From a virus, in IMG/VR virus record IMGVR_UViG_3300044714_000170, positions 1 to 40,259 of that record: a stretch of 40,259 nucleotides of DNA, one strand, 5' to 3'. This document shows, piece after piece, positions 1 to 40,259 of this stretch; positions within the stretch are counted from its first letter, which is position 1; every line of letters starts with the position of its first letter. A program made the position numbers and the translations under genes. The notes beneath the pieces are model-generated. The model did no database searches and had not been told where the DNA came from. It worked only from the letters and a program-made list of their open reading frames with translations.

Positions 1-102
1 ATATAGCAACAGAATATTCTCGAAGTCTTTGTCTTCAGGATTAACATCCAGAGAAATAGGCAGTTGATTGGTATTGAGAGGCGAATTGCTTGAGATTGTC
101 AT
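1..102 (-). CDS. Virion protein, partial duplicate copy (5' end only)
   Basis: This is the first 34 codons of the gene found whole at 39672-40175, cut by the window edge. The start ATG and its SD (AAGGAAG) are present. The base difference at 78 changes codon 9 from ATC (Ile, right copy) to CTC (Leu). On a circular molecule this is the same gene, not a second one. Confidence 0.85.
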   Translation of the reverse strand, partial: MTISSNSPLNTNQLPISLDVNPEDKDFENILLLY

Positions 103-108
103 GGTTAC

Positions 109-140
109 ACTTCCTTATACTTCTTTGTACTTTCTTATAC
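109..140 (-). repeat. Three 10-bp tandem repeats before a virion gene
   Basis: On the plus strand ACTTCCTTAT, ACTTCTTTGT and ACTTTCTTAT follow one another without a gap and end in AC. They lie between the stop of the nozzle-like protein gene (144) and the start of the next virion gene (102). The last unit read on the minus strand contains that gene's SD. A 10-bp period places each copy on the same helix face, as for a protein-binding site, but polypurine slippage is an equally good explanation. Confidence 0.6.
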
Positions 141-143
141 ATT

Positions 144-2669
144 TTAATTTATCAGTCTTCCGCCCTCTCTAAACCAGATATTCATGGCATTCAACTCCAT
201 GGGGGTTTGATGCGTAGCCAACTGATTCATCAGGTTGTCGTCATAGGTCAAGCCGATGCGCAAGTACTGTCCAAATTGAGTGCTGTAGAAACGATACCAG
301 GCGTATTCTGAGCCAGGAATATAGGTTTGACCGTTGACCGGAGATGTATTCCATATGCCTCCCGTTGTGTAGGTGCTAAATCCAGTTGAATTTACGTGAT
401 CGAGGGTAAAATTGTTTGCATCGACAACAGTGATCGAATATATGGCAGCATTGAGCTGAGTCATGCCCTGCACATTGGCAATGTAAATCAAAGTCCCTGT
501 TGTCAAACTGTGGTCCGGACTTGTTATTTGGCAAGGATTTGCCTGTGTCGCATTTGTAATGAATCCACAGCCCTGAGAGGAATTGATCAATTCTTGGTTC
601 GTGTTGATCAAATTGGCTTGCTCGCCCAGATAGGAATTTACAAAGAGCTGTATAGTCGTCGCTGCTATGGCAGGTGATAGTACATTTGCATCCATTTGGA
701 AGTCGATGAAAGACAATTTAAATTGCTTTCCTGCACTTTGGAATGGATTGAAATCCTTACCCTGAATGTTCATCTTGGGGAAAAGAGTCACAATCCCTCC
801 TCCAATGTACGTTGCCGATGAGATAATATTAACAGCATTATAGTTCTGAGAAGCAAAGTCCCAAATTCCAAGCGTAACGGTATTAGCGTCAACAATGGTC
901 ACATTGTAAATGACATTATTCAAACCTGGATCTGTTCCGCTCCATAACATGCCTGTGATATAGATGATCTCTCCATTGGCCAAATTGTGACTAGGAATCG
1001 TGATCTGAGTAGGATTATCGGAGAAATTAACCGCTGTGATTGCCATGGTAGGAGCGTAAAGCGTTGTGACGGGTTGAGGAGTCTCAGCCTCTGGATTCTG
1101 ATAAATATTGATGAATCCTTGTTGCGTCCCTGCCGTGATATAATCTACATACTGCTGGTCATCAACGTTATCCCAGCTGACATTGCTCTCCCAAAATGTT
1201 GTCAAACTGTCCCATGTGATCCCAAATTGGAATTGAGAAGTTCCGAAGCAAGTAATTGTGTCTCGAAACTTTGCCCAGGTATTGTTTCGATAATTGAAGA
1301 CTAGAACCGTGTTTGGATAACTCTGTGTTGTTGACGAATTTGATGTGTCCAGATAGTTCCAGTAGACAAGTTCTTTCTCGAAATCTCGTATTCCATGAAC
1401 GAAATTCGGAGCACTGCTTTGAATTTCAAAGCTAAATACTTGCTCTGGAATCTGATCATCCAGTCGAGTAACGCCATTAGCAGCTGCCTGAATAATGCCT
1501 CGATCGCTGACAGTCATGACTCCTTGATCAAAGACAATAGAACTGTAAGGACTGACAGAACCAAAATCAGAAGAAATTCTTTCCCAGATGAAAGGTAATC
1601 CATATTCACCTATATATCTTAATTGCCATGTTGAATATTCAAAGAAAACAATCAATGTATTCCTGAAAAAAGCAGCACTTACAATTGCTTCATTAGTAGG
1701 AGCATCTAAAAATCCCCCTCGACCGAATACATCTGATCTCCAACCATTGGTTTGATCTGTAGGGTCTCCTATTTGGCTGAAGCGACATCGAGCAAAGAAA
1801 TTGGCCGATGCTGTGTAAGTTCCGCTGGTCAATCCTTCCCATGTATTCAGAGCCAGTAATCGCCCGTAGTAGGGAATCAAAATCAATGCCTGCCAGAGTG
1901 TAGTCGTTGAGGTTACAAGAGGTTGAAGATCTGTCCAAGTGGAATTATTGTAATAGCGAATGGGATCGTAAGAAGATAGAGCAATGTCGATATTATTATT
2001 CGTTGTGAAGAAATATCTTAGCGATGGGTTTGCTCCCTGATAGTTAGCTGCCCAGAAAAAGTCTGTGTTTGTTCCGGTCCATGTTTCACCTGGAACTAGT
2101 TCCTGGAATCCATTGATGTATTGATAGGCATATTTTGTATCAAAAAAAACTGTGCTATCGATGCCCAGAGTTTGTATGTCTCTTTTCAAAATCCCCATGA
2201 CAGGAAGAGCAGGATAATAACTCATAGTGACAGTAGTCGCATGTCCTGAACCAACGGTAGTAATCAGAGTAACAGAGCCTGTCATGTAATTGATGGTTCC
2301 TGAATTTCCAGCCGTTGCATTGGTCAGAGTTCCGTTGCCTTGATCAACGAAAGGAGTCGCTAGAGTTGCTATGCTTATGCTGACACTTCCCTCTTTGATT
2401 TCAGCATTGGTTTCAGGAGTGATACCGAGTTCTGTGTAAAGATTAAATGTCCATGGAGAAGAGGAACTATTTCCTATAGATTGACTGGTAAACACGCGAG
2501 AGAGTCGTCCCATGGGAACCTCTCCATCTCTTTTTTTCGTTCTTTCACGCCAGACATAGGCATTTTCTAGATCGGAGAAAGCTTCATTAGGAAGCAGTGC
2601 AGGTTTCTTGTCTTGTGTAAGACCTCCCCCAGGGTATCCGCCAATGAGTACCTGATGAAATCCGGTCAT
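144..2669 (-). CDS. Tail nozzle/tubular-type protein with FCCH-like domains
   Basis: This 841-residue protein is the largest in the window. It starts GGYPGGGLTQDKKPALLP, a style of N-terminus seen in short-tailed-phage tail tube or nozzle proteins. Two stretches near residues 545-605 and 695-755 match the pattern of FCCH-type domains found in phage tail proteins: an aliphatic-Thr strand, H-x-L-x-x-G, I-Y-I, an Asn, then T-V-V-D-A-N-x-(V/F)-T-L. The middle part is rich in aromatic and Asn/Thr residues, as in a beta-propeller virion protein. It begins directly after the fibre-like gene at 2670. By position and size it should form the tail tip that channels DNA; the exact homolog (T7 gp12-like or P22 gp10-like) cannot be settled by eye. 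Confidence 0.7.
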   Translation of the reverse strand: MTGFHQVLIGGYPGGGLTQDKKPALLPNEAFSDLENAYVWRERTKKRDGEVPMGRLSRVFTSQSIGNSSSSPWTFNLYTELGITPETNAEIKEGSVSISIATLATPFVDQGNGTLTNATAGNSGTINYMTGSVTLITTVGSGHATTVTMSYYPALPVMGILKRDIQTLGIDSTVFFDTKYAYQYINGFQELVPGETWTGTNTDFFWAANYQGANPSLRYFFTTNNNIDIALSSYDPIRYYNNSTWTDLQPLVTSTTTLWQALILIPYYGRLLALNTWEGLTSGTYTASANFFARCRFSQIGDPTDQTNGWRSDVFGRGGFLDAPTNEAIVSAAFFRNTLIVFFEYSTWQLRYIGEYGLPFIWERISSDFGSVSPYSSIVFDQGVMTVSDRGIIQAAANGVTRLDDQIPEQVFSFEIQSSAPNFVHGIRDFEKELVYWNYLDTSNSSTTQSYPNTVLVFNYRNNTWAKFRDTITCFGTSQFQFGITWDSLTTFWESNVSWDNVDDQQYVDYITAGTQQGFINIYQNPEAETPQPVTTLYAPTMAITAVNFSDNPTQITIPSHNLANGEIIYITGMLWSGTDPGLNNVIYNVTIVDANTVTLGIWDFASQNYNAVNIISSATYIGGGIVTLFPKMNIQGKDFNPFQSAGKQFKLSFIDFQMDANVLSPAIAATTIQLFVNSYLGEQANLINTNQELINSSQGCGFITNATQANPCQITSPDHSLTTGTLIYIANVQGMTQLNAAIYSITVVDANNFTLDHVNSTGFSTYTTGGIWNTSPVNGQTYIPGSEYAWYRFYSTQFGQYLRIGLTYDDNLMNQLATHQTPMELNAMNIWFREGGRLIN

Positions 2670-3272
2670 TTAGTTACCTATTGCGATAAAATAAATGGGA
2701 TTAGAAGTGTTTTGAGAAATGGCTGTAAAACCAGAAAGACTAGCGGCACTGACTTCTGAAACATACCTAGGTGTTCCCCCTGAATTGTATACCGTGCACG
2801 TTACTGCGAAAACCGCAGTGGGAAAGGGAATAGCATATGACACAGGATTACCTGAGTTCGTCGCCATATCTGCTCCCCATTGGATAAGAATCCCTCCGGC
2901 CCAAACATAGCCCTTGGTATTAGCACTAAAGCCTGTCAGCTGCGATAGAACTCCTCCACCGGTCAAAGAGTAGAGTTGCTGATCTCCGTTGCTGGGAATC
3001 GCCTTTGTCGTCACGCCGTTTACAACTAAAGTTCCTGGAACTCCTGAAAAAATCTGGTTATAGCCCGTGACCGTGGAAACGTTCGTTTGAGTGACTTGGT
3101 GAATGACCGTATGGTATCCAGCAGGTTGAGATCCTGGCTGACCGTTGTTATTGATATGATCAACAGCCAAGGTCTGAAAAGTACCATCGAGGTTGTTTCT
3201 TATCGTCGCTTTTGTCTGTCCCAGTGTTGATCCGTCGGGAGGATATCCTGGCGTGTATGTTGGTATAGGCAT
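2670..3272 (-). CDS. Tail fibre-like protein, gp53-like C-terminal domain
   Basis: This 200-residue protein has a Pro/Gly/Asn-rich N-terminus. The C-terminal part holds the pattern of the gp53-like receptor-binding domain: YVWAGGILIQWG, then a PFPTAVFAVTCTV strand, and a final IYFIAIGN. In that family the domain forms the trimeric tip of a fibre that touches the host surface. The gene ends exactly where the 841-residue tail protein begins and has a strong SD (AGGAGG) in the gap after the 45-residue protein. It is short for a full fibre and may be a tip or tail spike. Assignment to a fibre rests on the C-terminal motif. Confidence 0.7.
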   Translation of the reverse strand: MPIPTYTPGYPPDGSTLGQTKATIRNNLDGTFQTLAVDHINNNGQPGSQPAGYHTVIHQVTQTNVSTVTGYNQIFSGVPGTLVVNGVTTKAIPSNGDQQLYSLTGGGVLSQLTGFSANTKGYVWAGGILIQWGADMATNSGNPVSYAIPFPTAVFAVTCTVYNSGGTPRYVSEVSAASLSGFTAISQNTSNPIYFIAIGN

Positions 3273-3284
3273 TTCATTTCCTCC

Positions 3285-3422
3285 TTAGCTCACGCATACT
3301 GTTGGAATAGGCTGCACGGCCCGTGGATCGCGCAATTTCTTCTTTGCCTTTTCGCTTAATTTAGCTCTTGCAGGTGAGAGAGGTTTGTTTAATTTCTTCT
3401 CTTTTCCCTTGATGACGGCCAT
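3285..3422 (-). CDS. Small basic protein (45 aa), unknown
   Basis: The 45-residue product begins MAVIKGKEKKLNKPLS and is dominated by Lys and Arg. It starts at an ATG preceded by AGGAT and stops 12 bases before the fibre-like gene. It sits in the tail operon with another Lys-rich mini-gene just upstream. No family is recognised. The basic composition would suit nucleic acid binding or filling of the virion, but that is a guess. Confidence 0.6.
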   Translation of the reverse strand: MAVIKGKEKKLNKPLSPARAKLSEKAKKKLRDPRAVQPIPTVCVS

Positions 3423-3427
3423 AAGGA

Positions 3428-3550
3428 TTATCCTGTCGTGTGTCGCCCTACAAACGGTCCACCACCCATGGGAATAGGTTTGTTTGGCAATGATTTAAGT
3501 TTCTTTTTCTTCTTAGTATCTGGTACTTTCACTGGCTTACTTTTTCTCAT
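3428..3550 (-). CDS. Small Lys-rich protein (40 aa), unknown
   Basis: The product starts MRKSKPVKVPDTKKKKKLK and ends in a Gly/Pro-rich tail (PMGGGPFVGRHTTG). Its ATG overlaps the stop of the preceding 378-residue gene as ATGA (3547-3550), so it is probably made by translational coupling. The first half is almost pure charge, the second half neutral. The function is unknown. The exact overlap and conserved spacing in the operon are the main evidence that it is real. Confidence 0.6.
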   Translation of the reverse strand: MRKSKPVKVPDTKKKKKLKSLPNKPIPMGGGPFVGRHTTG

Positions 3551-4683
3551 AGAGACCCAAAGCTTGACATTTGTCCGTTATTTCCATAGTTCTCTGTCAG
3601 TTGATCCGTGTAGAGAGTTGAAATCCGTTCTTGCCCTATCTGAGCGTACGTTCTTGTTTCAATGATGTCATAACGCTCTTTCAGCATCTTGTCGATGAAC
3701 ATGACTCCATCGGAATCCAGCCTTTCTTCGAATATTTTCTTAGCAGCTCCCACAGCTAAAATTTCCCACCATTCAGAGAGTTCTGGATTTCCTGTCATGT
3801 CTGCTGATAATAGAGCCTGGATCGGCTGTCGATAGCATGTCAGCTCGATCGTGTAACCAGCGTCCGGTGTTGGACATAATGTGAATTGGTTCTGATAGAA
3901 CATAATGGCAAGAGGAATGGAGAACTGTTTAGGATTGTATTGAATCTGTATCGGTGTTCCCTCGGGAATAGCCTCGGCGAAGACAAGTCCGGTGATTTCT
4001 CCTGTCTGATAATTGATCGTTGCGTTTCCTGGAAGAGTAGGAGTTGAAGAAGCATACTGGCGATAGTAAGTCCAGCCAAATTCTTGATTTCCTGCATTGC
4101 TAGTCTGGAAGATTTGAATCAGATTTCCCTGACCGTCGTCAGTTACATTTTGTGTCTGACCTACTCCATTGGCTCCGATAACATTAGCAGTGATGAGGAT
4201 GTTTTGAACTCTGCTCTGAGGGAAGAAAAGATTGCGATTGAGTTGCGTCCCTGGGTCATTGTTGACACTGGGAATGAAAGGGAAAGCCGTCGTAAAGCCG
4301 CTGTAAGGCCCTGTAGTGCCATCGCCAGAGGCGAAGTTAGTAAAGTCCTGCCAATTGAAATTGGCTGCGTAGAATGACCAGGGATTGTGAAATAGCTTGA
4401 TTTCTCTCTTAGCGCAGAAACAAGGCTGATTGACCGTTATGTATAGCTCGCTATTGAAAGGATAGACATCTTGACCGACATTGGTCGTGAACGTGTAGAC
4501 ATCTTTGAGTTTTAAAGATCGGAATTTAGCTGGCAGATCATAGGCATAGAAGCTGTGCATTTGCTGCACAATGTAAGAATCCGTGACTTGAAAAGAGTTG
4601 CTAGAACCCGTGAGTTTACGTGTCTTGGTGACTGCATTGGCTAAAGTCGGATAAAGAGGATATGTTGGTACAAATGTTGTCAT
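3547..4683 (-). CDS. Putative head-tail adaptor or neck protein
   Basis: The 378-residue product has a beta-rich N-terminal two-thirds with many aromatic and Asn residues. It ends in a helical segment (NPELSEWWEILAVGAAKKIF and following) of the kind seen in neck and adaptor proteins, where helices pack on the portal. Its ATG overlaps the methyltransferase stop as ATGA. It lies upstream of the fibre-like and nozzle-like genes, the usual place for a connector component. No exact family is recognised, so the role comes from position and composition. Confidence 0.5.
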   Translation of the reverse strand: MTTFVPTYPLYPTLANAVTKTRKLTGSSNSFQVTDSYIVQQMHSFYAYDLPAKFRSLKLKDVYTFTTNVGQDVYPFNSELYITVNQPCFCAKREIKLFHNPWSFYAANFNWQDFTNFASGDGTTGPYSGFTTAFPFIPSVNNDPGTQLNRNLFFPQSRVQNILITANVIGANGVGQTQNVTDDGQGNLIQIFQTSNAGNQEFGWTYYRQYASSTPTLPGNATINYQTGEITGLVFAEAIPEGTPIQIQYNPKQFSIPLAIMFYQNQFTLCPTPDAGYTIELTCYRQPIQALLSADMTGNPELSEWWEILAVGAAKKIFEERLDSDGVMFIDKMLKERYDIIETRTYAQIGQERISTLYTDQLTENYGNNGQMSSFGSL

Positions 4684-5825
4684 ACTATCTCCAACAGCAA
4701 TTGAGAATCATTTTCCATCTCATTGTCGAATGCATTTATACGAGATCTTGCAATCTCTGCATATTCCTCACTCTTCTCTATACCAATAGCGTCAAAGCCT
4801 AAGCGTTTGGCTGCAAGGATGGTCGTGCCTGATCCTGCGAATGGGTCGAGAAGAAGGCCATCTTTCGGGGGCATGACGAGCTTGATGAGGTATTCCATGA
4901 GCTTGAGGGGCTTGACGGTGGGGTGGTGGTTTTGTCGCGCAGTTGGAGAAGATTTGGGCGTTTCTCTTCCAGGGTTGTCTTTAAATTCTCCCATTAGCGG
5001 CTTACAAATCTCTGGCAATCCCTCCAACCCCTCATTCCTCTCGCTAGAAGATGCTTTGGCGCAGTAGAAGAAGCGGGAGGCGCCGCCTCCGTTGTCACCA
5101 GGCCAAACACCTTTCATTGTTGATGTTTTTTCATCATCAAAATAACCGAAACCAGATCCCCCCTTTACTCCCTCGCGTTGTTGTTTTGGCTTACTAAATC
5201 CACTCTGTTCATCCAGCATCGCGCCCGCTTCCTCATCGAGAATGACGTTGGCGGGCCAGCGGCCTTTTGAGTACGTCAATTCCCCTTTTGAAACCTCCTT
5301 TGGAGCCCTTCCATCTTGCTCTTTCCACTTTTGATGAGACGTATGATCATTAGAGTTTGGGATCAAATCTGTTCCTATTCTGCTGGCCGCAATATTAATC
5401 CCAGCTTGTCCCCACTTCTCTGCGTTCTGCTTGAACGTGCCATCGCAGGGTTTCATGGCAACGATACAAGGCTCCCAAGCAGGCTTGAGAGCAGTTCCGT
5501 AACCTTCGAGTCCGAACTTATTGTGACTTTTAGGAAATCCTGATCCGTATAACCAGCTGATGCAATCGCGAATTTCAAACCCTGCGTCTTCAATGGCACA
5601 AGTGAGGCGGTGAAAGGTTCTAGTTCCTCCCATTGCAACAAGAAAACTACCCGGTTTACAAATTCTGAACGCCTCTTTCCAATAGTGAACGTCTGGTATA
5701 GCATAATCCCATCCTTTTCCCATGAATGATAAGCCATACGGTGGATCGGTGACAATGCAAGAAAAGTGGTTGTCGGGAAAGGTTTTCATTACTTCTAGGC
5801 AATCACCTTGGATTATTTCATTCAT
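4680..5825 (-). CDS. DNA methyltransferase, beta-class N6-adenine/N4-cytosine type
   Basis: This protein transfers a methyl group from S-adenosylmethionine to an exocyclic amino group in DNA. Catalytic motif IV, DPPYG, is at residues 27-31. The SAM-binding motif I, FAGSGTT, is near residues 329-335. The order IV, recognition domain, I is typical of the beta class. Length (381) is normal and no frame break is seen. There is no neighbouring restriction enzyme, so it is an orphan that may protect phage DNA or mark it. It is embedded in the tail operon and coupled at both ends by ATGA overlaps, which is unusual for this kind of cargo. Confidence 0.9.
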   Translation of the reverse strand: MNEIIQGDCLEVMKTFPDNHFSCIVTDPPYGLSFMGKGWDYAIPDVHYWKEAFRICKPGSFLVAMGGTRTFHRLTCAIEDAGFEIRDCISWLYGSGFPKSHNKFGLEGYGTALKPAWEPCIVAMKPCDGTFKQNAEKWGQAGINIAASRIGTDLIPNSNDHTSHQKWKEQDGRAPKEVSKGELTYSKGRWPANVILDEEAGAMLDEQSGFSKPKQQREGVKGGSGFGYFDDEKTSTMKGVWPGDNGGGASRFFYCAKASSSERNEGLEGLPEICKPLMGEFKDNPGRETPKSSPTARQNHHPTVKPLKLMEYLIKLVMPPKDGLLLDPFAGSGTTILAAKRLGFDAIGIEKSEEYAEIARSRINAFDNEMENDSQLLLEIV

Positions 5826-6205
5826 TGCACTGGCCTATTATCAAATGCATCTTCTAGTGTGACCGTCGTTGTTCCTTGAATGATCCCAGAGCCGGCAGGC
5901 ACTGCGACACAGGGAATCTGCGGATCTTGAACATATATAAACGGATAAAAATTTCTCGTGTCTACTGCTATTGTTACAGTTGTCGGTGTAATTGAAATTA
6001 TCTGAGCTTTCTGATTATTAAGTTGAATCATCCCGTTAGGAGGAGGAATTCTAAAACTTATCCATTCAGCATCGGTAAAATTATGATCACCGGCAAAAGT
6101 AACAATAGCAGGAAACTCCTGAGTAATATTCGTTATGTACTGCAAATTCGGAATGAAATCTGCCCCAAAAGGAGGCCCATAATTTGAGTTATATGGGTTG
6201 CTCAT
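5822..6205 (-). CDS. FCCH-like virion protein, short paralog
   Basis: The 127-residue product resembles the C-terminal part of the 362-residue protein at 6622-7710. Shared blocks are F-x-I-P-x-P-x-GM-x-QL-x-N, then I-x-V-D-T, then C-V/M-x-(V/M)-PAGSG, and finally L-x-DAFDN. The core also fits an FCCH-like fold. It is coupled to genes on both sides by ATGA overlaps. It may be a decoration or neck protein. The two genes probably arose by duplication within the virion cluster. Function is inferred from the relationship only. Confidence 0.6.
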   Translation of the reverse strand: MSNPYNSNYGPPFGADFIPNLQYITNITQEFPAIVTFAGDHNFTDAEWISFRIPPPNGMIQLNNQKAQIISITPTTVTIAVDTRNFYPFIYVQDPQIPCVAVPAGSGIIQGTTTVTLEDAFDNRPVQ

Positions 6206-6564
6206 AGTACATTCGTTGGGGTGAATCTAACTCTTGAAATAGTTTCATAGCTACGAGGAACTCTCTGACCACTGGCAGGCAATTCCATAGAGTAGCGACG
6301 CACTTTTTTCTTCGTGTTGTTCAAATGCTTAATGATTCCCATGGTAAGATCGCAAATCTCTCCGTGGATCATCTTAATCATTTGAATGGGCTCGCCTGGG
6401 TATTTTCTATAAGAAAATTCTAGCCATCCACCTTGTGCATCGAGGAATTCAAACATGCCTGTAATGATTTTATCATCCTCCTTACGCATCTTTTTTACTA
6501 ATTCATCTCTTTCAGCAGGAGGTAATGTATTTTTTTGTTTCTTACTTATTTCTCTAACTTCCAT
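6202..6564 (-). CDS. Hypothetical charged protein (120 aa)
   Basis: The product has a strongly charged helical N-terminus (MEVREISKKQKNTLPPAERD) and a basic C-terminus with paired Lys and Arg residues. It starts from an ATG with SD AAAGGA, 21 bases after the terminator hairpin at 6585-6615. It is therefore the first gene of the neck-tail transcription unit. It overlaps the next gene by ATGA. No family is recognised; it could be a virion or head-completion component. Confidence 0.6.
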   Translation of the reverse strand: MEVREISKKQKNTLPPAERDELVKKMRKEDDKIITGMFEFLDAQGGWLEFSYRKYPGEPIQMIKMIHGEICDLTMGIIKHLNNTKKKVRRYSMELPASGQRVPRSYETISRVRFTPTNVL

Positions 6565-6584
6565 GGTAAAATCCTTTCTTAGTT

Positions 6585-6615
6585 AAAAAGGAGGGAGTTT
6601 TTTATCACTCCCTCC
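6585..6615 (-). terminator. Intrinsic terminator after the capsid block
   Basis: Read on the minus strand, GGAGGGAGT, an 8-base loop and ACTCCCTCC form a perfect 9-bp stem followed by five T residues. It lies just after the stop of the 362-residue virion gene and separates the scaffold-capsid unit from the neck-tail unit. This should limit read-through and help keep capsid protein in excess. Confidence 0.9.
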
Positions 6616-6621
6616 CGTTGG

Positions 6622-7710
6622 TTACGCATTAGTGATTCCGTTTACGAAATCAGCCTTAAACGCAAACACTTGCATGTTAGCGTTCGCTACCCCTACAGCA
6701 GACAAACCAATGTTCATGATGTATTGCGACTTGTTGTCGAATGCATCAGCTAGATTGGTTCCTGGAGGCGATGCAGGAATCGTGGCACTTCCGTTAAGAG
6801 GCACAACACCTGAACCGGCAGGCATACATACCGCTGGAGATGCTCCATTGGCAAAAGCTGCCGATGTTGGATATTGGAATGCAGTAAATCCGGTCGTGTC
6901 TACATCGATAGTGATCGATGAAACAGTTGAGGAATTAGTTACACTCAATACGCGAGCTCCCCCAGATGGTTTGCTTGAGAAAGGTCCGCTTCCTGACTTG
7001 GCTGTCAAATTGCTCAGCTGAGTCATGCCGTAAGGCGTTGGAATTTGGAAATCTACAATTTCCCCTGGTGTGTATGGATTTTGTCTGAAGAAATACACGA
7101 CTGCTTGAGTTGCTTGCGTAATGTAAGCGACTGGCAGCGTGTTAGGTAAAAACTGACTTGGATAAACCTTTTGGTAGAATCCAGTCGTTGCGTTGGCAAC
7201 AACCAAACCAGCACTCGCAGCTGAAGCGGCATACCCGAGCGTAATGCTTACTCCTGCTGAAACGGCCGTAACCTGATAAAGATTAGGTCCGCTGATTTGC
7301 TGACCACCGACAATGTTAATCAAGCGGACGGTATCGCCAACGTTGATCCCTGTCGTAGTTCCAGTTGCAACAACAAAAGTCGTTCCATTAACAGTCGTAA
7401 CCGCAACTTTCGTGAAAGTCGGAGGGTTAGTTTGGTCAATGAAAGTGAAACCACCAGATGTCCCTTGAGAGGCATAGGTAGTAACTCCCGCACCTGTAGA
7501 ACTTGGTTGGCCAAGAGCCAAGTATGAGCCAGCAGCCATGGAACTAAACCATTCGGAATAGATCGGATTGGCAGCTGTACTTTGTGCACCCCAATTAGTC
7601 GTATCCTTAACGAAAACCCAATCAGGTTTTGCTGTCATAGGAATATTCTGAGCAACTGGAGTTGCTGGGTTGGTATATGTCCAAGACCCAATAAAAGAAA
7701 ATGGTAACAT
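6622..7710 (-). CDS. FCCH-like virion protein (362 aa)
   Basis: This Ala/Ser/Thr/Gly-rich beta protein has a tryptophan-containing N-terminus and two FCCH-like segments. One is near residues 108-165 (GINVGDTVRLINI, then YQVTAV and ITLGY). The other is near residues 220-330 and is shared with the 127-residue paralog. It is the last gene before a terminator and follows the capsid gene closely, so it should be abundant. A head decoration, head fibre or neck role is plausible. Start: ATG after AAGGAG. No exact family is recognised. Confidence 0.6.
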   Translation of the reverse strand: MLPFSFIGSWTYTNPATPVAQNIPMTAKPDWVFVKDTTNWGAQSTAANPIYSEWFSSMAAGSYLALGQPSSTGAGVTTYASQGTSGGFTFIDQTNPPTFTKVAVTTVNGTTFVVATGTTTGINVGDTVRLINIVGGQQISGPNLYQVTAVSAGVSITLGYAASAASAGLVVANATTGFYQKVYPSQFLPNTLPVAYITQATQAVVYFFRQNPYTPGEIVDFQIPTPYGMTQLSNLTAKSGSGPFSSKPSGGARVLSVTNSSTVSSITIDVDTTGFTAFQYPTSAAFANGASPAVCMPAGSGVVPLNGSATIPASPPGTNLADAFDNKSQYIMNIGLSAVGVANANMQVFAFKADFVNGITNA

Positions 7711-7722
7711 AATGAATACTCC

Positions 7723-7785
7723 TTATATGCCTGTTGATCTTAGGTTTTGAATCCACAGATCGTTCGTACCTTCTGTTACTTTCAT
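7723..7785 (-). CDS. Possible 20-residue coupled peptide
   Basis: An ATG overlaps the stop of the zinc-ribbon gene as ATGA. The frame runs 20 codons to a TAA that touches the SD of the next virion gene. The peptide begins MKVTEGTNDLWIQ. It could be a real mini-gene or only a device that carries ribosomes to the next start. Its short length makes this weak. Confidence 0.35.
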   Translation of the reverse strand: MKVTEGTNDLWIQNLRSTGI

Positions 7786-8114
7786 GACCTGATTCTCCCA
7801 TATAAACAATCATCGCAAATATCATTTTGCCAATCGCTTGGATCAAATGATTTGCAACACTTTGCACACTTAAATGGATCTTCAGGCGGGAAAACCTCTT
7901 CGGATTTTCCTCTCATTGTTACCAATGAGTTCAGACTATCGCTTCCCTTTCGGGTCTTCTCACTTAGTCGTTCAGGCTGATAAGCACATAAAGAATCTTG
8001 CTTGCAATTAGGGCATTTGTCGCTTAATTTTCTAAAATCCCAATCACCAATTCTATGTTCAATAGAACAATGTTCCTTGCATTCATTACAGGTAAATTTA
8101 ATTATGTACGTCAT
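7782..8114 (-). CDS. Double zinc-ribbon protein (110 aa)
   Basis: Four CxxC pairs are visible: CNEC near residue 9, CPNC near 34, CAKC near 83 and CDDC near 99. They would make two treble-clef or ribbon zinc sites joined by a charged linker. Such small proteins bind nucleic acid or partner proteins. The gene lies between the capsid protein and an FCCH-like virion gene, with SD AAGGGG. Its function is unknown. Its place inside the capsid operon suggests a late role, but it carries no known virion signature. Confidence 0.65.
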   Translation of the reverse strand: MTYIIKFTCNECKEHCSIEHRIGDWDFRKLSDKCPNCKQDSLCAYQPERLSEKTRKGSDSLNSLVTMRGKSEEVFPPEDPFKCAKCCKSFDPSDWQNDICDDCLYGRIRS

Positions 8115-8131
8115 CTTGCCCCTTATTGTCC

Positions 8132-9094
8132 TTAAGCTGCCTCAAGGATTTCCAAGTCAATTAGAGAAGATTTAGAGTGCACTACTTTGTCAATGCACTG
8201 TCCTTGGTAGAAGGAGCAACCTGCCGTGTGTCTCAACATACACGGATCATTATTGTAACCAGGAGGCAGGTAGATAAAGCGAGCTTTACCTCCTGCTTGC
8301 CATACAACCTTGTAAGCTTCTTTTGCTGAAACAAAGCAGTTAGCAATATCATTTCCAAGCAATGAAGCATTTGGAGTGACAGAACCTTGCTCAGAAGCAA
8401 AGAATCTCACGTTATTCGCTCCGCCGATCTCCACGCTTAACGTTTGGGAGATATTCGGATATTGAAATTTCTTGATAAAACCAGTCATGTTGTACAGAAC
8501 TGGAATCATGCGAGTCGTTAACATGCAACCGTATGCATCGCCGATTGGTGATGTGCCGAAACGAAGTTCAGCTTCTAAAATATTTGTTATGTACTCACCA
8601 CTGTTGTTTTGAAGAACAGTGAAAACGTCATCCACATCCGAGATTGTCATCTCACTCGGAATGTCGCCATTAGTTCCGCCAACGCAATTGATAATGGAAG
8701 CAGAGCTTTCCAAATTATCTCTTTGCAGTGCATCCTGGGTCTCACGGAGAGACTGTCCAAGGCGAGCCGCGGCGGAATTTAATACGGGGTCCTCATTGGT
8801 GATCGTAACCTGCCTAGTTAGAACGATATACGTTGCGTAGACACGGACACGGCAATCCACGTCAACGCGGTTAAGCTGCTGAGGTGGTGGGTTGTTTTGG
8901 CCATCATCGAGAGGCACTTCGAACAGATCTAATCTGTCATAGCGTGACTGACGATCAATGAAACCTTGATTGTCTGGCAATTCCACTGGTGTAGCAAACA
9001 ACTGGTGAATCAAGTTGTGCTCTGGCGTTGACAGCAATTTTGCGTTGTACCTCTGTTGAATTTGAGGTGGCAACGATGCAATTGATACTGACAT
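8132..9094 (-). CDS. Major capsid protein, N4-gp56 type
   Basis: The 320-residue product follows the scaffold gene, as capsid proteins do. Its layout (SLPPQIQQRYNAKLLSTPEH, a long central section on repeated contacts, then the segment RFIYLPPGY) fits the N4-gp56 family of HK97-fold capsid proteins. SD is AAGGGA. Family members line the icosahedral head in pentamers and hexamers. Expression should be strong, since the gene is early in its transcription unit with a terminator two genes on. The family call is by eye; its identity as capsid protein is also supported by position. Confidence 0.8.
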   Translation of the reverse strand: MSVSIASLPPQIQQRYNAKLLSTPEHNLIHQLFATPVELPDNQGFIDRQSRYDRLDLFEVPLDDGQNNPPPQQLNRVDVDCRVRVYATYIVLTRQVTITNEDPVLNSAAARLGQSLRETQDALQRDNLESSASIINCVGGTNGDIPSEMTISDVDDVFTVLQNNSGEYITNILEAELRFGTSPIGDAYGCMLTTRMIPVLYNMTGFIKKFQYPNISQTLSVEIGGANNVRFFASEQGSVTPNASLLGNDIANCFVSAKEAYKVVWQAGGKARFIYLPPGYNNDPCMLRHTAGCSFYQGQCIDKVVHSKSSLIDLEILEAA

Positions 9095-9115
9095 AATTTT
9101 TGTTCCCTTGACCTA

Positions 9116-9880
9116 TTAGGTCATTTCGGGAACCGAACTGGCGAGGGCCGCATATCCATGCATTTCACGATAGAGATCTTTCTTCATAGCATCAGTGAGT
9201 TTGAAGGCTTGGGCAATAGGTCGCTTATCGTATGCCATGGGAGACGTCACCGCCTTCTCTGACTTTTCGATAGCCTTGTCTACTTCCTTTTCTCTTCTCG
9301 TCTCTTTTGCCGTCTGAGTAAGCCCCATGGCTTTGATGTATTTGTAGCTTTGCACTCCGATCTTATATGGATCTTTCAAATCCGCGATCGTCGCTGCCAA
9401 TTCTGGTTCCTTTTCTTCCAAAATTGATAAAGTTTCAGGATTGACGATCTCGGAGAAATCTGAATATTGACGATTCAAGCGATCCATGAATTGATCGGAG
9501 TCGCGTTTTTGAAGTGCTTTTTGAACTTCTTGGCGCACGAGTTCTTCGGTGTTTTTCAGCACCTTCTGAGTATTTTTCTCAGCTAGCTTCTTCACCTTAC
9601 CTAAAGGAATGAACTCTTCATCACCGATCTTATCAAACTCATCTACCTCTTGACGCACAGGTTGCTGATTAGCAAGTTGGGCTTGCATAATCTGCATCTG
9701 AGCTTCTCGTAGTTGTTTCAGTTCTCTTTCGAGCTCGGCATTCTTAAGACGCATCGCCTTCAAATGCTGGTTCGTCACCGGCTCTTGAACTTGATTCGTC
9801 TCTTTTACTTCACTGACTTGGGTTTCGACCTGAGGTGCTACCTCTGGTATTTCGCTATTTTGGTTCTCAATCTCAGTCAT
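9116..9880 (-). CDS. Capsid scaffold protein
   Basis: The 254-residue product has an acidic Glu/Gln/Val-rich N-terminus. A long coiled-coil heptad region follows (about residues 35-75, with AELERELKQLREAQMQ), then more charged helices and a short basic end. This composition, and its place directly upstream of the capsid gene, is the standard picture of an internal scaffold that guides prohead assembly and then leaves. SD is AAGAGG. No protease domain is visible, so removal is probably by exit rather than self-cleavage. Confidence 0.75.
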   Translation of the reverse strand: MTEIENQNSEIPEVAPQVETQVSEVKETNQVQEPVTNQHLKAMRLKNAELERELKQLREAQMQIMQAQLANQQPVRQEVDEFDKIGDEEFIPLGKVKKLAEKNTQKVLKNTEELVRQEVQKALQKRDSDQFMDRLNRQYSDFSEIVNPETLSILEEKEPELAATIADLKDPYKIGVQSYKYIKAMGLTQTAKETRREKEVDKAIEKSEKAVTSPMAYDKRPIAQAFKLTDAMKKDLYREMHGYAALASSVPEMT

Positions 9881-9961
9881 GAATTCCTCTTTGTTCGGTG
9901 GTCGGCTAGGCCCACAAGTACGCCGCGACGAAAGGCTGATTCGTCTTTTCTACGCCTTGTA

Positions 9962-9990
9962 TTGACTTTGTTTAATAAAAATAATATAAG
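9962..9990 (+). promoter_or_regulatory. Sigma-70-type promoter
   Basis: TTGACT at 9962-9967 and TATAAG at 9985-9990 are exactly 17 bases apart, close to the bacterial consensus. The start codon of the zinc-finger gene lies 20 bases downstream. This is the best housekeeping promoter I can see in the window. It drives the plus-strand pair at 10010-10866, set between divergent minus-strand blocks. Confidence 0.8.
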
Positions 9991-10009
9991 TCAAATAAAA
10001 GAGATCTAT

Positions 10010-10333
10010 ATGTTCTGCGATAATTGTAAAACTGAAAAATTATTAAGTGATTTTATAAATAATCAAAAATTTTGTTTTCAGTGCACGTATCGCATAAAAA
10101 TAGAAAAATCATGCAAAAAGCGAACCATGAGCAATCCTCGTTGCCGAATATGCGGAAAAGGATTTGGTCAAGAAGAAAATGTTAAAAAACGACAAAGAAG
10201 TGTTTTTTGCTCATTGAAGTGCGCACAAGAAGGTCATAAAAAACAGATAAACAATCACTGGACTAGGAAAATTCGAACCGAAAATTCTATAAAATCAAAG
10301 GGGAAAAATAAATGGAACACCAATCAAATTTAG
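10010..10333 (+). CDS. Small Cys-rich zinc-finger protein (107 aa)
   Basis: The start at 10010 was chosen because it lies just after a strong promoter; the open frame reaches further upstream but would cross that promoter. Two zinc sites are visible: CDNC with CFQC (residues 4-26), and CRIC with FCSLKC (residues 45-70). The rest is Lys/Arg/Asn-rich. It resembles the zinc parts of HNH-type or RNA-binding phage proteins but has no HNH catalytic motif. It overlaps the next gene by 22 bases. Confidence 0.65.
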   Translation: MFCDNCKTEKLLSDFINNQKFCFQCTYRIKIEKSCKKRTMSNPRCRICGKGFGQEENVKKRQRSVFCSLKCAQEGHKKQINNHWTRKIRTENSIKSKGKNKWNTNQI

Positions 10334-10866
10334 ATCCTGGTCGCCAGACTGTTGGAGCTATCTATAGAGAGGCACAGATAAATGGAGAAAAAGGCGTTGT
10401 TATTGGAGATGTCAATCATGAAATTAAAAAGGATTTAGTCAAAGACATTAACGAAGCCATTGAGCAAGGAGAAAAGGAAATGGAAGGGAAGCCTTTTTAT
10501 CTGGCCATCTATGAAAAGTACGACCTAATGCTGAAACGAGGATTAGTAAGAATACGCAAAATCACTAAATACCGTCCCTATCCAGAACAGGACATGATGC
10601 TATTTCACGTCTATCCCGGAGGAACGGTCTATTTCTGCTGGGAATTGCCTCACAGGTCGCAAATGATGAATATATTGATGAATCCTGACCTCTTCGATCC
10701 TGAATATGTTCAAACGATCAAACGATGGGAAAATATACAATTGGAATACTTTGGTTTCAAAAAAGATGAAGAAGGCAATTGGATTGAAAACGAACTGTTC
10801 CGAGGGGATTACCTGTTAGGCTCCCCTCAACAAGAGAAGCCCGCTTCTAAACTACTCTTGGCCTAA
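10312..10866 (+). CDS. Conserved phage protein of unknown function (184 aa)
   Basis: The product starts MEHQSNLDPGRQTVGAIYRE and has a central block with PFYLAIYEKYDLMLKRGLVR followed by a Trp/His/Met-rich segment. I recognise the general pattern as a protein often found near structural genes of related phages, but no function is known to me. SD GGGG lies nine bases before the ATG. Its 3' end overlaps a minus-strand gene by 15 bases. Both plus-strand genes here probably share the promoter at 9962. Confidence 0.65.
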   Translation: MEHQSNLDPGRQTVGAIYREAQINGEKGVVIGDVNHEIKKDLVKDINEAIEQGEKEMEGKPFYLAIYEKYDLMLKRGLVRIRKITKYRPYPEQDMMLFHVYPGGTVYFCWELPHRSQMMNILMNPDLFDPEYVQTIKRWENIQLEYFGFKKDEEGNWIENELFRGDYLLGSPQQEKPASKLLLA

Positions 10867-11181
10867 CCAGCCACCCCAGCGTTTGAGATATACCATGACC
10901 TCGTATGTCTGGTCCAAGCCAAGTTCTTCGCACCAGGCAGCATCTTTGATGATTGCCTCATGCTCAGCCCTCCCTCGAATATTTATCCACTTTCGATCTG
11001 GCAGGTGTTCGGGAACATCTATTCCTCCAAATGGATCTTTCTCTATCATATCCCTCCTGACTAAGTTTAAATGCGTGTAATGGTCTTTAAAATGGCAAGG
11101 ACACTCTGGGCCGCAAGTGCTTGCCAGGACGTATGTAGATCGGGGAGTCCATGAACTCCCCAGGGTATCCTTATCCTTCAT
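10852..11181 (-). CDS. Hypothetical protein, third gene of the partition operon (109 aa)
   Basis: The N-terminus holds a Cys/His cluster (CGPECPCHFKDHYTH, about residues 23-37) that could bind metal. The C-terminus is Trp/Glu-rich. It overlaps the RHH gene by 11 bases and is read in the same direction, so it is probably co-transcribed with the partition pair. A role in plasmid maintenance is possible, but nothing in the sequence proves it. Its 3' end overlaps the convergent plus-strand gene. Confidence 0.5.
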   Translation of the reverse strand: MKDKDTLGSSWTPRSTYVLASTCGPECPCHFKDHYTHLNLVRRDMIEKDPFGGIDVPEHLPDRKWINIRGRAEHEAIIKDAAWCEELGLDQTYEVMVYLKRWGGWLGQE

Positions 11182-11395
11182 AAAAACTTTCTAACTCTTC
11201 ATTGATAACTTCTAAGATCCAATGCGTTCTACTTATCCAAGGATTATCTTCGAGCAACATATCTATGCGATTTAACATGCTCGTAGGGATTCTGATTAAA
11301 ATATTTTTGAATCCCGTCTCTTCAATTGCCTTAACTTCGGCTCCCTTGTCAATAAATTTATCGATTGAAGGGACTGATTTTTTCTTGACTGTCAT
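11171..11395 (-). CDS. Ribbon-helix-helix partition protein, ParG-like
   Basis: The 74-residue product has a flexible basic N-terminus (MTVKKKSVPSID). A short beta strand follows (NILIRIPTSM, about residues 30-39) and then two helices, the plan of a ribbon-helix-helix dimer. It follows the ParA gene by 25 bases. In type Ib systems such as ParF-ParG of plasmid TP228, a 76-residue RHH protein binds the centromere and represses the operon, while its N-terminal tail stimulates ParF. Size, gene order and composition all agree. The SD region contains CATATAGGA, also found before parA. Confidence 0.75.
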   Translation of the reverse strand: MTVKKKSVPSIDKFIDKGAEVKAIEETGFKNILIRIPTSMLNRIDMLLEDNPWISRTHWILEVINEELESFYEG

Positions 11396-11420
11396 ATGAA
11401 TCCTATATGTTTTGTATATA

Positions 11421-12056
11421 TCAACTGTATATTAAATCGTAAAGAGTTTGCATTTCCTGACATGCTTTTTTGTCTGGAAAAGACATTTCACACACGGCAA
11501 GTCCTTCGGCAGCTGCATTTCTGAATGCCTTCCGATTTCCAATCATGCACTCTAAAGTCTGAATGTCGGTAAATTCTCTTAGGATCTCCAGAGCCTCTTT
11601 ATTATCTTTCCCCATGGAATCGGCTTGGCTTACTACCGCATAAACTTTAAGCCTAGGATTAACACATTCTGATAGGATTCCTTTGATAGGAACCATGGTC
11701 CAGATGTCTATTGAACTGGGTTTAAAGGGGAGGATAAGCTTGTCGGCGATGCATAAGGCTGAACGCTGGGAAGTCGTGTCCCTACCACCGGTATCAACGA
11801 TAATGTCTTCGTAGTCTTCTTTAAATCTGTTCAAATTTGAATGGATTGCTTTTCCCGACATACAGACGGTCGAAAAGTTTCCGTGCATAAAATTCAGATC
11901 GTGGGCATCTCTTTGCTGAGACCAGTCCCAAGCACTTTTCTGCTCATCCGCATCAACTAGCAAAACCTTGTGGCTTTTGGATCGCATGACGGCTAAGTTG
12001 GTTGCGATCGTCGTCTTTCCACTGCCCCCCTTGATGCCACCGACTACAATAATCAT
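11421..12056 (-). CDS. parA: ParA-family partition ATPase (type Ib, ParF-like)
   Basis: The deviant Walker A motif KGGSGKTT is at residues 9-16, Walker A' (LLVDADEQ) at 32-39, and a Walker B-like IIVDTGG at 85-91. At 211 residues it lacks the N-terminal DNA-binding domain of larger ParA proteins and so matches the short type Ib group. These ATPases bind nucleoid DNA and move plasmid copies to both daughter cells. The next gene is a small RHH protein, the expected partner. An inverted repeat overlaps the SD, suggesting autoregulation. In a phage genome this indicates a plasmid-like prophage stage. Confidence 0.88.
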   Translation of the reverse strand: MIIVVGGIKGGSGKTTIATNLAVMRSKSHKVLLVDADEQKSAWDWSQQRDAHDLNFMHGNFSTVCMSGKAIHSNLNRFKEDYEDIIVDTGGRDTTSQRSALCIADKLILPFKPSSIDIWTMVPIKGILSECVNPRLKVYAVVSQADSMGKDNKEALEILREFTDIQTLECMIGNRKAFRNAAAEGLAVCEMSFPDKKACQEMQTLYDLIYS

Positions 12057-12062
12057 ATATCT

Positions 12063-12103
12063 CCTATATGGTTGTTATATACGAATCATATAACATACAT
12101 AGG
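12063..12103. promoter_or_regulatory. Inverted repeat before parA: operator or centromere candidate
   Basis: TGTTATAT (12073-12080) and ATATAACA (12088-12095) are perfect 8-bp arms around 7 bases. CCTAT and ATAGG extend the symmetry outward to 12063-12103. The left part overlaps the parA SD. Type Ib systems keep their centromere and operator just upstream of the ATPase gene. Further AT-rich repeats (TATAT clusters) continue to about 12156. Confidence 0.6.
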
Positions 12104-12179
12104 AAGAAAATATACATCAAATATATTCTAGGAAAATAGAAAAAATGATATATTAAATTTTTCAAAATCCAGGTTTCAA

Positions 12180-12785
12180 ATGATTTTTAAAGAAAAAAAA
12201 ACTCGATTCGATAGAGTCTCCCATTCCTCAAGAAAAATTTCTTGGGATGAAAAAGAATATGAATCATTTCATAAAAATTACCTTGGAATCGCTATATATT
12301 TCGCAACGAACAAATCAATTAGATTCAAAATAAAAGATAGGAATTTGAATGAATCATCTGCCATGGAAGCGATGTTTGAAAGTTTTTGTGAATTAACTAA
12401 TTATAACAAAACATCAAAAGAAAACGACATTCTTATAAGAAATATAATAAAAAGAAATTGCAATAGATGTGTCATGCACCAGTTGATTTATTTTGGTTAT
12501 ATAAAAAATAAGGGAACTATATTTTTCCCAACAGAATTTGTTAAATGGGAAGAATTTTTTATAGATCGCTCTTCTTGCAACAGCTCAAAAATAAGCAAAA
12601 AAGAAATAGAAGATTCACTAGATGAACACGCATTCAGTAGAATCGAAAAATCAGTGATACTTGAATTTTTAGAAGGATTATATCAAAGAGAGATTGCACA
12701 AAAAATAGGAGTAAGTCAACCTTTTGTACATAAAATATTGAACAGAATTTTTAAAAAATTAAACATAGATCAAAAGAAGGACTAA
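12180..12785 (+). CDS. Sigma-70 region 4-like regulator (201 aa)
   Basis: The C-terminal 45 residues form a sigma region 4 type helix-turn-helix: a Glu-Lys-Ser helix, then LYQREIAQKIGVSQPFVHKI, then a final basic helix. The upstream part is Lys/Asn-rich with no clear region 2, so it may be a divergent sigma factor or a stand-alone regulator. It diverges from parA with 123 bases between. The SD is weak. A protein of this kind could redirect host polymerase to late virion promoters. It is very AT-rich compared with the virion genes, suggesting separate acquisition. Confidence 0.6.
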   Translation: MIFKEKKTRFDRVSHSSRKISWDEKEYESFHKNYLGIAIYFATNKSIRFKIKDRNLNESSAMEAMFESFCELTNYNKTSKENDILIRNIIKRNCNRCVMHQLIYFGYIKNKGTIFFPTEFVKWEEFFIDRSSCNSSKISKKEIEDSLDEHAFSRIEKSVILEFLEGLYQREIAQKIGVSQPFVHKILNRIFKKLNIDQKKD

Positions 12786-12793
12786 CATACTAT

Positions 12794-12828
12794 AAAAAAA
12801 GGGGGTGAAGACGGCGAAATCTTACCCC
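12794..12828 (-). terminator. Intrinsic terminator after the portal operon
   Basis: On the minus strand GGGGT-AAGA and TCTT-C-ACCCC pair around a short loop, with one bulged base, and are followed by CTTTTTTT. It lies 21 bases beyond the stop of the 59-residue gene and closes the unit that includes portal. It also separates it from the divergent sigma-like gene's 3' end. Confidence 0.8.
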
Positions 12829-12848
12829 AAAGGAGGGAAATAATGCGG

Positions 12849-13028
12849 TTACTTTTTTGGAGTATGCAACGTCAGCGTCATCTTTTCCTGACGCATCCTG
12901 TTGTTTTCCAAATCGCGCATAGTATGCTCCGGCTCTCTTCGTAGTTGCTCAGAATACTGCTCATCCATACGAATCGGACCCTTTTGAACCTCTACCGCAT
13001 GAGGCTTAGAATGTTCTCGTTTAGACAT
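12849..13028 (-). CDS. Small charged protein (59 aa), unknown
   Basis: The product starts MSKREHSKPHAVEVQKGP and is mostly Glu, Arg, Met and Gln, probably one helix. SD is GAGAG. It is the last gene before the terminator, in line with portal and another small gene. Short charged genes next to portal are common in phages but differ widely. No function is recognised. Confidence 0.6.
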   Translation of the reverse strand: MSKREHSKPHAVEVQKGPIRMDEQYSEQLRREPEHTMRDLENNRMRQEKMTLTLHTPKK

Positions 13029-13040
13029 TTTTTTCTCTCA

Positions 13041-13238
13041 TTAAGAATAGCGGCCTTTATAAGCCTGCTTATTGAGATCTTTCGACATGCCAGCTTGACG
13101 CCCGTCTTGTCTTTCGATGTATTCATCGGTTTTGCTGAATCCACGTTCTGCAAAATCTTTCTCTGGCTTTTGGTAGCTTTCAACCGTGGGAGACATATTC
13201 CCTTGATCGTAGCCTCTTTTTGACATTTGCTCTTTCAT
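13041..13238 (-). CDS. Small Gly/Lys-rich protein (65 aa), unknown
   Basis: The product (MKEQMSKRGYDQGNMSPTVE at the N-terminus) is highly hydrophilic and looks disordered. SD AAGG lies 6 bases before the ATG. It falls between portal and the 59-residue gene. An overlapping frame at 12992-13183 was judged a shadow because it lacks an SD. Function unknown; possibly a minor virion or DNA-associated peptide. Confidence 0.6.
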   Translation of the reverse strand: MKEQMSKRGYDQGNMSPTVESYQKPEKDFAERGFSKTDEYIERQDGRQAGMSKDLNKQAYKGRYS

Positions 13239-13280
13239 AAAAACACCTTGTTTAAATGCGTTTATTTACAATTTTCATTG

Positions 13281-15296
13281 TCATGCAACATTTTGTTTAG
13301 TAGCAACAACTTCTTTTTCAGGATTAGCCGCAGGGCTTAAAGCATTGAGAATTTCGACCTGCTGCATCAAGTGGTCTAGATCCATGCCTTGGAGTTCTTT
13401 TAACGCTTTAACGATGTTCAGAAGGCTCGCAGTATCCTCTTGATGAGCTCTGCGCAACTTGTCTTGAGCAACGGCGGAATCCGTCTGGATTTTAGCGACG
13501 CGCTCTTGAGCTAGACCTTCCTGACTATGGGCGTAAGCTACTTTAGTCATGTTATCGATCTGAACCTGCTGCATCTGCAATTCTTCCATTTTCTGCTGCT
13601 GTTCCTGCATCGCCTTCTGTTTAGCCATGACTTTTTCAACGATGCGATCTTTGTTTTGTAATGTCATGCACTCGAGGACTTCATCCGGTGGGATCAAGTC
13701 TGGATAGAGTTGCTGAGCATGTAAAATCTGAGCTAACTCTAATTGTTGCTGACTTTCTGTAAGAGCCGCTTGAACGACTTTGCAACCGTACTTAAAGAAT
13801 ATCTTACTATCAAACTCAGCTGTAGGCTCTTCACCAATAACTTGTCGTACTTTTCCATATGTCCAGTTTTTCTGTATGTACTCCACTTCGATATCAGAGC
13901 AAAGCCTTTGCGACTCGTCAGCCTGATCGAATAGCCTTTGCAGGTTTCTCGCCGTTGCAGCTTGGCGCATCATTGTGATAATGCCAGCCTTGTCATCGAT
14001 GTCCATGCCCATGGCATTCGGATCGATACCGGCAATGTTGAAGAAGATGCCCTTGAGCATCTCTTCCATCTGGAGCATAACCGGAGAAGGCGGAACAATG
14101 GGCATCGCCTGAACGTCATCCATTTGGAAGTCTGGATCAATGGATAAGACCCGACCATGCCCAGAATTCAATGCGTCTTCTGGAGTAACGAGAGCGCCTT
14201 TCTTAACTTTTAATCCCTGCTGCTGAGCATCGAGGATTTCCAAATTCGACACTTTCAGGCGATTTAGGAGGTATTGACAGTCTCGAAGCATAGTCATAGG
14301 ACTGTTAAATTTGTAGGCATAGTACGGCGTGTCTGCTGTGAAGAAGGCCAGCATCGGGACCACGGGGTATCTGTCCATGCCGTAGGGATTGGGTTCATCT
14401 ACGATTACCCTGTCGTTAAGGATGATGCTTCTGCGGACCGTAGGCACTTGTTTTTTGATCGTAGCCAGTTTGCCCCTGAAGGCCATGAGGATCTCTTTGA
14501 GCTGCTCTTTCGTCCCTTGAAACTCTTGGCATTCTTCGGTCTTTTTATCCACGAGGAACGTAGCTTCTCGGCTAGTTAGATACCAATATTCATCGAACGC
14601 AATGAGGTTAGGGAATTGGATTTGGTAGACTTCTGGCATGTAATAAAATTTATCATCTCTATAAGTTCCCTTTGGAAGTGATAGGATTTCATCTCCAAAC
14701 TGGGGGTACATGAGAGCCGCTTCTTGAGCATCGAAAAAGGTGCGGACCCACCAGAATCTAGCGTCGCTCATGTCATGCTTGCGGAAGTAGGGATCGAATA
14801 GGCATGACTTCATGTCTACATAGCGCCATTTTGGATCTGGGCTTATGGGATCCTTAGTCGAATCTCCATACATGTACATGAATCCTAATCCCTGAATAAC
14901 TGCTCCAAGCTGAAATGCGTCACTAAAAGTGGTATGAAATCCCTCTTTATGATTGTGATATAGGCATTTCGTAAACTGATCAGCTGTCTTTTGCAATCCA
15001 TTACGAACGGGAATGACTGCAGAGCTCTTTCTTGTCTGTCTTTGCTGACCTGAGATCGCTTCTGATATGGGATTCATGATATTGAAGTTCCATATCTTGC
15101 GCCTGTAAGTCGCGACACCTGGGAAGATTAGGCCCCAGACCTCTTGATCGTTAATAGTAAAACGTTGATTTAGATCTGCTTGATACCACTGAGTTTGCAA
15201 GATGTTAATGCTGTCAGAGTAGTTTTTCTCCATGCCTTGGCGAAGAGAGACATTCAAAGAATCTTCTGGCCAAAAAATCGGATCATTATTTCGCAT
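13281..15296 (-). CDS. Portal protein, podovirus (P22-like) type
   Basis: This 671-residue protein should form the 12-mer ring at one head vertex through which DNA enters and leaves. The N-terminal half has the sequence style of P22-like portals (WYQADLNQRFTINDQEVWG, then NIMNPISEAISGQQRQTRKS, about residues 35-90), and the central crown follows. The last 120 residues are Gln-rich helices (repeated QQQ and EEQ), which suits a C-terminal barrel extending into the head. It lies downstream of the terminase and small genes. The length agrees with P22-type portals, usually 600-750 residues. Confidence 0.85.
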   Translation of the reverse strand: MRNNDPIFWPEDSLNVSLRQGMEKNYSDSINILQTQWYQADLNQRFTINDQEVWGLIFPGVATYRRKIWNFNIMNPISEAISGQQRQTRKSSAVIPVRNGLQKTADQFTKCLYHNHKEGFHTTFSDAFQLGAVIQGLGFMYMYGDSTKDPISPDPKWRYVDMKSCLFDPYFRKHDMSDARFWWVRTFFDAQEAALMYPQFGDEILSLPKGTYRDDKFYYMPEVYQIQFPNLIAFDEYWYLTSREATFLVDKKTEECQEFQGTKEQLKEILMAFRGKLATIKKQVPTVRRSIILNDRVIVDEPNPYGMDRYPVVPMLAFFTADTPYYAYKFNSPMTMLRDCQYLLNRLKVSNLEILDAQQQGLKVKKGALVTPEDALNSGHGRVLSIDPDFQMDDVQAMPIVPPSPVMLQMEEMLKGIFFNIAGIDPNAMGMDIDDKAGIITMMRQAATARNLQRLFDQADESQRLCSDIEVEYIQKNWTYGKVRQVIGEEPTAEFDSKIFFKYGCKVVQAALTESQQQLELAQILHAQQLYPDLIPPDEVLECMTLQNKDRIVEKVMAKQKAMQEQQQKMEELQMQQVQIDNMTKVAYAHSQEGLAQERVAKIQTDSAVAQDKLRRAHQEDTASLLNIVKALKELQGMDLDHLMQQVEILNALSPAANPEKEVVATKQNVA

Positions 15297-15364
15297 CTTT
15301 CACCATAGATATTTAATAACTTTATCGTGTAAGATAAAATTTATTATAAGCAAGGAACTAAATC

Positions 15365-15631
15365 ATGCATGTACCTCAAATTCCACAAGATGACTTAATC
15401 GATGTTATGGAAATGACAAACAAGATAGAGGAATACATTTCATTAGTTTTGAAAGAGAATGACCAATTATTGGCCATATCTGCATTAATAGGAGCAAGTA
15501 TAAATAGTTTAATAGAAAATTGTAAAACTTATGAAGAACTTATATTATATAGAACTATTTTTTTTCAAATATTAGATAATTGTATAATAAATATTAAGAA
15601 TCAGAATTGGAAAAAACCGCCTTATTTTTGA
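15365..15631 (+). CDS. Hypothetical helical protein (88 aa)
   Basis: The product is mostly helical with many Ile, Leu and Glu residues and no motif I recognise. SD AAGGA sits 8 bases before the ATG, which supports the start. It is a plus-strand gene inside a long minus-strand block and overlaps the convergent coiled-coil gene by 38 bases. AT-rich bases before it could hold a promoter. It looks like a single-gene insertion (moron). Confidence 0.55.
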   Translation: MHVPQIPQDDLIDVMEMTNKIEEYISLVLKENDQLLAISALIGASINSLIENCKTYEELILYRTIFFQILDNCIINIKNQNWKKPPYF

Positions 15632-16238
15632 CTTTTTTGCATGGTTTACGAGATTTTTTCTCATTTGGTTCACAAATCGCCTTGTAAATGGCATCCAATT
15701 TAAAATATCCCCTTTCTTGAAGTTCGTCTCCAGCCTTGATGAAGGATAGCATAGAGCGATGAATTTTTTGGGAAATATCAGACACCTTTTTCATCTCTTT
15801 AACATCTTCGTCAAGTTGTTTCCTTTCAGCAATTGCACTTCTAGCTATAGAGACACAACCTTTGAACTCGTTAATCATTGAGTTTAACTTATCGACGTTC
15901 TTCATGTAGTCTTCGAACTTATCAAGAGTCTTTTCAGCCAAAAGAACAGCTTTTTGCCTATCTGTATCCTTAATCAAGGAATCCAATTTATCATGGATTT
16001 TATTGATAGGATTGAAATAATCTTCAGAAAAAAATTCCTCTTCCAAGCATTGTTTAATATCTTCACGTATTTCGCAAACATGTGATTTTTCCTCGATTTT
16101 CCCTCGAATACTCTCGAATGAATGGTCAATCTTAACAAGCCTGTGAGAATGCGACGCAATAGTTTCATCAATTCTAACTAAACGATCCGTAAGTCCACTC
16201 ATCCACTCTTTCATTTCAGCAATATCATTCCAAAACAT
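15594..16238 (-). CDS. Coiled-coil protein (214 aa), unknown
   Basis: The ATG at 16238 was chosen because GGAG lies 5 bases before it; the longer frame would start at a GTG without such a site. Nearly the whole protein shows heptad patterns of Leu, Ile and Val among Glu and Lys, then a very basic C-terminus (KKSRKPCKKVKNKAV). It should be a rod-like dimer or trimer. It lies between the small-gene cluster and portal. The function is unknown. Confidence 0.6.
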   Translation of the reverse strand: MFWNDIAEMKEWMSGLTDRLVRIDETIASHSHRLVKIDHSFESIRGKIEEKSHVCEIREDIKQCLEEEFFSEDYFNPINKIHDKLDSLIKDTDRQKAVLLAEKTLDKFEDYMKNVDKLNSMINEFKGCVSIARSAIAERKQLDEDVKEMKKVSDISQKIHRSMLSFIKAGDELQERGYFKLDAIYKAICEPNEKKSRKPCKKVKNKAVFSNSDS

Positions 16239-16494
16239 CTGAACTCCATACACTTATTATTTGTTCATAAGCTCTTCTAGAAGATTCCTCATCTTCAAAC
16301 TCTACAAAATCCGCTGTATTAGCCTGGAATGTAATTCTTTTTCCACTTCGTGTGATCTTATAGATATGTTCGAGATTAATCGACATTTCTTCTTGTCCAT
16401 TGAAGCGAAATATGTCTCTTTTCTTTTTCATTTTAATTATTGGTTCTGAGATTTCTTCAGCAGCTAGATTTTCTATCGGTAAATTTTCATTCAT
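16225..16494 (-). CDS. Hypothetical protein (89 aa)
   Basis: The second half shows a beta-strand pattern (INLEHIYKITRSGKRITFQ) followed by a short helix ending in WSSDVLE, a layout of small single-domain proteins. Its stop region overlaps the coiled-coil gene by 14 bases, and its start overlaps the upstream gene by ATGA. No family is recognised. Operon context only places it with the head-gene block. Confidence 0.55.
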   Translation of the reverse strand: MNENLPIENLAAEEISEPIIKMKKKRDIFRFNGQEEMSINLEHIYKITRSGKRITFQANTADFVEFEDEESSRRAYEQIISVWSSDVLE

Positions 16495-16874
16495 TTTGTC
16501 TCCTCATAGCATTTATCACATCTCGTTGAAAACCATGTAATTCCTCTTATTTTTCCATGAGAACCACATCTTTCACATGTCTTAGAAGATAGGTATTCAG
16601 CCTCATTGATCAATTTTGATATCTCTTCAGTTTCGCAAGACATGTAAAAGCGCAAGGTGCCATATTTTTCTTTTACTTGTACAGTATACATTTCAATAGG
16701 TTCATTTTCTTCACCCTCGAAAACTTTGTGATCATGAATATTTTTTTTTATGATATTCTCAATTTTAATCGAAAGATCCTGAAGCAGATCGTACCATCCC
16801 ACATCACACTCAAATTCGATATCATTTTTGTAGAGATTTGGGCACTGAAATTTTAATACATCCCATTGATTCAT
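16491..16874 (-). CDS. Small phage protein with C-terminal zinc ribbon (127 aa)
   Basis: The middle section reads YTVQVKEKYGTLRFYMSCET, a phrase shared by a widely spread family of small phage proteins. The end carries CERCGSHGKIRG and CDKC, four Cys residues spaced for one zinc. The N-terminal half is Trp/Asp-rich. The molecular role of this family is not known to me. It is coupled to the next gene by an ATGA overlap. Confidence 0.65.
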   Translation of the reverse strand: MNQWDVLKFQCPNLYKNDIEFECDVGWYDLLQDLSIKIENIIKKNIHDHKVFEGEENEPIEMYTVQVKEKYGTLRFYMSCETEEISKLINEAEYLSSKTCERCGSHGKIRGITWFSTRCDKCYEETK

Positions 16875-16876
16875 GA

Positions 16877-17152
16877 TTACCTACGCTTGCATTGAATTAT
16901 CTTATCTTTGATAAATAAACGTCTGATTCTCCGGTAAAGGTTTAACAATCCTCTCTTAGAGTAAACAATGGGATGCTTGAGACGGAATAGAGTGCGACTC
17001 CATCGAGTACTACCCAAGAGATACCATTCGTCTAGAATCATGGTTCTTTGTGCAAATTTCACACTTACAGTGGCATCTTGGACAACATAAGCCTCGCTAT
17101 CGGTAGGACGATACACAAAAGTTTTATCATTCGTAGGAACTTTATTTGTCAT
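16877..17152 (-). CDS. Hypothetical basic protein (91 aa)
   Basis: The product has a Thr/Asp-rich N-terminus and a very basic C-terminus (LLNLYRRIRRLFIKDKIIQ). It overlaps the upstream 68-residue gene by 11 bases. No motif is recognised. The basic helix at the end could bind nucleic acid, but this is only a compositional remark. Confidence 0.5.
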   Translation of the reverse strand: MTNKVPTNDKTFVYRPTDSEAYVVQDATVSVKFAQRTMILDEWYLLGSTRWSRTLFRLKHPIVYSKRGLLNLYRRIRRLFIKDKIIQCKRR

Positions 17153-17348
17153 CTGCTTCTTTTTCTTCTAAATATTTGATAAATGGTCCAACTTCACTTC
17201 GAATCCAGTCAATGAAATCATCAGAATCACGAGACCAACATTGCCATAGAGTTATAGCTGAGTTATAATGTTTCATAACATTATCTAGATCCTTTTTAGT
17301 TAAAGATCCTTGCTTGTAGCATTTCATGAGCCAATTCCACATTTCCAT
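17142..17348 (-). CDS. Hypothetical small acidic protein (68 aa)
   Basis: The product starts MEMWNWLMKCYKQGSLTKKD and ends in an acidic run (EEKEADDK). SD AGGATAGG lies just before the ATG. It is one of four tiny genes between the large terminase and portal. No function is recognised. Confidence 0.5.
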   Translation of the reverse strand: MEMWNWLMKCYKQGSLTKKDLDNVMKHYNSAITLWQCWSRDSDDFIDWIRSEVGPFIKYLEEKEADDK

Positions 17349-17370
17349 ACCTATCCTACTAAGTATTCAA

Positions 17371-17580
17371 TTATTTTTTTTCATCTTTACTCAATAATTT
17401 TACAATCAGAGCTATGATATTTTCTTGTCTATTTTGAGACTCTGTAATTTCTTTTACTAGGAACTCTATACTTTTGATTGTTTCAAATATGGAATCTTCA
17501 TCTTCCCCTCCCTCAAAAAGACTTGTGAGATGCTTAATTCTATTTGAAAGCATGAATAATTCATTTTGTGGTGTTGTCAT
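17371..17580 (-). CDS. Hypothetical small helical protein (69 aa)
   Basis: This mainly helical and acidic product contains a Glu/Asp cluster (EGGEDEDSIFE) in the middle. Its ATG shares a base with the stop of the upstream zinc-like gene (TAATG), so the two are probably translationally coupled. No family is recognised. Confidence 0.5.
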   Translation of the reverse strand: MTTPQNELFMLSNRIKHLTSLFEGGEDEDSIFETIKSIEFLVKEITESQNRQENIIALIVKLLSKDEKK

Positions 17581-17762
17581 TAATTTTCCTTTTTGTAGCA
17601 GTTTTTACACTTCTTTTGCATACAAACGTCTACAATCTTACTATCGATATCAAAAATAGGCATCATAATCACTCTCAAAATGACTCTCTTTGGATTACCG
17701 CAGTAATCACAATGATTTTTATTATTGAAAAATTTAATCCAAGTTTTCTTTTGTTCAGACAC
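17580..17762 (-). CDS. Small Cys-rich protein (60 aa)
   Basis: The start is a GTG within the end of the large terminase gene. The product has CDYC near residue 18 and CMQKKCKNC near residue 47, together enough for one zinc site. The C-terminus is Lys-rich. It belongs to a group of at least five zinc-type mini-proteins in this genome. The function is unknown. Confidence 0.5.
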   Translation of the reverse strand: MSEQKKTWIKFFNNKNHCDYCGNPKRVILRVIMMPIFDIDSKIVDVCMQKKCKNCYKKEN

Positions 17763-19263
17763 CGTAGTACCTATTTACTGCTTTGAGATCATTCTCTGCA
17801 CTGCTATTGTCCTTTCGCTCTATTCCCTTCAACCCTACTGCCAAATACCTGAACGCATCTGCGGCATGGCTATGTTCATCATGTAGTGGTGAGTTCTTAT
17901 AGCATCCGAGCCGGTCATCCCAAACCTTTTTATAAGCTTCAAGGTGTTTAAAGCCCGTCGACGTTTTTTCTTCATCGAATATACAGCGAGATAACATTGA
18001 TCGGACAGTCTGGATGCCCTCCAGCTTGTCACATTCTTTGATGTCCAGTACAACGAACTTTCCCTCGAGGAGTGGCGTAACATAGTCAAGATATTGCGTC
18101 TTAGAACCAATGTCTCTTTTTCTCGCATCATGAGGGAAAATGTGACGTCCGAACCGATATTTCTGCTTATTGAGCCAATCAACATAGTGAGCTGCTCCTT
18201 CATCCCAGTTTTCATAGTAATTTATAATTGACACCTGTCCCCCTCTACCCACCTGGAAGCAAAATATAGCAGTAAAATCATCAAGGCCAATATCCCAGGA
18301 AGTGTGAACAGGTAGTGCATCGTCATACGGTACACGACATACAGAACCAGAAGCACGCAATTTAGCAAGTTGCGTGCCGTAATATAAACCTTCGTTCGCA
18401 CTTTCAAATGCCTCCTTTGGAGTTGAGGGATACTCCTGTTTCATTGAATCGCCGAGCATTCTTTGTTTCATCTCGTACCAGCGTCGCTGTTCTTCATCAA
18501 TCTTGCGTTGTCTTTCAATCTCTATGCGATCGAGATACTCGTTAGTTTCTTTACTCACAGTGATCTCTTTGGAGGATTCTCGGTATCCAGGCTCGTCAAA
18601 CCAAGGAAAGAAAAAGAATCGTTGTTGCATAGGGGACAGGTTCTTCCCCGCAAGGAAAAGATCCTCTGCTTGCTTACTGAATTCATAAAAATAGCCCTCT
18701 CTTCCTTCGGCAGTGGATTCGATAGCAATGACCTGATCTGTGGATACGGTATTAAGAGAACCCGTAACAATCTCCTTTGCGACGTCAGGACTTTTAGCGC
18801 ATATCTTTCCAAACTCGGAAACAAGAAGACGCTGGTATGTCCCTGATCTAAAGCCTGTAGAAACGCGATATGAGCTACCATTTTCAAAAGCAAGTTCTCC
18901 AGATCGGTCGTTTGTTGCTGAGTTAAAGGCTCTCGTCCACTGAGGCATTCGGTCGTATGCGTATTTAACTTTCTTTTTAAATATATCCTCAGCATCTTCT
19001 TTCCGATGAGCTATGATTCCGGCATTAGTATTACCATGCCAGAAGCAATCATCCAAGAAGTTTATTGAAAAATATGTTGTTACACCGAGCTGACGAGCCT
19101 TGAGAACGAGCATTTGATGCCATTCTTTCTCATAGAGTTCTTTCTGAGCCCAGTTGAGGTTAAAGAGTATTTCCTCTCCAGATTTGCTCGTGATATAATA
19201 GAGGTGGGTTAATCGCCAGAGTTTGTTATTGAGTTCTTCTTGAGTGGGGATGTACTCAATCAT
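17755..19263 (-). CDS. terL: Terminase large subunit
   Basis: This 502-residue motor packages DNA into the prohead and cuts it. The ATPase half has a Walker A-like KARQLGVTT at residues 55-63 and a Walker B-like LLVSEFGK near residue 145. The nuclease half has SWDIGLDDFTAIF near residue 318 and HDEHSHAADAFRY near residue 470, both typical acidic sites of TerL. Length is normal and the frame intact. The candidate small subunit lies four small genes upstream. Whether packaging is headful or end-specific cannot be read from the protein by eye. Confidence 0.93.
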   Translation of the reverse strand: MIEYIPTQEELNNKLWRLTHLYYITSKSGEEILFNLNWAQKELYEKEWHQMLVLKARQLGVTTYFSINFLDDCFWHGNTNAGIIAHRKEDAEDIFKKKVKYAYDRMPQWTRAFNSATNDRSGELAFENGSSYRVSTGFRSGTYQRLLVSEFGKICAKSPDVAKEIVTGSLNTVSTDQVIAIESTAEGREGYFYEFSKQAEDLFLAGKNLSPMQQRFFFFPWFDEPGYRESSKEITVSKETNEYLDRIEIERQRKIDEEQRRWYEMKQRMLGDSMKQEYPSTPKEAFESANEGLYYGTQLAKLRASGSVCRVPYDDALPVHTSWDIGLDDFTAIFCFQVGRGGQVSIINYYENWDEGAAHYVDWLNKQKYRFGRHIFPHDARKRDIGSKTQYLDYVTPLLEGKFVVLDIKECDKLEGIQTVRSMLSRCIFDEEKTSTGFKHLEAYKKVWDDRLGCYKNSPLHDEHSHAADAFRYLAVGLKGIERKDNSSAENDLKAVNRYYGV

Positions 19264-19448
19264 TACGCCTGATTTTGATTTCTTTTTGCAAAAAGTAATG
19301 CATTTTCAAGGCAAATGGTGTGAAGACATCCGACCATGAAGGAAGCTTCCATCAAATCCGGTTGTGTTCCATTGGTAAGAAGGCGAGCTATTTTCTGTAA
19401 TTTCTCTCTCATGAAATTAAACTCTTCTGAAGGAGTCTTATTAAACAT
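19263..19448 (-). CDS. Hypothetical small protein (61 aa)
   Basis: The product starts MFNKTPSEEFNFMREKLQKI and is probably all-helical. Its stop shares one base with the terL start, so it is likely coupled to terL. No motif is recognised. Such a gene between small and large terminase could encode an accessory packaging factor, an inference from position only. Confidence 0.55.
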   Translation of the reverse strand: MFNKTPSEEFNFMREKLQKIARLLTNGTQPDLMEASFMVGCLHTICLENALLFAKRNQNQA

Positions 19449-19454
19449 GTATTC

Positions 19455-19634
19455 CTACTTGTGTATGTGTTTCAATGTCTCAGCTAGACGCGCTCTTTTG
19501 CGAGTCTTTGGATTCTTGCTATGTTCAGCCTTTTTAAGCTTAGAAGCAGGAATCTTTTTCCCCTTAGCAACTCCTAGAGATTCATGAAGAGAGCCTTTTT
19601 TCATGTGCATTTTCTGTATCCACTTCTTAGCCAT
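19455..19634 (-). CDS. Small Lys-rich phage protein (59 aa)
   Basis: The product (MAKKWIQKMHMKKGSLHESL at the start) is strongly basic and ends in KRARLAETLKHIHK. I recognise this general pattern from many phage genomes, always next to packaging or head genes, but no function is known to me. SD AAGGGG precedes the ATG, and the ATG touches the upstream stop as TAATG. Confidence 0.7.
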   Translation of the reverse strand: MAKKWIQKMHMKKGSLHESLGVAKGKKIPASKLKKAEHSKNPKTRKRARLAETLKHIHK

Positions 19635-19777
19635 TATTTCCCCTTAGCGAGCTGTCGCTTGACTACATCCTTTGCTACATGCGGCAATTGCTTCTTCGGA
19701 TATCCTGCTATTGCAGTAGCCTTTTTTCCGCTCTCAATGTAGATGGTAGGCTTTCTACCTTCTTTTTTGGCCTTCAT
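19634..19777 (-). CDS. Small basic protein (47 aa)
   Basis: The product starts MKAKKEGRKPTIYIESGKKA and ends QLAKGK. It is coupled at both ends: ATGA with the small terminase candidate and TAATG with the 59-residue gene. The chain of exact overlaps shows this is a real coding segment. It is Lys-rich and may bind DNA, but no family is recognised. Confidence 0.6.
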   Translation of the reverse strand: MKAKKEGRKPTIYIESGKKATAIAGYPKKQLPHVAKDVVKRQLAKGK

Positions 19778-20211
19778 TTGAGCTTCCTTTTGTTTCTATT
19801 GACTTCCTCGAGGACTTTCTGTCTTTCCTCTTCAATGGCTCTGGCTTCCCCTTTAAGGGAGGCAGCTTTGCGAAGCTCTTTATCATTTTCATCTTTGTCC
19901 TCTTCTTCTCTTAACTCTGGATCATAGATTCTAAGATATCTATGCGCAATTGATTGATTGATTGTGCCGTCTATCCATTTTTCTCCTAAAAACACCTGAG
20001 CAGATTCATAATAAGGCCGAAACTCTTCTGTATCAACCATGCGTTTCCACTGCTTTCTGATAAAGAAATGTTTCTTGGCATACCATTCGCACCAGCGACA
20101 ACGAAGCTCACCTTTTTTCTTTTCAGACGCCCAGGCTAATAGATCTTCTCCGAGTGCGATCAGCTCTTCTTTTTCGGGAATTGAGGTTCTAGGACGACCG
20201 CCTGGCATCAT
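19774..20211 (-). CDS. Terminase small subunit candidate
   Basis: The 145-residue product begins with Gly/Arg/Pro (GGRPRTSIPEKEELIALGED), like many small terminases. A helical middle (WYAKKHFFIRKQWKRMVDTE) resembles their DNA-recognition bundle, and a highly charged helical C-terminus follows. Small subunits bind the packaging site and hand DNA to TerL. It lies upstream of terL with only tiny genes between. The call rests on position and this general plan. The start at 20211 overlaps the upstream stop by ATGA; a second Met follows at once. Confidence 0.6.
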   Translation of the reverse strand: MMPGGRPRTSIPEKEELIALGEDLLAWASEKKKGELRCRWCEWYAKKHFFIRKQWKRMVDTEEFRPYYESAQVFLGEKWIDGTINQSIAHRYLRIYDPELREEEDKDENDKELRKAASLKGEARAIEEERQKVLEEVNRNKRKLK

Positions 20212-20393
20212 TGAATCTCCAAATGTATCTTCACTTGAACTGATTCCGGCTCTCCTTGAAAGTTTTTTTTAGCTTGCTCTATGCAGGAAATTATCACCGG
20301 ATCATCATCTGATACGGCGTAGCTCTTATAGATCAAGAAATTTTGTCTATAAGTTCTTTCGGAATCTTTTAATATCACAGTTAATTCATTCAT
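20208..20393 (-). CDS. Hypothetical small protein (61 aa)
   Basis: The product starts MNELTVILKDSERTYRQNFL and has alternating beta and helical segments. It is coupled to the small terminase candidate by an ATGA overlap. It lies 28 bases after the GroES-like gene. No function is recognised. Confidence 0.5.
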   Translation of the reverse strand: MNELTVILKDSERTYRQNFLIYKSYAVSDDDPVIISCIEQAKKNFQGEPESVQVKIHLEIQ

Positions 20394-20421
20394 GAGCTCA
20401 AACTAGATAATAAAAAAGATT

Positions 20422-20661
20422 TTAGTCAAGCTTTGCTAATACGCTTGCTTCATCGATGACTAAATATTTTTCATTTTCACATTCAATTTCAACGCCATAA
20501 TGCTTTTCTAGATAAATGATATTTCCAACTTTTACTTTGGTAACTTCATCTCCTATCGCAAGAACGTGAAATTGAGTAGGTTTTTGATTATTAAGAATGA
20601 GAGATCCGTGCTTTACTTCCACGGGCTTGATAAGAATTCGTTTGGCTACTGGCGTTAACAT
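20422..20661 (-). CDS. GroES-like co-chaperonin with a shortened mobile loop
   Basis: The start at 20661 was chosen for its SD (AGGAG, 6 bases away); a longer frame to 20724 lacks one. The 79-residue product follows the GroES plan: LTPVAKRILIKPVEV, then HGSLIL, HVLAIGDEV, VKVGNIIYLEK and YLVIDEASVLAKL. Host GroES proteins are about 95 residues. Here the segment between the first strand and the GSLIL strand, which holds the mobile loop that contacts GroEL, is clearly shorter. Phages such as T4 (gp31) encode their own co-chaperonin to fold the capsid protein. Placement at the head of the packaging-capsid block fits this use. Confidence 0.8.
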   Translation of the reverse strand: MLTPVAKRILIKPVEVKHGSLILNNQKPTQFHVLAIGDEVTKVKVGNIIYLEKHYGVEIECENEKYLVIDEASVLAKLD

Positions 20662-20710
20662 ACTAGACTCCTGTTTTTTCGAATCGTTTTTATGAATATT
20701 TACATTACAC

Positions 20711-20739
20711 TTGCAAATAAACACAAGTTAAAGTATTAT
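20711..20739 (+). promoter_or_regulatory. Promoter candidate for the 71-residue gene
   Basis: TTGCAA (20711-20716) and TATTAT (20734-20739) are 17 bases apart. The -35 box lies in an imperfect inverted repeat, ACTTG with CAAGT. The same TTGCAAATAAA stretch forms the -35 region of the replication-operon promoter near 23.77 kb, hinting at a common regulator. Confidence 0.55.
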
Positions 20740-20740
20740 G

Positions 20741-20758
20741 TTCTCCCATCAGGGAGAA
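20741..20758. promoter_or_regulatory. Perfect 7-bp hairpin holding the SD
   Basis: TTCTCCC, four loop bases and GGGAGAA form a perfect stem just before the ATG at 20766. The right arm contains the SD (GGGAG). It could be an operator across the transcription start or an RNA hairpin that hides the ribosome site. Confidence 0.55.
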
Positions 20759-20765
20759 AATTTTT

Positions 20766-20981
20766 ATGGCATACCAACTGAAATTTTTCGAAGAAGAGAA
20801 AACAGAATTGGAATACATCCGAGAGGATATGAAATGCGTTAAAGAGAGCAGTGAGAAAGTACGAAGAGGGGTATTTGCCCGTCACAATAAGCTAGCTCGT
20901 CAGTACGTAGAATTAAGCGAAAGATTGCAAATCATTGAGAGAAATATATGCCAAGACTCTACCAAATTACTTCAATTCTAA
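20766..20981 (+). CDS. Small coiled-coil protein (71 aa)
   Basis: The product (MAYQLKFFEEEKTELEYIRE at the start) is helical with heptads and a VRRGVFARHNKL patch. This pattern is common among short phage proteins of unknown role. SD GGGAG lies in a hairpin. It is a lone plus-strand gene whose 3' end overlaps the RusA-like gene by 23 bases. It has its own promoter candidate and may be an early regulator or moron. Confidence 0.65.
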   Translation: MAYQLKFFEEEKTELEYIREDMKCVKESSEKVRRGVFARHNKLARQYVELSERLQIIERNICQDSTKLLQF

Positions 20982-21501
20982 TGCCGTATTCTGCACTTTT
21001 TACTTGATGGCATGAGATTGATATCCTTTCGTCTCCATCGGCTCTTCCTGGCCTGTACTCCCCGGTGATTATTGCGCATACGGCATCAACAATATATTTG
21101 AAGCTCATGGGCAAATTGTCAAATGGGTCGAGCTTTTCGGGGGCAAAACGCGTCAACAGGATAGAGCACGGCAACTGAATGGTTCCCTTCAGAGGATTCA
21201 AGGCCAGAGAAACGATCCTCTGCTGCTGTTTATGCCTCCCGTGCTTCACCTGCCAGGGCTCGAAGCAGTTAGCCTCACTGACCGTCTTGATCGGCAGGTC
21301 TAAGAGTATCTTTCCCTCGAAGACCTCCGATTTCATCGTTATTAGGCTAAAATTTCGTCTCTTTCTATTACCCGCTACCCTTGTACTGCCCTGTCGATTT
21401 GAGCGAGTTTTTGATCCCTTTCTGATTGAATTTGAGGCATTCTGGTTACCCGATTGATCCTCAAAACGGAACCTCGTCATCGCTTTTACTATTTTGCGCA
21501 A
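20959..21501 (-). CDS. RusA-like Holliday junction nuclease
   Basis: RusA resolves four-way DNA junctions in phage recombination and replication. The C-terminal part holds the expected acidic pattern: LDPFDNLPMSFKYIVDAV, then a few residues, then a DGDERI segment, about residues 124-165, followed by a final strand. The start is a TTG at 21501 with a very good SD (GGGAGG, 5 bases away), inside the end of the upstream gene; an inner ATG is possible. The N-terminal 55 residues are basic and Asn/Ser-rich, an extension not typical of RusA. It closes the replication operon. Confidence 0.65.
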   Translation of the reverse strand: MRKIVKAMTRFRFEDQSGNQNASNSIRKGSKTRSNRQGSTRVAGNRKRRNFSLITMKSEVFEGKILLDLPIKTVSEANCFEPWQVKHGRHKQQQRIVSLALNPLKGTIQLPCSILLTRFAPEKLDPFDNLPMSFKYIVDAVCAIITGEYRPGRADGDERISISCHQVKSAEYGIRIEVIW

Positions 21502-21781
21502 CGTAACCTCCCGTAGCTCTATTTTCCCACCCTCGAGATTCCAGGAAATGTTTGATATCTTCTTGCAAGAAATTGCTGTCTTGGGAATATGACTTCAAAT
21601 ATTTCTTTTCACCGTTCTGCTTGACGGATGCGTTTATCACATCCCAGAACATACCGCCATTCTGCATTTTTTTCCTCAAATACGTCACTCTATGCTTTTT
21701 CTCTATGCACAAAATAACCGCTTCTTTCGTGTATTCATCCTCTGGAAAACTTTCATGGCTAACAAAATCAAATCCGTTCAT
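21461..21781 (-). CDS. Replication-operon protein with an SSB-like acidic tail (106 aa)
   Basis: The C-terminus ends in SKSDDEVPF, almost the same as the DDDIPF tail of single-strand-binding proteins, which docks many replication partners. The rest (KEAVILCIEKKHRVTYLRKK, then MFWDVINASV) is not a clear OB fold by eye. It may be a divergent SSB or a factor that mimics its tail. It is coupled to the initiator gene by an ATGA overlap (21778-21781). Confidence in a replication role is moderate. Confidence 0.55.
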   Translation of the reverse strand: MNGFDFVSHESFPEDEYTKEAVILCIEKKHRVTYLRKKMQNGGMFWDVINASVKQNGEKKYLKSYSQDSNFLQEDIKHFLESRGWENRATGGYVAQNSKSDDEVPF

Positions 21782-22767
21782 GCAATCCTCATGCTGTTTT
21801 TGCTTATATTTTCTTCACACTTTTTCTCAAATTCCCCATCAGAAAATGGGATAAAAATACTTTCTTGGTATGGACTTTGGCTCTCAAAAAGTATTCCCGT
21901 TTGATCTTTCTTTTTGTTTCGGTACATGGAGCATTTCCATCCATTGGCCTTCTTAAAATCACAAAATGTCATACATAATTTTTTAGCGAAAGCAAAATTA
22001 TCTTCAAGTCGAGCTTTTGTATCCTCGGGAATCTTCCACTGCGATAGAGCATTTGGCCAATCGAGAATTTCCTTTTTTCTCTTGGGGCTTTTCTGAATGA
22101 AAACAATTGCTTGTATGACTTTCTGCTCATCTCCTTTGATCCGAATGCACGCCTCAAGTTCTTCCTGGCTCAAGAAGACTCCTGGAATTATCTCTCGTTT
22201 CCCTTTCGAAAGAAAATCATCCGTCAACGCATCATCCCGACCCGAAGGGATTGAGGGATGATCTTCTTTTTCTTGATCATTCTTAATCCTTCTTAATCCT
22301 TCTTGTTTATCGCCCTTGATTCGCCCTTGATTCGCCCTTGATTCGCCCTTTCGTTCGCCCTTTGAGTGGTTATCGCTTTCTGAATTTATATCCCAAACTT
22401 CTGAATTACAAAGCTCTACGAGAGTTCCTTCTGTGGTTGGTTCGTTCGCCCTTTCGTTCGCCCCATTTGTGGTTTCAAATAATTTCTTCGTTTGTTTTGC
22501 CTTTTTTCTTGTGCGACTCGTAACAACGATTTTTATGAGTCCTTGTTCCACCAAAACTTTCTTGGCATACCTGTACTCTTTGTCGGTCATTCCATAGTTT
22601 TTGTGGCCTCCTAAATGGCATTGACCGATTGTGAGGCCGTCAAGATTTCCGTTTTTTCTCCTTGCTTGGTTGGCAATAATCATCAAAAGGATAAATGCGT
22701 TCTTGTATTTAATGGCAAATTGTATTGCCGCTTCGGATGGAATAAATTTTAGAAATCTTTCAGACAT
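21778..22767 (-). CDS. Replication initiator, lambda O-like
   Basis: The ATG at 22767 has an SD (TGGAG, 5 bases away), so I prefer it to the longer frame. The N-terminal 100 residues form a winged helix-turn-helix of the phage replication O type (TIGQCHLGGHKNYGMTDKEY, then KKVLVEQGLIKIV). A long charged, low-complexity linker follows, and a separate C-terminal domain is probably for helicase recruitment. The linker DNA holds seven TCGCCC iterons, as lambda O holds the lambda origin. No helicase or polymerase is visible in the window, so host enzymes are needed. Family call by eye. Confidence 0.7.
   Translation of the reverse strand: MSERFLKFIPSEAAIQFAIKYKNAFILLMIIANQARRKNGNLDGLTIGQCHLGGHKNYGMTDKEYRYAKKVLVEQGLIKIVVTSRTRKKAKQTKKLFETTNGANERANEPTTEGTLVELCNSEVWDINSESDNHSKGERKGESRANQGRIKGDKQEGLRRIKNDQEKEDHPSIPSGRDDALTDDFLSKGKREIIPGVFLSQEELEACIRIKGDEQKVIQAIVFIQKSPKRKKEILDWPNALSQWKIPEDTKARLEDNFAFAKKLCMTFCDFKKANGWKCSMYRNKKKDQTGILFESQSPYQESIFIPFSDGEFEKKCEENISKNSMRIA
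22281..22463. repeat. Iteron array and AT-rich repeats: probable replication origin
   Basis: Seven copies of TCGCCC occur, at 22310, 22321, 22332, 22343, 22355, 22446 and 22458. Spacing is 11 or 12 bases, one helix turn. On one side, 22281-22300 holds two copies of a 10-base AT-rich unit (TCTTAATCCT), like an unwinding element. All lie inside the initiator gene. Confidence 0.65.
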
Positions 22768-22860
22768 GATACTCCAGAAAAGCATTGCATACTTTAGCAT
22801 GGAGTAATATAATGAGAGCATTCATAGGCTTCTCATAAGCGCGTCTCCATGACACGCGGT

Positions 22861-22890
22861 AAACGCCCCGATTGGTCGTCGGGGCGTTTT
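22861..22890 (+). terminator. Perfect 11-bp hairpin, probable terminator
   Basis: AAACGCCCCGA, a 7-base loop and TCGGGGCGTTT pair perfectly. On the plus strand TTTTCATTTT follows; on the minus strand the T run is weaker. It lies between the 91-residue gene and the initiator. It could block plus-strand transcripts from entering the replication genes or set a partial stop on the minus strand. Confidence 0.75.
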
Positions 22891-22940
22891 CATTTTGCAC
22901 AATACCACATTCCTTTTTGCTAATGCAATAAAGTTGTATG

Positions 22941-23216
22941 CTATTCATTTAGAGCTGGCCCTGTAATGTCTACCTGAAAAGTCTCATCGCATTCAACGAA
23001 GTCGATCAAATTCAGAAACATGAGAGGAGCCAGTAAATTTCTGTACATGGTAGGGGATATCAAATATTCCTTACGGACATTTTTTTTATGCGTAACAACA
23101 TGCATTTTCTTTCCTTTCTTCTTCCATATTTGCATATAAAGAAAAGCAGATTTTGGGCAGTTTTTTAATACTCTTAAGAAATATTTTAAAGGAGGAAATT
23201 CATTATAATCATTCAT
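22941..23216 (-). CDS. Putative winged-helix replication-operon protein (91 aa)
   Basis: The ATG at 23216 overlaps the upstream stop as ATGA and has SD AGAGGAG, so I use it instead of a longer frame. The product (MNDYNEFPPLKYFLRVLKNC) looks like a small winged helix: a helix, a KKKGKKM loop, a helix with ISPTMYRNLLAPL and a final beta pair. It could be a regulator or helper of initiation. It precedes the terminator-like hairpin at 22861. No exact family is recognised. Confidence 0.55.
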   Translation of the reverse strand: MNDYNEFPPLKYFLRVLKNCPKSAFLYMQIWKKKGKKMHVVTHKKNVRKEYLISPTMYRNLLAPLMFLNLIDFVECDETFQVDITGPALNE

Positions 23217-23542
23217 GCGTCTTTCTCCTCTAATTTTCTCTTCCAAAATATGACTTTGTCTTGGGGTTTTAGGCGTAATCCACACCATATCGACCCATTT
23301 ATCCATCCGGGAATGGTTTTTTCTCTTTCAAGTCTCATGTAAACTAAATCGAAGTCATCGGGAAGATATTTTTTGCTTTCTGCCCATCCCTCGATATCGT
23401 ATTCAAAATCTTGATAAGAATAAAAAATACGTGTTTTTTTTGACTTTCCAGTTTCTTCGTTTTTAGTGATTTTAAAGAATTTAAAATCACTTACTTTAAT
23501 CGCTGGAAAATAGGGGGGAAGAGGGGATTGTTTTTTTTCCAA
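23213..23542 (-). CDS. Hypothetical protein, first full gene of the replication operon (109 aa)
   Basis: The preferred start is a TTG at 23542 with SD GAGGAT 6 bases away; an earlier TTG at 23557 lies ahead of that SD. The product is Lys/Phe/Trp-rich with an FYSYQDFEYDIEGWAE block and no known motif. Its leader contains an 11-codon frame, a hairpin and a converging antisense RNA. This makes it the point where operon expression is probably set. Confidence 0.55.
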   Translation of the reverse strand: MEKKQSPLPPYFPAIKVSDFKFFKITKNEETGKSKKTRIFYSYQDFEYDIEGWAESKKYLPDDFDLVYMRLEREKTIPGWINGSIWCGLRLKPQDKVIFWKRKLEEKDA

Positions 23543-23566
23543 AGATATTATCCTCAATAAAATTTG

Positions 23567-23596
23567 TTGTTTTTTTTATCGAGGAAAACTTATGAT
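23567..23596 (+). promoter_or_regulatory. Promoter candidate for the antisense RNA
   Basis: TTGTTT (23567-23572) and TATGAT (23591-23596) are 18 bases apart on the plus strand. Transcription from about 23603 would end at the terminator at 23717-23750. The boxes are moderate matches in T-rich DNA, so this site is less sure than the terminator it would serve. Confidence 0.45.
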
Positions 23597-23626
23597 CATC
23601 CGGTGAAATGACGGCCTTCCTCGATA
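23577..23626. repeat. 10-bp inverted repeat in the replication leader
   Basis: TATCGAGGAA (23577-23586) and TTCCTCGATA (23617-23626) match perfectly around 30 bases. On the minus strand this is a stem-loop in the leader RNA between the 11-codon frame and the first full gene. Its left arm overlaps the candidate antisense promoter. It could hide or expose the downstream start. Confidence 0.65.
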
Positions 23627-23632
23627 TGTTGG

Positions 23633-23668
23633 TTAGTTGATTGATTTTTCTAGAGTCGGTCTACACAT
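23633..23668 (-). CDS. 11-residue leader peptide
   Basis: ATG at 23668 follows a good SD (AGGAG, 5 bases away) and opens an 11-codon frame, MCRPTLEKSIN, ending in TAA. It lies in the replication-operon leader before the 10-bp hairpin. A well-placed ribosome site on such a short frame suggests a regulatory leader peptide, like tap or repY of antisense-controlled plasmids. Its peptide sequence is probably unimportant. Confidence 0.45.
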   Translation of the reverse strand: MCRPTLEKSIN

Positions 23669-23716
23669 AACATCTCCTGTTAGGTTGTCGTTTTGATGAT
23701 ATTCTAGTCTTTCTTT

Positions 23717-23750
23717 GGTGCAGCTAATTGGCGTTGGCTGCACCCTTTTT
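23717..23750 (+). terminator. Intrinsic terminator on the plus strand
   Basis: GGTGCAGC (23717-23724) and GCTGCACC (23737-23744) form an 8-bp stem followed by CTTTTT. No plus-strand protein gene lies upstream for over a kilobase. Its natural client is therefore a short noncoding transcript. It also overlaps the start point of the minus-strand replication transcript. Confidence 0.85.
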
Positions 23751-23777
23751 CATAATATTTACCAAATTTATTTGCAA
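23749..23777 (-). promoter_or_regulatory. Promoter of the replication operon
   Basis: On the minus strand TTGCAA (23772-23777) and TATGAA (23749-23754) are 17 bases apart. The -35 region sits in a perfect palindrome, ATTTGCAAAT (23770-23779). Transcription would begin near 23742. From there to the repressor gene (23943) the plus and minus strands show no gene, only AT-rich DNA. Confidence 0.6.
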
Positions 23778-23942
23778 ATACATTTCTTTATTCATTACTT
23801 TTGTGATTGAGAACTTTTTTTCTCTGAGAGGGTTATGTATCCAAAAAACCCACGCCAAAATCTCATTAGAATCAAACTCTGTACAGGTATTTCTCTAATC
23901 GTCGATTTTCTTACTTCCTATTTCGGATGTAGCTTTACAGAT

Positions 23943-24152
23943 TTACTCATTACTTCCTTGGGTTTCGTCTATCCAGTCATAGACGGTAATGGCCCCTTTT
24001 GTGTATTTCTCTATCTCATAAGCCAATGTCAAGCTTGGCATCTTTCCCTGTCTAAGTATATCGTGCAAGGTAGACGTACTGATGCCGAGTTTCTCTGCTA
24101 CGCCACGTTGTTTTTTGTCATTACTGTGCACCCATTTTGCAAATTTGTTCAC
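23943..24152 (-). CDS. Cro/CI-type helix-turn-helix repressor (69 aa)
   Basis: The start is a GTG at 24152 with SD AGAGGAT. The helix-turn-helix is clear: QRGVAEKLGISTSTLHDILR (residues 15-34). The C-terminal part (YTKGAITVYDWIDETQGSNE) matches the end of Cro-like and antitoxin-type XRE proteins. There is no cleavage domain, so induction by the SOS protease route is not expected. It is divergent from the recombination operon with 188 bases between, the classic place for a lysogeny switch. It probably represses the promoters on both sides. Confidence 0.75.
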   Translation of the reverse strand: MNKFAKWVHSNDKKQRGVAEKLGISTSTLHDILRQGKMPSLTLAYEIEKYTKGAITVYDWIDETQGSNE

Positions 24153-24193
24153 GTTATCCTCTTTTTTTATTTCTATTTATGGACAAAAATCCG

Positions 24194-24222
24194 GTATTAC
24201 GATACATTGGGGAGTATATCAA
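24194..24222 (-). promoter_or_regulatory. Repressor promoter
   Basis: On the minus strand TTGATA (24217-24222) and TAATAC (24194-24199) are 17 bases apart and lie 42 bases before the GTG start. Opposite it, TTGACT at 24270 on the plus strand overlaps the palindrome ACTTAAGT, a candidate early promoter and operator. Confidence 0.6.
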
Positions 24223-24340
24223 GCAAAGGGGTAAAAAACAACTCGTTTGTGAAATGATAAGAAAAATTGTTGACTTAAGTTGAACTATATGAAACAATGT
24301 GATCTTGTATAACACAAATCCAAAAGGAGACTAGAATCTT

Positions 24341-24529
24341 ATGGAAAATAACACCATCCAAGAAGCGATCGCCAATATCGCTTCTACATCAGCAGCAATA
24401 GAAAAGTACTGCAATGACCCTAAAAGCCGTTGCAGTCCTTATGCCGCAAACTTACTAGAACGCATGTCCTGGGAACTTCACAAGCAAGCTGAAGAACTCC
24501 AGGAAATAAACTACCTCTATGTGTCGTGA
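24341..24529 (+). CDS. First early-operon protein (62 aa), unknown
   Basis: The product (MENNTIQEAIANIASTSAAI) is helical with Cys at the middle (CNDPKSRC). SD AAAAGGAG lies upstream of the ATG. It is the first gene after the repressor switch and may be a Cro-like or anti-host early factor, but no helix-turn-helix is visible. It is followed by a small acidic gene and the recombination genes. Confidence 0.6.
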   Translation: MENNTIQEAIANIASTSAAIEKYCNDPKSRCSPYAANLLERMSWELHKQAEELQEINYLYVS

Positions 24530-24662
24530 CTATACTATGCAAGAAGAAATAGATGTAGATGACTATCGAGGTGACGACGAGGAAGAAGAAGAAGAACAAC
24601 AACAAGCCTGTTGTTCAGCATGTATGGACTGCCTAGGTCTTTCATGGAGAGACTTCATGTAG
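24519..24662 (+). CDS. Acidic Cys-rich mini-protein (47 aa)
   Basis: The product has a DDEEEEEEQQQ run followed by ACCSACMDC, four Cys in nine residues. Starts at 24519 or 24537 are both possible; the first overlaps the upstream gene by 11 bases and would be coupled. The mix of acidic tract and Cys cluster would suit a metal-binding DNA mimic, but that is speculation. No SD is visible at good distance. Confidence 0.45.
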   Translation: MCRDYTMQEEIDVDDYRGDDEEEEEEQQQACCSACMDCLGLSWRDFM

Positions 24663-24724
24663 TCAGAGAATATAAATTTTAAACGCCAAATCATCAAAAC
24701 AAAAACTTAAAGTTAGGAAATTAT

Positions 24725-25411
24725 ATGACACAATCAGAAGGAATCAACGAGCTAGCAACAGCTTTATCAAAAGCTCAAGGCGAAATGCAAGCTGCCATTA
24801 AAGATAAAGTAAACCCATTTTTTAAGAGTTCTTATGCGGACTTGGGAAGTGTTTGGGATGCAGCTAGACCTGTTCTTAGTAAATACGGCCTGTGCGTCAT
24901 GCAGACGACTGAAATGAATACAGATGGAAGCCGAATCGTTATGGTGACGACTCTGGCTCATACATCTGGCCAGTGGATGAAATCTTTTCTTCCTCTGAAT
25001 CCGAGTAAAAATGATAGTCAGGGCATTGGAGCTGCCATTACTTACCTACGCAGGTATTCACTGTCTGCGATTGTAGGCGTTGTCTGCGACGATGATGATG
25101 ACGGGGAAACGGCTGTAGGAAGGGGCAAGAGTTCGCCTCCTCCTTCCTCTCAAAATAAACGCGATGCAGAGCCCGAATTTCCTGTCGAGCGTTTAGGAAA
25201 GGTTGAAGTCACTAGTTTGACAAATCTGTTCCAAAGCTTAGATGAAGAGAGCGGAAAATCCTTCATGGACTGGATTAGGAAGAGTTTCAATGCCTCGTCC
25301 TTACAAGACATCCCTAAATCCAGTTTTGAAAAGTGCATGGCTTCCCTCCATGCTAAAATTAAATACTTGAACGACAAAAACAAAGAACAACAAAAAATAG
25401 CGGTAGCATAA
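24725..25411 (+). CDS. ERF-family single-strand annealing protein
   Basis: ERF proteins coat single-stranded DNA and anneal complementary strands in phage recombination, often to circularise the genome. The N-terminal 130 residues carry the ERF pattern: LATALSKAQGEMQAAIKDK, NPFFKSSYADLGSVWDAARP and GAAITYLRRYSLSAIVGV, ending in an acidic DDDDDGE run. The C-terminal 90 residues are a variable helical tail. SD is AGGA. Its partner nuclease (YqaJ type) lies two genes on, forming a two-component recombinase. Confidence 0.88.
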   Translation: MTQSEGINELATALSKAQGEMQAAIKDKVNPFFKSSYADLGSVWDAARPVLSKYGLCVMQTTEMNTDGSRIVMVTTLAHTSGQWMKSFLPLNPSKNDSQGIGAAITYLRRYSLSAIVGVVCDDDDDGETAVGRGKSSPPPSSQNKRDAEPEFPVERLGKVEVTSLTNLFQSLDEESGKSFMDWIRKSFNASSLQDIPKSSFEKCMASLHAKIKYLNDKNKEQQKIAVA

Positions 25412-25605
25412 TGAACAGAGACGACTTATTAGCAGTACTTTGCAAGTTGAATAATACATATAGTAGAGATTTTGAAACAATAAAATCTGAAATCGTTTTT
25501 GAACTGGAAGGGAGAAAATATGAAATAGAATACAAAAAAATCAAAGGAAATCTCATCAATTTTCAAGCCACTTACATAGAAGCATTAGACAATGAAAATA
25601 ATTAA
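25411..25605 (+). CDS. Small protein between recombinase genes (64 aa)
   Basis: The product starts MNRDDLLAVLCKLNNTYSRD and ends in an IEALDNENN tail. Its ATG shares a base with the ERF stop (TAATG) and its end overlaps the exonuclease by 14 bases. Tight coupling on both sides suggests a shared task. No family is recognised. Confidence 0.6.
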   Translation: MNRDDLLAVLCKLNNTYSRDFETIKSEIVFELEGRKYEIEYKKIKGNLINFQATYIEALDNENN

Positions 25606-26461
25606 TCTAGAACAAGGTTCACCCTCATGGCTGTCTTGGAGAAAGACGGTCATAACAGCAACAGACTGTTCAGCGATCAGGGGGAATTCCCCCTGGTCTA
25701 CTCCATATAAATGCTGGCAAAAAAAGCTCGGCCTTATAGAAGATCAGAAGAGCAATGATGCCATGGAAAGGGGGAAAAGGCTTGAGCCTATCCTTCGAGA
25801 AAAGTTCATCGAGAGTTGGAATATCAATATGACTCCCCACGTCGTAGAGAGCTCAGAATACAGTTTCTTAGGAGCCTCTTTAGATGGTCTCTCAGACTGT
25901 GGAAAATATATCTTGGAAATCAAGACAGGAGGAGAAAAACTCCATGACATGGCTAAACGAGAAGAAATTCCCCTCTATTATATGGATCAGATACAACAAC
26001 AGCTTTTGGTCACCGGTGCAGAGAAATGCTTATATGTCGTTGGCGATGAAGAGGACTTCATGGTCATAACAGTATATCCAGATCCTGAATTCGCCAAGGA
26101 ATACATTCCCGTCGCCCGAGAATTTTGGAAATGCGTGGCATTCAATGAACCTCCTGCTTTGCAAGATTCAGATTATAAGGATATGTCTGAAGAGCCCTCG
26201 TGGAGATTGATTGCTGAAAAATACCTAAAGATCGATCAACAGATTAAAGAACTAGAAGAGATCAAAGAGATTCATAGAAAAGAACTTTTAGCATTGTGTA
26301 ATGATCAAAACTGCCTAGGAGGAGGAATAAAAATCATGAAAATACCTGTCAAAGGACGTGTTGTTTATGATGATATTCCTGAACTCAAGGGTGTTATCCT
26401 AGATCAATACCGAAAAAGTTCTACTATAACTTGGAAAATAACGGTTGATAAGAAAAAATAA
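25592..26461 (+). CDS. YqaJ-type viral exonuclease
   Basis: This lambda-exonuclease-like enzyme digests one strand of double-stranded DNA ends and feeds the annealing protein. The PD-(D/E)XK core is visible: G-x-x-x-E at residues 61-65, an Asp in GASLDGL at 98, E-I-K at 109-111 and a later Q-x-QQQL. The N-terminal QGSPSWLSWRKTVITATD matches the family signature. At 289 residues it is of normal size and intact. It forms a pair with ERF and should act early, in recombination or genome circularisation. Confidence 0.9.
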   Translation: MKIINLEQGSPSWLSWRKTVITATDCSAIRGNSPWSTPYKCWQKKLGLIEDQKSNDAMERGKRLEPILREKFIESWNINMTPHVVESSEYSFLGASLDGLSDCGKYILEIKTGGEKLHDMAKREEIPLYYMDQIQQQLLVTGAEKCLYVVGDEEDFMVITVYPDPEFAKEYIPVAREFWKCVAFNEPPALQDSDYKDMSEEPSWRLIAEKYLKIDQQIKELEEIKEIHRKELLALCNDQNCLGGGIKIMKIPVKGRVVYDDIPELKGVILDQYRKSSTITWKITVDKKK

Positions 26462-26494
26462 TTATACAGTAAGATGACAAGAAAGGAGTTTTTT

Positions 26495-26656
26495 ATGAAA
26501 TGCGCTCTCATATCATTATTAGCCATCTTGTCATCTTGCACTTATTCTGTCACGATAGTGCATACTCAAGGAACAGCTTCGGATGTTGTTGATGAACAGC
26601 AAACACCTTCTACAACAGTGAGCCCAACGTTATCGGTTCCAGCTAGTGTTTTATAA
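26495..26656 (+). CDS. Small lipoprotein (53 aa)
   Basis: The start at 26495 was chosen for SD AAGGAG. MKCALISLLAILSSC is a signal peptide with lipobox LSSC, cleaved before Cys15. The mature part is short, Thr/Pro/Ser/Val-rich, and would sit in a membrane leaflet. Such peptides can be outer-membrane spanins (Rz1-like) or exclusion factors. There is no Rz-like partner next to it. Its stop overlaps the convergent metallophosphoesterase by six bases. Confidence 0.7.
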   Translation: MKCALISLLAILSSCTYSVTIVHTQGTASDVVDEQQTPSTTVSPTLSVPASVL

Positions 26657-27277
26657 AACGATTCTGAAAGGCTTATTCACAGATTTATATCTCTCATTCA
26701 TAATACTACAATTTACCAGTATAATGCCGTTAGCATGTACACAATTTCCGTAGGCTTCATGAATATGGCTGAATACATGCAATTTTGGCTTAATGTCTAA
26801 TATACAAAACCATAGACAGATACTCCCTACCGATTCTCCTGAAGTAGTGTAATCAAAGTTTCCAAATGAAGGAGAATGAGTTATAAGAATGTCGGTTCCA
26901 TCTGGAATCAAGATCCATTTTTCTAACAATTCTTTTTCAGTATCTAAAGTAAAAGCTTTGCAATTTGGATTCATTTCTGGAAAAGTTCTCGTCCAAGGAG
27001 ATCCCCAAATCTTGCATCCTTCGAACTCTGTTCCTGAATCACAAAGATAATCGATATTTGTTTTTGAATAAAAGTTTGGATTGTTTTGCAGAAAGTTATC
27101 ATGATTTCCTGCAACGACGACTTTTTTTTTGTAATCTTGAGTATTCAGCCATTCTAGAAAATCGGAATACTCCGTTAGAGTATCTTTAGCAGTTAAATCA
27201 CCAGTTATAATGAGAAGATCTCCACCCGACAGTTTGGGCAGAGATCCATGGGTGCACCCTATACAGTCAACAATCAT
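26651..27277 (-). CDS. Calcineurin-like metallophosphoesterase with altered first metal motif
   Basis: The 208-residue product follows the MPPED-like branch of the family: GDLT (26-29), GNHD (57-60), a KIWGSPWT block, DILITHSPSFG and FSHIHE. These bind a two-metal centre that cleaves phosphodiesters. The first motif, normally D-x-H (SDTHG), reads CTHG, with Cys8 where the metal-binding Asp should be. The enzyme may be changed in activity or lost. Its start lies right after a terminator hairpin. Confidence 0.85.
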   Translation of the reverse strand: MIVDCIGCTHGSLPKLSGGDLLIITGDLTAKDTLTEYSDFLEWLNTQDYKKKVVVAGNHDNFLQNNPNFYSKTNIDYLCDSGTEFEGCKIWGSPWTRTFPEMNPNCKAFTLDTEKELLEKWILIPDGTDILITHSPSFGNFDYTTSGESVGSICLWFCILDIKPKLHVFSHIHEAYGNCVHANGIILVNCSIMNERYKSVNKPFRIVL

Positions 27278-27315
27278 AAAAAAAATCCCTAAAATAAATC
27301 AATATTTCAGGGATT
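27278..27315 (-). terminator. Terminator directly upstream of the phosphoesterase start
   Basis: On the minus strand AATCCCT and AGGGATT pair, and the stem extends inward through a G-T pair and AAATA/TATTT to about 13 bp. Eight T residues follow, ending at the ATG of the phosphoesterase. The right arm contains the only SD-like AGGGA, so the hairpin would either stop transcription or hide that ribosome site. Confidence 0.75.
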
Positions 27316-27334
27316 CTATCTTGCATAAGAATAT

Positions 27335-27469
27335 TTAGCAGCCTTTTTTCTTCATGGCCTTTTTCATACCTTCTTTCTCATGCTTCTTGTCATTTTTTTT
27401 ATCCATTTTCATGAGCTTATCCATGCCCTTGTCGATAGATTTTTTTTCTTTTTTGATTTGCTTGTCCAT
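27335..27469 (-). CDS. Very Lys-rich small protein (44 aa)
   Basis: The product (MDKQIKKEKKSIDKGMDKLM) is about two-fifths Lys and ends MKKAMKKKGC. SD AAGGA precedes the ATG at a long spacing. It follows another Lys-rich gene in the same direction and precedes the terminator at 27278-27315. Composition suggests a nucleic-acid-binding peptide; no function is known. Confidence 0.55.
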   Translation of the reverse strand: MDKQIKKEKKSIDKGMDKLMKMDKKNDKKHEKEGMKKAMKKKGC

Positions 27470-27471
27470 GA

Positions 27472-27624
27472 TTATTTTTTTCCTTTTCTAGGGACTTTAG
27501 ATCCGGCTTTACGAGCTACATTTAGTGCAATTGCAACTGCCTGCTTTTGAGGTTTTCCGGCTTCCTTTTCCGTCTCTATATTTTTTCCTATCGCCTTTCT
27601 TGAAGCACTTTTAACTAGAGGCAT
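27472..27624 (-). CDS. Small conserved phage protein, MPLVKSAS type (50 aa)
   Basis: The product starts [20 protein letters not shown], followed by [14 protein letters not shown] recognise this as a common family of short phage and prophage proteins without a known role. The start overlaps the upstream gene by 14 bases. The pattern is close to complete, so the gene is intact. Confidence 0.75.
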
Positions 27625-27844
27625 TTGGAACCTCCAAAGATTCTATAGTCTTTTGCTCAACGGGCACATCTTTGTGACTTTGAAGCAGTGCACAAATGAC
27701 ATCGATAGCAGCATTTTTTGCATCTGAATCTTTCGTATATTGGACGTGAACGATATTGACCAAATTCGCCAGCTGTTGTAGTATGCCGGCTGTATGCGTG
27801 TAACCTAGGCCTTCTTTAAAATATTCTTTTAGATTGTCTAACAT
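27611..27844 (-). CDS. Hypothetical protein (77 aa)
   Basis: The product ([20 protein letters not shown]) is helical with an amphipathic middle ([19 protein letters not shown]). SD AAGGA lies just before the ATG. It is first of a three-gene minus-strand unit ending at the terminator near 27.3 kb. No motif is recognised. Confidence 0.55.
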
Positions 27845-27969
27845 ATGATGTCCTTGTTTCGAAATATTGTTACTTTCAAAAATTTATGCATATCTCTCTT
27901 TCATGGCATTTCTCATTATATTTTCAAAGAAAAATTTCTAAATCTATACATAAAAATTAAAGGAAACCT

Positions 27970-28239
27970 ATGAAATCAAATTCTTTGTACAAAATTATTT
28001 TTTACATCCCCATCATAAGCTATGCTATTTTTATGCCAGCTGAGTCCTTCGTGGATCATCTTTTTGATTTCCACTTGGATCCTGAATCAATTAAGCCTCC
28101 AGAAAAAGGTGTTCATGAAAATGACTGGTTGATAGAAGCCGAACATGACTACGTCGATAACTGGAAATCCGATAGAGACCGTTCTTCTTCTGCTGGAGAC
28201 AATGGCGGAAGAGATTTTTCACCAGACAGGGATAAATAA
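27970..28239 (+). CDS. Exported acidic protein (89 aa)
   Basis: The N-terminus (MKSNSLYKIIFYIPIISYAIF) is a signal peptide or anchor, and the rest is Asp/Glu/His-rich and hydrophilic. SD AAAGGAAA precedes the ATG. TTTCAA and TATACA, 17 bases apart just upstream, are a possible promoter. It begins a cluster of four small plus-strand genes, three with membrane segments. Lysis, exclusion or envelope roles are possible; none is proven. Confidence 0.6.
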   Translation: MKSNSLYKIIFYIPIISYAIFMPAESFVDHLFDFHLDPESIKPPEKGVHENDWLIEAEHDYVDNWKSDRDRSSSAGDNGGRDFSPDRDK

Positions 28240-28240
28240 T

Positions 28241-28330
28241 ATGATAAATTCATCAGTTATTATGTGTTTTACTATTTGTGTAACATTGATAATTTTATCT
28301 TTAATTTATTTTTATTTTGATGGTTATTAA
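28241..28330 (+). CDS. 29-residue membrane peptide
   Basis: This frame (MINSSVIMCFTICVTLIILS at the start) is nearly all one transmembrane helix ending YFDGY. SD-like AGGGAT lies 8 bases upstream. Single-helix peptides of this kind can be holin-like or toxic. It falls between an exported protein and a second membrane protein. Confidence 0.45.
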   Translation: MINSSVIMCFTICVTLIILSLIYFYFDGY

Positions 28331-28334
28331 TAAA

Positions 28335-28499
28335 ATGAAACACCCAGCTTTTTTTGGATTCATGTTTTTTGTTATCGTTATCGCAGTCCTAGGTCTTGTC
28401 GTTCACATGATAGGACCTAAAGAAGAGGCTGAATGCAAACCTTCTTGGCCGAACGTTGTTGAATATAAACATGGAATAAAATATGGAGAAAAACCATGA
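28335..28499 (+). CDS. Single-pass membrane protein (54 aa)
   Basis: The product has one helix (FFGFMFFVIVIAVLGLVVHM) and a hydrophilic tail with one Cys. The ATG at 28335 is preferred by position, five bases after the upstream stop; 28320 is possible. Topology fits an inner-membrane spanin or holin-like element in outline. No family is recognised. Confidence 0.5.
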   Translation: MKHPAFFGFMFFVIVIAVLGLVVHMIGPKEEAECKPSWPNVVEYKHGIKYGEKP

Positions 28500-28693
28500 T
28501 CGCAGAACCAATGTTAATTCCAAATACGTATGAACATTATTTGAACAACCTTCCCTATATTAGACAGGTAGGAATGCTTTCAGTTCAAGAACATGTTAAT
28601 TTTTCTTTTGATGTATCTAGATTCAAAGGTGAAGTCGTCTACGCAATTCCATGTAGAGATGGAACTGTTTACATAATGATTTTGCCAGATTGA
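28496..28693 (+). CDS. Hypothetical protein (65 aa)
   Basis: The product (MIAEPMLIPNTYEHYLNNLP) is mixed alpha-beta with a final strand pair VYAIPCRDGTVYIMILPD. It overlaps the membrane-protein stop by ATGA. It ends one base before the convergent fibre gene, with no terminator between. No motif is recognised. Confidence 0.5.
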   Translation: MIAEPMLIPNTYEHYLNNLPYIRQVGMLSVQEHVNFSFDVSRFKGEVVYAIPCRDGTVYIMILPD

Positions 28694-30211
28694 TTATATA
28701 TATTCTGTAACAATAATCACACCTGAGGATCCATTACCCCCCGTTCCTGGACCAGCTAGAGCATTAGCTCCAGCTCCTGAACCTCCTCCTCCATAATTAC
28801 TAGCTGCATTTCCATTAACTACTTGCGCTGTTCCATTGGAAGCATTAGATGCTGCTCCTCCTCCAAAATAGGAATTACCACCTTTACCTCCTGTTACGCC
28901 CGCATTATTCGATGCTGATCCTGATCCAGAACCTCCTGTGCTAACAAAAGATCCTCCACTACCGGATCCTCCAGCTACTCCTCCTACCATTGCCGAAGCT
29001 GCCGTAACTTGAGTTGTAATTCCTCCTGTCCCTCCATTAGCCGTCATGAGAGCACCTAATGTCGTATTTCCCCCATTATTTCCTGCAGCTCCTGAAACTC
29101 CGGTACCGCCTGCTCCTATGGTAACTGTTTGGGAAGTACCAATTTGTGCTGCTGTGAAGAGTCCTCTAACATATCCTCCAGCTCCTCCTCCCGCTCCCGT
29201 AGAAATCATACCGGTAGTATTAGTAGCGGCTCCTCCTCCGGCTCCTCCTCCACCTACCGCTTCGGCTATACAGTATTTCATTCCTGCTGTGGGAGTATAG
29301 GTTCCATTTGAAGTAAATGTTTGAACTACAATCTTTTGAAAATCGGATGCTGGAAGGATAGTTTGGGTAGTAGGATTTATTGCAGTTGAAGTTCCAGAGT
29401 AAGAAATATTCTGATATTTGAAAGTTCCAGATCCAGTTACGACATTAGTATTAGAGCTTGATAAAACTAATTCTGAAGCTGTTAGCGTTGTTCCTGAACC
29501 TACCGATATTGCTGAAGCTGTTCCAGATATCATTTTAGTGTGAGAGATTATGGAAGATCCTGTTCCAGCTGTTGTCAAGGCAATAGAATTTGTTGTAGAA
29601 CAATCTATTTTGCTATGATGCATGCTCATTGTTCCAGAACCAGACGTAGCTATAGGTGAGGAAAAATTAGTATAATCAAAAATTTGACTACCTGAAGTGG
29701 AAGAAGCGGTCGTAGATCCTCCAGAATTGGTGAAATAGCAATCATTTGTAGTAATAGCACCTGCACCTGTCCAAAAACTAACCCCAGTAGTCTGTAAATC
29801 CCCATTTGTAGCAGCTTGCATTTGAACAGTAGAACTTGCTCCTACGCTTATTCCTGTCGCATTGGTACATATTATTTCACATCCTAATAAAACAACTAAG
29901 GAGGAAGATCCTGTCAATGCAATTACATTATCACCATTCGTCTGGAGTATTATATTTGAAAATGTAGCAGCAACACTTGCTCCATTGTCTATTATCTTTC
30001 CTATAATTTTAGGACTTCCATTATATGCAAAAAATTTGTTTCCATTTTTTATAGTTAGATTTTCAGTATAAGTTCCTGTTGATCCATAGCAAATAAAAAT
30101 GGCTTCGCCAGCAGGTAAAGCAGCAATAGCTGCTCCAATGGTTGTAAAATCTCCATGTCCAGAAGAATCTACAATTCTTCCTTTGATTGTAGCATAATCT
30201 CTATAACCCAT
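28694..30211 (-). CDS. Tail spike or adhesin: beta-helix plus Gly-rich tip
   Basis: The 505-residue product has a right-handed beta-helix style N-terminal half with regular short strands, like pectate-lyase-fold tail spikes (DFTTIGAAIAALPAGEAIFI). The C-terminal 190 residues are a Gly/Ala/Ser-rich region. It has FTSNGTYTPTAG before a GGGGAGG start and the final GSSGVIIVTEY seen in glycine-rich phage adhesins. Such tips contact the host receptor. It is last in the fibre operon, with its start sharing bases with the upstream stop (TAATG). Confidence 0.75.
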   Translation of the reverse strand: MGYRDYATIKGRIVDSSGHGDFTTIGAAIAALPAGEAIFICYGSTGTYTENLTIKNGNKFFAYNGSPKIIGKIIDNGASVAATFSNIILQTNGDNVIALTGSSSLVVLLGCEIICTNATGISVGASSTVQMQAATNGDLQTTGVSFWTGAGAITTNDCYFTNSGGSTTASSTSGSQIFDYTNFSSPIATSGSGTMSMHHSKIDCSTTNSIALTTAGTGSSIISHTKMISGTASAISVGSGTTLTASELVLSSSNTNVVTGSGTFKYQNISYSGTSTAINPTTQTILPASDFQKIVVQTFTSNGTYTPTAGMKYCIAEAVGGGGAGGGAATNTTGMISTGAGGGAGGYVRGLFTAAQIGTSQTVTIGAGGTGVSGAAGNNGGNTTLGALMTANGGTGGITTQVTAASAMVGGVAGGSGSGGSFVSTGGSGSGSASNNAGVTGGKGGNSYFGGGAASNASNGTAQVVNGNAASNYGGGGSGAGANALAGPGTGGNGSSGVIIVTEYI

Positions 30212-31851
30212 TAGTATACCTCATATGTTGGAGTAGAATTTGCCAGAAGATTTATAGCTTGATAGTTAGAATTCATGATGTAAGAAGTAAGACCATCGAA
30301 TGTCACAGTACCACCAGGAGTAGTTAGGGTGATATTACTAGTGGCTGAACTTCCAGTTCTATCCTTGATAATCCAAGTTCTAAGGGCTGTAGGTGCATTG
30401 GGGAAGTTTAGGGTGACTACACCACCTGAAGCATCTACAGAGATGTATTTATCTGCTGCTAATACCGTATATGGAGACATAGCATGAGTGACATTGGTGT
30501 AGTTCATTGTTGTAGCAATGGCAGTGACAAAACCATTAGCATCTACACTAAAATCTGCCGAATTGAAAGCTGCCAATCCAATTTTAGTTGCATCCGTAGA
30601 AGCTATTGCTTGGCTTATCTGAACATTTGTAGTTAATGTGCTTCCAGATCCAGATGTTGAGACAGGTGTGCTTCCAGCGACTACTGTTCCTCCGAATATG
30701 TTCCAGTTTCCTGCCGTTGGACTGAGTGCACCTCCAGACTGTCCTGTAATTGTTTCTGCAACTGCAGAGCCGTTCAAAGTGACAAATCCATTCGCATCTA
30801 CAGAAAATTGAGAACTACTAAAAGCTGCCACCCCTACATTCGTCGCGTTTGTCGAAGCTATAGCCTGAGCCTTTTGAACTTGCACAGTGAGCGTGCTTCC
30901 CGATCCTGCTGTCTGAACCGGTGTAGTTCCTGCAGCTGTTGATGTACCTAGGATATTCCAATTTCCTGATGTCGGAGACAGGGCGCCTCCAGTATTTCCT
31001 GTAATTGTTTCACCTATTCCTGATCCATTGATCGACACGAAACCATTTGCATCTACAGTAAAGAAGGAACTGTTAAAAGCAGCCAATCCGACGTTAGTGG
31101 CATTCGTAGAGGCTATTGCTTGGGATTTCTGAACCTGTACAGTTAGAGTACTTCCACTACCAGCAGTCTGCACAGGAATTGTCCCGGCTACCGTAGATGT
31201 TCCTAAAATATTCCAATTACCTGCCGTCGGTGATAAGGCTCCTCCTGTGTTTCCTGTAATGGTTTCTCCAATTGCTGACCCATTCAATGAAACAAAACCA
31301 TTTCCATCAACGGTGAAGTACGCAGAATTGAAGTGAGAAACACCGTTATCTCCTACCGTTGAACTTGCAACAGCTTGAGATCTTTGAATCTGAATCGTGT
31401 AGGTATTAGCAGCTAATGAGTTCGTTCTAATGACATTGACAGTAGTTCCTGCAGCAACTTGTCCTCCTGTAACTGTAACAATTCCTGAACCATTGGGCTC
31501 TACAGGATTTGTACCAGGTGCTGTGGATGCATCCACTTCGAAAGCTTCGGCTCCCACGCTTCCTGAAAAGGAAACATATCCATTGGCATCTACTGTAAAA
31601 TCAGCAGAATTAAACGATGCAAAACCGGCATTATTTGCCACGGAAGTAGCGGATGCTGAAGCATACTGAGCCTGTATCGTGACTGTATTTCCAGATCCAA
31701 CTGTTTGAAGAGGTATACTATGGGCTGCGACCGTAGTTCCAAGAATTTCAAGGGTGTTAGCTATCGGAATAGCTGTCCCCATGTTGGTGACAAAGGCTGT
31801 TGGTATTTGAGGATGAGACCCTTCAATGTCAACTATTCCGGCTTGTGACAT
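30211..31851 (-). CDS. Modular repeat tail fibre (546 aa)
   Basis: At least four repeats of about 85 residues are visible. Each starts near FTVDANGFVSINGS and runs through GETITGNTGGALSPT, GNWNILGTS and TLTVQVQKSQAIAST. DNA copies are similar but not identical. The last 90 residues, with a DASGGVVTLNFPNAP block, resemble a C-terminal tip used by many phage fibres. Repeats give fibre length and may change in number by recombination. SD is GAGGTG. Confidence 0.75.
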   Translation of the reverse strand: MSQAGIVDIEGSHPQIPTAFVTNMGTAIPIANTLEILGTTVAAHSIPLQTVGSGNTVTIQAQYASASATSVANNAGFASFNSADFTVDANGYVSFSGSVGAEAFEVDASTAPGTNPVEPNGSGIVTVTGGQVAAGTTVNVIRTNSLAANTYTIQIQRSQAVASSTVGDNGVSHFNSAYFTVDGNGFVSLNGSAIGETITGNTGGALSPTAGNWNILGTSTVAGTIPVQTAGSGSTLTVQVQKSQAIASTNATNVGLAAFNSSFFTVDANGFVSINGSGIGETITGNTGGALSPTSGNWNILGTSTAAGTTPVQTAGSGSTLTVQVQKAQAIASTNATNVGVAAFSSSQFSVDANGFVTLNGSAVAETITGQSGGALSPTAGNWNIFGGTVVAGSTPVSTSGSGSTLTTNVQISQAIASTDATKIGLAAFNSADFSVDANGFVTAIATTMNYTNVTHAMSPYTVLAADKYISVDASGGVVTLNFPNAPTALRTWIIKDRTGSSATSNITLTTPGGTVTFDGLTSYIMNSNYQAINLLANSTPTYEVY

Positions 31852-32525
31852 ATTTCACCTCTTTTATTGATTCTTTCTATTAACGTGTAGATATTTTCAA
31901 TTTTCTTCTCGATAATGAAAATTGTCTTTTCGTAGATGCGAATTTCTTTTAAAACACCTTCTTTATCTAATCGAGAGATGTAAAAATTGCTGTTTACCTT
32001 ATCCGTCAATTGGGATAACTTTATTTCCATTTCGGATCTTAAATCTAGTAGGTCGTCTTTGAGAGATTTGAATAAAAGTTTCAATTCCCCCTGCATATTC
32101 TGAAGAGAATTCAAATGGATATTTGTGGAATCTTTTATTTTGGATTCCAATTCCTTTTTAAATTTCTCAATGTCAACAAGTGTTGAATAGACTGTTTGGA
32201 AAACAAGAATTTGATTATGCAGGTCTTCAATAGTCTTTTTTTGCTCAGCGATAACGGTTTCATTAGTCATGAGTCTTTCTCTCAATATGCCAATGTTGCA
32301 AACCGTGTAAGTCTTGAAATCCTTCAATTCCTTTTCACTAACATCAAACAAAGATTGAAATTTTTCCATGGCAAGACTGAGAGACAATCTCAAATCTTGC
32401 ATCTCTTTTTGATGACAAGAGAGAAGATGCTGGTGCTCGCTCTCTTGCTTTTTAACAAGAGCTTCAAATCTTTTATCAGACCTTAAAGTCTGAATATTAG
32501 GAGGGTTGCGCGTAGACGACTTCAA
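31833..32525 (-). CDS. Long coiled-coil protein in the fibre operon (230 aa)
   Basis: The start is a TTG at 32525 with SD AGGAG nine bases away, within the end of the upstream gene. The whole chain is heptads of Leu, Ile and Glu/Lys with almost no Gly, so a long parallel coiled coil is expected. It overlaps both neighbours. It may be a fibre shaft, a fibre assembly factor or a sheath chaperone. The function is not identified. Confidence 0.6.
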   Translation of the reverse strand: MKSSTRNPPNIQTLRSDKRFEALVKKQESEHQHLLSCHQKEMQDLRLSLSLAMEKFQSLFDVSEKELKDFKTYTVCNIGILRERLMTNETVIAEQKKTIEDLHNQILVFQTVYSTLVDIEKFKKELESKIKDSTNIHLNSLQNMQGELKLLFKSLKDDLLDLRSEMEIKLSQLTDKVNSNFYISRLDKEGVLKEIRIYEKTIFIIEKKIENIYTLIERINKRGEICHKPE

Positions 32526-32838
32526 TGTACACCGCTCCTGATCCTGGAGCCGCCGTGTATCTTACGTACCACTGCGTTCCAATTGCGAAAACGAAATCAT
32601 CCATGTTCACAGGACGGTGGTTCATGGTTATGTCGAACAATTTGAAACTGCCAGCTGGCACAATCAATTGATCGGTAGACCCGTCCATGCTGAAGATCAC
32701 GTCCTCATTGGTCGTGTTGGTAAAGCAAATAATTCTTGCTTGATAGGCGAAAGGAGGTCCAACGGGTTCAAATGTTGCACCAATGCTTCCAAAGGCTAGG
32801 GTTCTTAAAGTATCTACTTTTGCTTGATTCGTAAACAT
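32497..32838 (-). CDS. Small beta-rich virion protein (113 aa)
   Basis: The product (MFTNQAKVDTLRTLAFGSIG) is a compact beta domain with FAIGTQWYVRY and GSGAVYIEVVYAQ, a pattern of short structural proteins near phage tail fibres. SD AGAGG precedes the ATG. Its 3' end overlaps the coiled-coil gene by 29 bases. The exact role is unknown; it might join fibre to tail or decorate the particle. Confidence 0.55.
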   Translation of the reverse strand: MFTNQAKVDTLRTLAFGSIGATFEPVGPPFAYQARIICFTNTTNEDVIFSMDGSTDQLIVPAGSFKLFDITMNHRPVNMDDFVFAIGTQWYVRYTAAPGSGAVYIEVVYAQPS

Positions 32839-32848
32839 CGTTAGCCTC

Positions 32849-33619
32849 TTAGTTGATGATCAACCAGTTAAATGTAGATGTCTCGTTTCCGGTTGACGTC
32901 AATGTGAATCCAGACGTGCTTTGAGCTGTGATAGAGACTTGCCCTGGAGTGCCTCCAGTTGTTGCTCGACTGAACAATATGACGCTAGAAGCTGTACATG
33001 CAGTTGTAGAAACAGTGACTGTACCTGGAGTACCGCTCATTGCTGCAGACACACCACAAGATGCATTTGATCCTGTTGCTATCGAAAGTTTATTGCCTGC
33101 TGTTCCAAGAACTAGGTTTCCATTGGTTGCTGTAATATTGCCTAGAGTTGCTGTTAATGTAGTTCCCGCAGAAACCGATCCTGCCGTTGCAGAAATGTTT
33201 CCTAAAGTCGCTACAATGTTCCCTGCTGAAGCTGTTACACCACCTGTAGTCGCGATCACGCCTGTTCCAGCAGTGACAGTTGTTCCAGCTGCTAGGGTTG
33301 TGGTAGTCGTCAGAGATCCTGGAGCTGTGATCGCAGCAGGTAAAGAAACTGTTGCCACGCCAGATACTGTTGTCACGGTGATCTCGTTAGTGGTTCCATT
33401 AATCGCAACAATGTCCCCTGAATTGCTCGCAAACTGAATCCAATTTCCTGCTCCGCCATACATGTAAAAAGCTGTAGGAGAATTCTGAGGCGTGTAGACA
33501 ACCTGACCAATTTCATAATTGGTTTGATTGCTATTTGGCGCACTCTGAAAACCAATAGGTGGTGGTAGCACAGGAATCAACGCCTGTCCGATACCATAGA
33601 CTTGAAACATTTTAGACAT
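32849..33619 (-). CDS. Tail fibre protein with beta-solenoid repeats (256 aa)
   Basis: The N-terminal 75 residues (with QVVYTPQNSPTAFYMYGGAG) look like a virion-attachment part. A Gly/Thr/Ala series follows, GNI-(V/S/T)-AT and similar, repeating every 10-20 residues and indicating a beta-solenoid shaft. The last 90 residues contain two Cys and end STFNWLIIN, typical of short fibre tips. SD AGGAG precedes the ATG. It is first in the fibre operon. Confidence 0.65.
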   Translation of the reverse strand: MSKMFQVYGIGQALIPVLPPPIGFQSAPNSNQTNYEIGQVVYTPQNSPTAFYMYGGAGNWIQFASNSGDIVAINGTTNEITVTTVSGVATVSLPAAITAPGSLTTTTTLAAGTTVTAGTGVIATTGGVTASAGNIVATLGNISATAGSVSAGTTLTATLGNITATNGNLVLGTAGNKLSIATGSNASCGVSAAMSGTPGTVTVSTTACTASSVILFSRATTGGTPGQVSITAQSTSGFTLTSTGNETSTFNWLIIN

Positions 33620-33770
33620 ACAAATACTCCTGTTAAGGTTTTAAAATTGAAAATTGCTGTATAAAATTCACGCGAGTCAATATATATATTTATTGATAAA
33701 TGCATTGTTGACGTATAATGCTTAATGTGAAACACTATGGTCATATATGTTACGAAAATAGGAGTGACCT

Positions 33771-33965
33771 ATGGACTTGAATTTTTTGACCGTGGAAGAA
33801 TTTGCTAAACGCATAAAGATGCATCCAGGAAGTGTCAGAAGATCGATTAAGCAAGGAAAGATATTTGCTTCTAGACCCAGTATGGGAAGGAGGGGTCCTT
33901 ATAGAATTGCTGAGTCTGAGCTAGAACGACTGCATCTACAGGGCATGTGCGAAAAAAGAAAATAG
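33771..33965 (+). CDS. Excisionase-like helix-turn-helix protein (64 aa)
   Basis: The product opens MDLNFLTVEEFAKRIKMHPG and continues with a recognition helix and a basic wing (RPSMGRRGPYRI), the DNA-binding fold of MerR/excisionase-type proteins. No integrase is present, so excision is unlikely; a regulatory role over the fibre operon or the next genes is more probable. SD AGGAGTG. It diverges from the fibre operon across 151 AT-rich bases, where TATAAT-like boxes occur. Confidence 0.7.
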   Translation: MDLNFLTVEEFAKRIKMHPGSVRRSIKQGKIFASRPSMGRRGPYRIAESELERLHLQGMCEKRK

Positions 33966-33976
33966 GAGATTAAACT

Positions 33977-34303
33977 ATGTTCCATGAAGATTTTAAAGAT
34001 ATCGATGAACTCAAAAGAGAGTATCATCTATCCGATGAAGATTTGCAGGGAGTAGAGATTCTTTATGCTATCTATAGAACGGGATGTTGGGAAGGCCAAT
34101 CGCTTGTCTTGTTTAAAAAAGATGATAGGATTTTTATAGTCCATGCTTCCCATTGCTCTTGCTATGGCCTACAAGGTCAATGGGATCCTATTGAAACAAA
34201 CGAAAAAACTCTAAAAATGGAAATAGAAGCCAAATCTAAATACTTTTACCAAGAATTTGAATCTTTTATTCAATTTTGCAAGGAATATTTTTCATGGAAA
34301 TAA
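33977..34303 (+). CDS. Conserved phage protein with Cys/His motif (108 aa)
   Basis: The product contains GCWEGQSLVLF and HASHCSCYGLQGQWDP, a phrase I recognise from many unrelated phage genomes as a short family of unknown function. SD GGAG precedes the ATG. It overlaps RtcB by 10 bases. Its Cys/His block could bind metal or sense redox state. Confidence 0.7.
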   Translation: MFHEDFKDIDELKREYHLSDEDLQGVEILYAIYRTGCWEGQSLVLFKKDDRIFIVHASHCSCYGLQGQWDPIETNEKTLKMEIEAKSKYFYQEFESFIQFCKEYFSWK

Positions 34304-35478
34304 TTGACGGAATCCCAGTCTGGGGAGATCCACTTCCAGAAGCAGTCCAACAAATGAAGGCGGTAATGAACTATGAAAAAGCACCAGATTATGTTGCCCT
34401 TATGGCCGATCATCACATTGGTTACAGCGTCCCTGTGGGGGGAGTTGTTGCCTATGAAAGAGCTATCAATGTCAATGGCGTTGGGTTTGACATTGCTTGC
34501 GGTAATAAAGCTGTTCTCCTGGATTGCTCTGCTGATAACGTTAAGAATAACATCTATAGAACGATGAATGAAATCCAAAGCAAGATCAGCTTTGGAGTAG
34601 GAAGGAAAAATAATGAAAAAGTGGATCACGTCTTGTTCGATAACCCTGTGTGGACAGAACTTGAAATTCTCCGAAATCTTAAAGATAAAGCAGTTTATCA
34701 ACTGGGAACAGTCGGATCAGGTAATCACTACGTGGATATCTTTACGGATGAGCTTAACCGCATTTGGATTGGCGTTCATTTTGGGAGCCGCGGTCTGGGA
34801 CATAGTATTGCGACTCATTTCATAAAACAAGCAGGAGGAAAAGATGGAATCCACGCACAACCGGTCATTCTTGATGAAAATTCAGACCTCGGAACCCAAT
34901 ATATTAAATGCATGGAACTTGCTGGTCAGTATGCTTACGCTGGCAGAGATTGGGTTTGTGAGCGAGTGGCCACTATTCTTAGAGGGAACATCCTGGAATC
35001 AATTCACAATCACCATAACTTTGCATGGAAAGAACGACATTTTGGTAAAGATCTGTGGGTGGTTAGAAAAGGGGCGACTCCCGCTTTCCCTGGCCAGAAA
35101 GGTTTTGTTGGGGGCTCTATGGGAGACATTTCCGTCATACTTGAAGGAATCGAATCTCCTGTTGCGACACAGGCTCTTAATTCGACAATCCATGGAGCAG
35201 GCCGTCTCCTCGGAAGAACTCAAGCCAAAGGAAAAACCTGTCGAAAAACAGGAAAAAAACTCACCGAAGGACTCATCAAAAAAGAAGAACATGATGCATG
35301 GATGTGCGCCGCAAATGTCGAAGTACGTGGAGGCGATTTGGACGAATCACCCTACGCCTACAAGCGTATACGAAATATTCTCAAAGCCCATGAATCAACA
35401 ATAAAAATTTTACACACTCTGACTCCCATTGGGGTTTGCATGGCTGACGATAGAACTTTTGATCCTTATAAGGATTAA
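34294..35478 (+). CDS. rtcB: RtcB-family RNA ligase
   Basis: RtcB joins RNA ends with a 2',3'-cyclic phosphate or 3'-phosphate to a 5'-OH, using GTP and manganese. Key motifs are present: ADHH (38-41), GVGFDIACG (62-70) with the metal Cys69, GSGNHYVD (141-148), VHFGSRGLGH (161-170) and the nucleotidyl-acceptor block HGAGR at 300-304. The start at 34294 has SD AAGGA. At 394 residues it is close to the normal size and looks active. Phage RtcB can repair tRNAs cut by host defence ribonucleases. No archease partner lies alongside. Confidence 0.93.
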   Translation: MEIIDGIPVWGDPLPEAVQQMKAVMNYEKAPDYVALMADHHIGYSVPVGGVVAYERAINVNGVGFDIACGNKAVLLDCSADNVKNNIYRTMNEIQSKISFGVGRKNNEKVDHVLFDNPVWTELEILRNLKDKAVYQLGTVGSGNHYVDIFTDELNRIWIGVHFGSRGLGHSIATHFIKQAGGKDGIHAQPVILDENSDLGTQYIKCMELAGQYAYAGRDWVCERVATILRGNILESIHNHHNFAWKERHFGKDLWVVRKGATPAFPGQKGFVGGSMGDISVILEGIESPVATQALNSTIHGAGRLLGRTQAKGKTCRKTGKKLTEGLIKKEEHDAWMCAANVEVRGGDLDESPYAYKRIRNILKAHESTIKILHTLTPIGVCMADDRTFDPYKD

Positions 35479-35488
35479 ATTCGACATA

Positions 35489-35662
35489 ATGAATATTATC
35501 AGACCAATGACACGAAAGAAAAAAAGAATACTACTACAAGTTCTGGGGTATACATTATGCGTCATATCCTGTCTAATTTTAGGAGGGAAAATATATATAG
35601 GATTAGTATTGGCCATGATCGCATGGAATCTTTTGGATTGGAGTCGAGAATTAAAGGAATGA
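35489..35662 (+). CDS. Small membrane protein (57 aa)
   Basis: The start at 35489 is chosen because an earlier frame would overlap rtcB by 50 bases; the SD is not clear. The product has a basic patch (RKKKR) and two hydrophobic helices (VLGYTLCVISCLILGG and IYIGLVLAMIAWNLL). It could be a holin-like or regulatory membrane protein. It follows rtcB in the same direction. Confidence 0.5.
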   Translation: MNIIRPMTRKKKRILLQVLGYTLCVISCLILGGKIYIGLVLAMIAWNLLDWSRELKE

Positions 35663-35693
35663 ATGCTTAATGGGTTTAAAATGAATAGAGTTA

Positions 35694-35798
35694 TGGGCGA
35701 TATGTTAATGGGTATTAGCACCACACTTAATTGCTGGCCGGGATAAAGGGCTATAAATATTCGTGTCCTCCCTTGGGAGTTCAAGTCTTCATCGCCCA
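35694..35798 (+). tRNA. Degenerate tRNA-Leu(UAA)-like element
   Basis: An 8-bp acceptor stem is perfect: TGGGCGAT pairs with ATCGCCCA. A D-arm (GTTA, loop ATGGGTAT, TAGC) and a T-arm with the conserved GTTCAAGTC loop are visible. The anticodon loop reads CTTAATT (anticodon TAA). However, two of five anticodon stem pairs do not form, the T-stem has 4 bp, and the variable arm is unusually long (about 37 bases). It is therefore a relic, a divergent tRNA or a tRNA-like structure. Six T residues follow. Confidence 0.35.
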
Positions 35799-35826
35799 TT
35801 TTTTAAAATCAGACGTAGAGGATAAC

Positions 35827-36033
35827 ATGAATGAATGGGTTAGTGTTGACGATGAACTTCCACCGGAAGATGGATTATATAGAATAACTAACGATCCTTT
35901 AAGTGACATTGGAGGAATAGCCTCATATGATGGGTATGGATTTGAGGTAGATGGAATTTATAGAAAACCTCAGTTTTGGCAAAAATATGAATTTATAAAA
36001 AAGAAGTATGCAAATGAATTATCCAATAATTGA
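35827..36033 (+). CDS. Small DUF551-like protein (68 aa)
   Basis: The ATG at 35827 has a strong SD (AGAGGAT); the longer frame would run back through the tRNA-like element. The product opens MNEWVSVDDELPPEDGLYRI, the pattern of a common phage family of unknown function, and ends with a Lys-rich helix. It overlaps the next gene by 20 bases. Confidence 0.65.
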   Translation: MNEWVSVDDELPPEDGLYRITNDPLSDIGGIASYDGYGFEVDGIYRKPQFWQKYEFIKKKYANELSNN

Positions 36034-36271
36034 AAATACTCCTACTCTTTCCAAATATGGATATGCAGTTTATATTTATGATCCCCAAGACGGAGGAGAT
36101 CCAATATTTAAGATAGCAAGAAACTGTCCAGGAAGTATTGTGACTTTCGAAAAAGAAGAAATTCAAAGATTTTTTCCAACAGCAGGAGTTTGCGAAAATA
36201 TTTTGGGTAAAATCATAAAAAAGCGAAAGAAAATTCTAAATATTAATAGAAATAAAAAATCAGACGTATGA
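36014..36271 (+). CDS. Hypothetical protein (85 aa)
   Basis: I prefer the ATG at 36014, which has GAAG 7 bases upstream, over one two codons earlier. The product is alpha-beta in its first half (YAVYIYDPQDGGDPIFKI) with a very Lys/Asn-rich end. It is coupled to the next gene by an ATGA overlap. No family is recognised. Confidence 0.55.
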   Translation: MNYPIIENTPTLSKYGYAVYIYDPQDGGDPIFKIARNCPGSIVTFEKEEIQRFFPTAGVCENILGKIIKKRKKILNINRNKKSDV

Positions 36272-36456
36272 CTAGACTTTTTGATACTCAATGTCCTTCA
36301 TGCAAAAAATGGTGGATGAGCGATTTAAAGGGATCTTCCTGTTATGAAAGACATTTTTGTCCTTCATGTAGAGATATGACCAACCACCTTCTTATATATT
36401 TAGATCTTCGTTTGAAGATAGATCAGCATAACAATCAGCAGTCTTATTCTGAGTAG
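36268..36456 (+). CDS. Small zinc-ribbon protein (62 aa)
   Basis: Two CPSC motifs (residues 9-12 and 31-34) flank a Trp/Lys-rich segment, which would form one zinc ribbon. The C-terminus is a short amphipathic helix. Coupled by ATGA to the upstream gene. The role is unknown, but it is one of several zinc-type mini-proteins in the genome. Confidence 0.6.
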   Translation: MTRLFDTQCPSCKKWWMSDLKGSSCYERHFCPSCRDMTNHLLIYLDLRLKIDQHNNQQSYSE

Positions 36457-36462
36457 TAAAAA

Positions 36463-36576
36463 ATGATTATTTTATCGATTATCTTTGTAGTCATCTGCGT
36501 ATCATCTGTGATAGCAATCATATGTGCAGAAAATTCAAGGAGGAAGGGAAATAAAAAAAATTATGACTATTTCTAA
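36463..36576 (+). CDS. 37-residue membrane peptide
   Basis: One helix (MIILSIIFVVICVSSVIAII) is followed by a basic tail (SRRKGNKKNYDYF). The ATG lies seven bases after the upstream stop and has no clear SD, so re-initiation is likely. It overlaps the convergent ejection-protein gene by four bases. Holin-like size and plan, but unproven. Confidence 0.45.
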   Translation: MIILSIIFVVICVSSVIAIICAENSRRKGNKKNYDYF

Positions 36577-37757
36577 TCAACAAATTCCCATTGATCCTTA
36601 CTTTCATCTTCAATTAGTTTTTTATCCAATTGATCCATAATTTTTGCAAAGTCCTTGGAATCTTCTGCTGTCGCTCTTCCTATAGCAGAAATATAAAGCC
36701 TTCGGATTTCGGGAGATTCCCAAGCCTTATATATCATTCGTGGAACTTGACCTATAGTATTTTCAGCAAACAACAATCCTGCTCTTGACCAAGGAGAATG
36801 AGGAAAATTTTGTTTAATCCATGTATTAACACCATTAGCCCGAGCTAATGTACCGTAAATTTCATCTCCTGCTCTCAGATATCTTAAGTATTCAGGATTA
36901 GAAGCTCCATATTCATCGATAGCATCATTTAAAGATCTAGTCACTCGTCTAGCTTGATTCCTAACTGTCCTACTTCCCTCTTGGCCAAATTGAGGAAATA
37001 AATTTCCTAAGTCTTCATTAAGACTTCTCTTTTGAGCAACGCCCTGCCTTATATCAAAACGACCATTTTGATCTAAACTTCGTACTCTATCAATTCTATC
37101 TATGACAAAATTTTCTGCATTGGAAAGGGAATTTCTAGGTCTTCCTTGAGTAATTCCATTCTCTATAGCGTTTAATTGCCTGTTCAAATTTGTAGTAGAT
37201 CCACTTGCTCCCTGTGGAAGGAGTCTTTCTGCTTCTTGATAATTCCTTGCAGCTGCATTTCTGGCAAGTCTTGGATTAATCAATGAACCTAAAAAAAGAA
37301 GACCAGCTTTCGTATATTGTCCCCACTTAGATCCCTCTTCAGAAGCAACCTGATCGACAACTTCCTTTCCTAAATTCGCTCCAATAGATAGGCCAAATTT
37401 TCTAAGTAATCTAGTTCCTAACGTTCTTCCTGGGCCTCCCGTTCCTAGACCTCCTAGTGTTTCAAAAACATCATCCGTGAACTTTTCCACCTTGTTTTGA
37501 GGTTTCAAAGAGGGAAATTGTTCTTCAAATCCTTGTTTAAGCTTTTCACTGGTAAGAGTTTTTTCTCTAAATTCTTGCGCTCCCTCTGGAGATGCAACAC
37601 CAATTTTCTCCAATCCTCTAGAAGCTAAATTAGCTAAATCACCTACCCCTCCAACCACACCAGTAATTCCCGATGCTAAAGCACGTCCACCTTGTCGTGC
37701 AGCCTTTTCAAATGCATTTCTTTTAGGTTCTTCTTCTTCTAATAGTTCGTAAGCCAT
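36573..37757 (-). CDS. Putative internal virion (ejection) protein, 394 aa
   Basis: The product has an acidic-basic N-terminus, then a Gly/Ala/Val-rich segment (GGRALASGITGVVGGVGDLA, residues 23-42) like the membrane-active parts of ejection proteins. A long helical, Arg/Asn-rich body follows. It is last of three genes of this style, downstream of the short tail components. In related podoviruses such proteins leave the head with the DNA and build a channel. The sequence class is inferred from style and order. Confidence 0.55.
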   Translation of the reverse strand: MAYELLEEEEPKRNAFEKAARQGGRALASGITGVVGGVGDLANLASRGLEKIGVASPEGAQEFREKTLTSEKLKQGFEEQFPSLKPQNKVEKFTDDVFETLGGLGTGGPGRTLGTRLLRKFGLSIGANLGKEVVDQVASEEGSKWGQYTKAGLLFLGSLINPRLARNAAARNYQEAERLLPQGASGSTTNLNRQLNAIENGITQGRPRNSLSNAENFVIDRIDRVRSLDQNGRFDIRQGVAQKRSLNEDLGNLFPQFGQEGSRTVRNQARRVTRSLNDAIDEYGASNPEYLRYLRAGDEIYGTLARANGVNTWIKQNFPHSPWSRAGLLFAENTIGQVPRMIYKAWESPEIRRLYISAIGRATAEDSKDFAKIMDQLDKKLIEDESKDQWEFVD

Positions 37758-37760
37758 TAT

Positions 37761-39026
37761 TTATTCCACCGGTATCCAGTTTTCTCCATCGCTGATTAAA
37801 ATCTCACCAGTTTCTTTATCTCTTATTTTTCTACCTTTAAATTGAGAAGCAGCAGGTTGTGAGCTAAATTGACCAATTTCATCAAATCTCTTCACTAATT
37901 CGTCAATAGCTTTTTCAGATCTCCTTTCGGCTAAATCTTCTGCTACATCCGCATCAATCCTTCTGGCTCCCCCAGATTTTGAAAAAATATCTTGAAGGTT
38001 TTTGTAGTAAACAGAATTGATGTCGTTCACTATCTTCATCTGCTGCGCTATCTGTCTTCGTCCTTCTTCACTATTTAATAGAGTTGGAAATCGTTTCAAA
38101 AACTGAGCCAAGTCAAAATTCGTCACTCTAGAACCAAAGGTATCCTTAGCTCCAGATGAGAATTCATTCAATGTTTTTACAAATCTCTGAGCTTCTGGAG
38201 ATGATGCAAAAGGAAATCTCAAATTTCCTTCTTTATCCACGTTCAAAAGACCAAAATCTTTAGGAAGTTTTGCGCTTTTATTTAAAGATTCAAGAATTTC
38301 AAGTCTTTCCCTGTCTCTTGCGAATCCTCTCAATTTAGTCGCTGCTTCTTCTCTGATCGGCTGACCTATTTTAAATCTTTCGCTTTGTCTCTTCACTCTT
38401 TCAGAACCAGTAAGTCCCTCATCTTGTGTAGATAAAATGTTATTCAATTCTTGATCTTCTTCTGAAGAATATTCGATACCATTTATTCCTTTTCCCACAT
38501 TTGTTCGTTTGGCCAAATCAACAGCCGTTTTAACGATTTCGGAAAGACCACCGGTCGTAGCATTTTCTGCTGCGTCTTGATATAATTTTGCAGTTTCTTC
38601 AGGAAATCCGGCTTTGGTCAACATGTTGTAGATACCACGACCTGTTTCCTTATTTTTCTGTAATTGCAAGACCTTCAATTGATTCTCTGGAGTCAACTTA
38701 GCTAAGTCCTTAGCTGGTACCTTTTGACCCTCTAAAACGCGTCCTAGAACGTCCTGTTGAGCTTCATTCAGTTCCTGCTGTTCAATTGCCATGCGTTGCT
38801 GAAAAATCTCTTGCCCTTTTTCACCATAGGGAGCTAACGCAGATCGCATAGCCTCTAATTTTTTGGATATCGGAGCTCCTTCAAGGGCTTTATCTTTGAG
38901 AACACTTTGTAGACTTCTATTGGCAAAAAAAGTATTCAAGCCGTTTCCAAGCCCCTTTCCTAAATTCATGCCGAGCATTTCTGCGATTTGCCCTTGAGGA
39001 TTATTTGTTTCAATAACTTGGACCAT
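37761..39026 (-). CDS. Putative internal virion (ejection) protein, 421 aa
   Basis: Nearly all helical, with Gln/Glu/Lys-rich repeats (EQQELNEAQQDVLGRVLEGQ) and a Gly-rich N-terminal patch (LGKGLGNGLNTF). This matches internal core proteins that are packed in the head. It ends four bases before the next gene, so the two are co-translated. The C-terminus has a short beta hairpin (DKETGEILISDGENWIPVE). Confidence 0.55.
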   Translation of the reverse strand: MVQVIETNNPQGQIAEMLGMNLGKGLGNGLNTFFANRSLQSVLKDKALEGAPISKKLEAMRSALAPYGEKGQEIFQQRMAIEQQELNEAQQDVLGRVLEGQKVPAKDLAKLTPENQLKVLQLQKNKETGRGIYNMLTKAGFPEETAKLYQDAAENATTGGLSEIVKTAVDLAKRTNVGKGINGIEYSSEEDQELNNILSTQDEGLTGSERVKRQSERFKIGQPIREEAATKLRGFARDRERLEILESLNKSAKLPKDFGLLNVDKEGNLRFPFASSPEAQRFVKTLNEFSSGAKDTFGSRVTNFDLAQFLKRFPTLLNSEEGRRQIAQQMKIVNDINSVYYKNLQDIFSKSGGARRIDADVAEDLAERRSEKAIDELVKRFDEIGQFSSQPAASQFKGRKIRDKETGEILISDGENWIPVE

Positions 39027-39028
39027 GA

Positions 39029-39661
39029 TTATGCTATTCCTCCGCCCTGAGAACGTTTGTACAGGCTGCTAATTCCACTGCTGATACCTTGACCTATGGC
39101 TGCACCGGCTGGGCCTCCTATCGCCGTTCCTGCGGCAGCTAATAGAGGTCCTAAAAATCCTCCTGATCCCTGTTGCTTCTGGTAGGCAAATGGTTGATGG
39201 TTGAGTCCCGTTTGAGCCAGTTGATTGTATTGTCCGTATTGCTGGCCAGCAGCTTGACTCTGAAGTTGAGAAAATAATTGAGCAAGTTGAGCTTGTAATC
39301 CCGATGCTGCTCCACCCACAGCTTGTCCAAAACCGCTTGAAGATAGAGCACCTCCTCCAGCAAATCTTTCAGCTATCTGAGGAAGCATTTGTTCTTGAAA
39401 TTGTTGCATGTAAGGTGCTGAGAACTGACCGAAAGCTTGTTGTTGATTTGCACCGAGCAGGTTATTGTAGTATTGATTAGCAAGGTCATAGCCTCCCCCT
39501 TGTTGAGACATGCCCATAGCTTGAGACAGAATGTTGTTATGCAACTGATCCTGTTCTGGAGTACCGGTAGCTACTTTATTTAACGTATCGGGACCTCCGA
39601 GCAGAAAATTTTGAACGCTTTTGTGTTTTATCGGCATCAGCCAGTCCAGTATGTCAGCCAT
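39029..39661 (-). CDS. Putative internal virion protein, gp14/gp7-like (210 aa)
   Basis: The product is rich in Gln, Gly and Ala (LLGANQQQAFGQFSAPYMQQ). Long helical Gln tracts and a membrane-active Gly/Ala segment near the end (GPLLAAAGTAIGGPAGAAIG, about residues 173-192) resemble short ejection proteins that open the host outer membrane. It is first of the three ejection genes. SD AGGTG. Assignment is by composition and position. Confidence 0.6.
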   Translation of the reverse strand: MADILDWLMPIKHKSVQNFLLGGPDTLNKVATGTPEQDQLHNNILSQAMGMSQQGGGYDLANQYYNNLLGANQQQAFGQFSAPYMQQFQEQMLPQIAERFAGGGALSSSGFGQAVGGAASGLQAQLAQLFSQLQSQAAGQQYGQYNQLAQTGLNHQPFAYQKQQGSGGFLGPLLAAAGTAIGGPAGAAIGQGISSGISSLYKRSQGGGIA

Positions 39662-39671
39662 AATATTTCAC

Positions 39672-40175
39672 CTAGTTTTTTAAATATTCCATAACCCAAA
39701 CACACCATGTCAGAGCATTACCTGAATTGTTTTGGATAATTATCGTATTTGTCGAGTTATTGTAGCGCACGTAAATTGAGGGATCGTTTAGGAAATAAGA
39801 CAATCCGGTCGTATCGACTGCTCCCCCAAAACCTTGGACCGGATAAAGATAGCCAACTATGTTTTGAGGTTGTGTCGAAGAGGATAAAACGAGGTTCGTT
39901 GTTCCCGTTGGTATATTACCCCCATTGAGCGCAACTAAGTCAGCCGTGATCCTGTAAGCATTTCTGTTTTGTTGAGGATTACCATTTTGATACCATTGCT
40001 CAAAATTGGCACTTTCCTGAAGGAGGAAAAGACCGCTTTCCTTTGTATTGACAGCATTAGCTACTCTGCGAAGATATAGCAACAGAATATTCTCGAAGTC
40101 TTTGTCTTCAGGATTAACATCCAGAGAAATAGGCAGTTGATTGGTATTGATAGGCGAATTGCTTGAGATTGTCAT
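39672..40175 (-). CDS. Virion protein (167 aa), tail-associated
   Basis: The N-terminal 50 residues are helical (DFENILLLYLRRVANAVNTK) and the rest a beta domain ending in Trp/Val strands (ALTWCVWVMEYLKN). This short family often lies between the nozzle protein and the ejection proteins in podovirus-like genomes. SD AAGGAAG. Codon 9 is Ile here and Leu in the partial copy at the left end. Exact role unknown. Confidence 0.6.
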   Translation of the reverse strand: MTISSNSPINTNQLPISLDVNPEDKDFENILLLYLRRVANAVNTKESGLFLLQESANFEQWYQNGNPQQNRNAYRITADLVALNGGNIPTGTTNLVLSSSTQPQNIVGYLYPVQGFGGAVDTTGLSYFLNDPSIYVRYNNSTNTIIIQNNSGNALTWCVWVMEYLKN

Positions 40176-40259
40176 GGTTACACTTCCTTATACTTCTTTG
40201 TACTTTCTTATACATTTTAATTTATCAGTCTTCCGCCCTCTCTAAACCAGATATTCATG
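40074..40259. repeat. Terminal direct repeat, right copy
   Basis: Repeats bases 1-186 with one mismatch (T at 40151 against G at 78). The right edge of the window is therefore the same place as base 186. Taking one copy away leaves a closed molecule of about 40,073 bp. Confidence 0.95.
40217..40259 (-). CDS. Nozzle-like protein, partial duplicate copy (3' end only)
   Basis: The last 13 codons and the stop of the 841-residue tail gene, repeated because the window overlaps itself. It is the same gene as 144-2669 and should not be counted twice. Confidence 0.85.
   Translation of the reverse strand, partial: MNIWFREGGRLIN

Follow-up and report, generated by a model that had tools for sequence, protein, structure and literature searches.

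The window analyzed here is the whole 40,259-nucleotide stretch of DNA in IMG/VR virus record IMGVR_UViG_3300044714_000170 (positions 1 to 40,259). The record looks complete, and a 186-base direct repeat at both ends (1-186 and 40074-40259, with one mismatch) suggests a circular map. The locus of interest is read from the minus strand, where a leader lies between a gene for a Cro/XRE-type helix-turn-helix (HTH) protein (23943..24152, minus strand; HTH_3, 5.1e-06) and a replication operon. The HTH gene, upstream of the operon, is conserved in relatives, and its product is a candidate Cop-like repressor of the operon. The first operon gene in the window is orfA (23213..23542, minus strand, TTG start), which occurs in a minority of relatives; besides the window, L012, L015, L016, L026, and L034 have it inserted past the leader and ahead of orfB (L numbers denote loci). 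In most relatives the first gene past the leader is orfB (22941..23216, minus strand); where orfA has been inserted, it is orfA that the leader's Shine-Dalgarno sequence serves. The 91-amino-acid product of orfB is a predicted winged-helix protein, with an alignment of 24 sequences, an AlphaFold2 pLDDT of 86, and weak PDB matches that are mostly to winged-helix regulators.

The next large gene encodes a putative replication protein of the replisome organizer or O-like type (21778..22767, minus strand, start inferred from relatives). It gave no meaningful Pfam match and no usable match in a fold search. PHROG 13246, a replisome organizer, is matched by 5 of the 20 members of its alignment (best 5.7e-19), with the window copy itself unmatched; the families to which homologues are assigned by such matches are of the replisome organizer, O-like, and DnaD-like kinds. 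As the same operon slot in relatives holds DnaD-, DnaC-, and DnaB-like genes, the genes downstream of the leader can be assigned to a replication operon, in agreement with the original prediction, which was made from the window sequence. On the opposite strand, at 23778-23960, there seems to be a divergent plus promoter that shares a palindromic TTGCAA as its -35 element; it is also seen in L008, L016, L032, L054, L030, and others. The gene behind this promoter encodes a 40- to 50-amino-acid single-helix membrane protein (MKEVW..EI..G.K..PE.RYF...) and lies opposite the last part of the HTH gene, in antisense orientation; in the window it has lost its start codon.

Relatives of the locus were collected in several ways. 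Searches of an annotated phage collection returned no nucleotide resemblance to the leader region, annotated phages and plasmids gave no nucleotide match to the leader, and annotated phages gave no match to orfB and one weak match, in a Vibrio phage, to the replication protein. A single-protein search of viral contigs with the replication protein also found no match. A terminase search of IMG/VR yielded 42 loci, to which two MAG contigs were added from a genome collection, and in approximately 24 of these loci the leader has the Cro/XRE-type HTH gene on one side and the replication operon on the other. Searches with orfB and the HTH protein added further relatives, including distant ones with orfB 32-46% identical, bringing the related leaders to approximately 30, nearly all from IMG/VR phages. 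The analyses below use 25 aligned leaders, 26 main-group leaders, or, for duplex-energy tests, 30 loci. A search of viral contigs with the pattern TTGATRRTATTCTAGTCT was set aside, as three of its seven matches fell outside the known relatives (L049, L051, and L052) and looked chance-like.

The operon promoter, TTGCAA-17-TATGAA (23749..23777, minus strand; TTGCAA at 23772-23777 and TATGAA at 23749-23754), lies where the original prediction had placed it, with a predicted start near 23742, and its TTGCAA is kept in 23 of the 26 main-group leaders. A leader peptide fared differently. The predicted 11-codon frame with a strong Shine-Dalgarno sequence does exist in the window, as MCRPTLEKSIN with AGGAG upstream, but among the 26 main-group leaders only the window has such a frame with both Shine-Dalgarno and ATG, and we rejected the peptide as a conserved part of the system. 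The expectation that stems and Shine-Dalgarno would be conserved stands for the stems, which are kept and covary, and not for the Shine-Dalgarno of this frame.

Opposite the leader, the features of the window define a putative countertranscribed RNA (ctRNA; 23603..23751, plus strand) of approximately 147-150 nt with two hairpins. Its candidate promoter is TTGTTT-18-TATGAT (23567..23596, plus strand; -35 at 23567-23572 and a conserved -10 at 23591-23596), and the start is placed approximately 7 nt past the -10. Consensus scans of the window do not by themselves distinguish these signals from chance, with 15 promoter-like sites where 14.6 +/- 3.6 are expected and 6 terminator-like sites where 4.7 +/- 2.5 are expected, and the case is built on conservation rather than on the scans. 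Promoter and terminator nevertheless lie within a base or two of where they had been predicted, and both are conserved in relatives. Across 25 aligned genomes the plus -10 reads TA-N3-T, with the T, the A, and the final T invariant, and a TTG-type -35 precedes it by 16-18 nt in the aligned leaders. In L030 and L060 an insertion splits off the old -35 and supplies a new TTGACA at the proper spacing, and L005 is without a clear -35. Insertions between leader segment B (defined below) and the plus -10 are seen in L005 (4187-4450), as an inverted repeat with ACGCGT arms, and in L030 (3718-3950), where the insertion carries the consensus TTGACA.

The plus strand of 23592-23752 is predicted to fold at -56.1 kcal/mol (z = -6.0), and the opposite strand folds more weakly (z = -2.9). 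The same preference is seen in the mean z across 25 relatives, at -3.60 for plus and -1.62 for minus. With an invariant -10, a covarying terminator stem, and this fold, the proposal of a conserved plus-strand noncoding RNA antisense to the leader holds up well, and, judged by conservation, we take the RNA to be real. The antisense-RNA system as a whole appears to be conserved in an uncultured phage family.

The terminator hairpin (23717..23750, plus strand) consists of a 12-bp stem (23717-23744) followed by CTTTTTC, with the loop UUGGCG at 23728-23733 and a U tract that shares bases with the minus-promoter -10. Comparison across related phages, a check that the original prediction had proposed for the hairpin loop, finds 98.4% of cells in the stem alignment paired, with changes on both sides in 11 of the 12 pairs; none of 500 shuffles was as good, and versions slid out of register dropped to 28-39%. 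The consensus stem has an energy of -18.4 kcal/mol when read as plus-strand RNA and -0.7 kcal/mol as minus-strand RNA, where it is weak because G-U pairs turn into A-C. The loop is near-invariant, its core TTGGCG being present in all main-group leaders but L042, which has GTGGCG. Several relatives have a poor U tract. In the main group, each phage genome gives a single clear match to a covariance model, at this leader. A second, weak match occurs in the L017 record (G006) at 28824-28863, on the opposite strand and approximately 600 bases from the main one. Among distant relatives, the model matches L080, L086, and, weakly, L085, all of which keep a shorter form with promoter, A region, and terminator hairpin present. 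As the hairpin is absent from the distant orfB relatives L083, L043, and L140, not every orfB operon has the RNA. Rfam returned nothing at gathering thresholds over the window, and nothing up to E = 2 over 23400-24000.

The 5' hairpin (23605..23694, plus strand) has a basal stem that pairs 23605-23617 with 23682-23694. Plain RNAalifold on MAFFT alignments recovered the terminator stem alone; it missed the 5' stem because the 5' domain misaligns, and duplex energies with shuffles were therefore used instead, comparing each genome's own segments (self) with segments mixed between genomes (cross). On the plus strand the basal stem scored -11.26 kcal/mol self and -8.97 kcal/mol cross (0 of 20,000 shuffles), and on the minus strand the energies were weak (106 of 20,000). 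The mean fold z of the domain is likewise -2.17 for plus and -0.16 for minus. These comparisons point to covariation of the 5' hairpin when it is read as plus-strand RNA, with no clear sign of it in the minus-strand reading. Its apical part is hypervariable in sequence and length across genomes. A second UUGGCG-like copy (UUGUCG in the window, at approximately 23685) lies in the 3' arm of the 5' stem, within 23670-23692, and directly upstream of it is a partly conserved CCUCC-type motif.

Beneath the ctRNA and its promoter, the leader contains three segments on the minus strand that can pair in two ways. Segment A (23613..23627; ATATCGAGGAAGGCC) is complementary to the ctRNA and pairs with segment B; segment B (23576..23590; AGTTTTCCTCGATAA) acts as a putative anti-Shine-Dalgarno and can pair with A or with C; and segment C (23549..23563) holds the Shine-Dalgarno sequence GAGGA of the first gene (23551-23555). 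The leader stem-loop that had been predicted is present as the B-with-A hairpin of 12-13 pairs (23576-23590 with 23613-23627), and it now appears as one half of a conserved, covarying switch. Over 30 loci, the A:B duplex gave -14.46 kcal/mol self and -11.35 kcal/mol cross, and the B:C duplex gave -10.80 and -8.90, each with 0 of 20,000 shuffles; these shuffle statistics leave shared ancestry in, which is answered only in part by the strand controls and by the A:C control, a pair of the same relatedness not expected to base pair, where the signal was absent (13,334 of 20,000). Both duplexes lose strength when read as plus-strand rather than minus-strand RNA. Compensating changes in B:C are found in L034 (ACAAGGA/TCCTTGT) and L042 (AAGAGGA/TCCTCTT). 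The two helices are mutually exclusive, and either can form in nearly all of the 30 loci; B:C is weak in L014 and L080, and A:B in L019.

Segment B is situated opposite the spacer of the plus promoter, which puts its complement outside the ctRNA, and wherever a relative has a recognizable promoter the inferred ctRNA start is just beyond B, covering A and sparing B. As the ctRNA is complementary to A and not to B, its pairing should close the ribosome site. Partition-function folding gives this model partial support: blocking the ctRNA-covered part of the leader raises the mean predicted pairing of the Shine-Dalgarno with B from 0.68 to 0.90, and in 24 of the 30 leaders the Shine-Dalgarno becomes less exposed (Wilcoxon p 1.3e-4). 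That same mean of 0.68 indicates that in many free leaders at equilibrium the Shine-Dalgarno is already predicted to pair with B, so the switch would need kinetic, co-transcriptional control. An open state in which A:B forms before C has been transcribed is plausible, and a kinetic order of folding is usual among attenuators. We also considered that the ctRNA might hide the Shine-Dalgarno directly, and rejected this, as B:C is the stronger pairing in 26 of 30 loci and the direct pairing barely covaries (973 of 20,000 shuffles). No U run follows B:C, the sequence there being AATATC / TTATG.

It can be hypothesized how these parts would work together. Where the ctRNA is lacking, A would pair with B once both are transcribed, leaving the Shine-Dalgarno in C free, and the first gene (orfB, or orfA in the window) would be translated, with the replication protein next. 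Where the ctRNA is present, its loops, that of the terminator with UUGGCG among them, may touch the leader, in which a CGCCAA loop is complementary, and as pairing spreads across A, B would be released to fold on C and hide the ribosome site. More genome copies would provide more ctRNA and hence negative feedback on replication, and the same ctRNA would also confer incompatibility or immunity toward related phages that enter the cell.

The genes of these phages offer some context for such a role. A tyrosine integrase is absent from all 17 phage records, and the window has neither a tyrosine nor a serine integrase; ParA is present in 5 of the 17 records and in two of four distant relatives (L080, L082, L085, and L086). 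The combination of ParA in some members with the absence of integrase makes plasmid-like persistence, and with it an extrachromosomal life of some members, plausible. In the window, a ParA-type ATPase adjoins a 74-amino-acid protein (11171-12056, minus strand), the latter matching a small phage repressor family as a putative ribbon-helix-helix protein, and the two form a candidate partition pair. The L080 record (G018), a relative that also carries ParA, has a serine resolvase at 10777-11214. Elsewhere in the window are an open reading frame with a sigma-70 region 4-like end supported by weak matches (12180-12785, plus strand), one that resembles an RtcB-type RNA ligase on reading the sequence (34276-35478, plus strand), and one likely to encode a DNA methyltransferase, judging from its DPPY motif (4680-5825, minus strand).

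We favor the reading that the ctRNA represses the replication operon by translational attenuation and so exerts negative feedback on replication, and assign it a probability of about 0.6. A layout produced by chance, or mere transcriptional interference by an RNA without function, would accord with promoter and terminator scans at chance level, but it sits so poorly with the terminator stem and three other RNA helices, all of which show compensatory changes, and with the plus-strand preference of the ctRNA fold, that we hold it to be the least credible account. Barely more credible is an attenuated leader for the small MKEVW-type membrane protein gene, which in many relatives lies directly past the terminator on the same strand; that gene has a candidate promoter of its own (TTGCAA-17/18-TACTTT type), and the RNA is retained where the gene is decayed, as in the window, or absent, as in L045.

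More weight, if still not much, is due to the idea that the leader switch and the plus-strand RNA are separate devices, with the leader sensing another signal (the orfB protein or ribosome loading) and the RNA acting in trans on phage or host mRNAs through its CCUCC loop. The conserved structure of the ctRNA itself, its partly conserved CCUCC motif, and the many free leaders predicted to be closed already would fit this improbable arrangement; it is countered by the placement of the ctRNA start past B, covering A only, in every relative with a recognizable promoter, and by the short-form relatives, which retain promoter, A region, and terminator hairpin. Somewhat better placed, though in our view unlikely, is a primary function as an immunity RNA by which a resident genome turns off the replication operon of relatives that superinfect, much like the CI RNA of P4, with copy control secondary or absent. 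RNA and target would be the same, a hypervariable 5'-hairpin apex is what a specificity determinant would look like, and the lysogenic state of P4 has antisense control of replication genes (PMC4825925); against this, ParA in some relatives and the lack of integrase point to plasmid-like persistence, for which copy control would be needed, and the two roles can coexist.

If the preferred reading of translational attenuation is extended, it could be speculated, tentatively, that these phages are a part-time plasmid lineage in which the ctRNA and its anti-Shine-Dalgarno switch set copy number and incompatibility with relatives, and the apex of the 5' hairpin defines incompatibility or immunity groups. 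Control of copy number by antisense RNA is textbook knowledge for plasmids, and the system would tie the control of phage replication to it in a lineage of 38-40 kb phages. It would also supply a candidate determinant of immunity or incompatibility that can be read from sequence, and would be a new RNA family, absent from Rfam.

The closest likeness is to pSK41-type RNAI of staphylococcal RepA_N plasmids, likewise a two-stem-loop antisense RNA with complementarity to leader sequence that precedes the start site; its binding, according to the proposal for that plasmid, brings about a stem in which the ribosome site is concealed (PMC5703833). Here, two rival leader helices, one of which would hide the Shine-Dalgarno, both covary; the bound state is predicted to close the Shine-Dalgarno, and the free state to be partly closed too. 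The differences are that the hosts of the system are phages, that the RNA is approximately 150 nt rather than approximately 83, and that the first gene encodes a small winged-helix protein or orfA and not rep. As the initiator is unrelated and not RepA_N, the system would follow the logic of the pSK41 type without being a member of it. The small XRE-type HTH gene upstream, together with an antisense RNA in a long leader, recalls CopR and RNAIII of pIP501 and the Inc18 family (PMC5703833). Whereas pT181 and pIP501 terminate transcription by attenuation, B:C here is not followed by a U tract of the terminator kind.

The original prediction had compared the layout with IncFII and IncI plasmids, in which leader-peptide translation is coupled to translation of the initiator. 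This comparison is retained for the loop motif, as CopA/CopT of IncFII and Inc RNA/RepZ of IncI likewise have a hairpin loop with 5'-UUGGCG-3', a YUNR sequence, but not for the anatomy, which is of the pSK41 type: UUGGCG here lies in the terminator loop of the antisense RNA, a Shine-Dalgarno switch replaces coupled translation, and no leader peptide is conserved among the 26 main-group leaders, the frame being present in the window only. The title of Asano et al. 1998, as it stands in the reference list of PMC3753616, names the UUGGCG motif for ColIb-P9, and YUNR U-turn sequences are general in antisense recognition loops (PMC4485353).

Among phages, the mycobacteriophages with parABS share partition genes and a noncoding RNA linked to extrachromosomal replication, which that RNA has been proposed to initiate (PMC7157519); here, by contrast, the phage encodes an initiator protein, to whose leader the RNA is antisense. 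Other phage antisense RNAs act elsewhere, such as OOP of lambda on cII and sar of P22 on the antirepressor (PMC5415839). The suggestion that no clear case was known in a podovirus-like genome needs qualification, as far as phages are concerned, in view of satellite phage P4, where the antisense CI RNA, processed from a primary transcript, is reported to shut the replication genes via the leader by transcription termination (PMC4825925). The CI RNA (c4 type) comes from the same strand as its operon, as a product of the leader, whereas the ctRNA is countertranscribed, from the strand opposite the operon and from a putative promoter of its own. With P4 as precedent, antisense control of phage replication genes is not a new category; it is the layout found here that is new.
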